Assembly (NCBI RefSeq): GCF_002259585.1
Contig: NZ_MWWS01000004.1
Location: forward strand, 310,001-374,000
From: Bombiscardovia coagulans
GTDB taxonomy: Bacteria; Actinomycetota; Actinomycetes; Actinomycetales; Bifidobacteriaceae
DNA length: 64,000 nt
Direction: 5' to 3'
Part shown: one piece after another, positions 1 to 64,000 of the stretch
How the letters are laid out: each line of letters opens with the position of its first letter
Numbering within the stretch: position 1 is the stretch's first letter
The notes under the pieces: generated by a model
The model's input: the letters and a program-made list of their open reading frames with translations, nothing else
The model's database searches: none
What the model was told of the DNA's origin: nothing
Translations under genes and position numbers: made by a program

Positions 1-2103
<2,103 letters not shown>

Positions 2104-2124
2104 TTAAACCTCTCCTCCTGAAGT

Positions 2125-5100
2125 TTAGGCATTCAATGACTGCAAGAACTGTACTTCTACCATATCCAAACCATTGCTCTCGTCGTCATTCATGCGTGCC
2201 GCAGCTACTGATAGCGTTCGGGCTGGCACAAAAAGACCTGCATCTACTAAAACTCTGGCTGCCTGGCGAACGATGGTGGCCACCTTTGTATGAGGCCAGA
2301 CCGGAAGACCTTCCTCCCGTAACACTATGCAAGCATCACGATAGTTTTTAGGTACAGCGATACACTGCGAATCAGCTCTAGCTGTCAGTTCTTCCAACTC
2401 ATTCTTCAGCGTACTAATCCGACCAGGACTAATGTGTTCTGCCATGATATAAGCCCCTGCGGCCACAGCAAATTCATCTCTCATCCATGCCGCATAAGCG
2501 AAGCGGTAATAGGCGAAAGCTGCATCGGAGCGATCTAACGCCACCTGTAAGGCATTTAATGTCGCTGCGCGAGCACCAGACCAATCTTCGCCTACAGCCA
2601 GTTGCACAGCAAGCTTGAGATGAGAAAGGGGGTAGGCAGGGGCATACGAAACCATTGCATTCAAATGCTGCAAAGCTTGAGAGGTTTGTTTGAATTGCGA
2701 CATGAGATCTGCTAACTCTAGATGAGCATAGAACAGATTGTCTGGTATTAACAAAGTATGTTCACCAGGTGTGGCAAACAGTCGGTTGTAAACCACTCGT
2801 TCAGCATAAGAATTGAAGTAGCGAGGTACAGCATGTTGGTTTTTACTGCTAGCAAAGAGCGCATCCATCTTAGCCACAGCGTCTTGTTCTATCTCAAAGG
2901 CACCACTTACGTCAGAGGAGAACAACGTATCTCTTGCCTTAATTCTGTCACGATCCAACTGCTCAGAAAGATCAAAGTGCAAGTCAGGTACTGCCTTATC
3001 GTCAATCAACGCACTAGTGATATGAGGTGCTAGCTGACTAAGCTCTGGATCGTCTATGAGTTGTACTACGTCCATTGCTTTACGGGCCTTACTCGCAGAG
3101 CCTAACTCCTGATTTGCAGATAGCCTCCTAAAGTCAGACATTGCTCGTTCTAAAAGATCAGCTCTTTGAATAGATAAACCTGTAACATGGTCCGCTCCTA
3201 GAATTGCTGCCGTCTCTTCATTAAAATCAACATCTTCAAGTTCGGGCTCATCTTGTGAACCAAGAGGCGCAAACTGCTCATCTCGCATGTTGAATTTACC
3301 GATAACAGGCTGAAGTCCTCCGTCCCTGTCTTCTTCCATAGTAGCGTCAAAGAAACGGTAGAAATTCTTAGGATTTTCAAAGCCATACTGCCGTAAGTAA
3401 GTTAAGAATACCTCACGGGTGAAGGTCACTGTAACCAGAGTACGTACGGTTGGATTGTGTTTTAGGGCTGAGAGTGGGTCCTGTCCTACGGAAGAGACAT
3501 CTTGGTCGCCGCTTGAATCACCTTCATTCAGCTGGTGTTCTGCATCGTCGGTGTTCTCGCCCACAGGAGCAGCAAAAGCCATCGAATCAAAATCAATTCC
3601 TTGCATCAAATCAGCAAATTCTTGATCGACTGCCTGCTCCTCATCGTCTGCAAAGGAGCCACTCGCAACCGGTGTATCAGTGGCATGTTCATTATCTGTT
3701 GAATCTGAAGCTGGTAGCACGACGCCAGTAGATGGTATCTGTTGGTCAGAATTTCCTGCTTGCTCACGGGCAATCATGTTCTTGGGATCCCCATGGATGT
3801 CCCCATCTTTGGGATCTCCTTTAGAACCAGTTACCGCAGCACCAGTTGTTCTGGCATGTTCAAATGCGGCTAAGGCCTGTGCCATCATCTGGGTGATAGC
3901 GGAATCTTGTTGGGCTAGGGCTTCCTCTAAACCAAGAGAATCGATATGGAGCGAGACACTCCTAACACTGTCATCGGCTCCAAAAGCTAGAGCAGCCAGA
4001 ATCATACCCACGCGCAAATTGTAATCTGCACTCATTTCAGATCGCTGAGCTTCTGTTACTTCTACCCACCCATTGCGACGAGCATCAAAACAAGATGACG
4101 GCATCATAGACCGTCCAGCACTAGTAAAAGCGATAGCAACACAACCTTGCTTAAGGTTAGAACGGAATTCCACATCAAACCTAAAAGGTAGTCTTAAACT
4201 GCGTAAAAGACGAGAAAACGATTGTCTGTATACCCACTCCGACTTGCCATTACGATGGGACACTCCCTGCTTCATAAGGGGGTCAGGATTTCGTGCAGCA
4301 ACCGAATCGGATACTTGTTTAGCCCGTTGCATGAGCAGCTTGGCTGCTTGCCGACCCGTATCGCGGCCCGGAATGTAATCGCGAGAGAATTCATCTTCCA
4401 TTTGTAATGCACTAATAGCAGGGTTGTCTAGCAGCGCCCGATCTAACTGTGCTGCTTGAACACGGGTAACGCTGTCCTCCATAGGATATATACCCAACCG
4501 AGCGTTACGCTCTAGCCAGCTTGAAACGGTAGCAAAGCGGTTCAAGTTCCCTTCAATTCTCAGCGCACGTAGTGCTGCTGACAGCTCCATGCCGTTTTCC
4601 CAGGAAAGGATATAAGCACCAGAGTATGAAGATGCATACAAATGCATAGGTTCTGCCCCATGCACAGGCTCTAAACCTGAAACGGTATCAAGGGCTCCAG
4701 CTTCCTTCATCAGGTCTACAAAATAGTCCTCCAAGCCAGAAGTGCGCATACCTTCAGCATGCGCTTGCAGGCTATCTCTGACACTACGTCGTATAGCCCC
4801 CATCGGCGCCTCTCGATTGAGCCTACGGAAGATATTGCCAGCACCAAACCCCATCAGCGAACCAGAAATTCTAGGCAGCATGTAAGCGTAGAAAAAAGCG
4901 GTAGCTATAGCATCCCTGTATTCTAGATCATGTCGCATGGAAGCAGGTAGATTTTTCCGTAATTGTTCAAGGGTGTATCGGTTATCTCTTTTCAACCAAG
5001 AAGCAAGCCAAAACATATGTTCATTGCCGTCCTGACCGATTATCCCTCCTTGAATTGCATCTACCAAACGGGGTTCAGTATTGCCTTCTTCCTTGCCAAA

Positions 5101-5598
5101 GCGACGTCCATCAGGAATACGGATGTTGCGCTCTTTACCGAACAAAAAGACGGGTTCCATGCCCGCTGTATCCATATCTGCTTGCTCACCCATGAATACT
5201 CGTCCACGATCATCCGCGAGGGCTATCTGAGCAAAGTGCATATTATCAGTAAAAATCCCTAGAGAAAACGTTGCACCTCGTGAGTGAGTGTACTGCACCC
5301 AGCCCAACTCTATGCCAGCAGGAATGCCCTCAACATGTTGCAGTATGTGCCTTTTGTCCAAAGGGCGCAACATCTTACAATGTCGGGACAAAAAGCCTCT
5401 TACCTGCTGAGGACTCACTTCTGACCCATTAGCTTTCATAGCTTCGATAACATCTTGAAGCGTTTCTTGCAAGGGCTGACCATCGCTATTACTGTGTTGA
5501 ACATTGGTAAAACCAATTCCTGCTACACTGTGTAATCCCTGCACCAGCTTGCGTCCGAAATTCGCCATTGCGCCTGGTCCTGCCTTGCTATTCGACAT
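2125..5598 (-). CDS. Large hypothetical protein with C-terminal TPR-like region
   Basis: Not recognised as a named family. About 1157 residues, no signal peptide or membrane segment, so probably cytoplasmic. Three parts are visible: an N-terminal region of about 580 residues of mixed composition; a low-complexity, strongly acidic Asp/Glu/Ser/Gly-rich linker near residues 583-716; and a C-terminal part in which about residues 955-1075 form helix pairs resembling tetratricopeptide repeats (ADLMSQFKQTSQAL, GEDWSGARAATLNAL, RDEFAVAAGAYIMAEH). I prefer the ATG at 5598, with GGGGAG ten bases upstream, to the longer open frame from 5688, because the longer form would overlap the divergent gene at 5649. 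An ATG at 5607 is a close alternative. It precedes ligA by 24 bp. Function unknown; TPR regions usually bind proteins. Confidence 0.8.
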   Translation of the reverse strand: MSNSKAGPGAMANFGRKLVQGLHSVAGIGFTNVQHSNSDGQPLQETLQDVIEAMKANGSEVSPQQVRGFLSRHCKMLRPLDKRHILQHVEGIPAGIELGWVQYTHSRGATFSLGIFTDNMHFAQIALADDRGRVFMGEQADMDTAGMEPVFLFGKERNIRIPDGRRFGKEEGNTEPRLVDAIQGGIIGQDGNEHMFWLASWLKRDNRYTLEQLRKNLPASMRHDLEYRDAIATAFFYAYMLPRISGSLMGFGAGNIFRRLNREAPMGAIRRSVRDSLQAHAEGMRTSGLEDYFVDLMKEAGALDTVSGLEPVHGAEPMHLYASSYSGAYILSWENGMELSAALRALRIEGNLNRFATVSSWLERNARLGIYPMEDSVTRVQAAQLDRALLDNPAISALQMEDEFSRDYIPGRDTGRQAAKLLMQRAKQVSDSVAARNPDPLMKQGVSHRNGKSEWVYRQSFSRLLRSLRLPFRFDVEFRSNLKQGCVAIAFTSAGRSMMPSSCFDARRNGWVEVTEAQRSEMSADYNLRVGMILAALAFGADDSVRSVSLHIDSLGLEEALAQQDSAITQMMAQALAAFEHARTTGAAVTGSKGDPKDGDIHGDPKNMIAREQAGNSDQQIPSTGVVLPASDSTDNEHATDTPVASGSFADDEEQAVDQEFADLMQGIDFDSMAFAAPVGENTDDAEHQLNEGDSSGDQDVSSVGQDPLSALKHNPTVRTLVTVTFTREVFLTYLRQYGFENPKNFYRFFDATMEEDRDGGLQPVIGKFNMRDEQFAPLGSQDEPELEDVDFNEETAAILGADHVTGLSIQRADLLERAMSDFRRLSANQELGSASKARKAMDVVQLIDDPELSQLAPHITSALIDDKAVPDLHFDLSEQLDRDRIKARDTLFSSDVSGAFEIEQDAVAKMDALFASSKNQHAVPRYFNSYAERVVYNRLFATPGEHTLLIPDNLFYAHLELADLMSQFKQTSQALQHLNAMVSYAPAYPLSHLKLAVQLAVGEDWSGARAATLNALQVALDRSDAAFAYYRFAYAAWMRDEFAVAAGAYIMAEHISPGRISTLKNELEELTARADSQCIAVPKNYRDACIVLREEGLPVWPHTKVATIVRQAARVLVDAGLFVPARTLSVAAARMNDDESNGLDMVEVQFLQSLNA

Positions 5599-5648
5599 AT
5601 TATTCATTCTCCCCAGCATTCCAGACATACAGCTTATAGAATAAAGGA

Positions 5649-7943
5649 GTGCAACATATCTCACGACACCACCGTCCATCGCCAGCACTGGTAATAGAGT
5701 CAGTCATAGCACTGCTTATCATACTCTTTGCAGAATGCTGCATATTCAACCTTCCCCACTGGCGCAGCTTGGCCACAGCGCAATCCTTTTCCAACGATTC
5801 TTACACCCAAGTTCCTCGAGTCAGCACCGGTAAGGGCATCATCAAGCTAGACACTGGTGCCTTCCTCATCACAGACCCCAGTCAAGCCTACTTCGAGACT
5901 GAAGCTCGAGGTCCTATCACATACGTTCAAGTTACCAATGCCAAGACCAAGAACGGTCAAACTCCCGATTTAAACGCAGACGAGAGCAAGCACCTAGTTT
6001 CCAGTATTCATGTTCGTCTCGACCTGCAAGGTCAAGCCACCGACAGATGGACTCAAGCAGGCTCTACCACAGTCTCTCCAGCAATTGATGCCTCCCTATA
6101 CATCAAAAATCGAAGCCACTTACAGGATGTCAGCAAGGTACGCGTATGGATAGCAGAAGAACGTAAATCTGTAGTATTGATTCAGGGTTTAAACGCACAC
6201 CCTGTCGTACCTTTTGGGGTCAGCTTAGTGCGAATATCAATCATGGCATGCATCGCCATTCTTTGCATTGCACTTGGACCTCGTTCACGCTTGTGGCAGG
6301 TTCCATTGAACACTTCCAGCCACAGCCAACGATTGTTATTCTGGCTTGCTGTGGCAGCAGTAGCTGGTTGGGCAGCATATAATATAGCGATTCAAATTGC
6401 AGGATTTACGGTGAGAACATATCACGATCCTGGAGCATATACTTATGATTTCAACCAATATGGCCATTTAGCAGACGCCTTATTACATGGGCAAGCGTGG
6501 CTAAACTTGCCAGTACCAGATGGCTTATCTGCACTTTCTAATCCTTATGACATATCTGCTCGAGAACGCCTTCTCGCAGCTGGAGAAGAACCAATTTTTT
6601 GGGACCATGTCTTCTACCAGAATCGCTGGTATTCATACTTCGGCCCCCTTCCAGCAGTCCTTATTTTTGCTCCCTACCGACTCATCACTTCATTGTTCGT
6701 ACCGGGCGGTCTCATGCTGCCCACCCCTGCAGCTTGCGCTATTCTAACAGCGGGTTTTACGCTCACCTGCTCCCTACTCATCGTCAGACTGATCCAGCGA
6801 TACATACCCAAAGCAAGCATTGCTGCAACCGTTTTAGCTCTTCTAGCTTTCTTGTCTGGATCACAAGTGGTTTATCTATACTTCCGAACCGATTTTTACA
6901 CAGTTCCTTTTGACGCATCCCTTCTCTTATCTAGCCTAGGTCTTTGGTTTTGGCTAGGAGCCCGTCGCGTACGCACGTCTGCAAAGCACACGCAGGTATG
7001 GACGATACAGTACCTTGTACCAGGCCACAAGAACGCCCTATCCGATGACCGTGTGTATGTGTCCCTACCCCATGTGGCAGCAGGAACACTTGCGATCGTA
7101 GGAACACTTGGCTGCCGTCAGACATTCATTGCTAGCGCTTTGTTAGCCTTACCTATTTTTTCCGATGAAATATGGGCCATGTTCGCTGGTATTCTCAGCT
7201 CACAGCAGCGAATAATAGCGTCTCAAACTGGTAAGCTTCCACCTCCAGCCATTATTACACCGAAGCGGTCTGTCAAAATAGTACTTTCCGTTATGCTACC
7301 TGCACTGGCAGTTATCACGCCACTTTTAGGATATAACTACTGGCGCTTTGGTTCAGCATTCAACTTTGGTAACACATATCAGATCACCGTAGTGGATTTA
7401 AACGCTTACACTGTTCCGACTGGTAATTTGAGATGGCTAATCGTTTACTATCTTTTTCTACCTCTGACACCATCATCTACCTTCCCTTACCTACAACGCA
7501 CACCTGCACCCCTACCGACTTGGCAGTACTCAGAACCGGGCTTAGGAGGTTTATTCACACTGGCCCCAGTATTTGCACTAGCCCTTTTCCTACTTTGCAT
7601 ACCAGCAATCAACCGCAAACTAAGGGCAGGTGGATGCTTGCCTTTGATCGTCAGTCTGCTCATATTGTCATGCGTCCTGCTGCTGTTCACCGCCACTGTT
7701 GCAGGTTTCGATGCTCGATACATGTTAGACTTCTCCTGGCTCATCGCACTAGCAGCAGTCCTGCCCGCAGTGGCGGGAGTTACACACAACAATCAACTTC
7801 CGCGTCGATGTACTGTATGCATCCGTATCGTTTTACTCATTGCATTGTTCGTTACTTTGCTGTTTGCATGCAGCACTGCACTTGTTGAAATCAATCGAAC
7901 ACCAGCCTTTGCTCATATTCAAGCTTGGTTCAGTCTCTTGTAA
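5649..7943 (+). CDS. Multi-pass membrane protein, GT-C glycosyltransferase-like
   Basis: 764 residues. An N-terminal membrane anchor is followed by an extracytoplasmic domain (about residues 45-190) and then about ten hydrophobic segments. After the second segment is a conserved-looking external loop with YHDPGAYTYDFNQYGHLADA, NPYDISARERL and WYSYFGPLPAVLIFAPYRL. The pattern of an acidic loop, then NPYD, then an aromatic YFGP motif is seen in uncharacterised actinobacterial and firmicute membrane proteins related to GT-C glycosyltransferases, which would use a polyprenyl-linked sugar; that relation is inferred. The start is the first possible one after an in-frame stop, a GTG directly abutting AAAGGA, so the true start may lie a little downstream. 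It diverges from the gene at 5598 and converges on the aminotransferase gene with 21 bp between. Confidence 0.75.
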   Translation: MQHISRHHRPSPALVIESVIALLIILFAECCIFNLPHWRSLATAQSFSNDSYTQVPRVSTGKGIIKLDTGAFLITDPSQAYFETEARGPITYVQVTNAKTKNGQTPDLNADESKHLVSSIHVRLDLQGQATDRWTQAGSTTVSPAIDASLYIKNRSHLQDVSKVRVWIAEERKSVVLIQGLNAHPVVPFGVSLVRISIMACIAILCIALGPRSRLWQVPLNTSSHSQRLLFWLAVAAVAGWAAYNIAIQIAGFTVRTYHDPGAYTYDFNQYGHLADALLHGQAWLNLPVPDGLSALSNPYDISARERLLAAGEEPIFWDHVFYQNRWYSYFGPLPAVLIFAPYRLITSLFVPGGLMLPTPAACAILTAGFTLTCSLLIVRLIQRYIPKASIAATVLALLAFLSGSQVVYLYFRTDFYTVPFDASLLLSSLGLWFWLGARRVRTSAKHTQVWTIQYLVPGHKNALSDDRVYVSLPHVAAGTLAIVGTLGCRQTFIASALLALPIFSDEIWAMFAGILSSQQRIIASQTGKLPPPAIITPKRSVKIVLSVMLPALAVITPLLGYNYWRFGSAFNFGNTYQITVVDLNAYTVPTGNLRWLIVYYLFLPLTPSSTFPYLQRTPAPLPTWQYSEPGLGGLFTLAPVFALALFLLCIPAINRKLRAGGCLPLIVSLLILSCVLLLFTATVAGFDARYMLDFSWLIALAAVLPAVAGVTHNNQLPRRCTVCIRIVLLIALFVTLLFACSTALVEINRTPAFAHIQAWFSLL

Positions 7944-7964
7944 GAAATCTGATGTACCTGCTTG

Positions 7965-9134
7965 TTATAAAGCCAATATTGCTTCCACTGAGCAGAGAAT
8001 AGCTCTCACACCGCGCACGAATTCTTCTGGAGCAGGAAGCAGAGATAAGGCCAAGTAACCATTAGACGCCATATCAAAGAAATAGCCGGGCTGTCCGGTA
8101 TAGCCATAGTGGTCGATGAGATAGGTAATAAGCTCATTCTCGTCAATGACAGCTGGGAAACGCAAGAGGACATTCCAACCTCCCTCTGCCTTCAACAAGG
8201 ACACTGGACAACCAGGTTCTTCTAATAAGGTGCGTAGCACCTGCAAATTTTCTATACAGCGGTTACGAACAATCGTGCTCTGGCGATGGACAAGTTGCAA
8301 AAGATCAGGAATCTGATCAGCAATAATCTGGCTTAACGGCAGGTAGTCATCAGCAATCATGTCTAGGCGATGCTCTGCTTCCTCAACCTCTTGATCCGGC
8401 CCAGACACATGTATCCACCCTAATTTAACTTGAGGAGCGGCCAACATCTTTGAAAGACCATCTAGGGCAAAGGTGAGTACAGCAGACTCGCCAGCAAAGC
8501 GTTGACGTCCTGGAATTGGATCTAATGGATAATCGAAAAAGACCTCATCTGCAATGATTGCTATGCCATGCTTTCGACATAACTCAATAAGGCGAGCGCG
8601 TTCTTGGGGATGGATGTATGAACCAGTTGGGTTGTTGGGATTAATAAGGATGATGGCTCGGATACGATTTCCTTGGGGCCCCTCCAGCAAGGACCGGATG
8701 TGAGCTATATCCAGAAACCAAGAACCGTCATAGTGCAAAGCATAAGGCATTGTTAGCACAGATTCCAATCTCGCAATGGACTCTATGAGAGGATAACCGG
8801 GACGTGGCTCGAGTACGATATCTGATGGATTACATAAGAGCTTGAGCAACCACGAATATGCCTGAGATGTGGAATTTAACAGATAGAGATGCTCAGAACT
8901 TACGGCTTGCCCTCTCTGGCACAAGAAAGTTGCCAACGCCTCTCTGGCAGGTAATGGGCCACGAGGCTCAGCCGCATAGACACCTAAACTAGGCAGGCCT
9001 AAGCCATGCCTAGTAGGGTTTGAATCGTTGAGAGAACGAATCCCATCACCACGATTGAGCGCCTTGGCCTGAGAAAGGGCTATGGGATTAAGCTGTTGAG
9101 AACCCGTTCGATTTGAAAACTGCATACCACCCAT
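7965..9134 (-). CDS. PLP-dependent aminotransferase, class I/II
   Basis: 389-residue fold-type I aminotransferase. Seen: NPNNPTG (substrate and cofactor loop), ADEVFFDYPL with the aspartate that contacts the pyridine nitrogen, and GLSKMLAAPQVKLGW with the likely PLP-binding lysine at residue 229. Length is normal for the family. The substrate cannot be told from sequence; the general type is a MalY/AspC-like aminotransferase acting on an amino acid and a 2-oxo acid. Two ATG codons (residues 1 and 4) could both serve as start, since AGGATG lies just before the second. It is followed on the same strand by nothing, and preceded by ppgK, 64 bp upstream, also on the minus strand, so the two may be co-transcribed. 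Confidence 0.85.
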   Translation of the reverse strand: MGGMQFSNRTGSQQLNPIALSQAKALNRGDGIRSLNDSNPTRHGLGLPSLGVYAAEPRGPLPAREALATFLCQRGQAVSSEHLYLLNSTSQAYSWLLKLLCNPSDIVLEPRPGYPLIESIARLESVLTMPYALHYDGSWFLDIAHIRSLLEGPQGNRIRAIILINPNNPTGSYIHPQERARLIELCRKHGIAIIADEVFFDYPLDPIPGRQRFAGESAVLTFALDGLSKMLAAPQVKLGWIHVSGPDQEVEEAEHRLDMIADDYLPLSQIIADQIPDLLQLVHRQSTIVRNRCIENLQVLRTLLEEPGCPVSLLKAEGGWNVLLRFPAVIDENELITYLIDHYGYTGQPGYFFDMASNGYLALSLLPAPEEFVRGVRAILCSVEAILAL

Positions 9135-9198
9135 CCTATTGAGTACAGCTATTCTCGCCTAGTATGCAGCATCCACACGCATATCGAACAGGTTCTTA

Positions 9199-9975
9199 TC
9201 AAAGTTGAGACATTCTCTGATCGATATAAGCAGCATAATAGGCCGCACCCACTATGCCCGCTTGATTACGTAGAGTCGCAGGAACGATAGGTGTCTCAAT
9301 TTCGATGTGAGGAATGAACTTCTCACTCATACGACTCACTCCTCCGCCTACAACGAAGAAGTCGGGATTAAAGTACTGTTCGAGAAGGGAATAATATTTG
9401 GTCAGTCGAGCTGCCCATTTTTTGTATGAGAGCTTCTTTTTGTCTCGTACAGATGAGGCTGCGTATTTCTCAGCATCCTTACCATCCAAAATCAAATGCC
9501 CCAACTCGGAGTTAGGAACCAACACCCCATCGTAGATAATGGCGCTACCTATACCGGTACCTAAGGTTGTAGCGATGACCAAGCCTTTTTGGCCTTTAGC
9601 TGCACCATAACGCACTTCAGCAAGACCTGCGGCATCAGCGTCATTGACCACAGAAACAGGTCTCCCACAGGCTTCAGAAAATACTTCCCAGACATCCACG
9701 CCTATCCATGACTGATCTAAATTAGCCATAAAATTGATAGGATGTCCTGGACGCACCGGAGCAGGAAACGCCACTCCAACAGGTACACTGTCTGGTACTT
9801 CGAAGATATCCAGAAGCTCCTTCGCTACCTTCCCCACAGCTTGGGGGGTTGAGTGCTCTGGAGTCAAAATCTTTTTACGGGGTTCAGCAAAATCACCAGC
9901 AACAAGATCAACCGGAGCTGCCTTAATGCCTGAACCACCTATATCAATACCAAAAGCCTGAGCCGTCTCAATCAT
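9199..9975 (-). CDS. ppgK: Polyphosphate glucokinase (ROK family)
   Basis: Phosphorylates glucose to glucose 6-phosphate using polyphosphate (usually also ATP), the typical actinobacterial glucokinase. 258 residues, the family's usual length. Seen: N-terminal phosphate-binding GIDIGGSGIKAAPVDL, TPEHSTPQAV, the sugar-binding region with NDADAAGLAEV (catalytic Asp), and TTLGTGIGSAIIYDG. AAAGGAG seven bases before the ATG supports the start. No zinc-cysteine motif is present, which fits PpgK rather than ROK repressors. It feeds the glycolytic or bifid-shunt pool. It lies upstream of the aminotransferase gene. Confidence 0.93.
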   Translation of the reverse strand: MIETAQAFGIDIGGSGIKAAPVDLVAGDFAEPRKKILTPEHSTPQAVGKVAKELLDIFEVPDSVPVGVAFPAPVRPGHPINFMANLDQSWIGVDVWEVFSEACGRPVSVVNDADAAGLAEVRYGAAKGQKGLVIATTLGTGIGSAIIYDGVLVPNSELGHLILDGKDAEKYAASSVRDKKKLSYKKWAARLTKYYSLLEQYFNPDFFVVGGGVSRMSEKFIPHIEIETPIVPATLRNQAGIVGAAYYAAYIDQRMSQL

Positions 9976-10411
9976 CTACTGCTCCTTTGCTCAACTCTAC
10001 ATATCGAACCGGTACGATAGGCATTGTAGCGCATTTTTTTTAAAATGTGAATTAGACTCTCTCACTACGTTTTTTAGTAAAGTGACATTGTCGGGGAGTT
10101 AACATGTATCTTATAGGAGAAAACTCATATAATCTGTAGCCAACCACCTCACCTGCTTAACCACACCGTCAGCAATTACCCAAACACCAACTTACACTTT
10201 TTGCTTTGTTAGCATCACTCTTCCCTTCCTCTCTTTACTTGAGCTCACGCCTGAGCTACATCATAGAACACGCCTAATTGTTACCGTCATGCTACCATGT
10301 AAGACACCTGAGATATTTTACACTTAGAGAATAAAATAGGCGTTATCTTTAACACGAAGGAACGCTTGGTGTTAGGCACTTATTGCACCGTGCACTCGTG
10401 GGAGGGATTCA
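9976..10411. other. Divergent intergenic region, no gene seen
   Basis: AT-rich 436-bp gap between ppgK (minus) and the RCC1 surface-protein gene (plus). It must hold promoters for both. I see several AT-rich hexamers, but no pair with clear -35/-10 spacing that I would defend. The right end carries GGGAGGG, the ribosome site for the TTG start at 10412. No open frame of note. Confidence 0.5.
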
Positions 10412-13400
10412 TTGCACAGTAAACGTTCAGCTACTGCTATATTCATATCAATGCTTGTCCTTGCAATAGTGATCGGTTCGCTTACTTTCCTTTCTCCAAC
10501 TAATGCTAAACCTTTGCAACAAGCACCATCACATTTTTCTGCGTTTAGTACTGTAAATTCTTCACAAACGATTGAAGGATTTACACTTAGCCCTACTCAA
10601 GGACCAGCAAACAAAGAAGCAACAGCCTCACTGACACCACCTGAATCAAAGGTATTGATTTTTTCACAGATCAGTGCAGGCCGTGATTTTAATCTCGGCT
10701 TGAGTGTTGACGGGTACGTGTATGCATGGGGACATAATTATGATGGACAATTTGGAAATGGTACGGTAAATGCCGACAGCATGTTCCCCGTTCGTGTAAA
10801 AACACCAGAGAGTGTACGTATCACACAAATTAGCGCAGGTTACCAACATGGCCTAGCCATCGGCGATGACGGTAATGTTTACACATGGGGCAAAAATAGT
10901 TTTGGCCAACTTGGAGATGGCACCACAAGCAATCAAATTGAACCAGTTCTCGTACAAAAACCGAAAGGTGTGCAATTTACACAAATTAGCGCAGGAGATT
11001 ACCATAGTCTCGCCATCGGCAACGACAAACATGCGTACGCTTGGGGTTTAGATATGGGACAGCTAGGAATCCCGAATGGAAACTCTGAGAAGGTAGTACC
11101 TATTCCTACCAGAGTCGACCAAACGCTCTTAGATAGCACTCCAGGCAGCGAGTACATTAGCGTCAGTGCAGGTTCTCTACATAGTTTTGCTCTTGGAAGC
11201 GACGGACACTCCTACGCATGGGGAAGCAACTCATACGGGCAACTCGGTGTCGACAGCACATCAACAAAAATTATTCTTCCTGAGCGGGTAAGAATTCCCC
11301 ATGGCATATACTTCACACAAATCAGTGCAGGCCGTCTGCATAGTTTGGCTCTCGGAAGCGATGGACACGCCTACGCATGGGGAAGAAATAATGCAGGACA
11401 GGTAGGCGACGGCACCGCTGACAACAAAAAAGTACCTACTCGGGTGGGAGAAACTGACAACTCACGAACAACCTATATCAGTGCAGGAAATAATGTCAGT
11501 CTAGCTATTAACGATAGTGGGCATGCGTATGCATGGGGAACCCCAAACTGGAATCTCGGTGATAGCGCTGAAAGCAAATCAAGTAAATTACCCCTGCGTA
11601 TAGACGAAGCCAGACTTAACAGCCGGCAAGACAGAAAATACGACCGTGGAATTAGTGCTGGAGCATGGGGCAACTGTATCATTCTCGACAATGCAGGGCA
11701 TGCCTACAGCTGGGGAAATCGAATACAAGATTCGAATAGAAGCATTCCCCAAGAGGTCAGTACGTATAAATATGAAATTCGTAGCGTTAAGTTTGATACT
11801 CAAGCGGTACAGGACAAAAGCATTGACCAGAGTAGTGGCAAATGGAATATGCAGGTACCCCTCCATAAGGCCGCAATCGTAGACGTTCAGGCTCAATACG
11901 ACGTCATCATAAAAAGCGCTCAGGACTATGACATCTCCATCAAAAATGATAGCATCACCTTCCGTTACGAATACAAAGACGGGTTCACAGTACATTTCGA
12001 CCTTGGCGGCGCACCAGGTACTCCCCCTCCTGACCAATATGTCGATGCAGGAGGAATGCAACACATACAACTACCAGATATGCCAGTATGGACAAAACAC
12101 TGGTTTAACGGCTGGGTCCAAGATAACGGCAAATTCTGGGACTTTAATAAACCAGTCACAGATAGTTTCACCCTAACAGCTCAATGGGAACCCTACAAAT
12201 TCAAATTAACACCTGAAGCAGGCCCAACAGTCGGTGGTAACACCGTAGTAATAACACCGCCAGACTCACCAAAAGGAATACACTACTTACAACTTGCAGG
12301 AGGCCAAAGACATAGTGTTGCTCTTGGAAGCGACGGACACATATACACCTGGGGAAACAACTCATTTGGGCAACTAGGCAACGGAACTCAAGTTGATAGT
12401 AAAGTGCCAGTTCGAGTGAAGGCACCTAAAGGTGTACTTTTCACAAAAATTAGTGTTGGCGATTCGCATAATCTCGCATTAGGAAATGACGGACACACAT
12501 ATGCATGGGGTTGGAATTCATTCGGCCAGATTGGGGACGGCAGCACAACTCACAAAAATGCGCTTGTGCGAGTGAAGGTGCCCGAGGGTGTCCGTTTTAC
12601 CCAGATTCATGCTGCAAGCTATCACTCAATAGCACTCGGTTCAGATGGTAAAGCATATACATGGGGGCAAAATAGCTTCGGTCAGCTCGGAGATGGAAAA
12701 GACCACAATTCAGAACCAAGCACACCAAAGAACCCACTTCCTGCTCCAGCAAAGACTCCTGATGATGTACAAATCACCAATGTCAGCGCGGGCATGACCC
12801 ACAGCGTTGCCACTAGCAGCGACGGTCATATCTACCACTGGGGTAACTGGCTCTGTTTAACCGGCGTTATCACTGATGACGACAAATCGCAGTGCAGCAA
12901 GTTCCCCACATCGACACCTTCTCGTATTGTTGAAAACTTGCCTGCTGGCGTACAGGTTATCCAACTGAAATCAGGAATGCGAGTTGATATTGCACTCTGC
13001 GATGATGGACACACATATGCATGGGGGAAAAATTATAACGGTGAATTTGCTAATGGGACAAGAAATATTCATTCTATAACGAACCCAGTTCGTGTTGGAC
13101 AACCTGATGGTGTGCATTTTGCAACTATTAGTGACATTGCAGGAGGACAGGTTCTAGCTCTTGGCGATGATGGACATACATATGCATGGGGAAGAAACGT
13201 CGAGGGTCAGCTAGGCAGCAGCAATAAAGAATATGTTGTGTCACCTGTTCGCTTCAAAACACCGGATGGCCTGCACTTTACTAGCATTGGTACAGGAAAT
13301 AGCCACACTCTCGCCTTTGGCAGTAATGGACACGCCTATGCTCTAGGTTCGAATTCACATCGACAGATCGGAAATAGTGACATAGGGAAACAAGCCAAGG

Positions 13401-13768
13401 AAATTGTTGAGGTAAATCCACTGAAGATCAGTCTCAATGGTATGAGATTCGATAAAATTGCAGTTGCCACTAAACCTAAACGTGACGACACTGAAGAGGT
13501 ATGGAAAGTAACCGCACCAGCCCATGACTCTGGTAAAGTCCAAACTACTATCCAGTGGACATTAGGTGGGGCTGAGCAGGAAGACTATGAACTTCCCTAC
13601 TTTTACTATTTTGTCCTTCCTGATGCTGGTGCCATACCATTCCAAAAATTATATGGCGGCACGCTCGCCTTATTGAGTGTTATAGCAGCACTAACGTGGG
13701 CTAGCTATGGCACTATCAGAAACTACCGCACCAAAGGCCGACATAAGCGCAATATTTCGACAACCTAA
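10412..13768 (+). CDS. Cell-wall-anchored RCC1-repeat surface protein
   Basis: 1118 residues, exported and probably sortase-linked. N-terminal signal peptide (positive start, hydrophobic core, cleavage near residue 32 after TNA). About residues 84-450 hold seven RCC1 repeats of the form ISAG..HSLALGSDGHAYAWG.N..GQLGDGT; about 626-996 hold seven more. Each set of seven would close one RCC1 beta-propeller. Before each set is a TIG-like stub (SPTQGP and TPEAGPTVGGNTVVITPP), and after each a similar beta segment (VKFDTQAV and MRFDKIAV). Between them, about 521-594, is an InlB-type B repeat (FTVHFDLGGAPGTPPP ... FTLTAQW). The C-terminus has LPDAG at 1069-1073, a hydrophobic stretch and a basic tail: a variant sortase signal. 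The start is TTG with a strong GGGAGGG site. Role inferred: adhesion or binding at the cell surface; ligand unknown. Confidence 0.85.
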   Translation: MHSKRSATAIFISMLVLAIVIGSLTFLSPTNAKPLQQAPSHFSAFSTVNSSQTIEGFTLSPTQGPANKEATASLTPPESKVLIFSQISAGRDFNLGLSVDGYVYAWGHNYDGQFGNGTVNADSMFPVRVKTPESVRITQISAGYQHGLAIGDDGNVYTWGKNSFGQLGDGTTSNQIEPVLVQKPKGVQFTQISAGDYHSLAIGNDKHAYAWGLDMGQLGIPNGNSEKVVPIPTRVDQTLLDSTPGSEYISVSAGSLHSFALGSDGHSYAWGSNSYGQLGVDSTSTKIILPERVRIPHGIYFTQISAGRLHSLALGSDGHAYAWGRNNAGQVGDGTADNKKVPTRVGETDNSRTTYISAGNNVSLAINDSGHAYAWGTPNWNLGDSAESKSSKLPLRIDEARLNSRQDRKYDRGISAGAWGNCIILDNAGHAYSWGNRIQDSNRSIPQEVSTYKYEIRSVKFDTQAVQDKSIDQSSGKWNMQVPLHKAAIVDVQAQYDVIIKSAQDYDISIKNDSITFRYEYKDGFTVHFDLGGAPGTPPPDQYVDAGGMQHIQLPDMPVWTKHWFNGWVQDNGKFWDFNKPVTDSFTLTAQWEPYKFKLTPEAGPTVGGNTVVITPPDSPKGIHYLQLAGGQRHSVALGSDGHIYTWGNNSFGQLGNGTQVDSKVPVRVKAPKGVLFTKISVGDSHNLALGNDGHTYAWGWNSFGQIGDGSTTHKNALVRVKVPEGVRFTQIHAASYHSIALGSDGKAYTWGQNSFGQLGDGKDHNSEPSTPKNPLPAPAKTPDDVQITNVSAGMTHSVATSSDGHIYHWGNWLCLTGVITDDDKSQCSKFPTSTPSRIVENLPAGVQVIQLKSGMRVDIALCDDGHTYAWGKNYNGEFANGTRNIHSITNPVRVGQPDGVHFATISDIAGGQVLALGDDGHTYAWGRNVEGQLGSSNKEYVVSPVRFKTPDGLHFTSIGTGNSHTLAFGSNGHAYALGSNSHRQIGNSDIGKQAKEIVEVNPLKISLNGMRFDKIAVATKPKRDDTEEVWKVTAPAHDSGKVQTTIQWTLGGAEQEDYELPYFYYFVLPDAGAIPFQKLYGGTLALLSVIAALTWASYGTIRNYRTKGRHKRNISTT

Positions 13769-13802
13769 CCGAAGAAAACAGCGAATTTAATACTGATATC
13801 GC

Positions 13803-13852
13803 AAAGCCTAGGACCACAAGACATCCTCAGTCAAGTCCTAGGCTTTCTTTAT
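13803..13852 (+). terminator. Rho-independent terminator after RCC1 gene
   Basis: Twelve-base perfect stem AAAGCCTAGGAC / GTCCTAGGCTTT with a 20-base loop, followed by TCTTTATA. It lies 35 bp after the RCC1 gene stop codon and probably ends that transcript. Confidence 0.8.
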
Positions 13853-14018
13853 ACCACAGACAGTCATTTACATAACTGCAAATCGTTAATATATCAACAA
13901 ACCAATAGTTATATGGTCTTTTCTGCATCCATCAACGTTTACGTTGCTTTCCCTTGATAACTCATTAGCGGCTTACTTTCATATATTTTCATTAGAATCT
14001 ACATCACTATGCAAACAC

Positions 14019-15014
14019 TTATTTCAATGCTGGCATGGGTTTCCATTCTGGATCATGCATAAGCTTACGGGAATCCAACCACCCATGGAATAGTTGCGGA
14101 ATACCAGAAATGATAGATTTACGATCCACCGCAAGGAGCCGGATGAACTCTTTGATAGCAGTCGCAGCAGTCCCTACAGCAAACATGACTGGTCTGTAAT
14201 CACCGTGCATCATGAAATACCGCGCCATATAACCACGATTACGCATAATGTGATAACGATTCATGTCTGAGGTTGAATTCAGTTGACGAAGACCAGCAAT
14301 ATCCCAATTACCAATTTCCCTAGTCCGCCTCATCACCACATCCGCTACTACTACAGGCTGAGTCACCTTAGACGCCAAATACCCATATATAGTATCGTCC
14401 CAGTAAATAAAGAATCGGGGATCGGGTAAACCGATTTTCTCTACAATCTGCCGCGAGAAAAATGCACCTTCAAAGCACATAGTATTCATCGTTTTACGTC
14501 CTGAAGGACCAAACGCAGCCGGTGCAATTGGATCTGGTATACCTAGTGATGTCATAAAGTGGTACTGCCAGTAGAATGGTCCGCCATCGTAGTCAAGGCG
14601 AGACCCTTGTATAACTTGGTAGCGATCAGTCCACTGAGACAAGAGATCAAGTCCCTTCGGTTCCACTGCCACATCATCATCCATGACCCAAAACCAGTGA
14701 GCACCCAAGTTATATGCTTGTTTCACGCCAGCAGAAAAACCACCAGCACCTCCCCCATTGTGGTCTTGGGGGCTGTAGACCACTCGCTCTTGGTTACCAG
14801 AGGCATCGATAATGGTTTTGCCCCATCTGCTGGTCACACGATTCGAAAATTGTTGCACCATAGCAGCCGTGTCAGCACTGTGCTCATTATCTACAATTAC
14901 AATTCTCCAAGGTGCCTGGGTCAGCTGAAGAATTGAGTCAAAGAGTTGAGCCAGTAATTCCTGCCGTTTATAGGTGACGACGACGATAGCCGCTTTATTC
15001 AACGTTTGTGCCAT
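14019..15014 (-). CDS. Family 2 glycosyltransferase, galactofuranosyltransferase-like
   Basis: 331 residues, GT-A fold. Seen: AAIVVVTYKRQELL at the N-terminus, VIVDNEHSADT, NGGGAGGFSAGVKQA and WFWVMDDDVAVEP, where DDD is the metal- and nucleotide-sugar-binding motif; a Trp/Asp acceptor motif FFIYWDDTIYGY follows. The GGxGGF and DDD pattern resembles GlfT2-like UDP-galactofuranose transferases and rhamnosyltransferases, so cell-wall polysaccharide or exopolysaccharide synthesis is likely. No membrane segments. I chose the ATG at 15014, since the family starts just before the first beta strand; a GTG at 15050 is in frame 12 codons upstream. It stands alone on the minus strand. Confidence 0.8.
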   Translation of the reverse strand: MAQTLNKAAIVVVTYKRQELLAQLFDSILQLTQAPWRIVIVDNEHSADTAAMVQQFSNRVTSRWGKTIIDASGNQERVVYSPQDHNGGGAGGFSAGVKQAYNLGAHWFWVMDDDVAVEPKGLDLLSQWTDRYQVIQGSRLDYDGGPFYWQYHFMTSLGIPDPIAPAAFGPSGRKTMNTMCFEGAFFSRQIVEKIGLPDPRFFIYWDDTIYGYLASKVTQPVVVADVVMRRTREIGNWDIAGLRQLNSTSDMNRYHIMRNRGYMARYFMMHGDYRPVMFAVGTAATAIKEFIRLLAVDRKSIISGIPQLFHGWLDSRKLMHDPEWKPMPALK

Positions 15015-15534
15015 AACCCTATTGTGACACTGACCCGCAACTTTCGCCACAAGTCATGCAATTGCTCATTGGCGAGAACGCATTCAAACACAAGGGCTAT
15101 GGGCAAAGCTACTTTACTGGACTTTCGTGAGTAACTGTTTGTATATCAAAGCACGAAAACTCTGTCATAGTAAAGCCTAAAGAATGACAAAAAAATGAAA
15201 GTCTCTTGCATCATGTTCTTCAGTTCTCCACTGGTCCACTGCCTGGATGCTGATATAGCGTAAGAGCGAAGAATGGTGACAACGACAGGATCAGCAGCTC
15301 TCAATAAGCACAGAAACGAGCAGTTGAGACCGATGCTGGCCATCTCTTGGCCTATATAGTCTCCTTTGGTCACAAAGGATAAGATTCTCGCTTGACCCTG
15401 ACCAATAGTTACTTTTCAAAGTTATTCATGAACACTTTTTGGTACCGTAACATTATTCACCGTTACAACTTTTCTTATTTGAAACCACACTTATTGACTG
15501 CTCATACTCATACTGGTAAGTTGAAAGAGTCTTA
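15015..15534. other. 520-bp gap with one doubtful small ORF
   Basis: Intergenic between the glycosyltransferase gene (minus) and the FMN riboswitch (plus). It contains a 75-codon open frame on the minus strand, 15146-15373 (first residues MTKGDYIGQEMASIG), with hydrophobic, cysteine-containing composition, no recognised domain and no clear ribosome site. Next to its end is a spaced inverted repeat TTTCGTG (15122-15128) / CACGAAA (15153-15159). I would not call the frame a gene without homologues. The promoter of the riboflavin transporter must lie at the right of this gap. Confidence 0.4.
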
Positions 15535-15662
15535 TGTTTCAGGGAAGGTGCAATTCCTTACTGGCGGTAGCTGGACATCTCCAGGAGCCCGCGACCCGCG
15601 CAAGCGGTTGATATCGGTCAAATGCCGAAGCCAACGGTTACAGTCCGGATGAAAGAAACGAG
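15535..15662 (+). promoter_or_regulatory. FMN riboswitch (RFN element)
   Basis: The RFN core can be read in order: GTTTCAGGGAAGGTGCAATT, CCTTACTGGCGGTAGC, AGGAGCCCGCGA, GGTCAAATGCCGAAGCCAA, CGGTTACAGTCCGGATGAAA, then GAAACGAG. The closing P1 stem pairs GTTTC (15536-15540) with GAAAC (15655-15659). The 3' end of the aptamer lies only about 8 bases before the likely start codon at 15670, and its last purine-rich bases (GAAAGAAACGAG) would also be the ribosome site, so FMN binding most likely blocks translation initiation. No terminator hairpin is seen between aptamer and gene. Established role of the family: switching off riboflavin synthesis or uptake when FMN is plentiful. Confidence 0.95.
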
Positions 15663-15669
15663 TCTCTCT

Positions 15670-16290
15670 ATGAGCATGCCTTCGAGCGATGAAAACAAAG
15701 AGCTGTATTCAAACAATACTGCCTCACACCAATCGAACAGCCACTCAACTGGCGCTAGCAGAACTGGCCGTTGGTCAACCCAGCGAATTGCTATTTACGC
15801 CATGTTTGTGGCACTGACCATTCTCGTCAGCTTTTTCTCATTTCCCATTTTTCAAATGGCCCCCTTCCTCACGTATGACCCCTCAGGCATCGTCGTATTA
15901 GTGGCAGGGTTTGCATTTGGACCAGCAGCAGCAGTTATTGTTTCCGTCCTTGGTTTTTTGCCGCATATCTTCTCTGATCCCTTTGGAGCCATGATCTCCA
16001 TTGTGGTCGCACTAGCATTAAGCGTTCCATCTGCTTATATTTACCAGAAAATTCGTACACGTAAAGGCGCTCTCTTAGGCATCAGTGTCGGAGCGGTAGC
16101 AGCTCTTATAGTGGCTATCGGCTGTAACATCATCATAACTCCCTTCTATGCGCACCTATCTATGCAAGCAGTACTGCATATGATTGTCCCCATCTTGTTG
16201 CCGTTCAATGTAATCAAATTTACTATTCACGGCGTCGTCACCTTCCTCATATATAAACCTGTTTCCAACTTGGTCAACAGGTCACATTGA
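15670..16290 (+). CDS. Riboflavin ECF transporter S component, RibU-like
   Basis: Substrate-binding membrane subunit of an energy-coupling-factor importer. About 206 residues: a Ser-rich cytoplasmic N-terminus, then about six hydrophobic segments starting with RIAIYAMFVALTILVSFFSF. Features fit the RibU family: FPIFQMAPFLTYDPSGIVV near the substrate pocket and a C-terminal INVIKF-like helix (LPFNVIKFTIHGV). The upstream FMN riboswitch makes riboflavin the expected substrate. A longer open frame begins at 15622, but that codon lies inside the riboswitch core, so I use the ATG at 15670 (15676 also possible). The downstream ECF energy module starts 22 bp after the stop codon, so the two probably form one transcript. 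Confidence 0.9.
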   Translation: MSMPSSDENKELYSNNTASHQSNSHSTGASRTGRWSTQRIAIYAMFVALTILVSFFSFPIFQMAPFLTYDPSGIVVLVAGFAFGPAAAVIVSVLGFLPHIFSDPFGAMISIVVALALSVPSAYIYQKIRTRKGALLGISVGAVAALIVAIGCNIIITPFYAHLSMQAVLHMIVPILLPFNVIKFTIHGVVTFLIYKPVSNLVNRSH

Positions 16291-16312
16291 ACCAGACAGC
16301 AAGACCCTTACT

Positions 16313-18880
16313 ATGACTGTGACAGTTTCAACATCAAAGGACACGGAAACGAAGAAGAGCAAGCAAATACTTAGCGCAGATACCAAAGAAAACCAACAGT
16401 ATGTAGCAAGGCTCAAGCATATTTCTTTCAGCTACGATGGCGGTAAAAGCTGGGCTTTACAAGACCTTTCGCTGTCCATACGCTCTGGCGAACACCTCTG
16501 CATTTTGGGTGCAAATGGCTCAGGCAAATCTACTTTAGGCCATATCCTAGATGGATCAACTGCGCCCGACTTAGGACGAGTAGAACTACTAGGCAAGGTT
16601 GTTTGCGATAGTTCTAAAGATGAAGAACACCGGGTTGACCCTGAGGCATACCGTTCAGCAAGACATAACATCGGTTTAGTATTTCAAAATCCTGAAGATC
16701 AAATTGTTACAACGGTTGTTCGCGATGATGTAGCATTTGGCCCTGAAAACTTAGGAGAACCACGGCCTCAGATAGCACAGGCGGTCAAGGATTCCTTACA
16801 GCAGGTAGATATGTTGTCACAGGCCGATCATGACCCAACCCGCATGTCCGGAGGACAACAGCAGCGTCTAGCTGTTGCAGGCAATCTTGCTATGCACCCG
16901 ACAATGATAATACTTGACGAACCGGGTGCCATGCTTGATTCTGCTGGACAGCGAGATATGCTCGATATCATGGCTCGCCTGACATTAGCAGGCACTTCAG
17001 TTATCCATATCACTCATCGCTTGGAACAAGCTAGGTCTGCGGATAGGGTCATCGTACTGGACCACGGACGCATCATTGCTCAAGGTACTCCCCATGCTGT
17101 TCTCGACGGTCATCAGCTACCTGGACTCGGCATGATCAACACTGACATATCTGTTTCACAGCAGCAGCTTCCTGCAAGCCTCGCAAACAGCGAAAAAAGC
17201 CTGCAATCGGAGCTGCTGCAAGCTCGAGGTGGACAGAACACACCAACAGACATGCTAGGACATGTTATTAGCCTCAAGGATGTCGCTTATCAATTCCCTG
17301 ACAGCCAAGACCACGCGCTTAACCATATCAGCTTGAGCATAGATGCAGGAGAAACGGTTGCAATTCTGGGACGGAATGGTTCAGGAAAATCCACGCTTTG
17401 CCGGGTTATAGCTGCTCTTCTCACCCCAACCAATGGCTCTGTATCTGTAACTGGTATACCAATAGCTATACCGAATTCTAAGACACCCAAAAAAACGCGC
17501 AGGCGTAATCTCCATTTGTTAAGGCAACGGGTCGGCTATGTGATGCAGTACCCAGAGCACCAACTATTCGCAGACACAGTGTTTTTGGATGTAAGCTATG
17601 GACCGCGCAATATGGGATTAACCCCTGAGCAAGTAAACCATCGCGTTAATGAAGCACTAGAACTGTTAGGTATCAGTGATGTAGCCAACCGTTCACCGTT
17701 TAACCTATCTGGAGGACAGAAACGTCTCGTAGCGATCGCAGGAGTCCTAGCTTGCAAGCCACAACTGCTCATCTTGGATGAAGTTACTGCAAGCCTGGAC
17801 CCACAAACTTCAGAACGCATTATTAACATGTTGGAGGAATTACACAGTCAGGGCGTAACCATTATCATGAACACGCATGCTGACCAAGAAGCACTCCGCT
17901 TGGCAGATACAGCTGTTCTTTTAGACCAAGGTGAGCTTTCAGCTCAGGGCCCAGTAGAAGAGGTGTTGAAGCACTATCACAGCTTGCTCAATTCAGCAGC
18001 ACACCGAAACACGTCGCCAGACTCTCAGTCTTTCCCAGATCAACCATTGGCCCAAGAGGCATTGGAAGATGCCCCATCACAAGTCACAAAGAACCACAGT
18101 CAGCGTAACAGTTCTGCTCCACTCTTACTGCAAGAGCTGGATCCACGAGCCAAAATGGTGACCTTTGTGTTAGCTATGGTCACTGCCTTCTGCATTAGCA
18201 AGCCCCTTCAGCTCTGCTTAGGACTATTGGTAACAGCTGCACTCTTTGCAGCTGCCCGTTTCCCAATCCGAAGGATTCTTACATCAACTCGAATATTCCT
18301 TATTCTGATCGTACTCACATCGCTACTCAACCTGTTCATCACCCGCACTGGTAACGTTTTAGTCGATGTGGGACCATTGCTGCTGACTGACGACGGATTA
18401 TGGATAGCCATCCTATATTCTTGTCGCTTTCTGATTATTATTCTGTTGGGAGCTCTACTGGTCGAAACCACTACTCCTACACAGATTACTGATGCGCTCG
18501 AGTCCCTCATCAAACCCTTACAGTGCTTCGGTATACACACCAACGAAATAGCCTTAGTAATGTCTTTAGCGCTTCGCTTTATCCCTACTCTCAGTCAGGA
18601 GACTCACGCAATTATTGAAGCTCAAGCAGCCAGAGGTGGCTCCATTGAAACGGGGTCACTTGTACAGCGTCTGCGGGCTGCTGTTGCTATTGCTGTCCCC
18701 GTATTCGCAAGTGCCCTGCGTCATGCCGACAATTTGAGCATGGCATTGGACGCCCGCTGTTATGAAGGCGGCCGTAACCGCAGCCACTATAGACTGCTAT
18801 CGTTTAACAGACAGGACTACATATTCATAGGTTTAATGGTGCTGTACGTTCTATCACTGATTGTTTTATCGGTTTATTAG
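16313..18880 (+). CDS. ECF transporter energy module: fused EcfA-EcfA'-EcfT
   Basis: One 855-residue protein joining two ABC ATPases and the membrane coupling subunit, usually three proteins. ATPase 1 (about 30-270): Walker A GANGSGKST, Q-loop VFQNPEDQI, signature MSGGQQQRLAVAG, Walker B MIILDEPGAML. ATPase 2 (about 320-555): GRNGSGKST, VMQYPEHQL, LSGGQKRLVAIAG, LLILDEVTASL. Both keep the catalytic glutamate. The EcfT part (about 605-855) starts at LDPRAKMVTFVLAMV, has about five hydrophobic segments and carries the coupling-helix region with the small-residue motif EAQAARGG. Lying behind the riboswitch and RibU gene, it probably powers riboflavin uptake, and may also serve other S components. 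Confidence 0.92.
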   Translation: MTVTVSTSKDTETKKSKQILSADTKENQQYVARLKHISFSYDGGKSWALQDLSLSIRSGEHLCILGANGSGKSTLGHILDGSTAPDLGRVELLGKVVCDSSKDEEHRVDPEAYRSARHNIGLVFQNPEDQIVTTVVRDDVAFGPENLGEPRPQIAQAVKDSLQQVDMLSQADHDPTRMSGGQQQRLAVAGNLAMHPTMIILDEPGAMLDSAGQRDMLDIMARLTLAGTSVIHITHRLEQARSADRVIVLDHGRIIAQGTPHAVLDGHQLPGLGMINTDISVSQQQLPASLANSEKSLQSELLQARGGQNTPTDMLGHVISLKDVAYQFPDSQDHALNHISLSIDAGETVAILGRNGSGKSTLCRVIAALLTPTNGSVSVTGIPIAIPNSKTPKKTRRRNLHLLRQRVGYVMQYPEHQLFADTVFLDVSYGPRNMGLTPEQVNHRVNEALELLGISDVANRSPFNLSGGQKRLVAIAGVLACKPQLLILDEVTASLDPQTSERIINMLEELHSQGVTIIMNTHADQEALRLADTAVLLDQGELSAQGPVEEVLKHYHSLLNSAAHRNTSPDSQSFPDQPLAQEALEDAPSQVTKNHSQRNSSAPLLLQELDPRAKMVTFVLAMVTAFCISKPLQLCLGLLVTAALFAAARFPIRRILTSTRIFLILIVLTSLLNLFITRTGNVLVDVGPLLLTDDGLWIAILYSCRFLIIILLGALLVETTTPTQITDALESLIKPLQCFGIHTNEIALVMSLALRFIPTLSQETHAIIEAQAARGGSIETGSLVQRLRAAVAIAVPVFASALRHADNLSMALDARCYEGGRNRSHYRLLSFNRQDYIFIGLMVLYVLSLIVLSVY

Positions 18881-18905
18881 AATCGCTGAGTTCCTGTTCA
18901 CCAAC

Positions 18906-18943
18906 TGGTAGGGGCGCAAGGTATGTACCCTGCGCCCCTACCA
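18906..18943. terminator. Hairpin between convergent genes
   Basis: Thirteen-base perfect stem TGGTAGGGGCGCA / TGCGCCCCTACCA with a 12-base loop, between the ends of the ECF gene (18880) and clpC (18976). There is no T-run on either side, so it may be a bidirectional terminator of weak type or an mRNA 3'-end stabiliser. Confidence 0.6.
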
Positions 18944-18975
18944 ATAGCTTCGCTTACAACAATCGATTCTATGTT

Positions 18976-21612
18976 TTACTCTACAGTATCAACACCGTCG
19001 TCAGTGGAAGACTCGCTTCCAGATTCCAACTGTCGAATCTGAGCATCGTCAACAGCTACATCCACATCCGGTGTAGCAACTGGCGCTCCGACCAGCTCTG
19101 GTTCCTTCTCTTCAGAACGAACTGCATGCCTGGGCTCAGTGAAAGGCTTACCAGTAAAGGTAAACTCTCCTAATATTCCTTCACCCTCAGCATCAATGAG
19201 AACTGACTCGTTGTCGCTCAAATCACCCATCAGAATTTTCTCTGAAATAGCATCTTCTATATCTCGTTGAATAATTCGACGTAATGGTCGGGCACCTAGA
19301 AGCGGATCAAAGCCCTTTTCTGCTAATAGATCCTTCGCCTTATCTGTCAGATCCAAGGACATATGACGTTCAAATAGTCGATCGTTGAGCTGAGTAATGT
19401 CCAAGTCCACGATCTGGCGAACTTGCGGCTCAGTGAGCTGCTGGAAGACAATAATATCATCTAAACGATTCAAGAACTCTGGCCTAAACTGCTGTTTGAG
19501 CTCACTCGTCACCCGATCCTTCATCCTCTGATAGGAGGTTTCCGTGTCGTTACTCAAATTGAAGCCAGTGTTAGCTGCCTTTGCAATATCTCGGGTACCT
19601 AGGTTGGTTGTCAGGATAATAATGGTGTTCTTAAAGTCAACCTTCCTGCCTTGTCCATCAGTCAGATGTCCGTCATCCAAAACTTGCAGAAGTGTATTGA
19701 AGATATCCGGATGAGCTTTTTCGATCTCATCGAACAAGACTACAGAGAAAGGCTTGCGACGAACCTTCTCTGTCAATTCTCCACCTTCTTCATATCCGAC
19801 ATAGCCCGGAGGAGCACCGAAGAGACGTGAAGCAGCGTACTTTTCTGAGAACTCTGACATATCAACCCGAATCAGTGCGTCCTCATCATCAAAGAGGAAC
19901 TGAGCTAAAGCCTTAGCGAGCTCAGTCTTGCCGACACCTGTGGGGCCTGCGAAAATGAAAGAACCAGCAGGACGCTTAGGATCTTTGAGACCAACACGGG
20001 TACGACGAATTGAACGCGACAAAGCTGAAACAGCTTCGTCTTGTCCAATAATGCGTTGGTGCAGCTCACTTTCCATATTCAAGAGTTTCTTTGATTCAGC
20101 CTGAGTCAGCTTGAAGACCGGAATGCCTGTAGTTGAAGAAACGACCTGAGCTATAACGTCCTCATCAACAACCATCTTGACATCAGACTCTCCTTCATGC
20201 CAGGCTTTCTCCTTCTCCTTACGCTCAGCTTCCAGCTTTTCCTGCTGGTCACGCAGTTCAGCAGCCTTTTCAAAATCTTGTTCTGTAATTGCCTGATCTT
20301 TTTGATCATTGACTTTAGATATCTTGTTATCTAAGGCTTTAAGTTCGGGCGGGGCAGTCAGCCGCTTAATTCTCAGCTGTGCACCAGCCTCATCAACAAG
20401 ATCGATAGCTTTGTCTGGCAGATTCCTGTCCTGAATATAACGGGCAGATAGCTCAGCAGCAGACTGAAGAGCACCATCGGTAATGGTTACATGATGGTGG
20501 TTTTCATAGCGTTCGCGTAAACCTTTAAGGATCTCGATGGTCTCTGCAATAGTTGGTTCATGCACTTGAATAGGCTGGAAACGGCGTTCAAGAGCCGCAT
20601 CTTTCTCGATGTACTTACGGTACTCATCTGTCGTAGTAGCACCAATGGTCTGAAGCTCTCCACGAGCGAGCAGGGGCTTCAACATATCAGACGCACCCAA
20701 GGCGCCATCTGCTGACCCTGCACCGACAATCGTGTGAATTTCATCTATAAAGAGAATAATATCGCCACGGGTTTTGATCTCTTTAAGTACCTTCTTTAAA
20801 CGCTCTTCGAAATCACCACGGTAGCGTGAACCTGCAACCATAGAACCCAAGTCCAGTGAATAGACCTGCTTGTCCTTCAATGTTTCAGGTACATCTCCTA
20901 CATGGATTTTTTCAGCCAATCCTTCAACGACGGCTGTTTTACCCACTCCAGGTTCTCCGATAAGCACAGGGTTGTTCTTAGTCCTTCGAGAAAGCACAAC
21001 CATGACTCTCTTAATTTCCTCGCTGCGTCCAATAACTGGGTCTAACTTCCCTTCAGCAGCCTCTTGAGTCAAGTTTCGACCAAACTGATCCAGCATCGCC
21101 GAACCCGTCTGACTCTGCTTACTTTGAACACCACCAGCGTTAGCTAAGTCACCTTTATCAGCATCCGACCCATCGTGACTGCCACGGATCATATCTATTG
21201 TTGCAGTACGGAGTTCCCCTAAGTCAACACCCATCTTGATGAGTACTTGAGTACCCACACCCTCGCCTTCACGAATCAGGCCCAGCAGAATGTGTTCAGT
21301 ACCAATATATGAATGCCCGAGCTGCAAAGCCTCCCGCAACGACAACTCAAGCACCTGCTTAGCATGTGGAGTAAAGGGGATGTGTCCATTAGGAGCAGCA
21401 TTGCCCTTGCCGATCATCTCTTCTACTTGCTTACGGGTATCCTCAAGTTCAACACCCTTAGAAGCAAGTGCTTTAGCCGCTACCCCATCACCTTCACGAA
21501 TCAGGCCAAGCAAAAGATGCTCAGTACCGATATAGTTGTGTTGCAGGGATCGGGCTTCCTCTTGCGCCAGTACGATAACTCGCCGCGCACGGTCAGTAAA
21601 CCGCTCAAACAT
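18976..21612 (-). CDS. clpC: AAA+ protease unfoldase ClpC
   Basis: Hexameric ATP-driven unfoldase that feeds ClpP. 878 residues. In order: two Clp-N repeats ([17 protein letters not shown] and [20 protein letters not shown], residues 1-145); first AAA module with Walker [14 protein letters not shown] and [12 protein letters not shown]; a UVR-like coiled-coil middle region (about 420-460, [17 protein letters not shown]); second AAA module with [15 protein letters not shown] and [14 protein letters not shown]; a C-terminal Clp-D2-small domain and an acidic tail. The middle region and double N-repeat mark ClpC rather than ClpB or ClpA. Start at ATG 21612 with AAGGA nearby. It stands alone; a palindrome upstream may be its operator. 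Confidence 0.97.
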
Positions 21613-21685
21613 ACATGTCCTTCCCTAAGATACTGCTACTAACTTTACCGATTTGAGCTGACTTATATTCACTCCAGCTGCCCTA

Positions 21686-21702
21686 TTGCGCTCTTGACGC
21701 AA
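21686..21702. promoter_or_regulatory. Palindrome upstream of clpC, possible ClgR-type operator
   Basis: TTGCG-N7-CGCAA, about 75 bp upstream of the clpC start. In actinobacteria clp genes are controlled by ClgR, whose sites contain spaced CGC/GCG half-sites; this one matches only loosely, so the assignment is inference. Confidence 0.35.
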
Positions 21703-21748
21703 ATTTGTTAACTATCCACGACTCAATTCGGCCCTTATCAGCAGTTAG

Positions 21749-22681
21749 TTATTCGCCTTCATTGTTTATTTCCTCTATGAGTTCTACTGCTGATATTTCC
21801 TCACGCGGAGCTTGATGCACTACATCGATACGTAAATCGTCAAAAGCCGGCTTTGACTGTTCCCACAGACGACCAATTTCCGGCGGTTCGATCTCTGAAT
21901 GCTCACCGCACCCATGGTCCAGAGCAACTACTCGTCCATCATCAGGACTCCACCTGTTGGCACAGACGCCAAACATAGTACCCAAGGACCCTTGAATTGC
22001 CACCATAAAGCCACAAGTCTCACAAGTATTTCCTGCCGCCGTTCTCGTAGACAATGATTTTGGACCGTGCTGCCCCTCGTACCAGCGCTTGGCAGTTGCA
22101 TCTCGTCCCTGTGCAGTTAACACATGCCGACGGCTCAAAGCGAACTCCTGAACCACACTATCCACATCTTCAGCAGCAGTATGAATCCATGAATCTGAAC
22201 TAGATTGCTTCGAGCTCGCTTCTGGTTGAATGCGCTTGAACACTGCCCCATCTTGCTGTTCCAACAAAGGAGGCTGCTCAGTCGAATGTTCGCTCTTACC
22301 AACTTGCGCTTCTTCAGCAGAAGACCAACCATCTTCTAGTCGAGGGTCATCTGGCTCTGTACCCATGGCATCTGTAACCGAAAGGTCAGAAGGCAGCAAA
22401 CGATCCTTCCACGGAATCCACGGAGGCGGAAGAAGTGCATCTGGTCCAGGGATCAATGAAGATTCATCTACAGTCCACTGATCCGAATCTTTATCATGAT
22501 AGAGGGTAACTGACCAAAGCCAACCCTCATAGCCCTTGATTTTTGAAGCAAATTGGAATTCACTTACACCATCTTCAAGCTGGTGTTGGCGCAGGAATTC
22601 GCCTACTTCTTCGGGTTCCGACGCAACGGACAGCGCTACTTGTCTTGCCGCATCCTCTGGTTCATGCCTATTTTGGGGCAT
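21749..22681 (-). CDS. DUF3027 family protein
   Basis: 310 residues, cytoplasmic. The N-terminal half has the DUF3027 pattern FASKIKGYEGWLWSVTLYHD and PPPWIPWKDRLLPSDLSV. The C-terminal half has a region around residues 220-275 with CETCGFMVAIQGSLGTMFG, then CANRWSPDDGRVVALDHGCG, a probable metal-binding cysteine set. Function is unknown; the family is found across actinobacteria next to a cold-shock gene, as here (104 bp from the csp gene). AAGGTGAGG just before the ATG gives the start. Ends 52 bp upstream of nothing else on its strand before clpC. Confidence 0.85.
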   Translation of the reverse strand: MPQNRHEPEDAARQVALSVASEPEEVGEFLRQHQLEDGVSEFQFASKIKGYEGWLWSVTLYHDKDSDQWTVDESSLIPGPDALLPPPWIPWKDRLLPSDLSVTDAMGTEPDDPRLEDGWSSAEEAQVGKSEHSTEQPPLLEQQDGAVFKRIQPEASSKQSSSDSWIHTAAEDVDSVVQEFALSRRHVLTAQGRDATAKRWYEGQHGPKSLSTRTAAGNTCETCGFMVAIQGSLGTMFGVCANRWSPDDGRVVALDHGCGEHSEIEPPEIGRLWEQSKPAFDDLRIDVVHQAPREEISAVELIEEINNEGE

Positions 22682-22785
22682 TACCTCACCTTACATCTCC
22701 ACCTGAGCATCCGCTCCAGGCACTCGTAGTTGTGTACACACGGGGAGCATTTCCTCGCAATAGCTCATTGACTGCCAATGAACCG

Positions 22786-23175
22786 TCAACTCTCAACATC
22801 GAAATCATCAGCAACCGCTCTTAAAAGGGCAGCGAGTTTGCGAGATTCCGCTTCTGAGGGGTAATGGTGACGGCGCAACTTCCCACCGGCTGAATCTAAT
22901 AGCTTTATCAAGTCCTCAACAATAGCTGCCATATCATCTGGTTCAGGACGTGTGGCCCTAATGATTGATGCAGTAGGACCAACTAGTTGCACATCTAGCG
23001 CTTGAGGACCCTTCCTCCCGGTAACCATTGAAAACTCAACCTTGCTCCCCTTACGTACTGTTGTCACAGAAGCAGGTAAAGCAGAAGCAGGTAGGAAGAC
23101 ATCCTCGCCGTCGTCACTAGTAATGAAACCGAAACCGCGCTTGGCATCAAACCAGCGTACTTTTCCACTAGGCAT
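22786..23175 (-). CDS. Cold-shock domain protein with C-terminal extension
   Basis: 129 residues. Residues 1-65 form a cold-shock domain with the RNA-binding motifs KVRWFDAKRGFGFITSDDG and DVFLPASAL; the second motif is VFLPAS instead of the usual VFVHxS, so it is a divergent form. The remaining 60 residues are a helical tail (AAIVEDLIKLLDSAGGKL) not found in short CspA proteins. It precedes the DUF3027 gene on the same strand, as in mycobacteria. Strong GAGGGAGAG ribosome site. Probable nucleic-acid chaperone. Confidence 0.9.
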   Translation of the reverse strand: MPSGKVRWFDAKRGFGFITSDDGEDVFLPASALPASVTTVRKGSKVEFSMVTGRKGPQALDVQLVGPTASIIRATRPEPDDMAAIVEDLIKLLDSAGGKLRRHHYPSEAESRKLAALLRAVADDFDVES

Positions 23176-23622
23176 GATTGGCTCTCCCTCATCTGTACAG
23201 ATAAAACTCAGGCAGGTTATCTACGATCTGCCTGTTCTATAATCTACAGTCTAACTCAAACCAGTACCCTGACAGACGAAGACTGTGTATATTCCTTAAC
23301 AAACCCTGTCCAGCTCCCTGACTGAGAACATACCCGGTCACTATTCAGCAGCACGAAATCGTACTTGATAAGACTCCTTAACCTTCAACAACTTACCTGT
23401 TTATGAGTAAGCACAAGGAAACAATAATAATTCGCTAATAGTACTGCCTTCTGATACTATGTGATGCGTGTGAAAGAGTTGATATTTCGCGCAACTGTAT
23501 TCCTCAGTTAGTGGCTAGCAACAGGTTGCTTAGGCGCAGATGCCCAACAATCGCTAGTTGTGTAACAAAGACGAATTTCACCAAAGAAGATGCAGATAAT
23601 CAACAGCAGAGAGGAAACTACA
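23176..23622. other. Divergent intergenic region with a small palindrome
   Basis: 447 bp between the cold-shock gene (minus) and the GH13 gene (plus), holding promoters for both. An inverted repeat AGCAAC-AG-GTTGCT at 23517-23530, about 95 bp before the GH13 start, could be an operator for a sugar-responsive regulator, but no regulator gene is adjacent. Nothing else convincing. Confidence 0.4.
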
Positions 23623-25248
23623 ATGGCATCAGTAGGTTCACATCCATCGTGGTTGGAACAAGCAGTTTTTTATGAAATCTATCCTCAGAGTTTTTACGAC
23701 AGCAATAATGATGGTATTGGAGATATTCCAGGTATTACTGCCAAATTAGACTACATACACGATCTTGGATGTAATGCCTTGTGGATCAATCCCTGCTTTG
23801 CCTCTCCTTTCAAAGATGCTGGGTACGACATCAGTGACTACTGCCAAGTTGCCCCACGGTACGGCAGCAATGACGACCTAGTAGAACTCTTCACCCAAGC
23901 ACATGATCGGAACATGCATGTCTTGCTTGACCTTGTCCCCGGACACACTTCCGAGGAGCACCCTTGGTTTCAATCCAGCCAACAGGCTGAGGACAATAAT
24001 TTCTCAGACCGCTACATCTGGACTAACAACGCATTCGATGGCTATTCGATGCCTTTTATCGGTGGAGAATCACAGCGCGATGCTGCTTATATCCTTAATT
24101 TTTTCAAGTGCCAACCTGCTTTAAATTATGGCTTTGCTACCACAGACCGCTCTTGGCAGATGAGTCCTGATTCAGCAGCTGCTCAAGCCACCAGACAAGC
24201 CATGGTAGACGTCATGAAATTCTGGTTATCCCGAGGCTGTGATGGTTTTCGAGTCGATATGGCTTACTCCTTAGTCAAAAATGACAGCGACGATAAAAAA
24301 GAAACTATCCATGCCTGGCAAGAAATGCTCAGCACTATTAAAAGTGAGTATCCTGAGTCAGCTTTCGTTTCAGAGTGGGGCGTTCCCAACCAGTCTCTAC
24401 AAGCTGGATTTGACATGGACTTTTATTTAGACTGGCATTCTGAAGACACGGGGAACGGTTACAACCTCCTAGCCCGTAATACCAGCAACCCAATAAGTAG
24501 AGCAGACGATACATCCTATCTCAATGCAGACAGCAACCAAAGTGCTCGCAGTTTTCTTGATGACTATATACCACAGTATGAACGCAGTAAAGATCTAGGC
24601 CATTTCTGCTTTATTACCTGTAACCACGACACACCCAGATGGTCACCGAGGTTAACCGAGCGCGAGCGCAAATTAGCATTTGCACTAATCAGTACCATGC
24701 CAGGAGTTCCTTTCATCTACTATGGCGACGAAATAGGCATGCGCTATCAGACGCTCCCCAGCAAGGAAGGTGGCTACTACCGCACTGGCAGTCGCACACC
24801 CATGCAGTGGGACCGCTCAGACAACTTAGGGTTTTCTCAAGCAGCCAGCGACGATCTCTACCTACCAGTAGATTCAAGCTCCGACGCACCAACGGTAGCT
24901 GATCAAGAGAAGCAAAGTGACTCTATGCTCTCCTGGGTCAAGCAAGTCATAACTGTTCGCAACGAACATCCTGCCCTCCAGGCAAGTTCTAAGTTCACCC
25001 TATTAGCAGCACCCAGCACAGGGCGGTCCCTTGCATACTTGCGTTCGTCACATGACCAATCACAACGGTTACTGGTGGCCATTAACCCTGGCAAGCAGAC
25101 AGAACGCTTGCGCCTGGACCAACCTCTCCCTCTCTTAGAAAACAAAGCTCCTGAAGTCCTCCTAGGAGAGGTGGATATTAAAACCGAGCATATTGAACTC
25201 GGTCCCCAAAGCGCAGCTATCCTAGAACTAGCCGGTATAACCGACTGA
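23623..25248 (+). CDS. GH13 alpha-glucosidase / alpha-amylase family enzyme
   Basis: 541 residues, no signal peptide, so intracellular. A TIM-barrel glycosidase with the GH13 regions in order: VLLDLVPGHTS (region I), GFRVDMAYS with nucleophile Asp212, FVSEWG with acid/base Glu251, and CNHDTPR with Asp336. YEIYPQSFYDSNNDGIGDI near the N-terminus is typical of oligosaccharide-cleaving members (oligo-1,6-glucosidase, alpha-glucosidase, trehalose-type enzymes). The exact substrate is not readable. The ATG at 23623 has GAGAGGAAA before it; an in-frame ATG at 23590 has no ribosome site. A beta-sandwich domain closes the protein. It stands alone, convergent with the histidine kinase gene. Confidence 0.9.
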   Translation: MASVGSHPSWLEQAVFYEIYPQSFYDSNNDGIGDIPGITAKLDYIHDLGCNALWINPCFASPFKDAGYDISDYCQVAPRYGSNDDLVELFTQAHDRNMHVLLDLVPGHTSEEHPWFQSSQQAEDNNFSDRYIWTNNAFDGYSMPFIGGESQRDAAYILNFFKCQPALNYGFATTDRSWQMSPDSAAAQATRQAMVDVMKFWLSRGCDGFRVDMAYSLVKNDSDDKKETIHAWQEMLSTIKSEYPESAFVSEWGVPNQSLQAGFDMDFYLDWHSEDTGNGYNLLARNTSNPISRADDTSYLNADSNQSARSFLDDYIPQYERSKDLGHFCFITCNHDTPRWSPRLTERERKLAFALISTMPGVPFIYYGDEIGMRYQTLPSKEGGYYRTGSRTPMQWDRSDNLGFSQAASDDLYLPVDSSSDAPTVADQEKQSDSMLSWVKQVITVRNEHPALQASSKFTLLAAPSTGRSLAYLRSSHDQSQRLLVAINPGKQTERLRLDQPLPLLENKAPEVLLGEVDIKTEHIELGPQSAAILELAGITD

Positions 25249-25295
25249 GGTCTTCACGTCGTTATGCCACAAAGCTAGTTGCTAACGAACAGTAG

Positions 25296-27125
25296 TTAGT
25301 CTTCTGATACTCCAGACAGCCTGGACTGCGGTATCACCACCGTGAAGGTCAAGCCTCCTCCTGGAGTTTCACTAGCACAGATGAGTCCGTGGTGGCCCCT
25401 AACAATAGATTCCACGATAGCTAGGCCCAGACCCGTCCCGCCTTTTTCTCGAGCGCGAGACGGGTCTGCAGTATAAAAGCGTTCAAAAATATGATTTCGA
25501 GCCTCCAGGCTGGCCCCTGGACCATGGTCAACAAATTGCAAGATTACAAATGGTTGAGCTATAGGTCCAGTTTGATTCTTTTTCTTGAGCCCGCCCTCAC
25601 GTTTCATATGAGCAGTCATGAGGAATCGTTTTAGGGAAGACTCTACTGATGGTAAGGAGACCAGATCATCTGGTTCACAAGTGGACCACACAAGTCCAAG
25701 GCCTATCTGAACAGGCGTATCCGTGGGGGTATAGCGGTGAATATTACCGACTATATTCGTCACAACCTGCCGCAAGCGAGTTGGATCAGCCTCTATGTCG
25801 ATGCTGTCCCAATGCGCAGTATGGAAACCTAGGATAGGCAGCTCCTTGCTATCCCCATGGTTTTCCCAAGATATATTCAGAAATCCGCGGTCTATATTTC
25901 TGTCTGGATCCAATGCATGAAGGTCATCTACGGCATCGTTAACTATGGCTGTCAAGTTGACATCCAAGGTCGTGTCGATTCCTTGCCCCTCGTCTAACCG
26001 TGCCAAGGACAGCAAATCCTGAACCAAATCCGTCATTCTAGCACTAGAGGCTTCAATATGAGCAATTGATTCATCAGCACGTTCCAGCGCACCCGGGTAA
26101 TTACGCTGCATGCGGTAGAGTTCCGCATACCCATGAATAGCTGCCAATGGAGTCCTGAGCTCATGGCTGGCATCGGAAACAAACTGTTTCATCTTTCGTG
26201 TTGTTTCCTCTTGCTCGCGGAAACTACGCTCAATTCGCGTCAACATGGAATTTAAGGAAACAGCTAGCGAACCAACTTCCGTGTTAACTGGAGCAGCAGG
26301 AATACGTTGAGACAAATCGCCAGCAGCGATCTTTGCAGCAGTCTTTTCGATGCGCTTCAGCGGAGCCAAAGTGTTCTGTATAAGAAGGGCTGCAATAACA
26401 CCACCTAGCAAAACAACAAGAATACCCACCATCCAGCAGTACTGCGTGAGGGCATGGATTGTATCTAATTGATCACTCAACGATAGACCCATAAAAAGCA
26501 CACCAGAAGTGGTTTTGGCGCCTATAGGGCTTTCCAAACTCCATTGCATTGCGACCACCCGCCAGGGAGCTTGTGCTCTGTTTAAACTCTCCCTATCCGG
26601 ATGAGTTCCTACAGCTACGACGACCTTGGAAGATGTAGTGAATGGTTTACCCATAACAATATGGTCCATTTCATTACCCTCTGGCAATGTAGGAACTGAA
26701 AGAGCACCGTTGGCCGTTAAAGGATTTATGTTTTGGCTGATGACATTCATATCTGAATCACGGATTTGCAGGAAATAATCAGTCGGTCCCAGTCCGTTCT
26801 TATTCAGATCTTCCTGACTCAACAGAGTAGCGTTGCGAATACCCAAGTTAGCTTGACGAATCAGCTGAGTATCGGTTTTCTGCTGCAAATAGGTTCCAGC
26901 CATTTGTCGAATGGCAAGTGAAATACCTAAAGTATCAATTATGAGGAGCACTAGCATACAAACAATGAGCTTGGTTGTTAGTGGGATGGCGTCGAAGATT
27001 TTAAAACGCCGACCTGCCGCTGTTTCTTCTTGTGCTCCAGAAGCCCCCTCCCCTTCCTTTAATGAGCTAGGTGGATTAGGAAAAGGAGCTTGTTGTGCAT
27101 GAACATCTTGGTCACGGTCAGTCAT
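25296..27125 (-). CDS. Sensor histidine kinase
   Basis: 609 residues. Cytoplasmic Ser/Pro-rich N-terminus, membrane segment near 50-72, extracytoplasmic sensor domain of about 145 residues, second membrane segment near 225-247, HAMP domain (about 250-300, LAPLKRIEKTAAKIAAGDL), HisKA with SDASHELRTPLAA (phospho-acceptor His321), and an ATP-binding domain with VTNIVGNIHRYTP (N box), VDHGPG (G1), FERFYTADPSRAR (F box) and GGTGLGLAIV (G2). Two inserts of basic and polar sequence lie in the ATPase domain (about 490-520). Its start codon overlaps the stop codon of the response regulator gene (TAATG), so the two are translationally coupled. The stimulus is unknown. Confidence 0.95.
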   Translation of the reverse strand: MTDRDQDVHAQQAPFPNPPSSLKEGEGASGAQEETAAGRRFKIFDAIPLTTKLIVCMLVLLIIDTLGISLAIRQMAGTYLQQKTDTQLIRQANLGIRNATLLSQEDLNKNGLGPTDYFLQIRDSDMNVISQNINPLTANGALSVPTLPEGNEMDHIVMGKPFTTSSKVVVAVGTHPDRESLNRAQAPWRVVAMQWSLESPIGAKTTSGVLFMGLSLSDQLDTIHALTQYCWMVGILVVLLGGVIAALLIQNTLAPLKRIEKTAAKIAAGDLSQRIPAAPVNTEVGSLAVSLNSMLTRIERSFREQEETTRKMKQFVSDASHELRTPLAAIHGYAELYRMQRNYPGALERADESIAHIEASSARMTDLVQDLLSLARLDEGQGIDTTLDVNLTAIVNDAVDDLHALDPDRNIDRGFLNISWENHGDSKELPILGFHTAHWDSIDIEADPTRLRQVVTNIVGNIHRYTPTDTPVQIGLGLVWSTCEPDDLVSLPSVESSLKRFLMTAHMKREGGLKKKNQTGPIAQPFVILQFVDHGPGASLEARNHIFERFYTADPSRAREKGGTGLGLAIVESIVRGHHGLICASETPGGGLTFTVVIPQSRLSGVSED

Positions 27126-27874
27126 TATTCGCCTGCTGCATACTTAGGACCGCGAATCATGTAGCCGATGCCACGCTTAGTCTGTATCAGTGGTTCAACC
27201 TTGCGGGCCTTGCCATGCTCATCTTCGATGGTAACGCCGTCTACCTTCTTTCTCAAGTACGAGATATAGGACTCAACTATGGCAGCATCTCCACCCCAAT
27301 CATACTGCCAAACATGATCAAGAATCTGAGCTTTCGAAAGGACTCGTCCTTCATTATCCATCAGATACCGCAACAGTTTATATTCTGTAGGACTTAAATC
27401 GATTGGCTGTCCAGCTCGAGTAACATCGTGTGAATCCTCGTTAATTTCTAAATCACCAACACTAATAACAGGATCATCCGCGCTCTGTTCTCGAGTCCTC
27501 CGGAGAATAGCACGAATTCTGGCCACAACCTCCTCTAAGCTGAATGGCTTAGTGACATAATCATCGCCCCCCACAGTTAACCCCATTATCTTATCCTGTG
27601 TGTCATCACGGGCCGTTAAAAAGAGAACAGGGGCGCTGATACCCTCTTGACGGATTCTACTAGTTACAGTAAAACCGTCGATATCTGGCAACATGACATC
27701 CAGCACGATAAGGTCCGGCTGCGTCTGCTGAATTACGGTAATCGCCTCAGATCCAGATGCTGCTGTAGCTACTTCAAATCCAGCGAAATGTAAGGAAGCG
27801 ACTAACAAATCACGGATGGAAGGCTCATCGTCTACGACTACAATAGATGCTTCAATCTGCTTACTCATACTCAC
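27125..27874 (-). CDS. OmpR/PhoB-family response regulator
   Basis: 249 residues. Receiver domain (about 10-125) with the acidic pair DDE, phospho-acceptor Asp59 in LIVLDVMLPD, the T of LFLTA and the K of VTKPF; then a winged-helix DNA-binding domain (about 140-240) with LSPTEYKLLRYLMDNEGRVL and VESYISYLRKKVD. Partner of the kinase gene that follows. The first codon may be GTG at 27874, which has AGGCGG eight bases before it; an ATG two codons on is the alternative. Resembles the TcrX/MprA type, but the regulon is not readable. Confidence 0.95.
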   Translation of the reverse strand: MSMSKQIEASIVVVDDEPSIRDLLVASLHFAGFEVATAASGSEAITVIQQTQPDLIVLDVMLPDIDGFTVTSRIRQEGISAPVLFLTARDDTQDKIMGLTVGGDDYVTKPFSLEEVVARIRAILRRTREQSADDPVISVGDLEINEDSHDVTRAGQPIDLSPTEYKLLRYLMDNEGRVLSKAQILDHVWQYDWGGDAAIVESYISYLRKKVDGVTIEDEHGKARKVEPLIQTKRGIGYMIRGPKYAAGE

Positions 27875-27885
27875 TAGATTGCCGC

Positions 27886-28605
27886 CTATGCCTTAACGTT
27901 ACCTGAATGCTTACTGAAACCATGTTGAGGATGACGCCTCTTATGCTTGAGCAAGTACCAAACTAGACCAATCACAACAAGGAGAACGACAGCAGCTGCA
28001 ATGACAGCACAATAGATCACCACGCGCTGGTCTTTGTTATGTTTCTGTTCTTTCACCTGTCGCATAAGTGCTTGGGCCGATTCAACCCAATCGGGAGTAT
28101 TTGAATCCGCGATAGGAGCAAGTGCGGCTTGAGATAAATCATCAACCGTTGACTGCTTTCTGAGCCAGTTTTCTGAATTTGCGGATACCGCAACGACTAA
28201 ATTACCATCCTTGGTTGCTACTGCTAACAGAACAGTATTGGGCTTTGGACGAGAAGATTCCAGAACGTTGCTGGCCCACTTATCTGGATTACCAGATTGG
28301 TCGAAGCTCGTCACATAAAGTAAACGCACATGCACGCCCGTGGCGTGCTCAGTATCTTGGATGGCGTCGGTAACTGCACCCACGTGAGAACCCAACAGAT
28401 TCTGAGGATCTGTAATGTTAGCCGTGAGTGTCCCCTGTGACCCCTGCGCGCCTGCCTTCGGTGGTTGAGCAGCTGCTACATGAGGGACTATACAACAGCA
28501 CATAATCACTAGCATCAAGCTAACAGCAGTTATGCCTGACCAACAATGTTGTAATACCTTACGCACAAGAACAGTCCCATCACGATAGATCCACCACAAA
28601 CCCAT
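27886..28605 (-). CDS. TPM-domain membrane protein
   Basis: About 239 residues. N-terminal signal-like hydrophobic segment ending VPHVAAA, then a TPM (TLP18.3/Psb32/MOLO-1) domain with NLLGSHVGAVTDAIQDTEHA, VRLLYVTSF and VLLAVATKDGNLVVAVSA, a single C-terminal membrane span (IAAAVVLLVVIGLVWYLL) and a basic cytoplasmic tail. TPM domains face the outside and act in membrane-protein quality control or phosphate chemistry; here the role is unknown. The start is uncertain: candidates are 28638 (TTG), 28626 (ATG), 28605 (ATG) and a GTG at 28566 that would give a more usual signal peptide. It ends 11 bp before the response regulator start, so the three genes may share a transcript. Confidence 0.75.
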   Translation of the reverse strand: MGLWWIYRDGTVLVRKVLQHCWSGITAVSLMLVIMCCCIVPHVAAAQPPKAGAQGSQGTLTANITDPQNLLGSHVGAVTDAIQDTEHATGVHVRLLYVTSFDQSGNPDKWASNVLESSRPKPNTVLLAVATKDGNLVVAVSANSENWLRKQSTVDDLSQAALAPIADSNTPDWVESAQALMRQVKEQKHNKDQRVVIYCAVIAAAVVLLVVIGLVWYLLKHKRRHPQHGFSKHSGNVKA

Positions 28606-28735
28606 GCTGAGCTCATTTAACCACATACTATCTATCAATCCGCTTGCCAGTAACGCATGTCATATTGTCCATGGTAGTGGCAACTACAACAGACAGATGC
28701 CACTACACCATGAATGCTCAAGAAAGGATAAGTAC

Positions 28736-29029
28736 ATGGCACAGTATCAAGTTGATTCAGAACGCATCCAATCAGCCAGTAGTGCAGTTTCTCAATCTAT
28801 ATCATCGATTCGTCAATCAGTACAAGGCATGTTTGCTAATCTCAACAACCTCCAATCCGTTTGGACTGGCACTGCCTCGAACCAATTTAACGCTGTTGCT
28901 GACCAATGGCGTAATGCCCAGCAGCAGATGGAACAGGCGTTAGAAGGGATGCAAACAGCCCTATCTCAAGCATCAAATGTCTATTCCGATGCCGAAATGC
29001 AAGCAACAAGACTCTTTGCAAGTTCGTAA
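28736..29029 (+). CDS. WXG100 (EsxA-like) protein
   Basis: 97 residues, all helical in character. The central turn SVWTGTAS carries the W-x-G motif at about residue 41, with two amphipathic helices on either side (IQSASSAVSQSISSIRQSV; FNAVADQWRNAQQQM). This matches WXG100 proteins, which are secreted as dimers by type VII systems. No EccC or other export gene is in the window, so its partner must be elsewhere. AAAGGA eight bases before the ATG gives the start; the longer open frame from 28604 would run through the divergent promoter region. It is single-gene, followed by the groEL terminator in the other direction. Confidence 0.9.
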   Translation: MAQYQVDSERIQSASSAVSQSISSIRQSVQGMFANLNNLQSVWTGTASNQFNAVADQWRNAQQQMEQALEGMQTALSQASNVYSDAEMQATRLFASS

Positions 29030-29090
29030 TGCATACGTGCATGTCAGATCTACTCACTGAATTAAGTCTAGGCAGATCCTGAGATACAAG

Positions 29091-29140
29091 AAAAAACCGG
29101 GTACCTGCCTCGTGTGAGTCACATGAGGCAGGTACCCGGT
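29091..29140 (-). terminator. Rho-independent terminator of groEL
   Basis: Sixteen-base perfect stem ACCGGGTACCTGCCTC / GAGGCAGGTACCCGGT, with six T on the minus strand directly after it. Lies 44 bp beyond the groEL stop. The stem may also end the WXG100 transcript on the plus strand, but there is no T-run there. Confidence 0.9.
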
Positions 29141-29183
29141 CAATCGTACCTACTTAACTGTAGGAAAGGGCCTATCTATAAGA

Positions 29184-30890
<1,707 letters not shown>

Positions 30891-30898
30891 CTAACCTT

Positions 30899-30943
30899 GA
30901 GTGCTAATTATTGAGATTAGCACTCTACAGCGTCGAGTGCCAA
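30899..30943. promoter_or_regulatory. CIRCE operator, three half-sites, overlapping groEL promoter
   Basis: On the plus strand: GAGTGCTAA (30899-30907), nine bases, TTAGCACTC (30917-30925), nine bases, GAGTGCCAA (30935-30943). The last two form a normal CIRCE (TTAGCACTC-N9-GAGTGCTAA) with one mismatch; the first two form the same spacing in the opposite order. On the minus strand TTGGCA and TAATCT, 18 bp apart, would be the groEL -35 and -10 boxes, lying within the CIRCE, as expected for HrcA repression. Confidence 0.9.
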
Positions 30944-31020
30944 CATAGCGATAACAAATACGCTTCAGGCTTGAAACACAAGAAACGACCATCACCTTAA
31001 TCTCGATGGTCGTACATTCC

Positions 31021-31059
31021 AAACAGAACAAAGGCCTCTGACTACCAGTCAAAGGCCTT
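31021..31059 (-). terminator. Terminator after cspA-like gene
   Basis: Stem AAGGCCT-C-TGACT / AGTCA-A-AGGCCTT with a 3-base loop and one internal mismatch, followed on the minus strand by TTTGTTCTGTTT. About 28 bp beyond the csp stop codon. Confidence 0.75.
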
Positions 31060-31087
31060 GTAAGTGTAATAATAACTTACTACAAAA

Positions 31088-31294
31088 TCAGATCATGCGA
31101 GCAGAAGTTGCTTGCAGACCCTTCGAACTACGTTCTACTTCGTACTCAACCTTGTCACCCTCATGAAGAAGCTTGTGATTGTCAGCCGAGTCGATTGCAG
31201 AATAATGGACGAAAACTTCCTCGGTGCCGTCATCTGGGGTAATGAAACCATAGCCCTTTTGATCGCTGAAGAATTTCACAGTTCCTTGTGCCAT
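31088..31294 (-). CDS. Cold-shock protein, CspA type
   Basis: 68-residue single-domain cold-shock protein: [20 protein letters not shown] with RNP1 (KGYGFI) and RNP2 (VFVHYSAI), the full set of RNA-binding aromatics. Acts as an RNA chaperone. The open frame extends eight codons upstream, but the ATG at 31294 has GGAAG seven bases before it and gives the family's usual length. It is the more typical of the two cold-shock genes in the window. Confidence 0.97.
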
Positions 31295-31441
31295 AACTAA
31301 CTTCCTTAATATCAAAACGCCGTGTCACGGTATGCACGAGACTGACCGTGCTTACCAAGTCGGCTCTTTTAGTGTAGCTGACACACTGGAAGAAACGCCG
31401 AAAAACACGAGGAGTGTATAAAACAGATAAAATTATCTGTT

Positions 31442-32068
31442 TTACTCCATAAGCACAGCAACTACTGAAGCTCCTGCGTTTGCACTTTGTTCTACGTTCG
31501 AAATGCCGAGAGTTTTGGCTACATCTTCTGCGGTAGCTTTGTCGCCTTCACTCTGATACCACACCACACTGGTCTGAGGCAACTGACCCGATGGGTTGGA
31601 TGCGGTGACATTAGTGTAACCAGCTGCCACCAGTTGCTGACGCTTGCCGGCAGCATGCCTAGAGATAGATGTGCCATTTATCACTTTGACCGCTGCTGCC
31701 TTGTTAGCAGCTGCAGTCGGAGGCGCTGATGGTGCAGGAGTATTGGGAGCCGAAGAAGGCTGAGCTGGAGCAGCAGGTTTTTCCTTGGGTGGATTCTGAG
31801 TCTTCTTAGGTTCGGATGTCGCTTGCTTACTGGCCTGCACATGGGTAGCAATGTTCTGACCATGCTGCCAGGGCAGTCTGCTACCAGATAAGACAGTCCA
31901 CGCACCGATACCGCATAAAACCGCCAACACTATTACGACTATGAAAGGAACCATCCTAACAGCGATGGGACGTGGTCCACGATGAACGCCAACTGGACCT
32001 TCTGGCGGATCATCAAACTCATCCGGTGTGTACGGCTGGTAGCCATTCTCATTACGATTGCTTGCCAT
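31442..32068 (-). CDS. LytR C-terminal-domain membrane protein
   Basis: 208 residues. Acidic cytoplasmic N-terminus of about 40 residues, a single membrane span (MVPFIVVIVLAVLCGIGAW), a Pro/Ala/Lys-rich extracytoplasmic linker (about 75-125), and a C-terminal LytR_C domain (VKVINGTSISRHAAGKRQQL ... VVWYQSEGDKATAEDVA). LytR_C domains occur at the ends of LCP cell-wall ligases and in stand-alone actinobacterial proteins of unknown role. AGGAAGGG before the ATG at 32068 decides the start. Divergent from ung. Confidence 0.85.
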   Translation of the reverse strand: MASNRNENGYQPYTPDEFDDPPEGPVGVHRGPRPIAVRMVPFIVVIVLAVLCGIGAWTVLSGSRLPWQHGQNIATHVQASKQATSEPKKTQNPPKEKPAAPAQPSSAPNTPAPSAPPTAAANKAAAVKVINGTSISRHAAGKRQQLVAAGYTNVTASNPSGQLPQTSVVWYQSEGDKATAEDVAKTLGISNVEQSANAGASVVAVLME

Positions 32069-32311
32069 AGAACACCCTTCCTCTGCCTGATTCATACACC
32101 TTGAGGCACCCGAACTCTACATATTGGTAACGTTCATTCTAACTGCTAGTCAGGTCATGGGAAAACTCCCTGCTCAGAAAAGAAGCTCTCCCGTGCTTTT
32201 GATGGGCGTGTGACAGCATTATAGTTACCTTGTATGAAGCAATTTGAACAACCACAGAACACTCAGGTAGTAGAACAGGTAGTGGACCGTGCCCACACGG
32301 TGGAATCTCAT

Positions 32312-33010
32312 ATGGTTAATCGCAAGCCACTGTCAGCATTAATCGAGCCGGGTTGGGCTCGGGCTTTAGCACCTGTCGAAACACAAATCCATCACATGGG
32401 AGACTTCCTGCGCTCAGAATTAGCTCAAGGTCGTCGTTACCTGCCTGCAAGTAAGCAGATATTGCGAGCTTTCACTATTCCTTTTGAAGAGGTCAAAGTC
32501 CTCATTGTCGGGCAAGATCCTTACCCCACTCCAGGTCATCCAGTCGGACTCAGCTTTTGCGTAGATGCTCATGTAAGTCCTCTTCCTGGTAGTCTCCGTA
32601 ATATTTATTCAGAGTTAGTTTCAGATTTAGGTCTACCTCAACCTTCTAATGGCGATTTAACTCCATGGACTCATCGAGGAGTACTCCTCCTCAACCGCTG
32701 CCTGACAGTACAAGTAGGTAAACCAGCCAGCCACCGCGGTAAAGGTTGGGAAGAAATCACCGATGCCGCCATTACTGCTCTCAACACGCGAACGGATAGC
32801 CAAGGGCATATTAAGCCCCTAGTAGCCATCCTTTGGGGACGACAAGCTCAAAGCTTAGAACCGCTTCTCACTAATGCTTATATTATAAAATCAGCTCATC
32901 CATCCCCTCTTTCAGCCCGTCATGGATTTTTTGGATCACGACCATTTTCTACAGCAAATGATGCACTCCAGTCAATGGGTGATACACCTGTGAATTGGGA
33001 GCTACCGTAA
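32312..33010 (+). CDS. ung: Uracil-DNA glycosylase
   Basis: Removes uracil from DNA. Motif [12 protein letters not shown] carries the water-activating Asp; motif B is [14 protein letters not shown] with the conserved His. 232 residues from the ATG at 32312. The open frame begins at 32234, but the first 26 codons have no homologue, while [18 protein letters not shown] onward matches the start of mycobacterial Ung, and GGTGGA lies before this ATG. Precedes moxR by 56 bp on the same strand. Confidence 0.95.
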
Positions 33011-33066
33011 TACCTGCTATGGCAACTTCAGGTAAGTAGTCATGAAATGCCAGTAGAGTAATACAT

Positions 33067-34143
33067 ATGGTTTTATTCTCTCCTCACAGCAATTTAGGGG
33101 CGGCAATTCCCCAACAGATGCCTGCACAGCCGGCCATTACTCACGATTCAAGCAGCCCATTGACTCGCGATGATATTCAACGAGCTCACCTGCTGACCGA
33201 TCGCATTCGTTCTCAGTTCTCATCAGCTGTTGTGGGGCAAGAACAGCTTCGAGAATCTCTCATACTCTGCCTTGTTGCCTCAGGACATATTTTGATTGAA
33301 TCTGTCCCTGGCTTAGCAAAGACAACAGCAGCGCAAACCCTATCCTCTAGCGTTTCAGGCTCATTTAAACGGGTACAGTGCACGCCAGACTTAATGCCTT
33401 CTGACTTAGTAGGAACTCAAGTATTTGACTTTTCACGTCAGCAGTTCACAACCCAGTTAGGACCGATCCACGCCAATATAGTGCTCCTGGACGAAGTGAA
33501 CCGTTCCAATGCCAAGACACAATCTGCCATGCTGGAAGCCATGGCCGAAGGAGCCACCACTATCGGCGGGCAACGTATACCGTTACCCCAACCCTTCATG
33601 GTAATAGCTACGGAAAATCCTATTGAGGAAGATGGAACTTATACCCTACCTGAAGCTCAGATGGATCGTTTTATGATGAAAACCGTCATGACATACCCAT
33701 CGTCTGATCAGGAAACGCAGATGTTGCAACTACTGACCAGCAGAGGCACAGACATGCCATCAGCTTCTAGCGAAGACCAAATAAGTTTACAGGATGTCGA
33801 ATTTTTACGTTTGGCTGCTCGACGCGTACATGTGGCAGATGCAATCATGCGGTATGCAGTAGATATAACAGCAACAAGCCGTGGATCAGGAAGCCGCCCC
33901 ATCCAAGGATTGTCAAGCAAGGTTCGCCTAGGAGCCAGTCCTCGCGCTTCTATTGCTTTAATCCGTATTGGCCAAGCACATGCGCTACTTCACGGGCGAG
34001 ATTATGTGGTTCCAGAAGACGTAAAGAGTTTCGCCCACGAAGTGCTTCGTCACCGCATTTTACTAACCTTCGAAGCTCTAGCAGATGCAGTAACTAGTGA
34101 TCAGATTATAGAAACCATCCTATCGACGGTGCCCACTCCATGA
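33067..34143 (+). CDS. MoxR-type AAA+ ATPase
   Basis: 358 residues. AAA+ ATPase with a Walker A-like loop ESVPGLAKTTAA, Walker B IVLLDEVNRSNAKTQSA, sensor FMVIATENPIEEDGTYTLPEAQ and arginine-finger region DRFMM. MoxR proteins act as chaperones that mature VWA-domain partners by inserting metal or folding them, and two VWA genes follow in this operon. The last codon overlaps the DUF58 start (ATGA). First gene of a six-gene coupled operon. The ribosome site before the ATG is weak. Confidence 0.93.
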   Translation: MVLFSPHSNLGAAIPQQMPAQPAITHDSSSPLTRDDIQRAHLLTDRIRSQFSSAVVGQEQLRESLILCLVASGHILIESVPGLAKTTAAQTLSSSVSGSFKRVQCTPDLMPSDLVGTQVFDFSRQQFTTQLGPIHANIVLLDEVNRSNAKTQSAMLEAMAEGATTIGGQRIPLPQPFMVIATENPIEEDGTYTLPEAQMDRFMMKTVMTYPSSDQETQMLQLLTSRGTDMPSASSEDQISLQDVEFLRLAARRVHVADAIMRYAVDITATSRGSGSRPIQGLSSKVRLGASPRASIALIRIGQAHALLHGRDYVVPEDVKSFAHEVLRHRILLTFEALADAVTSDQIIETILSTVPTP

Positions 34144-35081
34144 TTCCAGTTGTAAGTAGAAATGACCCTATCCGACGCAAAATTGAAACGTTAAGCACTC
34201 AATTAAGCCTGCCAACAGTGCGTCGCGCCCTGGGCATTCTAGAAGGCGAACATCCGTCAGGAAAAATCGGTGGCGGTTACGACTACCAAGGTATTCGCGC
34301 ATACGAAACCGGAGACGAAGCTAGGTTGATTGACTGGCATTCAAGTGCTCGAATGGGTCGCCCGATGGTAGTTGAGCGTGAGCGCATGGTTACCAGCAAA
34401 AGCTGGCTTCTTATGGATGCTGGTGTAGAAATGCTGGCGAGCACCCCTCATGCAGAAGTCACAGCAACTGTTGCTTCCAATGCTCTACGTTTATTTGCAG
34501 CACTTTGCCTACGACGTTCAGATGAAGTATCTCTCGTGCTCGCAGACAATAAGACAATCAGTCGAATACCCTGCCAAGGCGGGTTTGCCAGCTTTGAAAG
34601 CACCTTAGACCATGCTCTATCACAACAGTTTTTGCATCCAAGGAATATTGACGCCCTTCTAGGCTATGCAGAACGCATTAGAGACTCTAATTCTCTCATC
34701 GTTATAGCAACAGACGAAACTGCTATTCAGAACAAACACATAGAAAGCATCCGTAAACTAGCACAAACGCACCCACTGATACTAGTCTCTGTCGCAACAC
34801 TCAATCCTCTTGCGCCTAACAATGCTATCAAGCACATTACAGATGGATACACTGGCTGTCGGCTACCTGCCTTCTTACGTAAGCCCCAATTAGGTCTAGA
34901 AGTACAGACCCACCGGCATTACCAGAATTTAGCTTTGAAACGAGACTTAACTCGTACAGGCTCACAACTCATGCATGTGAGTTCCAGCGAAAGCATGCTT
35001 ACAGAATTTACCCGCACACTATCAACTGCTCATTTGACTTCCTCGAAGAGACAAGTCAGACAACTGGGAACGGTTCAATGA
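34140..35081 (+). CDS. DUF58 domain protein
   Basis: 313 residues. Conserved DUF58 core GGGYDYQGIRAYETGDEARL followed by DWHSSARMGRPMVVERE, then a VWA-like fold (SWLLMDAGVEM, LIVIATDE). No membrane segments. It is always found next to MoxR and VWA genes and is thought to be a partner of the MoxR ATPase. The ATGA overlap with moxR and with the next gene couples its translation to both. Confidence 0.93.
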   Translation: MIPVVSRNDPIRRKIETLSTQLSLPTVRRALGILEGEHPSGKIGGGYDYQGIRAYETGDEARLIDWHSSARMGRPMVVERERMVTSKSWLLMDAGVEMLASTPHAEVTATVASNALRLFAALCLRRSDEVSLVLADNKTISRIPCQGGFASFESTLDHALSQQFLHPRNIDALLGYAERIRDSNSLIVIATDETAIQNKHIESIRKLAQTHPLILVSVATLNPLAPNNAIKHITDGYTGCRLPAFLRKPQLGLEVQTHRHYQNLALKRDLTRTGSQLMHVSSSESMLTEFTRTLSTAHLTSSKRQVRQLGTVQ

Positions 35082-35650
35082 CGGCAACATTACTGACATA
35101 CCACCCTCTCGCCATAAACCACACAGGGCGTTTTTTACTACTGAAACTGCCAGAAAATAAGCCTCTACCGCCACTGTCCTCCGAGCAAATACTGATAGGA
35201 ATCGGTCTGCTATGCCTTGTAACAGCCCTGACCCTATGCCTACTCATTGCCTTTCTGTCCAAACCCAAGAAAAAGAAACTACCACCGCCTACTGAGTCTC
35301 GTATATTGACCGACAAGGATAAGTGGAAACATAGGATCGCCGAGGTTGTGAACAGCTATGAGAACGGGCACTATAATCAAGCTCAATCTATGGAACAACT
35401 AGCTGAAATTGTACGTTCTTTTGCCTCTCAGGCCACCGGAACTGATCTGACTACCCTAACCTTGGCCGAGCTCAACCAGCAGCCAAGAACGAACGACAAT
35501 CGCGAACAACTCGACTTATTACGGCAAACGATCAGCGCGCTCTATCCGCCAGAATTCGCGAATCCCAAGATCAACAAACAAGCACAAGAAACTCAGGTTA
35601 GTGAAGCAGCTCACTGGGTCTCAACATTTGTGGAGAGGTGGCAGCAATGA
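35078..35650 (+). CDS. Single-span membrane protein of MoxR/VWA operon (DUF4381-like)
   Basis: 190 residues: short external N-terminus, one membrane span (about 43-66, ILIGIGLLCLVTALTLCLLI), a Lys/Pro-rich stretch and a helical cytoplasmic domain (WKHRIAEVVNSYENGHYNQA ... AELNQQP). Position between DUF58 and VWA genes and the topology match DUF4381 proteins of Bat/MoxR operons, but the sequence likeness I see is only general. Overlaps both neighbours by ATGA. Confidence 0.75.
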   Translation: MTATLLTYHPLAINHTGRFLLLKLPENKPLPPLSSEQILIGIGLLCLVTALTLCLLIAFLSKPKKKKLPPPTESRILTDKDKWKHRIAEVVNSYENGHYNQAQSMEQLAEIVRSFASQATGTDLTTLTLAELNQQPRTNDNREQLDLLRQTISALYPPEFANPKINKQAQETQVSEAAHWVSTFVERWQQ

Positions 35651-36750
35651 TAAGCTCGAACCTCACTTGGCGCTGGCCATGGTTGATGGCAATACTCGTC
35701 ATCGTTACTATCGCAGCAAGCTTATTGACCTATTGGATAGCCGGGAAAACCCGAAAGCCTACGAATACTCTCTCGAACGACAAGCAGGGTACAGCTGTGG
35801 TCTACAGCTTAGCTGAAGACTTAGAGACTGAATCAGCTAAGACAAGATACCAAACATGGCATCGATTAAGTCGTTTTGGCACCCTTCTGCTTGCATTGAT
35901 TCTATTAATTGCCACTCTCCTATCTGGTCGCCCTTCGAACGTAGACCACAGTCAAGTGAACAGTCGTTCACGCGATATTGTATTGTGCTTGGACGTTTCA
36001 GGCTCGACGCTACCTTACGATAGAGAAGTACTGAAAACCTATCTTGACTTGGTCAAGAATTTTCAAGGCGAACGAATAGCGCTCAGTATCTTTAATTCGA
36101 CATCTCGTACAGTGTTTCCTTTAACAGATGACTACGAACTTGTTCATAAGCAGCTGACTCAGGCCAACACCATTCTCAAGGGAGTGCAAACTCAGCATGA
36201 TATTGATAGGATGAGCGACAAACAATATCAAGCTATTTCCGATTGGTTGGAAGGCACACAAAATCGTAAAGATACCACTTCCCTCATTGGTGATGGATTA
36301 GTCGCTTGCGCTGCGATGCTGCCAGGATTCACCGCAGATCCCAATAAACAAGGTTCTCAAAGCGCTAGTAAAACACGTAGTTCTTCTATTGTATTAGCCA
36401 CTGATAACGTCGCCTCAGGGAAGCCAACTTACACCCTTGAAGAAGCCCTTAAACTGACTCATGCTGCCAATATTAATGTAGATGGGCTGTATTCCGGTCC
36501 CCGTCAGAGTGAGCAAGACGAAAGCACCCTGCAGATGAAAGATCTCATTGAAGCCCAAGGAGGCGTATTCTTGCTCCAAAACAAGAATGATTCAATTAGC
36601 TCTTTAGTTACTGAGATTGAACGTAGACGGGGCAATGACGCGGATCACACAGAGGAATCTAACCTTGTAGATACTCCTGGTTGGTGGACTCTGACACTCT
36701 GCCTCCTCCTAGGCTGCTACCTACTATTGGTCTGGAGGTTACAGCGATGA
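35647..36750 (+). CDS. VWA-domain membrane protein (BatA-like) 1
   Basis: 367 residues. N-terminal membrane spans (about 10-28 and 80-97), a VWA domain with the metal site DVSGSTLPYD and a later ILATDN-like strand (SIVLATDNVASGK), and a C-terminal span (WWTLTLCLLLGCYLLLVW). The MIDAS motif DxSGS is intact, so it can bind Mg2+ and a partner. A GTG at 35638 is in frame, but the ATG at 35647 makes an ATGA overlap with the upstream gene, like all other junctions here. Likely a substrate of the MoxR ATPase. Confidence 0.9.
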   Translation: MISSNLTWRWPWLMAILVIVTIAASLLTYWIAGKTRKPTNTLSNDKQGTAVVYSLAEDLETESAKTRYQTWHRLSRFGTLLLALILLIATLLSGRPSNVDHSQVNSRSRDIVLCLDVSGSTLPYDREVLKTYLDLVKNFQGERIALSIFNSTSRTVFPLTDDYELVHKQLTQANTILKGVQTQHDIDRMSDKQYQAISDWLEGTQNRKDTTSLIGDGLVACAAMLPGFTADPNKQGSQSASKTRSSSIVLATDNVASGKPTYTLEEALKLTHAANINVDGLYSGPRQSEQDESTLQMKDLIEAQGGVFLLQNKNDSISSLVTEIERRRGNDADHTEESNLVDTPGWWTLTLCLLLGCYLLLVWRLQR

Positions 36751-37772
36751 GAGCCTGGACATTACATCCTTCATTAGGTTGGATTGCAGGAAGTATTATT
36801 GCCGCTATCATGCTGGTTCTTGCTATAGTAGGACCAATTCTGTACCACCGAACAGGCAGTAATACTGACACTAGCCGGATAGCAGTAGTTCGACGTAGCC
36901 TTATGGCAATCGTGCTAGCATTCATGGTCCTCACACCTAGTCAAGTTCAGCAGGTAACCAATAAGGCTGTGAGCGCCACAGATGTCTATATTGCTGTGGA
37001 TGTGACCGGCTCTATGGCTGTTCAAGATGCTCACTATGGTTCCCAAGAGACGCTGACACGTCTAGCAGCTGCACAAAAAGCTGTCAATGATATCGTTGCC
37101 ACATACCCTGCGGCATCCTTTGCTGCTATTCATTTCGGAACGAACGCAACCATAGACCTCCCTATTACTCCTGACGCTCGTGCTGTGACCAACTGGGCAG
37201 ACAACCTTACCACCGAACCTACATCCCTATCGTCTGGTTCAAGTCTGGATGCCCCTATTGATCCACTTACAATAGCAATGAAAGAACGAAAAGATCAGCA
37301 TCCCAACAACCGCATTGTTTTATACATCATTTCTGATGGCGAGCAAACAAGTGCCCAGCAAAGAAAATCCTTTTCTACCCTGCGCGCATATCTTAATACT
37401 GCTTTCACTGTTGGGGTAGGTTCTAGCCAAGGCGGAAAAGTACCAGTCAGTGATATTGGATTCAACGAGCAGAAACAAGGTGGACAATGGGTTATTGACC
37501 CGCAGACTGGTCAACCCGGTATTTCTAAGATGGACGAGCGCGAACTCAGGAACATTGCTGACGAAACGAGCGGCACCTATTTGCCAACCGATAGTGACCA
37601 TACCGTTGCCAACGGTCCGGCAGCTAAGAGTTCTTCACGTTACCAGGTGCAAACTACTCAGAGTAAGCACGAACGAATCACTGCTGTGGTATGGCCCTTA
37701 GCTTTGCTTCTATTGGCCCTGCTTGTTTGGGAAATGATAGATTGGATTGTCAGTTCGAGGAGACTGCTATGA
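36747..37772 (+). CDS. VWA-domain membrane protein (BatA-like) 2
   Basis: 341 residues. Two N-terminal membrane spans (about 15-35 and 55-72), VWA domain with AVDVTGSMAVQD (MIDAS, with Thr in place of the first Ser) and LYIISDGEQT, C-terminal span near 318-336 (VVWPLALLLLALLVWEMI). Paralogue of the gene before it. The ATG at 36747 overlaps the previous stop (ATGA), so I prefer it to the longer open frame from 36681. Confidence 0.9.
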   Translation: MRAWTLHPSLGWIAGSIIAAIMLVLAIVGPILYHRTGSNTDTSRIAVVRRSLMAIVLAFMVLTPSQVQQVTNKAVSATDVYIAVDVTGSMAVQDAHYGSQETLTRLAAAQKAVNDIVATYPAASFAAIHFGTNATIDLPITPDARAVTNWADNLTTEPTSLSSGSSLDAPIDPLTIAMKERKDQHPNNRIVLYIISDGEQTSAQQRKSFSTLRAYLNTAFTVGVGSSQGGKVPVSDIGFNEQKQGGQWVIDPQTGQPGISKMDERELRNIADETSGTYLPTDSDHTVANGPAAKSSSRYQVQTTQSKHERITAVVWPLALLLLALLVWEMIDWIVSSRRLL

Positions 37773-38329
37773 GCATCAGACATACCCCAAGTAAGCCAAA
37801 AACACGAGCGCCTCTCGCTTTGAGGATATTACTAGGTTTGTTAGCACTGCTTATTGTATGCGCTGGCTTCTTCAGCCTGTGGAACGCGCATGCTGTCAAG
37901 TCGTATAACCAAGCAAGCACCAGCTTGACAGATAATCTCAAAGCTGCCCGCCAGCCCCAGATTGACGTCGACAAACTTGCACATGCACAACAGCAAGTTG
38001 ACACCCTCTTTTATGAAGCCCAACAGGGGTCCTTTGTCCTTCTCCCAACTGTGCGCCAACATATAGCTCATAATGCTGAAATATCTCAAGCTTTTACTCA
38101 AGCTCTCATCCAAGAACAGAGTAAGACCCAACCCCACACGAATTCCAAACAGTTAAGTGAGCAGCATTCCACAGAGAAGAAAGACCAGGATTCACAAGGT
38201 CTAACTCCAGAGCAACGACAGCAGGTTGAAGACTTACTGAAACGTAATCAAGATTTGCAAAACGCAAATCCTCAGCCCAGCAATGCACCTTCGAAAAGTA
38301 GTTCTAACAAACAGACGAAACCTTGGTAG
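37769..38329 (+). CDS. Small single-span membrane protein ending the VWA operon
   Basis: 186 residues, family not recognised with certainty. A basic cytoplasmic N-terminus, one span (LALRILLGLLALLIVCAGFF), then an external helical domain (AHAQQQVDTLFYEAQQGSF) and a Gln/Asn/Ser/Lys-rich tail. Overlaps the second VWA gene by ATGA. The last gene of the MoxR operon; in function it may be a scaffold or assembly partner, which is inference from position only. Confidence 0.7.
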   Translation: MSIRHTPSKPKTRAPLALRILLGLLALLIVCAGFFSLWNAHAVKSYNQASTSLTDNLKAARQPQIDVDKLAHAQQQVDTLFYEAQQGSFVLLPTVRQHIAHNAEISQAFTQALIQEQSKTQPHTNSKQLSEQHSTEKKDQDSQGLTPEQRQQVEDLLKRNQDLQNANPQPSNAPSKSSSNKQTKPW

Positions 38330-38431
38330 GCTGCCACCTTTATCCACAGTATGTTGTAGCTATAAATCGACCTTTGACCACAACACAGTTATTCGTTGAA
38401 CTGCGAGCTTCATAAGCAGTCAAATAGGGGT

Positions 38432-38722
38432 ATGACGATATTTGAATATACACATCCATCGCTACACATCGAGGATGCTACTAACTGTCCCTGCCACAAC
38501 ATAGTCCAAGAATGCGTAAATACCATTGAACAAATACTGGCCTCTAGCACTCGCACTCTTGACGAAACCGAAGAAACCCTTGCTTCTGCCAGCAGGATCG
38601 ACTGGCAGGGAGATGCTGCTCAGGCTTACCGAGAAAACCTGCAAAAGACGCAACTCATAATCAAACAGCACAGACACAATCAGGTCGACTGCCAACGCAT
38701 ATTGGCTCAGGCTCAGCTATGA
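38432..38722 (+). CDS. WXG-like small helical protein
   Basis: 96 residues. The central SRIDWQGDAAQAYRENL has a W-x-G at residues 58-60 followed by the small-residue and Tyr pattern seen in WXG100/EsxA-type helices; two helices flank it. Two cysteines near residues 19-21 are unusual for the family. Overlaps the hydrolase gene by ATGA, so the two proteins are made together and probably interact. I prefer the ATG at 38432 to one 12 codons earlier, which has no ribosome site. Confidence 0.7.
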   Translation: MTIFEYTHPSLHIEDATNCPCHNIVQECVNTIEQILASSTRTLDETEETLASASRIDWQGDAAQAYRENLQKTQLIIKQHRHNQVDCQRILAQAQL

Positions 38723-40230
38723 GCAGGCAAGTTCGAGCCGCACTCAGCGGACAAGGTCTCAGTCAAGCGGAACTAGAACAATTTTCTTCCATTGCCCTAG
38801 CACTACAAGGAGCTTGCACCGATGTGAGGACGCTTTCGAAAAGTTGGGGGCAATTGTCAGGATACCTCATGCAAAAGCATGCCGTCATCAGTCAAACTCC
38901 ATGCCGCTTATTAGGAAATGGTTCTGTTAGCGGACACGCCAATATAGCATTTGCAGCTATTGCATCCTCAGCAGACAATTATTCACAGACATGTAAACAG
39001 CTTGGCGATCACTTGGAAAATCTTGCCGCCAACTTAATCCGTACTTACTCACTCTACTCGCAAGCTGAGGAAAGATTAACGAGTCTGCTGAGCAGGGTCA
39101 CACAAGGGGCTTTTAATACAGCACCTCTTTTCTTTGGCCTTGTTGCTACTGGCGTGGGTACTGCTCATGCAATTTTCGACAATCTAAAAGATGGCAAAGG
39201 TGTCGGTTTAGATCCATACGATATAGCGAGACATACCAAAGGAATCCATGAAAGCTTTATGGAAGGGTTAGCCAACAATCTTTACAGCAACAAACGATTA
39301 ATAGCACTGCTGGCACCGAATGGTGAGCTTGATGTCGATCATAGTGTAAATGCATTTTCAGGTAAACTTTCTGTCCTCTCCTCTCGCCTGGCACATCAAG
39401 CAAGGGGAAACCATCTGAGTGTGACACAAGTACAACCGACTGAGAACTGCTTGAGCAGTTCCCACACCATCGATCAAGCTCTGAGTAATTTACACCGGCT
39501 TGGAAGCTGTGAACGAGGAATAAGCTACGCGACCGTTGCTGTCCAAAAATACCGGCATTCAGATGGAAGTGTGGGTTGGATTGTCACTATTCCTGGCACT
39601 AACGACCATCCGGACTCCCCTATGGGATGGGAGCAGAATCTTGAACTAATGAGCAACAATAAGCAGCAACGCATGCAGGCAGCTAGTGCGCGTTTCGTTC
39701 ATGAAGCTATGCAACAGGCAGGAATAAAACCACAAGATTCAGTAGCTTTAGTCGGACACTCACAGGGAGGGATAGTTGCAGCAACCATCGCAAGCGATCT
39801 CAGTGAGAACTACCGTATTGAGCATGTCGTCACAGCAGGATCACCAATTGCCAACCATCCAATACCAAGGCGAACATGGGTGACATCGGTAGAAATGGAT
39901 GACGAAATAGTAGCCAGTCTAGATGGAACAAAGAATCCGAAACGTGACAACTGGTTAACGGTGACAGGAAGCACCTTGCCTATACCTAGTTCAATGCCTG
40001 TAGCCGGACACACACCGGTAGCAGATGCTCGAGAAAGCCGTGAACTCTCACACGGCATGAATTACCAAAGAGCCGCATGGCAAAACGCCGTCAGCCAAGG
40101 TAGACCAGCCCAACGTCGGCATGACGACCATTTTGCTAGCATCAGCGAAGGTAGCTTGGAAGAAACCAACTATTATCAAGGCCGCCTTCACCATCAACAG
40201 GATGAAATCTCATCAAAAAGAACCCCCTAA
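38719..40230 (+). CDS. Alpha/beta serine hydrolase with WXG/LXG-like N-terminal helical region
   Basis: 503 residues. N-terminal ~190 residues are helical with patterns such as LSKSWGQLSGYLMQKH and LGDHLENLAANLIRTYSLYS, like the targeting regions of type VII substrates. Residues about 260-460 form an alpha/beta hydrolase: strand WIVTIPGTNDHP, nucleophile elbow VALVGHSQGGIVAA with Ser348, VVTAGSPIANHPI, and MDDEIVASLDG (possible acid). The His is probably in the region of RHDDHF or SHGMNY. There is no signal peptide. Acts on an ester or lipid substrate by fold; the physiological role is unknown. Coupled to the WXG-like gene. Confidence 0.75.
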   Translation: MSRQVRAALSGQGLSQAELEQFSSIALALQGACTDVRTLSKSWGQLSGYLMQKHAVISQTPCRLLGNGSVSGHANIAFAAIASSADNYSQTCKQLGDHLENLAANLIRTYSLYSQAEERLTSLLSRVTQGAFNTAPLFFGLVATGVGTAHAIFDNLKDGKGVGLDPYDIARHTKGIHESFMEGLANNLYSNKRLIALLAPNGELDVDHSVNAFSGKLSVLSSRLAHQARGNHLSVTQVQPTENCLSSSHTIDQALSNLHRLGSCERGISYATVAVQKYRHSDGSVGWIVTIPGTNDHPDSPMGWEQNLELMSNNKQQRMQAASARFVHEAMQQAGIKPQDSVALVGHSQGGIVAATIASDLSENYRIEHVVTAGSPIANHPIPRRTWVTSVEMDDEIVASLDGTKNPKRDNWLTVTGSTLPIPSSMPVAGHTPVADARESRELSHGMNYQRAAWQNAVSQGRPAQRRHDDHFASISEGSLEETNYYQGRLHHQQDEISSKRTP

Positions 40231-40276
40231 ACAACACTGAAACGGGCTGTTGAGACTCTCGCGTAGTCTAGAAAGC

Positions 40277-41701
40277 ATGGAGTTGAGCAAGATAGAGCCG
40301 ATGATTACTTTAAGTCCCTTGGATGGACGTTACCGCACTCAGACAGCGCCACTGGTAGAATTTTTGAGTGAGGCCGCCCTCAACAAAGAGCGTGTCGAAG
40401 TAGAAGTTGAATGGATGATCCTCCTATCAAATGGATACAACGGCAATGGTTCAAAGCCAGTACTAGAAGGTTTACAACCGCTCTCACGAACTCAAATAAG
40501 CTACTTACGTTCACTAGTTAGCGACTTTAATAGATCCAGCATGGATGAATTAGCAAGTTTCGAAGCTCAAACTCATCATGATGTTAAAGCGGTAGAGTAT
40601 TTCATTGATAGCCGATTAGACCAATCACGAGATCCGCAACTCTCTGCTATCAAACCTCTCGTTCATTTCGGCTGCACCAGTGAAGATGTCAATAACATCG
40701 CTTATGCCCGTGCAATTAAAACAGCAATAACGCAAGTATGGCTACCGAGCATGCAGTCTTTACTGGAACAGTTGGAAGATATGTCGCAAACATATCGTTC
40801 CCTCCCCCTTCTCTCCATGACACACGGACAGCCAGCAACTCCCACCACCCTCGGTAAGGAATTAGCTGTATACGTCTATCGCTTGCGACGACAGCTTCAA
40901 CACCTTGAACAACAGGAGTATTTAGGTAAGTGGAACGGCGCAACAGGTACATTTGGTGCCAGCTTCGTTGCAGTTCCGCACGTAGATTGGATAGCTCTGT
41001 CCCAACATTTCGTTCGCGAACGCATGGGTTTGGACTGGAATCCTCTGACAACGCAAATCGAGTCACATGACTGGCAAGCTGAGGTATACTCCACCATCAG
41101 CCACAGTAATAGGATCCTACACAACCTAGCAGTAGATATATGGATGTATATTTCCCGTGGCGTATTTGCGCAAGAACCTGTACAAGGTGCAACTGGATCT
41201 TCGACCATGCCGCATAAAGTGAACCCTATTCGTTTCGAAAACGCCGAAGCTAACTTGGAACTCTCTTGCTCGGTATTAGAGAGCCTGGCATCCACGCTCG
41301 TAGAAAGCCGTTGGCAGCGCGATCTCACTGATTCAACTACACAGCGCAATGTCGGTGTAGGCCTGGGGCACAGCTTGTTGGCAATTGCCAACCTACGCAG
41401 CGGTTTACAAGGTATTCATCCCAATACTACTGTCATGGAAACAGAACTCGATAGTAATTGGGAAGTACTAGGAGAGCCAATTCAGACTGCTATGAGGGCT
41501 GCTGCCTTACAAGGACAGAGTGGCATGGATCATCCTTATGAACGAGTGAAAGAGCTCATGAGAGGAAAAGACATCAACCAAACAGATGTTGAACACTTCA
41601 TACACTCGCTTAACTTTACAGCACAGGATCAAGACCGTTTAGCCAGTCTCACCCCAGCTCAATACACAGGCTTAGCAGATCAACTAGTAGATTTTGAGTA
41701 A
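40277..41701 (+). CDS. purB: Adenylosuccinate lyase
   Basis: Cleaves SAICAR and adenylosuccinate in purine synthesis. 474 residues of the E. coli-like subtype: SPLDGRYRTQTAPLVEF, QTHHDVKAVEYF, FGCTSEDVNNIAYA, MTHGQPATPTTLGKE and the signature GSSTMPHKVNPIRFENAE. The start is placed at the ATG at 40277 because MELSKIEPM aligns with the E. coli start MELSSLTA; TTG at 40250 is in frame and has no support. The flippase-like gene begins 2 bp after the stop. Confidence 0.96.
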   Translation: MELSKIEPMITLSPLDGRYRTQTAPLVEFLSEAALNKERVEVEVEWMILLSNGYNGNGSKPVLEGLQPLSRTQISYLRSLVSDFNRSSMDELASFEAQTHHDVKAVEYFIDSRLDQSRDPQLSAIKPLVHFGCTSEDVNNIAYARAIKTAITQVWLPSMQSLLEQLEDMSQTYRSLPLLSMTHGQPATPTTLGKELAVYVYRLRRQLQHLEQQEYLGKWNGATGTFGASFVAVPHVDWIALSQHFVRERMGLDWNPLTTQIESHDWQAEVYSTISHSNRILHNLAVDIWMYISRGVFAQEPVQGATGSSTMPHKVNPIRFENAEANLELSCSVLESLASTLVESRWQRDLTDSTTQRNVGVGLGHSLLAIANLRSGLQGIHPNTTVMETELDSNWEVLGEPIQTAMRAAALQGQSGMDHPYERVKELMRGKDINQTDVEHFIHSLNFTAQDQDRLASLTPAQYTGLADQLVDFE

Positions 41702-41703
41702 CG

Positions 41704-44145
41704 ATGTCCCACCAGCAACAGCAGCCACAAAAGTCACAACAAGTACAGATTGACGACATACCACCTCAACATGTACACGACTTGAACGACGTAATCCAAG
41801 CTGTCGTTAGTCTGTTCACTGTTGTTATCGTCACACTAATCGCTGTATATTTGCGAGGAGTTGCCGCTGGTGTAGAGTCAGATGTCCATAACGCCGGGCG
41901 CAAAATGGATTGGCTGGCCGATATCCCAAGCTCGCTACTCCAACAGAGCGTCACTATTGGCGTTGTTATTATTGTTTTAGCCCATCTCCTGCTCAGTAAG
42001 GAATGGCTACAACTCATCACTGCCCCTCTAGCTATGTTCTGTGGATACGGCGCCTTATGGCTAACCTCGACGCTTATAGTCCATGCTCAATCAGCACCTC
42101 TAATTAGTGCTTTTAGCTCCCAGTCAACCATCGGAACTTCAGTGCTGCTACCAGACATCTATGCCGGCATGGCAGCCTTCTTGTGTGCTGCCGGCCCCCG
42201 GAGAATGCGTCAGAGTGTAAAGTGGAGCTGGAATGCCCTGTATTTGCTAGCACTCATCATGGTTGTCATCTCAGCACATTCTATCAGTGCTGTTTTAGTT
42301 TCCTTCTCCATAGGCTGTGCTATTGGCTTGCTGATACGATTCGCTGCGGGCACGCAGAACAAGGGGATCTGGGGAACAGCCTTAGTTCAGAGTTTACAGT
42401 CAATCGGTCTTGAACCCACTCAATTAAGTCGTGTCACTACCGAACAGGATGAGAACAATCTGCTGGCCCCAACTCTCGATGATGATCTTGTCGAGTCCTC
42501 TCGAATTTATAGCTTAGAAACTCGTAATGGGAATAGATACATTGTTTCTGTATTGGATGGACAACTCCGTACAGCTGGGTATTTACTTCAGCTTTGGCAA
42601 TGGATCAAGTTGTCAGGTGTATCCATGCGCCACGATCGTTCTGTACGAGACTTGACACAGCACCATATGGCGATACTCCTGGAACTTAAAGAACTGGGAC
42701 TACCAGCTATGCATCCATACGGAATGGTAGAAAACGGTGAATCATTAGTCTTTGTTCTCAGTACTGATGAGCGCTTACAGGAAGTTCACCCTGCCGAGAT
42801 GAGTGCGGAAGATGCCAGTGAACTCATGGAATACCTGTCCACTGCCCACAAACGCGGGTATACACACCGTCGCATAACACCCGATACCATTGCCCGTGAT
42901 CAAAACGGCCACATGGTTATTGCCGGTTGGCATAACGGTGATAGCGCCTCGTCTGCTGCAAATATTGCTTTCGATAAAGTACAGCTTCTAGCACTCATTG
43001 CTTCGTATCTGGGTGTACAACAAGCACTTACTGGTGCCCGTAAAGCATGGGGAGATGAGACATTAGTGAGTCTTGTTCCCTTTATTCAAATGGTAGCTGT
43101 GCCCAAAACCACGCGTATGCAACCACAATGGTCTAAGCAGGTTTTGAGTGATTTACGCGAACAAATTCGTGCCTTAGCACCCACCCAAACAGCTGCTGTT
43201 GCCTCACCGGTAACACTATCGAGATTTAGCCTGCGCTCCTTTTTAGCAATAGCACTGCTAGTCGTAGCAGTTATTGTTGTTATCACTCAACTCAACTTCC
43301 AACAAGTTATTCAGGCTGTGCGAAGCGCCAACCCCTGGATGGCTGCTTTAGCTTTTGCTTTTGGATGTTTGGCATGGGTTGGTTGCGCCGTCACCCTTGG
43401 CATCTTTATAGATAAACAAAAGAGGCACCCATTCTCAATTCTGGTTTCGCAGGTAGCCTCTTCCTTCACCTCCGTATCAATGCCAGCAGGTGTAGGCCCA
43501 GCTTTCGTCAATCTTCAATACCTTCGCCATTGCGGATACAGCACCACGTTAGCGACAGCGATTATGAGTGCCGTAGTGGCTGTCCAATTTGCCACTACAT
43601 TCCTACTACTCATTGTGATTGGGCTTTTCACTGGGCGCAATACACTTTCCGGCATGATACCAACCAATACCTTAGTGATCGTAATTGGCGTTGTTGCTAT
43701 AGCAGCTGCTCTGGCGATGGCAATCCCCTATACACGTCAACTCATTGTTGACAAGCTTCTTCCTATAGTGTCTTCATATGCCCATCAACTCATAGATATC
43801 TTAACCCAGCCTCAACAATTAAGCATCGCTGCTGCAGGAGCTGTTCTCCAGTCAGTTGCTTTAGGGTTTAGCTTTTGGGCCTCCCTGTTGGCTTTCGGCT
43901 GGCATACCAATGTATTCGAGACCACCTTCGTCTTCCTCATCGCCAATACGTTAGGTTCAGCCGTTCCCACTCCAGGAGGACTCGGAGCAATTGAGGCAGC
44001 TTTGTTCTCTGCTTTCAGCCTAGCAGGAGTCCCCTCTGCTATAGCAATTTCTGCAACTTTAGTCTTTCGCGTAGCCACGTATTGGCTCCGGATTCCCATC
44101 GGAGCAGCTGCCATGCGTTGGTTAGGTCAGCGTAACTTAGTATGA
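41704..44145 (+). CDS. Kinase-like/flippase-like (LPG synthase TM) fusion membrane protein
   Basis: 813 residues. N-terminal half: five hydrophobic segments (about 35-215), then a soluble region (about 252-440) that looks like a degenerate protein kinase, with HRRITPDTIARDQNG resembling a catalytic loop and no DFG. C-terminal half (about 500-813): eight or so spans with SVSMPAGVGPAFVNLQYL and NTLGSAVPTPGGLGAIEAAL, the lysylphosphatidylglycerol synthase transmembrane/UPF0104 domain. This domain moves lipids across the membrane or acts in cell-wall assembly. Similar three-part proteins occur in other actinobacteria. Only 2 bp separate it from purB, so it is probably co-transcribed. Confidence 0.85.
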   Translation: MSHQQQQPQKSQQVQIDDIPPQHVHDLNDVIQAVVSLFTVVIVTLIAVYLRGVAAGVESDVHNAGRKMDWLADIPSSLLQQSVTIGVVIIVLAHLLLSKEWLQLITAPLAMFCGYGALWLTSTLIVHAQSAPLISAFSSQSTIGTSVLLPDIYAGMAAFLCAAGPRRMRQSVKWSWNALYLLALIMVVISAHSISAVLVSFSIGCAIGLLIRFAAGTQNKGIWGTALVQSLQSIGLEPTQLSRVTTEQDENNLLAPTLDDDLVESSRIYSLETRNGNRYIVSVLDGQLRTAGYLLQLWQWIKLSGVSMRHDRSVRDLTQHHMAILLELKELGLPAMHPYGMVENGESLVFVLSTDERLQEVHPAEMSAEDASELMEYLSTAHKRGYTHRRITPDTIARDQNGHMVIAGWHNGDSASSAANIAFDKVQLLALIASYLGVQQALTGARKAWGDETLVSLVPFIQMVAVPKTTRMQPQWSKQVLSDLREQIRALAPTQTAAVASPVTLSRFSLRSFLAIALLVVAVIVVITQLNFQQVIQAVRSANPWMAALAFAFGCLAWVGCAVTLGIFIDKQKRHPFSILVSQVASSFTSVSMPAGVGPAFVNLQYLRHCGYSTTLATAIMSAVVAVQFATTFLLLIVIGLFTGRNTLSGMIPTNTLVIVIGVVAIAAALAMAIPYTRQLIVDKLLPIVSSYAHQLIDILTQPQQLSIAAAGAVLQSVALGFSFWASLLAFGWHTNVFETTFVFLIANTLGSAVPTPGGLGAIEAALFSAFSLAGVPSAIAISATLVFRVATYWLRIPIGAAAMRWLGQRNLV

Positions 44146-44358
44146 ATCTTTCTTTTTTTATGGCGCAAAAAACAGTTTTGACTGCATACTTGTGTTCATT
44201 TCCCTCTAAAAACTACTTAAATTAGCAAATTTCGCGTAAAAAATGACCAAAACCCGCTAGAATCCAGCATTCTTCTTCAGATTGCGCTAATATCAGACAT
44301 GAACATTGGGTTTCCTGGAATAAGCAGGGAAGCCCCCATAAGTAAGAAGGATACTTTT

Positions 44359-44643
44359 ATGGCATACAACAAATCTGATCTGGTCTCGAAGATTGCTCAG
44401 AAGTCTAACCTGACCAAGGCTCAGGCTGAAGCAGCTGTCAACGCTTTCCAGGATGTCTTCGTCGAAGCCATGAAGTCTGGTGAGGGCCTGAAGCTCACCG
44501 GTCTGTTCTCCGCTGAGCGCGTCAAGCGCGCCGCTCGCACCGGCCGCAATCCTCGCACCGGCGAAACCATCAAGATTCCAGCATCCTATGGTGTTCGTAT
44601 CTCTGCTGGCTCCCTGCTGAAGAAGGCTGTATCTGACAAGTAA
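44359..44643 (+). CDS. hup: DNA-binding protein HU
   Basis: 94-residue histone-like nucleoid protein. MAYNKSDLVSKIAQKSNLTK, then GLFSAERVKRAARTGRNPRT (DNA-binding arm start) and GETIKIPASYGVRISAGS match the HU/IHF family, with the arm Pro in TIKIPAS. It dimerises and bends DNA. The ATG at 44359 has GAAGGA upstream; the longer open frame from 44299 is leader. The codon choice is clearly biased to preferred codons (CGC, CTG, GGC), as expected for a very highly expressed gene. Confidence 0.97.
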   Translation: MAYNKSDLVSKIAQKSNLTKAQAEAAVNAFQDVFVEAMKSGEGLKLTGLFSAERVKRAARTGRNPRTGETIKIPASYGVRISAGSLLKKAVSDK

Positions 44644-44656
44644 GCTCTCAGTCGCC

Positions 44657-44699
44657 AAAACGCTCGTCACTCTTGTGAGGACGAGCGTTTTTTATTTTT
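44657..44699 (+). terminator. Rho-independent terminator of hup
   Basis: Stem AAAACGCTCGTC / GACGAGCGTTTT with an 11-base loop, then TTTTTTATTTTT. It follows the HU stop codon by 13 bp. Confidence 0.93.
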
Positions 44700-44814
44700 G
44701 TGTCACCATGGAGCTACAAGTATTGACATCACTCCCAACAGGAATCTTGAAAGAAAAGCATGCACCGGGCAAGCACCGTCAAATTACTCGATACCCATGT
44801 GCCAACATACATTC

Positions 44815-45645
44815 TTACCGCAAGTATTGTGCTAAATCCTGTGCAATCAGACCATTTGAAGCGACCACATCATTGTTATGATCCCAACTGACAGGTTCAC
44901 CATTCCACTGGCTCAGTTTCCCTTCAGCTTCCCAGACAACTACGGCACCGGCAGAAACTGCGGGTATGTCCCATGAGTGAAGCATGGGCTCAAAATAGGC
45001 ATCGTACGACCCATCAGCCACCCTGCATAGGTCGAGAGATGTAGGCCCTACCCTTTTGATGTCAGCAGGTTTTCCAGCCATTTGTACCACAGTTTTCAAG
45101 GCTCGTTCTGACTCACGTGGGAAATAAGACATGCCGAAACTCACAACTGCACCTTTGAGAGCAGGAGTGGTTGAAGGCATAACTTTCTCACGCTTATCAC
45201 CCACTGTTGTCCGGCGAACTCTGATAGCTCCCTGCCCTTCAGCGGCCATGTAGGTAACTCCAATAACTGGAGCATGAACAACACCTAGAATCGGCCTAGC
45301 CTTACCCGAGTGGTCAACTTCGAATAAGGATATGGTGATTGTCCACTCGGCCATATCCCGTACGTAGTTAATAGATCCATCAATGTGCCCCAGGCACCAA
45401 TACCGTCCGCCAGGTTTACGGTCAGATCCTACATCTTCCCAAAAACCGTCACATGGATCAAAATCGACAATTTTAGTTCGACAATAGCGTATAAGACGGT
45501 CGTCGATCTCTGAAACAAAGCGCGAATTTCCTTCTGACCGCACCTGGTTGCGCAAATCATGTGGATTTATTTGGTCCTGTAAAGCATGACGGCCGGCCTC
45601 AACAGCAATATGGGCTGCCTGTATGGTCAAATCGCGTAATTCCAT
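44815..45645 (-). CDS. Inositol monophosphatase family protein
   Basis: 276 residues. Seen: RFVSEIDDRLIRYC, FWEDVGS in place of the usual EE/GEES, the metal motif in altered form YWCLGHIDGSINYVRDMAEW (usual WIVDPLDGTTNF), and the C-terminal SWDIPAVSAGAVVVWEAEG with the WD..A motif. The first metal site Asp is His-Ile-Asp-Gly-Ser, so the fold is right but the motifs are divergent. Substrate could be inositol phosphate, a nucleotide or fructose bisphosphate. AAAGGGAA lies before the ATG. It ends 115 bp beyond the HU terminator, convergent with hup. Confidence 0.85.
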   Translation of the reverse strand: MELRDLTIQAAHIAVEAGRHALQDQINPHDLRNQVRSEGNSRFVSEIDDRLIRYCRTKIVDFDPCDGFWEDVGSDRKPGGRYWCLGHIDGSINYVRDMAEWTITISLFEVDHSGKARPILGVVHAPVIGVTYMAAEGQGAIRVRRTTVGDKREKVMPSTTPALKGAVVSFGMSYFPRESERALKTVVQMAGKPADIKRVGPTSLDLCRVADGSYDAYFEPMLHSWDIPAVSAGAVVVWEAEGKLSQWNGEPVSWDHNNDVVASNGLIAQDLAQYLR

Positions 45646-45999
45646 TTCCCTTTACTGACCTCCCTCATGTTCCTGACCCGGTCATAGTGAAATAACCCAG
45701 AACGAATAGATTACTCATCATCTCCCTCGCAAAGACGACTTTCAGAAATACCTCGTAGCAATGTTATGAGTATCGGGTCAACCCCTCAACTGAACCTATT
45801 CGCACTAACTCAACTCTGTCAGCGCACTGCCGAGCACCACTGCTATTACCTAGTACTCTATCATCTGTGTTAACTGACTCCAGCACATGCGCATGTATCA
45901 ACTGAAGTCTCGATTCTCAGGACCAAGTTAGATACAACCTCTGCTGCTGAACCAAAGTGGGCTCTTGTAAACTAGCTCTTGTTTCAAGAACAAGAGGGC
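45646..45999. other. 354-bp gap with one hairpin
   Basis: Lies between fmt and the inositol phosphatase gene, both minus. No gene seen. A hairpin CTCTTGTT / AACAAGAG with a 5-base loop at 45976-45996 starts three bases beyond the fmt stop codon and may be a terminator; it has no strong T-run on the minus strand. The rest must contain the promoter for the phosphatase gene. Confidence 0.45.
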
Positions 46000-46974
46000 T
46001 TAGTCGCAATAACTTTGCGCACTGAGTCGAGCCCCTCTTGCCCAGTCAACCGCCTTCATCGCTCTCTTTCCGGCTGCCTTTACTTCCAGAAGCTCGATGG
46101 ATTCGGTCTTAGTACCAACCCATACAGCATGCTTACTGACAGCGATGCTACCAGCTGCTAGCTGTTCACTAGGATGCTCACTCTCTGACGGTACTGGTCT
46201 AGCAGACAAAATGTGCAACAGAATACCATCGTCGGAATGATCTGAGTGGAGTAAGCACCATGCTCCAGGGTCAGGTGTGCATGCTCGGATTTGTCGGTCA
46301 ACAGCAAAAGCTGGCAGGTCGAAACGGATATGAGCATCATCCGTCGTAATTTTGTTAGCAACTTCATAAGCACCTTGCGGCTGCGGCTGCGGCAGTGCCC
46401 TGCCCTCAGCAACAGCTTGTAGGGAAGCAAGCAACAGTTGTCCACCATCTTTAGCTAAGCGTCCCAACAATTGTCCAGCATTTTCATGTTCACCAATTGT
46501 AACTGTTGACTGAGCAAGGACGGGACCTTCATCCATCCCTTTAGTCAAACGAAATACACTCGCCCCAGTGATGGTATCTCCGGCCCAGATCGCACGTTGA
46601 ACGGGTGCTGCCCCCCTCCATTGTGGCAAAAGAGAGAAATGCAGGTTGTACCAGCCCTGTTCTAAGGCAAGTAAGACAGGCTCTTTTAAAATTCGTCCAT
46701 AAGCTACTACGGCACCACACTGTGCACCTGTGGCAGCTATAGTCTCAAGAGAATCCGGGTTAGAGGGATTATCTTCAAGAACAGTAATACCATGAGCCAG
46801 TGCTACTTGTTTGACTGGACTCGGTGTTAAACGTCGCCCTCTACCCTGAGGTGAGTCCGGTCTCGTGAGTACAGCAACTACCTGGAAATGCTCAGCATCA
46901 TCTAGTAGGAGCTCCAGAGCTGGTACTGCCACTTGAGGAGTACCAGCAAATAACACTTTAAGAGGTTGACCCAT
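46000..46974 (-). CDS. fmt: Methionyl-tRNA formyltransferase
   Basis: Formylates initiator Met-tRNA with 10-formyl-THF. 324 residues. FAGTPQVAVPALELLL at the N-terminus, VVAYGRILKEPVL and the active-site region YNLHFSLLPQWRGAAPVQRAI (Asn, His and Asp of the SLLP motif region), then DDAHIRFD in the C-terminal tRNA-binding domain. Start at the ATG at 46974 rather than the GTG one codon upstream; AAGGTG lies just before. It follows the HAD hydrolase gene on the same strand, 68 bp away. Confidence 0.96.
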   Translation of the reverse strand: MGQPLKVLFAGTPQVAVPALELLLDDAEHFQVVAVLTRPDSPQGRGRRLTPSPVKQVALAHGITVLEDNPSNPDSLETIAATGAQCGAVVAYGRILKEPVLLALEQGWYNLHFSLLPQWRGAAPVQRAIWAGDTITGASVFRLTKGMDEGPVLAQSTVTIGEHENAGQLLGRLAKDGGQLLLASLQAVAEGRALPQPQPQGAYEVANKITTDDAHIRFDLPAFAVDRQIRACTPDPGAWCLLHSDHSDDGILLHILSARPVPSESEHPSEQLAAGSIAVSKHAVWVGTKTESIELLEVKAAGKRAMKAVDWARGARLSAQSYCD

Positions 46975-47042
46975 CACATCACCTTTTCATCTTTGGCAAA
47001 CTTACCAGAGTTGACTAATATCTATAAGTTTACGTCTTGCAA

Positions 47043-47747
47043 TTACTGTACTTGTGGAATAGTAATACCAGCTTCAATTAAGGCAGTCCGAAGCCGGTAA
47101 GGATCTTCATAACGCAGCCCGCGTATACCAGCTGAATTCGCACCCAGCACGTTTACCCCTAAATCATCGATAAACAGAGTACTTCCAGCAGTGATTTTGA
47201 ACTGGCTAAGAGCCAACTCAAAGATGTCGGTATGAGGTTTACGCATATGCACAAAACCAGAAACTACTTTACCGTCCAAAAGATGAAGAACCTCATATTG
47301 TTCCCAGACCAAAGGGAAAGTTTCATCAGACCAGTTAGACAGCCCCCACACACCGATTCCTGCTGCTTTCAAATCTTCAACCAGCTTGCGAGCTCCAGGC
47401 ATTGGTCCAGTTAAGGCATCGACCATATTATCACAGTAGTAACGGAACATACTGGCCCATGGCTCACCATAGTGTTCACGAATCCATGCAACGATCTCAT
47501 CTGATTTGTAACCTTCGTCCATCATGTCATTGGCATCATAAAAACCAGAACAGTTATTATCCATCATTTGTTCAATGTGTTCGCGTGAGTACCGACTGAT
47601 GAGCGCAGTGGCAGGATCCCAATTTACTAAGACATTACCAAAGTCGAAAATAATATCAGTCACATGATTGCCCTCGGCCTGCGCTGCTTTATCTGTGGCA
47701 ACGATAGTATCAGCTGGAAGATTTACCTCTCCTGGATATCCACTCAT
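47043..47747 (-). CDS. HAD-superfamily hydrolase, subfamily IA
   Basis: 234 residues. Motif I DIIFDFGNVLVNWD (nucleophile Asp and the general-acid position taken by Asn), motif II GVWGLSNWSDET, motif IV FIDDLGVNVLGANSAGI. In the first motif the usual DxDGxL is DFGNVLVNW, which is typical of the YihX-like alpha-D-glucose-1-phosphatase group. A small-molecule phosphatase is likely. The ATG at 47747, after GGGGTAGGT, is preferred to the GTG at 47780. Confidence 0.85.
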   Translation of the reverse strand: MSGYPGEVNLPADTIVATDKAAQAEGNHVTDIIFDFGNVLVNWDPATALISRYSREHIEQMMDNNCSGFYDANDMMDEGYKSDEIVAWIREHYGEPWASMFRYYCDNMVDALTGPMPGARKLVEDLKAAGIGVWGLSNWSDETFPLVWEQYEVLHLLDGKVVSGFVHMRKPHTDIFELALSQFKITAGSTLFIDDLGVNVLGANSAGIRGLRYEDPYRLRTALIEAGITIPQVQ

Positions 47748-47890
47748 ACCTACCCCATCCTTTGTTTGTAGCACACTCACAGCAGTCCATTACCGTTCTT
47801 ATGGAACCGCCAGCATGTAATCCTTATGCAAGCACTGTGCATCGACTCACCTAAAGCAGTATCACGAAACTTAACGATGGCAAAAACTGC

Positions 47891-50137
47891 TCATGTAAGA
47901 TCCTTGGGGTCCATACAGAACTTAAGTTCACCTCGTCCTCTTGTGGCAACGTATGCAGACACAGCTGTATGCAAGCGCTGCGCTAAAAGATCGCGTTGAC
48001 TGGGAACGACTCGGACTAAAGCCCGCACCCGATCCATAGTTCCTTCCAGCGGCTGTATGGTGAGCTTCGACTCAGGAGCGATTGGAGCAGGACCCCATAC
48101 ACTAGGTACATGTTCCCCTGCAACGTTGAGACTTGATATATCGCCCGCACCCGAAGCACCTGCTTGCTCTAATGCCCAGTCAACAGCATCCCTACTGCCC
48201 CACACACTAGCCGCCGCAGTAGATGGAGGTAGCCCTGTCTGAGTTCGGTCTTCAAGTTCAGCAGCAGACAACAAATCTGGTCTCCACGTCATCAGTGCCT
48301 GAGCCAGACTTGGATCAGTTTCACCCAAAATTAAAACCTGACCTCCCTTTTCACGTGACTGACACAAGGAGACAATTTGCATCCAAGAGGTCAACATATC
48401 TAGCCTTGCATCAACACCCCAGGCGTATAGCGAAGTCCAAGCGTCGACAATAGCTATAGCTTGGTATCCGTTTACTAATCCACTGCCTGCCTTCTCAATA
48501 CGAGGTTCTGCCCCTGGGGTGGCTATGACAAGTCTGGGCCGATCGTCGATGCTTTCTACGATTCCTCTAGGCTGTGCAGGAGTCGAAATAGTGATAGGAA
48601 CACCTTTAAAGAGCAGACGCAGTTCTTGAGCAGTACCTGTAGCCCCCACTCGTACAAGCCGCATTCGATCGGACCCGCAGTCCTTGCACTGCCAGTTAAC
48701 AGCCGCATGACCACACCAAGCACAACGAGGGGCATGACCAACCGTCTGTATAACAATAGGACCAGTGCAGCGTGGACACCGAGCCATCTTATGACAGGAA
48801 GCGCAAGTGAGAGCTTGCGATTGACTGTCTTGGGGAATCGAGAGAAGGACAGGACCTGTTTGCAGTGCCTTGGTGAGAACAGTAACCGCGGTATGAGGTA
48901 TACGAGCACCGATGGCAGGATCGGCTAGACGAGCTAGTTCGTCACGATTGAGCCAACGTACCCATGGTAGACGGGCAGCTATTGCCTCACGGCTAGGAAC
49001 TAGTGCTTGGGCAGGTCCGGTTACTCCTGATGTTACTTCTTCAGCGTCAGTTGAAGTCTCCCATTGGGACCGAGCCGAACGAGCATGACTTATCGTTAAA
49101 AAAATTCCATTATGGAGCTTTGCCCTCAAGCGCAAGACTCCACGAGCATTAGCGTATGGAGCCATCCCATCCGTATTCTGGTATGCTGCATCATCAACAA
49201 TTGCAAAAACCGCTGACCCTTCCACGGGTGCATACATAGCAGCTCGTAAGCCCAACACACACGAAACCTGCCCTTGTGACAAGGCTACATAGGAGCGGTA
49301 ACGCTCAGCTGGTGCCATAGAAGACCCCATGAGCACAAAGTGACCATTCCAAGAGGTTTCTCCATCTCCATGAGGAGCGAAAGATTGTAAACCGAATCTT
49401 TGAAGCTGACGAGATAGGCTTTCCATATGGCGTACATCTGGTAAAACCACAACGACTGGCTTGCCAGCTTGAAGAGCTTGAACGATAATCCACAAGCAGG
49501 TAAGCTCCCACTGTTCCGGACCCGGTAATGCGTCTAGGGCGAAGGTAGCAAACGCATGTCCTGCTAGAGCACTTGAGAGCATGTCTAGCTTCGGATACGC
49601 CTGGCCTAGGTCCTCCCTCAACTGGGTGAGTAATTGTCCTGCTTGGGCGCTCGACTTGGTATCGAAGATTGGAAGCTGTGTACCAACCTGACCAGCCTGT
49701 TCCTTCTCAATGCGGGCCACCCGTGGAGGCAGAGCCAATCGAAGAATGTTAGCACAAGTTCCACCGTAAGCTTTGGCTATATTTTCAATATCTCTGCGGG
49801 TAGTCGACGATACCAGGGCCTTCGTGCTGAGTATTCGCTCTATATATTTTAAAGAACCGCTCGGCGCATCACTGTGTTCAACTCTTGCCCAAATGACTCC
49901 AGTAACCCGCCTGCCACCAAATCGAACACGAACTAACGTGCCTGGTTGCGCTGAATCGTCGTCTTTAGCATCAATAAGATAATCGAAAGTCCGTCCTAGA
50001 TGGGCTGCTTGCACATCGAGTACAACCTGAGCCACAGGCATATGCTCACACTGCGTATGCCTGTGCTGGCGGTTCTTATGGTGGTTGTTTGGAACCAAAC
50101 CATCAAAAGCTAACTGCTCCGCTACCGGTTGCCCCAA
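47891..50137 (-). CDS. priA: Primosomal protein N' (PriA), probable non-helicase form
   Basis: 748 residues. The N-terminal 3'-binding domain (VAQVVLDVQAAHLGRTFDYL ... VRVRFGGRRVTGVIWAR) and the eight-cysteine zinc-binding insert (CASCHKMARCPRCTG ... CAWCGHAAVNWQCKDCGSDR) are those of PriA. The helicase lobes are degenerate: the region that would hold GxTGSGKT reads ALQAGKPVVVVLPDVRHM and no Walker A is seen. Actinobacterial PriA proteins are known to be of this form, so it probably restarts replication forks as a loader without unwinding. The start is TTG at 50137, with GGAGGAG just before it. It follows metK by 25 bp. Confidence 0.9.
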   Translation of the reverse strand: MGQPVAEQLAFDGLVPNNHHKNRQHRHTQCEHMPVAQVVLDVQAAHLGRTFDYLIDAKDDDSAQPGTLVRVRFGGRRVTGVIWARVEHSDAPSGSLKYIERILSTKALVSSTTRRDIENIAKAYGGTCANILRLALPPRVARIEKEQAGQVGTQLPIFDTKSSAQAGQLLTQLREDLGQAYPKLDMLSSALAGHAFATFALDALPGPEQWELTCLWIIVQALQAGKPVVVVLPDVRHMESLSRQLQRFGLQSFAPHGDGETSWNGHFVLMGSSMAPAERYRSYVALSQGQVSCVLGLRAAMYAPVEGSAVFAIVDDAAYQNTDGMAPYANARGVLRLRAKLHNGIFLTISHARSARSQWETSTDAEEVTSGVTGPAQALVPSREAIAARLPWVRWLNRDELARLADPAIGARIPHTAVTVLTKALQTGPVLLSIPQDSQSQALTCASCHKMARCPRCTGPIVIQTVGHAPRCAWCGHAAVNWQCKDCGSDRMRLVRVGATGTAQELRLLFKGVPITISTPAQPRGIVESIDDRPRLVIATPGAEPRIEKAGSGLVNGYQAIAIVDAWTSLYAWGVDARLDMLTSWMQIVSLCQSREKGGQVLILGETDPSLAQALMTWRPDLLSAAELEDRTQTGLPPSTAAASVWGSRDAVDWALEQAGASGAGDISSLNVAGEHVPSVWGPAPIAPESKLTIQPLEGTMDRVRALVRVVPSQRDLLAQRLHTAVSAYVATRGRGELKFCMDPKDLT

Positions 50138-50162
50138 GGCACTCCTCCAGCACTACTCACAA

Positions 50163-51377
50163 TCAGGCGTTGACTACTGCCTTCAATTCGTTCACTTTGT
50201 TGGTGCGCTCCCAAGCGAAATCTGGATCATCACGCCCAAAATGCCCATAAGCCGCAGTCTTTGCATAAATAGGTCGCAGCAAATCAAGCTCATCAATAAT
50301 GGCAGCAGGTCTGAGATCAAAAACCTGACGGACCGCTTCTTGAATTTGTTCACGGCTGACACCCTGCTCAGTTCCATAGGTTTCCACATTTACGGAAACA
50401 GGATCCGCCATACCTATAGCATACGCTACCTGAACCTCAACCTTGCGGGCTAGACCAGCAGCAACGATATTCTTGGCTACCCAACGAGCAGCATATGCTG
50501 CAGAGCGATCAACCTTTGTTGGGTCCTTGCCAGAGAAAGCACCACCGCCGTGATGTGCTGCACCACCATAGGTATCAACAATAATTTTGCGTCCAGTTAA
50601 ACCAGCATCTGCTGCGGGACCGCCCAGTATGAATGAACCTGTTGGATTCACCAGTAATCGATAATCCTCATGAGCCACAGTTGAGCCACAGACCTCTGCT
50701 AAGACAGGATCAATAACTTGTTGTGTGAGCTGTTTTTCTAGCCATTTTTGATCGATATCTGGATCGTGTTGTGTAGAAATGAGCACAGTATCGACCCGCT
50801 GTGGACGTTCGTTTGTGTCATACTCGATGGTTACTTGTGTTTTCCCATCTGGACGTAGATGAGGAACAATGCCTTCCTTACGAACCTGAGCCAAACGATG
50901 AGCCAACCTATGAGCGAGGTATATAGGCAGGGGCATAAGGGCGTCTGTCTCATCGCATGCATAACCAAACATGACGCCTTGATCACCAGCCCCCTGGGCT
51001 TCATATCGCTCTTCGCGGGTAGCTACACTTTCTTCAGTTACCGTAAGCTTATCAACACCTTGGTTGATCTCTGGTGATTGTTCACTAATCGCAACCGTCA
51101 CTCCACAGGAATCTGCATCCAAACCAATTTGTGAACTGGTATAGCCAATACGTCTGAGAACTGAGCGAACCTGCTGCTGAATATCTACATAGCCCTGAGA
51201 ACTAACTTCACCAAAAATGAAAAATAGGCCGGTAGCCGCTGATGTTTCTACAGCAACGTGGGAACGAGGATCTTGAGCTATAAGATCATCTAATATTGCA
51301 TCCGAGATCTGATCGCAGACCTTATCAGGATGACCTTCTGTCACTGATTCAGCTGTAATTAACCGTCGTTCCAACAT
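50163..51377 (-). CDS. metK: S-adenosylmethionine synthase
   Basis: Makes S-adenosylmethionine from methionine and ATP. 404 residues. [53 protein letters not shown] and the phosphate loop [19 protein letters not shown] match MetK, with the loop and metal residues complete. ATG at 51377 with GGTGAGGG upstream. Shares a transcript with priA downstream. Confidence 0.98.
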
Positions 51378-51451
51378 CTACAACCCTCACCGCCTTCAGT
51401 ACATCCAGCCCAAGGCTACTTGTTAGTGTTTCATGTCGGCCTGGGGTGAAC

Positions 51452-51739
51452 TCAGTTTCCTTCGCTTAAATCGTCTTCGCCCAGAGTCTCTTCTAATAGA
51501 CCTTCATTAATTTCTCGGAAGGCAATAGATAAGGGCTTTTCCTGATTCTGGTATTCCACTAAAGGACCAACATTTTGCAGAAGGCCTTCATTGAGTTGGG
51601 TAAAATAAGAGTTAATTTGACGAGCTCGCTTTGCAGCGAATATTGATAGAGCATACTGAGAGTCAGTGTGCTCCATTAATTCGTCAATGGACGGGTTTGC
51701 AAAACCTTGCGGCTGCGGCTCTGTACCAAAAGATGCCAT
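51452..51739 (-). CDS. rpoZ: RNA polymerase omega subunit
   Basis: 95 residues. The conserved core [20 protein letters not shown] with [12 protein letters not shown] is the omega motif that clamps beta-prime. The C-terminal acidic tail ([13 protein letters not shown]) is usual in actinobacteria. Lies between gmk and metK on the same strand, the usual actinobacterial gmk-rpoZ-metK order. GGAGAGAG is upstream of the ATG. Confidence 0.95.
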
Positions 51740-51799
51740 GAAACGCTCTCTCCAATGCGGTGAGTGACTCTGATTATGTAGTTTGTTTTATGTTATCTC

Positions 51800-51822
51800 C
51801 CTGCCTCGATTTTTGAGGCAGG
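51800..51822 (-). terminator. Hairpin between gmk and rpoZ
   Basis: Perfect 8-base stem CCTGCCTC / GAGGCAGG with a 7-base loop, 24 bp beyond the gmk stop. No T-run on the minus strand, so it could be a partial terminator or attenuator between gmk and rpoZ. Confidence 0.5.
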
Positions 51823-51845
51823 TAATCCTTAGAGCTTAAGTGCAC

Positions 51846-52532
51846 TCATAAGTTGTATTCCCTAGCAATGATCTCCCACAGTGCGCTAGCTGCTTGCTTT
51901 ACAGTGTCATTGACGATCGTCACGTCGAATTCAGATTGGCTAGCCATTTCCAATTGAGCTGTCTCTAAACGCTTACGGCGTTCTTCAGCAGTCTCAGTAC
52001 CCCGCTCATTGAGGCGGATAATAAGATCATCAAAAGTGGGAGGCGCCAAAAACACATATACCACTTCTAGGCCCAAGCTGGGTGCGCACTGGCGAACCCT
52101 ATGAGCTCCTTGTAAGTCGATCTCTAAGATGGTGGGTTGTCCTTCAGCAAGGTGCTGTAGTACAGGCTTAAGAGGTGTTCCGTAGTGGGACATGCCATGA
52201 ACGAGTGCTGTCTCTAAGAATTCGCCAGCTGCCTGTCTGCGCGCAAATTCTTCCTCAGACAGGAACCAATAGGTAACCCCATCTTTCTCACCAGGACGAG
52301 GAGCTCGAGTAGTTGCCGACACAGAAACCCATACCTCCGGGTGATCCTGACGCAGTTGCGCTTCGACTGTCCCTTTCCCAACCGCTGTCGGACCAGTCAG
52401 TACAATAAGGCGTCGGCGTCCATCTTTTTGTTCTGCGGAAGGAACAGCTGTTAGACCACGGGAATCTTGAAACAATGTCTTGTCTTTGCTTCCTTCGCAC
52501 TGTCCTGTACCAGGCCAATTCATATATGACAT
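51846..52532 (-). CDS. gmk: Guanylate kinase
   Basis: Phosphorylates GMP with ATP. 228 residues; the first 40 are an N-terminal extension. RLIVLTGPTAVGKGTVEAQL (P-loop), SVSATTRAPRPGEKDGVTYW (GMP-binding Ser/Arg/Tyr) and FLEIDLQGAHRV-like strand (ILEIDLQGAHRVRQC) all fit. ATG at 52532 with GGGAAG upstream; a second ATG lies four codons on. The family is usually about 200 residues, so the extension may not be essential. Confidence 0.96.
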   Translation of the reverse strand: MSYMNWPGTGQCEGSKDKTLFQDSRGLTAVPSAEQKDGRRRLIVLTGPTAVGKGTVEAQLRQDHPEVWVSVSATTRAPRPGEKDGVTYWFLSEEEFARRQAAGEFLETALVHGMSHYGTPLKPVLQHLAEGQPTILEIDLQGAHRVRQCAPSLGLEVVYVFLAPPTFDDLIIRLNERGTETAEERRKRLETAQLEMASQSEFDVTIVNDTVKQAASALWEIIAREYNL

Positions 52533-52670
52533 TCACTTCCCACTATATTCGTGTTTACCTACCTGTATTAGGAGGCACAGGGCCTGCAAACCGCCTAATA
52601 TAGTCGTTTGTTACAGGCTAGCCTACACTCCCTCAGAAGAATACAACTAGCCTGCTTTTAGTATATCGTT

Positions 52671-53279
52671 TTACTGATCTACTTCACCACTGTCCGGGTC
52701 AAAAAAATCCTGTACACTCTGAGGAACAGTAATTGTCATATCATCTAAGGAATTACCCTGATCATTGAGAGAAGCATTCGCTTCAGATTCAACTTTAGCT
52801 GCTTCAGTTTCAGCCATAGCACTGATTCGAGCTGCTTCCTGGACCCGTGCCTCTTTCTCAGCTTCCGTTACGAGTGTCGCTTCATAGTCACGAACTATGG
52901 AACTCAGTAAACCATGAATAAAAGCAGGTGAATCTGCTTCGCTGAGTGTTTTTGCTAAAGACAGGGCTTCATCAATGGCGACTTTATTAGGCACTTCCGG
53001 ATTGTACATAATTTCCCAAGTAGCAATACGCAGAATATTACGGTCGATAACCGCCATTCTACTCAGGGGCCAACTCGTTGAATGATCATCAACAGTTTGG
53101 TTAATTTCAGCGAGATGATCTGCCACTCCCTGAACAATCTCTATTGCGTACTGAGGCAAAGGAGTTTGAGCACCAGGATGAATAATGCGCTCCTGAAGCA
53201 AGGAAGGAATATCTTGTTCCTTTTCATCAGCCTCATAGAGAGTATTCAGGGCTCGTTTTCGAGCTGTGGAACGTGCCAT
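52671..53279 (-). CDS. nusB: Transcription antitermination factor NusB
   Basis: 202 residues. The first 135 residues form the NusB fold (STARKRALNTLYEADEKEQD ... WPLSRMAVIDRNILRIATWE ... VPNKVAIDEALSLAKTLSEA, FIHGLLSSI), binding boxA RNA with NusE to antiterminate rRNA transcription. The remaining 60 residues are an acidic, Ala-rich tail, longer than usual. GGAGGA lies 10 bases before the ATG. Follows efp by 22 bp on the same strand. Confidence 0.94.
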   Translation of the reverse strand: MARSTARKRALNTLYEADEKEQDIPSLLQERIIHPGAQTPLPQYAIEIVQGVADHLAEINQTVDDHSTSWPLSRMAVIDRNILRIATWEIMYNPEVPNKVAIDEALSLAKTLSEADSPAFIHGLLSSIVRDYEATLVTEAEKEARVQEAARISAMAETEAAKVESEANASLNDQGNSLDDMTITVPQSVQDFFDPDSGEVDQ

Positions 53280-53301
53280 TAAATCGAGTGTCCTCCAGAT
53301 C

Positions 53302-53865
53302 TCAGTTTTCGCGGCCTAGGTAAGAACCATCGCGCGTATCGACTTTAACTTTCTCACCTTCGCCCACAAAGAGAGGGACCTGAATTTCTGCACCGGTCTC
53401 GACAGTTGCTGGTTTAGTACCCGCATTAGAACGGTTGCCTTGCAATCCTGGCTCAGTATGAGTGATTGTAAGAATCACTGAAGCGGGCAACTCTACAGAC
53501 AGCGGAGTCCCATCGTGGAAGGACACTATACAATCAGTGCCTTCGAGAAGATAATTCTCTTGACTTCCAACTAACGATTCAGGAATATTGACCTGTTCAT
53601 AAGTGCTCATATCCATGAATACAAACTGATCTCCATCACGGTATGAGTACTGCATAGATCGATTGTCTACGGTCTCGAACTCCATTTTCATACCAGCGTT
53701 AAAGGTACGTTCTACGATCTTTCCTGATAGAACATCCTTGATGGTCGTGCGCACAAAGGCAGGTCCTTTGCCTGGCTTTACATGCTGGAATTTGATAACA
53801 GTCCATAACTTGCCATCGATGTTAATAACTGAACCATTTTTAATATCATTAGAAGTCTGCGCCAC
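53302..53865 (-). CDS. efp: Translation elongation factor P
   Basis: 187 residues. Three-domain EF-P: N-terminal KOW-like domain with [19 protein letters not shown], whose loop Lys after PG contacts the P-site tRNA, then the two OB-type domains ([38 protein letters not shown]). It relieves stalling at polyproline. The start is GTG at 53865 (GTG at 53874 is an in-frame alternative). Neighbour nusB follows it on the same strand, the usual actinobacterial order. Confidence 0.96.
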
Positions 53866-54010
53866 GTTTACCACCTGTTCTTCTACATGTTGTGCTGATT
53901 GCTGATAGATGATCTGTGCATAGTTGTAACAACAACCGGCAGATCCTTATACATGCCTATTATGCCATGCCATGTGAACACACATAGCTAAAGCCTGTCA
54001 TATACACCAA

Positions 54011-54041
54011 GAGCCCCGAAACGCATAACGTTCCGGGGCTC
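54011..54041 (-). terminator. Terminator after tuf
   Basis: Stem GAGCCCCG.AACG / CGTT.CGGGGCTC with a 5-base loop and one mismatch, 35 bp beyond the tuf stop. Following bases on the minus strand (TTGGTGTATAT) are only moderately T-rich. Confidence 0.7.
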
Positions 54042-54075
54042 CGGTAACAACCTCGACTAATAGGAGGTCAATAAA

Positions 54076-55275
54076 CTACTCGAGAACCTTGGTTACTCGA
54101 CCTGAACCAACAGTATGTCCGCCTTCACGAACTGCGAAGGTCAGGCCTTCCTCCATTGCGACGGGCTGAATCAGCTCGACGGTAAAGGTTGCGTGGTCTC
54201 CAGGCTGTACCATTTCGACGCCTTCTGGCAGAGTGATAACGCCAGTAACGTCAGTGGTACGGAAGTAGAACTGAGGACGGTAGTTTGAGAAGAATGGCGA
54301 ATGACGGCCACCTTCATCCTTGGTCAGAACGTAGACTTCGCCCTCAAACTTGTGGTGAGGAGTTACGCTACCAGGAGCAGCCACAACCTGGCCACGCTCC
54401 ACATCTTCACGACCAATACCACGTAGAAGCAGACCGGTGTTGTCGCCAGCCTCAGCTTCATCCATCTGCTTGTGGAATGTCTCGATGGAGGTGACAGTGG
54501 TGGTCTGTGTATCGCGGATACCGACGATCTCAACATTGGAGTTGATTGGCAGCTTACCACGCTCAACACGACCGGTAACCACAGTACCACGACCGGAGAT
54601 GGTGAAGACATCCTCGATTGGCATCAGGAATGGCTTATCCAGATCGTGAACTGGAGTTGGGATGTAGTCATCCACAGCATCCATGAGATCCTTGACGGTC
54701 TGAACCCACTTGTCGTGGTCAGGAGCATCATCGTGCAGGGCGCCGTATGCAGAAGTACGGATGACTGGGCAGTCGCGGTCGAAACCATTTTCGTCCAGCA
54801 AATCACGAACTTCTTCTTCAACGAGCTCAACGAGCTCGTCGTCTTCGACCATATCGCACTTGTTCAGAGCGACAAGAATCCTTGGCACGCCTACCTGACG
54901 AGCGAGCAGCACGTGCTCACGAGTCTGAGCCATAGGACCGTCAGTGGCAGCAACCACGAGGATTGCGCCATCCATCTGAGCAGCACCGGTGATCATGTTC
55001 TTCACGAAGTCGGCGTGGCCTGGGCAGTCGACGTGTGCATAGTGACGCTTTTCGGTCTGATACTCGATGTGAGCAATGTTGATCGTAATACCGCGGTCCT
55101 TCTCTTCAGGAGCTGCGTCGATTTGATCAAAATCATACTCTGGGTTAACGTCTGGGTACTCATCGTGCAGTACCTTGGAAATAGCTGCGGTCAGTGTTGT
55201 CTTACCGTGATCAACGTGACCAATAGTACCGATATTAACGTGCGGCTTAGTCCGCTCGTACTTTTCCTTTGCCAT
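54076..55275 (-). CDS. tuf: Translation elongation factor Tu
   Basis: 399 residues; carries aminoacyl-tRNA to the ribosome. GTP-binding motifs [26 protein letters not shown] and SAY are complete. Domain 2 and 3 signatures [18 protein letters not shown] and [11 protein letters not shown] follow. Codon use is strongly biased to preferred codons. AGGAGG lies before the ATG. Last gene of the str operon (rpsL-rpsG-fusA-tuf), 188 bp after fusA, so it may also have its own promoter. Confidence 0.99.
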
Positions 55276-55463
55276 TATGTTTTGTCCTCCTGGACGTCTC
55301 GTAGTTTACTTGTACGAACCACGCACAAGATACTCGCTACATATTACTGGGTAATTGGGATCTTCGCCACTTATGCCCTCCGCCCAGTCAGCGTTAGAAA
55401 GTTTAACGCTGACTTAAGACAGAAAGCTAAGTGTTATTACTCTGACGGCATGTCAGAATTGGC

Positions 55464-57590
55464 TTACTCCCCGCGCTGTGCCTTGATGATTTCCTCGCTG
55501 ACGACCTTAGGAACTTCAGCATAAGAATCCATCTGCATAGTGAACATGGCGCGGCCCTGAGTCTTTGAACGCAGATCTCCGATATAGCCGAACATTTCTG
55601 AAAGCGGCACCTTAGCGTCAATAACCTTAACGCCAGTTGCATCGGTCATGGACTGGATAGAACCACGACGGGAGTTAATATCACCCATTACGTCGCCCAT
55701 GTACTCTTCAGGAGTACGTACTTCCACTGCCATAATCGGTTCAAGAATGACTGGCTTCGCCTTGTGAGCAGCTTCCTTAAAGCACATGGAACCTGCAATC
55801 TTGAAGGCCATTTCCGAAGAGTCAACGTCGTGAATTTGACCATCAGTCAACGTTGCCTTGACACCGACAACCGGGAAGCCTGCCAAAATACCGGACTCCA
55901 TAGCTTCCTGGACACCTGCATCTACTGAAGGAATAAATTCCTTAGTAATATGACCGCCGGTAACCACGTTCTCGAATTCGTACGTCTCTCCAGACTCAGT
56001 GTCTAGAGGCTCGAAGTTCATGAGAACCTTAGCAAACTGACCAGAACCACCGGTCTGCTTCTTATGGGTGTATTCCTGGTTCATGACAGCCTTGCGGATG
56101 GTCTCACGATAGGCTACCTGAGGCTTACCAACGTTGCACTCCACATGGAACTCTCGCCTCATTCGGTCTACCAAGATGTCCAGCTGGAGCTCACCCATAC
56201 CTGAAATCAAAGTCTGTCCTGATTCTTCGTCAGTCTTGACCTGGAAGGTAGGATCTTCTTCAGAAAGCTTCTGAAGTGCGATGCCCATCTTTTCTTGATC
56301 AGCCTTTGTCTTTGGTTCGACAGCAAGCTGAATCACTGGTTCAGGGAAGGTCATGGACTCTAGAGCGACGGGTTCCTTCTCATCGCACAGGGTATCACCA
56401 GTTGTAACATTCTTGAGACCAACGAACGCATAAATATTACCTGCTATAGCCTCTTCAACAGGATTCTCCTTGTTGGAATGCATCTGGAAGAGCTTACCTA
56501 TGCGTTCCTTCTTACCCTTAGTAGCATCCAAAACAGAATCGCCTTGAGAAACTCTACCTGAGTAAACGCGCACGTAGATGAGCTTGCCATAGAAGGGGTG
56601 AGTAGCAACCTTAAAGGCCAATGCTGAGAATGGTTCATCTACAGAAGGCTTACGATCGATTTCGACTGATTCGTCACCAACCTTGTACCCCTTGATAGCT
56701 GGCACATCCTCTGGGCTAGGCAGGAAATCCACCACGGCATCAAGCATAGGCTGCACGCCCTTATCTTTGAATGCCGAGCCGCAGAATACTGGGAATGCCT
56801 CTTGAGCAATAGTGAGCTTGCGCACAGCAGTACGAATCTCAGCTTCGCTGATCTCCTCGCCACCTAAGTACTTTTCCAGAAGGGATTCATCAGATTCAGC
56901 AACAGCTTCAATGAGCTGAGTACGGTAATCCTCGGCCTTTTCCTTGAGATCTTCTGGAATTTCAATGGTGTCGTAGCTAGCACCCAAATCCTGTCCGTCT
57001 TGCCAGGAGTATGCAACCATACGTACCAAGTCAACCACACCACGGAAGTCGTTCTCAGCACCGATTGGTAACTGCATTACGAGAGGCTTAACGCCCAGCT
57101 TGTCCTTAATGGTGTCAACTGAGTAGTAGAAGTTAGCACCCAACTTGTCCATCTTGTTGATGAAGCAAATACGAGGAACTCCATACTTATCGGCCTGACG
57201 CCAAACGGTCTCTGACTGAGGCTCAACGCCTTCCTTACCATCAAAAACAGCTACAGCACCATCGAGCACGCGTAGGGAACGCTCTACCTCAGCGGTAAAG
57301 TCGACGTGACCTGGGGTATCGATGATGTTGATCTGATAACGGTCTTTGGTGTCATGAGACTGACGGTTCCAGAAGGCAGTGATTGCAGCAGACGTGATAG
57401 TGATGCCGCGTTCCTTCTCCTGATCCATCCAATCCATGGTTGAAGCGCCGTCGTGCGTTTCACCAATCTTATAGTTGACACCGGTATAGTACAGAATACG
57501 CTCGGTCGTTGTTGTCTTACCAGCATCGATGTGAGCCATGATGCCAATATTGCGGACCTTAGTTAGGTCTGTCAGCACGTCTTGTGCCAT
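55464..57590 (-). CDS. fusA: Translation elongation factor G
   Basis: 708 residues; moves tRNA and mRNA on the ribosome. G motifs [33 protein letters not shown]; later [14 protein letters not shown] and [18 protein letters not shown] (domain IV-V). Typical length. Second-last gene of the str operon, starting 25 bp after rpsG. The ribosome site is a weak GAGAGCGAG. Confidence 0.99.
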
Positions 57591-57615
57591 AATCGTATTT
57601 CTCGCTCTCTACTTA

Positions 57616-58086
57616 TTACCAGCGATAGTGGGCGAAGGCCTTGTTTGCCTCTGCCATCTTGTGCGTATCTTCACGCCTCTTGACAGATGCTCCCAAACCA
57701 TTAGAGGCATCGAGGATCTCGTTAGCTAAACGCTCAGCCATAGTCTTCTCACGACGAGCACGGCTATAATCGGTGAGCCAGCGTAGAGAGAGGGTGTTGG
57801 CACGGTTTGGCTTAACCTCCACGGGAACCTGATAGGTAGCACCGCCGACTCGACGGGAGCGAACCTCTAGGGATGGACGAATATTGTCCAAAGCGCGCTT
57901 GAGAACTGCAACGGGTTCTTGGTCAGTCTTGGCCTTCACCTGTTCAAGAGCGGAATATACGATGTCTTCCGCGATGGACTTCTTACCATCAAGCAGAATT
58001 TTATTAATCAGCTGAGCTACAACCGTCGAACCATAAATAGGGTCTGGCAGCAGCTGGTGCTTTTTAGCTGGTCCTTTACGCGACAT
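57616..58086 (-). CDS. rpsG: 30S ribosomal protein S7
   Basis: 156 residues: [34 protein letters not shown] and [14 protein letters not shown] match S7, which nucleates the 30S head. It starts 2 bp after the rpsL stop, with AAGAAGG inside the rpsL 3' end as ribosome site. Confidence 0.99.
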
Positions 58087-58088
58087 GC

Positions 58089-58460
58089 TTACTTAGCCTT
58101 CTTTGCTCCATACAGGGAACGACCCTGCTTACGATCCTTGACACCCTGGGTATCGAGCGCACCGCGCACGATATGATAACGCACACCAGGCAAATCCTTA
58201 ACACGACCTCCACGTACTAGCACGATGGAGTGTTCCTGCAGGTTGTGACCTTCACCAGGAATGTAAGCACTAACTTCAACACCCGAGCTTAGACGCACAC
58301 GAGCGACCTTACGAAGTGCCGAATTAGGCTTCTTAGGAGTGGTGGTGTACACACGGGTGCAAACGCCGCGACGAAGCGGGCTACCCTTCAAGGCTAAAGT
58401 CTTCGACTTACGAGTCTTAGCCTTGCGTCCTTTACGGACGAGCTGTTCAATTGTTGGCAA
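58089..58460 (-). CDS. rpsL: 30S ribosomal protein S12, TTG start
   Basis: 123 residues. [14 protein letters not shown] at the start, then [18 protein letters not shown] and [20 protein letters not shown]. The usual Lys43 and Lys88 are unchanged, so no streptomycin-resistance change is seen. The conserved protein begins exactly at a TTG (58460), with GGAGAGA six bases before it; the open frame from 58604 has an N-terminus that does not match S12. First gene of the str operon. Confidence 0.98.
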
Positions 58461-58689
58461 CTGATTCTCTCCGATTCTTTTCCAACTTGTTCCGTTACTT
58501 GTGGAGCCGCCACTGTGCTGACTCAACCCAACCGAAACCCTATCGGAGAGCAAAGATGCCACAGTCCACCGGCCCGATGGCCCACAACCCTCCCGCTGCC
58601 ACATTACTGTGCGCTATCTAACAGGTTGTTAGGATATCCCAGCACCCACAGCTATCACATAAGCTATGCTACTGGCACATACAGGTTTT

Positions 58690-58717
58690 AATATAGCACA
58701 TGCCCTGACCAAGTAAA
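58690..58717 (-). promoter_or_regulatory. Candidate str-operon promoter
   Basis: On the minus strand TTTACT (58717-58712) and TATATT (58695-58690) with 16 bp between. If used, the rpsL leader would be about 220 bases, which leaves room for regulation. Only motif-based. Confidence 0.4.
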
Positions 58718-58950
58718 TCTATGCGAATATAAGCTTGACCTTTGAACCATACGTAAGGCCTTCCCAACTCGCTAACGATATCTGACTACCTGCATGATTC
58801 TTGGACTTCTCGCTCACTCAAACCAGTTAATGCCTATGTTCACAACGGCCGAGTATCCCCTTTTGTACTTTTTACAGTAATCACCATTGCACGGTCAGCT
58901 AATATACTATCGGATTTCAGTTCTCCACCATGTAAGTTCTCTACCATGTA

Positions 58951-59651
58951 TCACCGTTGTGTATCACTGTTAGGCTTAAGCACCCTGGCAGCTTTCCCTC
59001 CGATATGCGGGCTCTTCTTGTCGATGCACTTCTCTTTCTCAAAGTCAGCCTCATCGCCCCCCATCCACCAGTGACACCTATCCGTATAGGCAGGGTGGAA
59101 ACTGTTAGTAGCGTAGCGCTTTACCTTCGTTGTTGAAACGATCCCCTAATGACTTTAACGGTAAAGCAAACAAGGGGCTGACATCGCGTTCAACGGTGGT
59201 AAACAGGCGCAAAACAGAAAACCTGGGAAAACCAAAAGCAGAATTAGCGTCCCATAAGCCTTTGTGTTCTGCACTCGCCATAGCAATAGTTAAAGGGTAA
59301 AGACTGTTACCACCAGTCTATTATCTGAGCACAAAGCGATATTGCGATGCCCTTTCCCTTACAGGCGACAGTAACATATTTGGTGACTCGTACGACAAGC
59401 CTGTTGTCATATTAAAAAACACCGGAATCAAAGCCGTTCGTATGGGCTAGATACACCAAAATACTTGACAGGGGGAAAGTCAGAAACCTGGACAACGAGT
59501 TGATATGCCAACCGTAAAGATGTTTTGGGCCAGCCTCGAGAATACAGCTGAGCATAACGATCCCATGTTTACCATCTCAGACGACGCCCAAGTCATATTC
59601 AAACGCTTTCTTCCTTTCAAACACAGAACAACTTGTAATAGCCCAAAACAT
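58951..59651 (-). other. Unexplained block: decayed coding sequence or structured RNA
   Basis: No gene of normal length is present, but on the minus strand protein-like open pieces follow one another in changing frames: about 59596-59480 (38 codons, MTWASSEMVN...), 59410-59321 (MTTGLSYESPNMLLSP), 59317-59105 (70 codons, with FALPLKSLGDRFNNEGKALR) and 59145-58951 (64 codons, with HPAYTDRCHWWMGGDEADF). The plus strand is also partly open. An 11-base perfect inverted repeat ATGTTTTGGGC (59520-59530) / GCCCAAAACAT (59641-59651) could form a long-range stem. A frameshifted pseudogene and a structured RNA both fit. Confidence 0.4.
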
Positions 59652-59747
59652 GTACCTGTCAGCTAATTTCATCCTATCGGCGCGCTTAGTCAGAGGTTAG
59701 TGTAAAGTAGTCATCTGTTGCAGCGTATATCACATGCACTGCGCATG

Positions 59748-59823
59748 GTGGCTATAGCTCAGTCGGTAGAGCACCTGATTGTGGTTCAGGAGGTCGCGCG
59801 TTCGAGCCGCGTTAGCCACCCCA
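59748..59823 (+). tRNA. tRNA-His (anticodon GTG)
   Basis: Cloverleaf complete: acceptor GTGGCTA / TAGCCAC, D-arm with TAGCTCAGTCGGTAGAGC, anticodon loop TTGTGGT with GTG at 59781-59783, T-arm GTTCGAGCC, discriminator C73 as required for tRNA-His. CCA is encoded at 59821-59823. Followed at once by a terminator. Confidence 0.97.
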
Positions 59824-59828
59824 GATCA

Positions 59829-59866
59829 AACCCCTACTCCCACAAAGGAATAGGGGTTCTGTTTTA
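59829..59866 (+). terminator. Terminator of tRNA-His
   Basis: AACCCCTA.TCC / GGA.TAGGGGTT with a 6-base loop and one mismatch, then CTGTTTTAT. Starts six bases after the tRNA CCA end. Confidence 0.88.
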
Positions 59867-60007
59867 TCTCTTCCCGAAGCGAGTCCGAGCAAGACTTGTG
59901 CGCAATTTGTACCCAGCTATTGCCAAAGCCAAATCAGCGAGCACATCACTTGCCCCCGTCCGCAGGTGAGGAGAACACAAGCACACCTAGGAGCATCGAC
60001 CGGACAA

Positions 60008-63000
60008 GGACTATCCCCGCATACACGGGGAACACTAAAAAATTTGCCAACGTAAATGTACCGCACCAAGGATCATCCCCGCATGCACGGGGAACACGCG
60101 ATTGGTAAGCTCGTCTGTGAGCCTGTCCGCGGATCATCCCCGCATGCACGGGGAACACGTGTGGAGCGTCACCACATATTGCCCTGCAACGGGATCATCC
60201 CCGCATGCACGGGGAACACCTTCTGGTATTACGACAACAAGTCCCACCGTAGGGATCATCCCCGCATGCACGGGGAACACCCGATAATCGCGTACCGTCC
60301 CTGACTAGGACAGGGATCATCCCCGCATGCACGGGGAACACATACCTAATAAGGGACATTTCTTCGTCGAACCAGGATCATCCCCGCATGCACGGGGAAC
60401 ACTCAGCTGATGAGCAGTGGCATTCCTGTTTTGCAGGGATCATCCCCGCATGCACGGGGAACACCGTATGAGTGACAAAATCGTTGCGATGCATACGGGA
60501 TCATCCCCGCATGCACGGGGAACACTCTTTAACGCTACCTCGTGGCGGTGTTGGGTCCGGATCATCCCCGCATGCACGGGGAACACGAGGTGAGGCAATA
60601 ATAGCTCATACTAAAGATGGGATCATCCCCGCATGCACGGGGAACACTGCTTTCAAGACAGCCGATAAGCAGCTCAAGGAGGATCATCCCCGCATGCACG
60701 GGGAACACATTTCCAGTCGGTCTGCCTCGTTCTCTCCCTGGGGATCATCCCCGCATGCACGGGGAACACCTTCGGCTGAATCCCCGGAGACGAAGGCATG
60801 GAGGATCATCCCCGCATGCACGGGGAACACACAAGGCAAAAATTAACCAGATGGCAGCATCTAGGATCATCCCCGCATGCACGGGGAACACGATGGCTAC
60901 GAGGTTTTAGGCAGATTCGGACTAGGATCATCCCCGCATGCACGGGGAACACCTCGGTCTAGTGGCGATGATTGAGCTTGTCGAGGGATCATCCCCGCAT
61001 GCACGGGAAACACTCAGTGAGACTGAGCATACAAGTAAGTAAACAGGGATCATCCCCGCATGCACGGGGAACACTTAATGAGTATCAATGAGGGCGTGAT
61101 GCCGCTAGGATCATCCCCGCATGCACGGGAAACACGATTTGTGAAGGGCTGATTAAGATTGAGTCTGAGGATCATCCCCGCATGCACGGGGAACACCACG
61201 TCCTTATATCGGCTCGGGCGTGCTGCCTGGGATCATCCCCGCATGCACGGGGAACACAAGTTGTGTTTTCGATTGCTTTCCACATATCGGGGATCATCCC
61301 CGCATGCACGGGGAACACGATTCAGTGAATCCTTGCACTCACAGCAAGCAGGGATCATCCCCGCATGCACGGGGAACACGAGCTAATGTAGCGGCCGACT
61401 ATACTACTGCGGGGATCATCCCCGCATGCACGGGGAACACGAGAGTATCAGGTGTATAATACGTTTCGCGATGGGATCATCCCCGCATGCACGGGGAACA
61501 CTGCCCCATCCTGCTCATTGCGCTTCCTCCGTAGGGATCATCCCCGCATGCACGGGGAACACGATTGCAGGTTTTAGTAACAGCCTAGTAGCGTGGGATC
61601 ATCCCCGCATGCACGGGGAACACGGTCCCCAAGGTATCATCAAGCATGATTCGGAGGGATCATCCCCGCATGCACGGGGAACACTACTCTATCATATGTG
61701 TAATTTACGCCGATAGGGGATCATCCCCGCATGCACGGGGAACACACCTATGAGCATACAGATAATTACAATTTAGACGGATCATCCCCGCATGCACGGG
61801 GAACACTCATGGGGAGGTAGAAGAGCGCTAGCAAAATGGAGGATCATCCCCGCATGCACGGGGAACACTAGGATGGTGATTTTTCGTTGGTGTATGTGAC
61901 GGGATCATCCCCGCATGCACGGGGAACACTTTTAAATCGCTATAATCTGTCGCTTTCGTCTCAGGATCATCCCCGCATGCACGGGGAACACCTTTTATCG
62001 AGCATAGTCGCTATCATGCTTTCGGGATCATCCCCGCATGCACGGGGAACACCGTGGCACCATACAGCACGCTGACCTCGCTTTTGGGATCATCCCCGCA
62101 TGCACGGGGAACACCGCATATCACTAGTAGTGACGGCATGGAGCTCACGGATCATCCCCGCATGCACGGGGAACACCTGGTGAGTGTCGGCATTATCGGC
62201 GCTTTTAGGGGATCATCCCCGCATGCACGGGGAACACTCGGTAGTAGATGGTACTATTGATTCTTCTAAAGGATCATCCCCGCATGCACGGGGAACACAG
62301 AATCCTCTACAGCCCAGCCATCAGCCTGCCAGGATCATCCCCGCATGCACGGGGAACACCCCACGGATCACAAAGTGAACAACAAGTGGCTGGGATCATC
62401 CCCGCATGCACGGGGAACACTGAGCGTGCAGATGCTTTCGCTGCTGCACTCCAGGATCATCCCCGCATGCACGGGGAACACTGTCAGATACAGGGCGGCG
62501 TGTCGTACTTCAGTGGGATCATCCCCGCATGCACGGGGAACACTAATCCCACATCCTTTAAGCCTATCGGCGTAAAGGATCATCCCCGCATGCACGGGGA
62601 ACACCCACGGCAAGCCCAACGTCAAATGGCGAAACGGGGATCATCCCCGCATGCACGGGGAACACAATACCGGGATCATAGGCTTCCCATACTCCTTGGG
62701 ATCATCCCCGCATGCACGGGGAACACCACGCGCTGGCGGGGCACAATATCCCGCCATGAGGATCATCCCCGCATGCACGGGGAACACATGCTCTTGTCAA
62801 TCGCATTTGCGGAACGTACAGGATCATCCCCGCATGCACGGGGAACACAGGGACCAAAGGCATTCAGTGGGGACACGTCTAGGATCATCCCCGCATGCAC
62901 GGGGAACACAATACAAGAAACTACTAAAAATTAAAAAGAACAGGATCATCCCCGCATGCACGGGGAACACACAGGTAGCTTTTACAAGGTAGCTTTTCGA

Positions 63001-64000
63001 CTTGGATCATCCCCGCATGCACGGGGAACACTATAGCTACTCGTGGAATACGCCCTTTGAAGAGGGATCATCCCCGCATGCACGGGGAACACATACGCCA
63101 ATATTTAGTGATAAATTGCGTACCAGGATCATCCCCGCATGCACGGGGAACACAAAACATCATCAGCGTACCTGCCTTTAGCGATGGGATCATCCCCGCA
63201 TGCACGGGGAGGAACACTTATGGACATCACGGAAACGGGAGGAACACTAAGGATCATCCCCGCATGCACGGGGAACACTCTACCACATCCTGAAGTACAT
63301 GGTGATATTAGGGATCATCCCCGCATGCACGGGGAACACGTAAATCCAATTCCGGAATCTCTGAGTGAGCTAGGATCATCCCCGCATGCACGGGGAACAC
63401 GGCCCGCAAGGTGTTATTAAGCACGATTCGGCGGGATCATCCCCGCATGCACGGGGAACACAATTTTGGCTGACAGTTTTTACGATTGCTTTTGGGATCA
63501 TCCCCGCATGCACGGGGAACACCGTGAGGGATGGTAGAGGTGGCAATAGTGAAAGGGATCATCCCCGCATGCACGGGGAACACGAAGACGGAGCCTAAGA
63601 CACCAAAAGAAAGACGGGATCATCCCCGCATGCACGGGGAACACATACGATCAGCTACCGCGCTTTGCAGGATCTGGGGATCATCCCCGCATGCACGGGG
63701 AACACTGTCATCACCTGGAACAATATGATCACAATCAGGGATCATCCCCGCATGCACGGGGAACACGATGACAGGATTTTACAGCGATTTACGTACGGGG
63801 GATCATCCCCGCATGCACGGGGAACACTTTACTTTCTATGCAGCTTTATCGTTCGCATAGGGATCATCCCCGCATGCACGGGGAACACGGGTCCCAAGCA
63901 TTCTGTGAATACATTCTACGGGGATCATCCCCGCATGCACGGGGAACACAGGCAAGAGAGTCTCCAGAGGGTGTCTGGAGGGGGATCATCCCCGCATGCA
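60008..64000 (-). CRISPR. Type I-E CRISPR array, 66 repeats in window, continues past edge
   Basis: A 28-base repeat (on the plus strand GGATCATCCCCGCATG followed by CACGGGGAACAC) recurs from 60008 with a period of 61 and occasionally 62 bases. I count 66 repeats and 65 spacers; the last repeat (63983) is cut off by the window end. Spacers are 33 bases, seven of them 34. The reverse complement begins GTGTTCCCCG and carries the CCCCG/CGGGG stem like the E. coli I-E repeat, so transcription should run on the minus strand with the leader beyond 64000. The repeat at 60008-60035 has three changes, as expected of the leader-distal end. Repeats at 60986 and 61108 share one G-to-A change; the repeat at 63187 has a 3-base insertion. 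No cas gene lies in the window. Confidence 0.97.

Follow-up and report, generated by a model that had tools for sequence, protein, structure and literature searches.

RCC1-repeat proteins of bifidobacteria have been described before. According to the relevant passages of PMC3447821, B. asteroides carries 19 copies that combine RCC1 with the Listeria-Bacteroides (Flg_new) domain. The passages of PMC4449606 that deal with bee-gut bifidobacteria give 7-24 RCC1 genes per genome, 2-4 domains with a mean of seven repeats per domain, and an LPxTG end, and they mention diversifying selection; the words TIG, IPT and Ig-like are absent from the main text of that paper. The protein analyzed here is encoded in a stretch of DNA of 64,000 nucleotides (the window, by which the whole stretch is meant) that comes from a relative of the bee-associated bifidobacteria. 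As far as these passages describe the bee-gut proteins (PMC4449606, PMC3447821), it shares with them about seven repeats per domain, the presence of two or more RCC1 domains in one protein, Flg_new, a sortase-type end, and many paralogues. However, Flg_new stands before each domain and the end is LPxTG in the family as characterized in the passages of PMC4449606, whereas the window protein has one Flg_new for two units and carries LPDAG. Since the relatives in the genus vary likewise, we regard the missing Flg_new before each domain as a variation inside the family. The LPDAG that replaces LPxTG is accompanied by the hydrophobic stretch and the charged tail, and both forms of the motif are carried by relatives. 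The original prediction regarded bacterial RCC1 proteins of the cell surface as little studied; this holds for their function, but the family itself had been described in 2012 and 2015, as the passages cited make clear.

The window protein is encoded by a single ORF at 10412-13768 (1118 aa) of the forward strand, on which all its parts given below are also located. Its start is TTG, the sole start considered for it; in the scripted counts of other ORFs, the first ATG, GTG, or TTG was picked mechanically. A purine-rich ribosome-binding stretch, GGGAGGGA (10400..10407), was read directly 5' of the TTG. A predicted signal peptide (aa 1-32; 10412..10507) was recognized by reading from its basic start, its hydrophobic stretch, and the ending ..SPTNA. 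Downstream of the stop codon, a terminator-like hairpin followed by a T-rich stretch is located at 13803..13846. The hairpin had a folding energy of -20.3 kcal/mol (z -5.5), which was equalled by none of 200 shuffles; it was not among the matches of a consensus terminator scan that covers loops of 3-8 only. Since the flanking genes encode a ROK-family protein and a family 2 glycosyltransferase on the other strand, the RCC1 gene is probably transcribed alone. From the N-terminus, the signal peptide is followed by the first unit (leader 1, seven RCC1 repeats, and trailer 1). The B-repeat then leads to the second unit, which is composed likewise of leader 2, seven RCC1 repeats, and trailer 2, and the protein ends with LPDAG, the membrane segment, and the basic tail. 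The overall observation of an ORF with two RCC1 sets, a B-repeat, and an LPDAG end was thus confirmed from the sequence, Pfam, and a repeat profile.

Pfam matched the window protein with PF25390 (E 9e-156) and PF00415 (E 7e-124). The repeat profile, which was made from the window protein's own 14 repeats and refined on the family, found seven repeats at aa 86-436 and seven at aa 627-1002 (E 3e-4 to 4e-27), exactly the 7 + 7 that had been counted by eye. Propeller 1 extends over aa 86-454 (10667..11773) by the repeat profile and Pfam, and propeller 2 over aa 627-1003 (12290..13420) by the repeat profile and the structure model. To place these numbers in the family, 79 proteins from the own genome and relatives, plus the window protein, were considered; they are those present in stretches fetched around strong matches rather than a census. 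Exactly seven repeats were found in 155 of their 167 propeller units. The remaining 12 units had 4 to 8 repeats, several of them in ORFs cut by the stretch end or by the choice of start. Eight repeats occur in the first unit of L081_+0_990, and the single-unit proteins of B. xylocopae have eight (L103) and six (L102, which is outside the 167). Seven repeats per unit is the rule, not an absolute one.

The AlphaFold model of the whole protein had a mean pLDDT of 39.9 and left propeller 1 unresolved. The model of unit 2, built with 13 alignment rows, had a mean pLDDT of 80.4 and a pTM of 0.81, and its residues 32-414 matched UVR8 (8gqe; Z 49.1, 356 residues aligned at an rmsd of 2.2 and 27% identity). 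By this prediction, the unit 2 propeller is a closed seven-bladed ring and not an open solenoid. The claim that each set closes one propeller is therefore borne out by the model for the second block; for the first, a closed ring would follow from the repeat count and homology. The bacterial RCC1-like inhibitor BLIP-II was matched as well in the fold search (3qhy, Z 23.7; 1jtd, Z 23.5), and the propellers might accordingly be imagined to inhibit or capture secreted enzymes, as BLIP-II does with beta-lactamase. We consider this very improbable, since BLIP-II ranked below UVR8, HERC2, RPGR, and RCC1, and the genes on either side of the RCC1 gene point, albeit weakly, to no target.

Each propeller is framed by a leader and a trailer, which were delimited by the family alignment and by leader and trailer profiles. 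Leader 1 (aa 52-80; 10565..10651) and trailer 1 (aa 455-521; 11774..11974) are the proposed N-terminal and C-terminal pieces of a split Ig-like domain 1; leader 2 and trailer 2 are located at aa 594-621 (12191..12274) and aa 1004-1067 (13421..13612). Leader 2 and trailer 2 are additionally supported by the unit 2 model, and both trailers by co-variation. In the family alignment, the leader pattern P..GP..GG..V.I.PP corresponds to the start of a TIG domain and the trailer pattern V..V.F......W.V..PAH..G.V.V.I.WTL.G..Q......Y.Y to the rest of it. This assignment was then examined by profile searches.

For these searches, every third of the 38 proteins that had both leaders, among 50 aligned proteins of 1000-1200 aa, was taken, giving 13 proteins and 26 units. 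At E<=1, TIG (PF01833) matched the leader alone in 4 of the 26 units, the trailer alone in 3, and the joined pieces in 17, with a best E of 1e-4; the control with the pieces joined in the wrong order gave a TIG match in 16. The joined leader and trailer of the window protein's first unit had no Pfam match. The joined profile aligned over its positions 4-87 of 90 with a Plexin-A1 IPT domain (E 3e-8 for the whole sequence, 0.007 for that stretch alone). Plexin IPT domains occur in tandem, and the wrong-order profile matched plexins equally well. Since the wrong-order control scored about equally, the joined-piece search was rejected as a proof of nesting. The profile searches indicate TIG-like pieces, no more, and do not imply that the pieces close on each other.

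Three other observations favour a pairing of leader and trailer inside the unit. Leader and trailer profiles both flanked 138 of the 155 seven-repeat units, with the leader upstream of 139, and wrong-side matches were seen in 5/167 for the leader and 1/167 for the trailer; the 26 units from which the profiles were built are among those counted, here and for the co-variation. A leader match was lacking in 16 seven-repeat units; in 12 of these the searchable sequence was no longer than 14 residues, and in the other 4 the upstream stretch was complete. In L103, the single propeller is accompanied by one leader and one trailer, with no B-repeat match. Co-variation was scored over 142 units (93.5 effective); between positions 15-20 of the leader and 30-35 of the trailer it was 0.055, rank 2 of 768 bands. 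In 200 shuffles, in which partners were exchanged only between units of equal position and of the same group (G002, G021, or all others), the highest score of any band was 0.018. The patch had been spotted before testing, which is taken into account by comparing it with the highest-scoring of all bands. Exchanging the two units within 49 proteins lowered the co-variation to -0.029 (rank 664); with their true partners, these units gave 0.049 (rank 6). The two stretches would be strands B and E of a TIG fold, which pair with each other; parallel and antiparallel readings scored equally well (best score, 0.057). In the unit 2 model, the pLDDT was 60-70 for the leader and 68-81 for the trailer, and the strand order agreed with one beta-sandwich formed from both. 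The fold search of this model, in which only residues 31-416 were spanned by at least one fifth of the VIA rows, left the TIG part unmatched.

Most likely, a single TIG/IPT Ig-like domain is split by the inserted propeller into the leader and the trailer. These would be paired within the unit because both flank most propellers, because L103 has the same plan with a single propeller, and because they co-vary within the unit. Alternatively, leader and trailer could be beta modules independent of each other, which stand on either side of a free propeller and form no single domain. The TIG part that has no match among solved structures, the wrong-order joins that score as well as the right order, and the Pfam search of 7 intact family proteins, none of which had a TIG match, are in line with this alternative, which we nevertheless regard as unlikely. 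The complementary TIG-like pieces around most seven-repeat units and their within-unit co-variation argue against it, and a TIG domain interrupted by some 370 residues would be masked from profile searches by the insert itself, so that a split TIG would account for the failure of standard domain searches to see that part. As to the original prediction of TIG-like leaders and trailing modules around each set, the TIG likeness and the flanking positions stand, whereas the separate modules are to be replaced, most likely, by one split domain.

The two units are separated by an InlB-type B-repeat (Flg_new, PF09479) at aa 525-591 (11984..12184), as had been noticed from the letters. Its score in the window protein (E 1.4e-4, 22.3 bits) is below the curated cut-off of 27 bits, and PF09479 scored above the cut-off in all five own-genome paralogues scanned. 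The own genome (1.74 Mb) contains six RCC1 ORFs; the window protein has two units and the others have 2, 4, 3, 2, and 2. The B-repeats of the paralogues number one for two units, three for four, three for three, two for two, and one for two. A tree was made of 127 seven-repeat units, all of them belonging to proteins with two units. In this tree, the position label of the units ("first" or "second") changed 10 times compared to at least 36 times in 200 shuffles, and the nearest neighbour was a unit of the same position for 120 of the 127 units and the partner unit of the same protein for 2. Since the labels are sorted by position in the tree, the two-unit plan is older than most of the paralogue spread. 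A duplication of the whole leader-propeller-trailer unit, as originally suggested, is therefore supported, and it is an old one. In 8 of 1176 pairs of relatives, the identities of the two propellers were more than 30 points apart, and the second propeller was the similar one in all 8, which suggests that halves are exchanged.

At the C-terminus, the LPDAG sorting motif (aa 1069-1073; 13616..13630) was read directly and, by family comparison, opens a longer signal that is typical of the family, LPxAGxxP. It is followed by a hydrophobic membrane segment (aa 1080-1104; 13649..13723), for which the full-length model shows, at low confidence, a helix (aa 1083-1104), and by a basic tail (aa 1105-1118; 13724..13765), also read directly. 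A sortase-type signal with Ala in place of Thr is thus present as predicted, and from this motif we infer that the RCC1 protein is wall-anchored. The pattern LPx[A/T]G followed by one residue, a hydrophobic residue, and P[L/F] was found five times in the own genome. All five matches have the Ala form and lie at the ends of RCC1 ORFs, and the reversed control pattern had no match; the sixth RCC1 protein ends with LPLTG. In the genus, the Ala form was counted 25 times in G002, 31 times in G021, 5 times in the own genome, and 0-4 times in each of the other 24 genomes (reversed control, 0-1 per genome).

The own genome has six sortase matches. A tandem sortase pair is present in it and in G001, G002, G021, and G026, all of which have LPxAG ends, and G017 has one divergent sortase. 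G008 and G012 have two sortase matches only, yet carry LPxAG on RCC1 proteins. LPxAG was also found on 16 of 30 RCC1-locus proteins that bear no genome label, some of them from source genomes with three sortases. The tandem pair was dropped as the cognate LPxAG sortase on account of the two-sortase genomes. Since these genomes put LPxAG on RCC1 proteins, no special enzyme seems to be required, and the need for a particular sortase class is not supported; the tandem pair is no more than associated with the LPxAGxxP end, perhaps in one lineage.

At E<=0.001, 23 of the 27 genomes of the genus had a match. At E<=1e-30, relatives were present in 21 of these 27 and in 2 of 124 other genomes of the family (23/151 in all). 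At least 26 RCC1 frames of >=350 aa were found in the fetched stretches of G002 and 23 in those of G021, a few of which may be gene fragments. A scan of named genomes with an alignment query gave three loci of B. xylocopae; with a single protein query it gave no match, and records near the own genome may be omitted there. Among viral sequences, the scan with query A6 found no relative and that with a paralogue query found one weak relative; the simple TIG start motif occurred in none of the viral RCC1 ORFs.

Variation within the blades was monitored over 1159 repeats. The most variable columns were 6, 7, 23, 25, 38, and 44 (entropy 3.7-3.8 bits), and W21 and G22 were nearly invariant. Ten of the 49 columns had an entropy of at least 3.5 bits, including those aligned with UVR8 W285, D96, and D107. 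The residues of the UVR8 mutant D96N/D107N/W285A aligned by eye with columns 25, 36, and 6, respectively, column 36 having 3.5 bits. These three residues lie at the UVR8 dimer interface. In the pooled data of 38 of 39 related pairs, which are not independent of each other, dN/dS was 0.31 for the six face columns, 0.32 for the 33-39 loop, and 0.12 for the rest, column 36 being counted in two site classes. Faster change at a candidate binding face is indicated, and exposed sites that have come under relaxed constraint would give the same picture. Positive selection at the variable face was not found in the pooled data, dN/dS being below 1 in all three site classes. In a single propeller pair of G008, pN was 0.333 over a pS of 0.201 at the face. 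The pooled dN/dS does not show the diversifying selection referred to in the passages of PMC4449606.

The most likely role of these proteins is that of a putative repertoire of anchored binding proteins. The closeness of the fold to UVR8, and the alignment of its mutated interface residues with variable columns, would also suit propellers that associate with one another as in the UVR8 homodimer, so that the proteins would connect cells or build a surface layer. Such self-binding seems rather unlikely, as few columns are less conserved than those concerned, and this is easier to reconcile with many partners than with a single interface common to all. Still less likely, in our opinion, would be a coat of variable surface proteins that shields the cell from phages or host defences and has no specific ligand. 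The paralogue sets are large and divergent, and in the eight pairs mentioned above the second propeller is kept while the first differs, as such a coat might show; however, the blade cores are strongly conserved and the pooled dN/dS stays below 1 throughout.

For the preferred role of an anchored binding protein, the parts could work together as follows. The RCC1 protein would be secreted and displayed by sortase anchoring as two tandem units. In each unit, the first two strands of a TIG/IPT Ig-like domain would form the leader and its remaining strands the trailer, with the propeller between them, so that the Ig-like domain may clamp both ends of the ring and join the ring to the stalk. The B-repeat would connect the two units, and LPDAG would couple the protein to the wall. 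The variable propeller face may bind a ligand on a host, pollen, or microbial surface, and the paralogues would provide a repertoire. As an explanation of the whole, we judge this nested-unit, anchored, ligand-binding display protein to be reasonably probable. The wider proposal is more tentative and falls slightly short of an even chance: that bee-associated bifidobacteria use a modular scaffold, in which a propeller is inserted between TIG strands B and C in 1 to 4 units per protein, and which offers a variable face and forms a strain-specific repertoire of anchored receptors. A family that is annotated but functionally blank would thereby obtain a testable design, namely a ring whose two ends are held by a split Ig domain and for which candidate binding positions can be named. 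Should the variable face bind bee, pollen, or microbial surfaces, this would help to explain niche holding and strain differences.

A nested TIG-propeller was not found in the literature searched, subscription papers being mostly outside its scope. The papers retrieved for RCC1 with "TIG domain" were unrelated, judging by their titles and the beginnings of their abstracts. "RCC1" in PMC8013792 means recombinant CEACAM1, and in the parts available of an Ostreococcus paper it belongs to strain numbers; both were set aside.

Several known systems share single elements with the window protein. UVR8, the plant UV-B photoreceptor, has in common with it a closed seven-bladed RCC1-type ring. W285, the light-sensing residue of UVR8, corresponds in the alignment to a column of the bacterial blades that is among the most variable. 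The plexin IPT/TIG domain is comparable by the joined-profile alignment; however, it is uninterrupted by a propeller in that alignment. BLIP-II is likewise a bacterial RCC1-like propeller (Z about 23.5), but its solved chains have about 270 residues and are not known to carry an anchor or TIG pieces. In the passage concerned of PMC10928387, one of the RCC1-like proteins of Hepatoplasmataceae, symbionts of isopods, is predicted to combine a seven-bladed propeller with Ig-like folds; the propeller is N-terminal and four Ig-like folds are given, and that passage makes no mention of nesting. The saccharibacterial minor pilin PilX2, as presented in the relevant part of PMC12206443, also displays a seven-bladed RCC1 propeller on the surface, but its carrier is a type IV pilin, whereas the window protein has a sortase-type anchor. 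The proposed receptor repertoire would follow a logic comparable to that of other variable-surface receptor families. Compared with all these systems, the proposed nested architecture is the new point, while the family itself was already known.

The tandem pair of sortase genes was found in five genomes that carry LPxAG ends, namely the window's own genome (G000) and G001, G002, G021, and G026, and a divergent form of the pair was present in a further genome, G017. The sortase loci tied to this observation are L226, L227, L228, L230, L232, and L233. Moreover, two near-identical sortase genes (L045 and L046) were located close to contig ends, on C9 and C14, and these copies are perhaps a repeat that interrupted the assembly. 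As for the RCC1 proteins, the stretches fetched from G002 and G021, both members of the genus (L049-L081), contained 26 and 23 RCC1 frames, respectively, and additional LPxAGxxP ends were present in both genomes beyond these stretches.

The single-unit proteins of B. xylocopae encoded at L102 and L103 have 6 and 8 repeats, respectively, rather than seven. Since L102 begins at a contig end, its count may be an assembly artefact.

At the end of the window (60001-64000), the G+C content rose to 0.55 with an AT skew of 0.16, and the G+C content of the remaining window was about 0.46-0.50. The sole Rfam match at gathering scores in 56000-64000 was a tRNA (59748-59820), and no rRNA was detected there; therefore, the composition shift is not due to rRNA.

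Very long frames with RCC1 repeats were also observed on environmental viral contigs in IMG/VR (loci L188, L175, L145, and L151, among others). Repeat matches were obtained in at least 162 ORFs, including a few of B. xylocopae origin, and the longest frame among the matches listed spanned 4634 aa from stop to stop.
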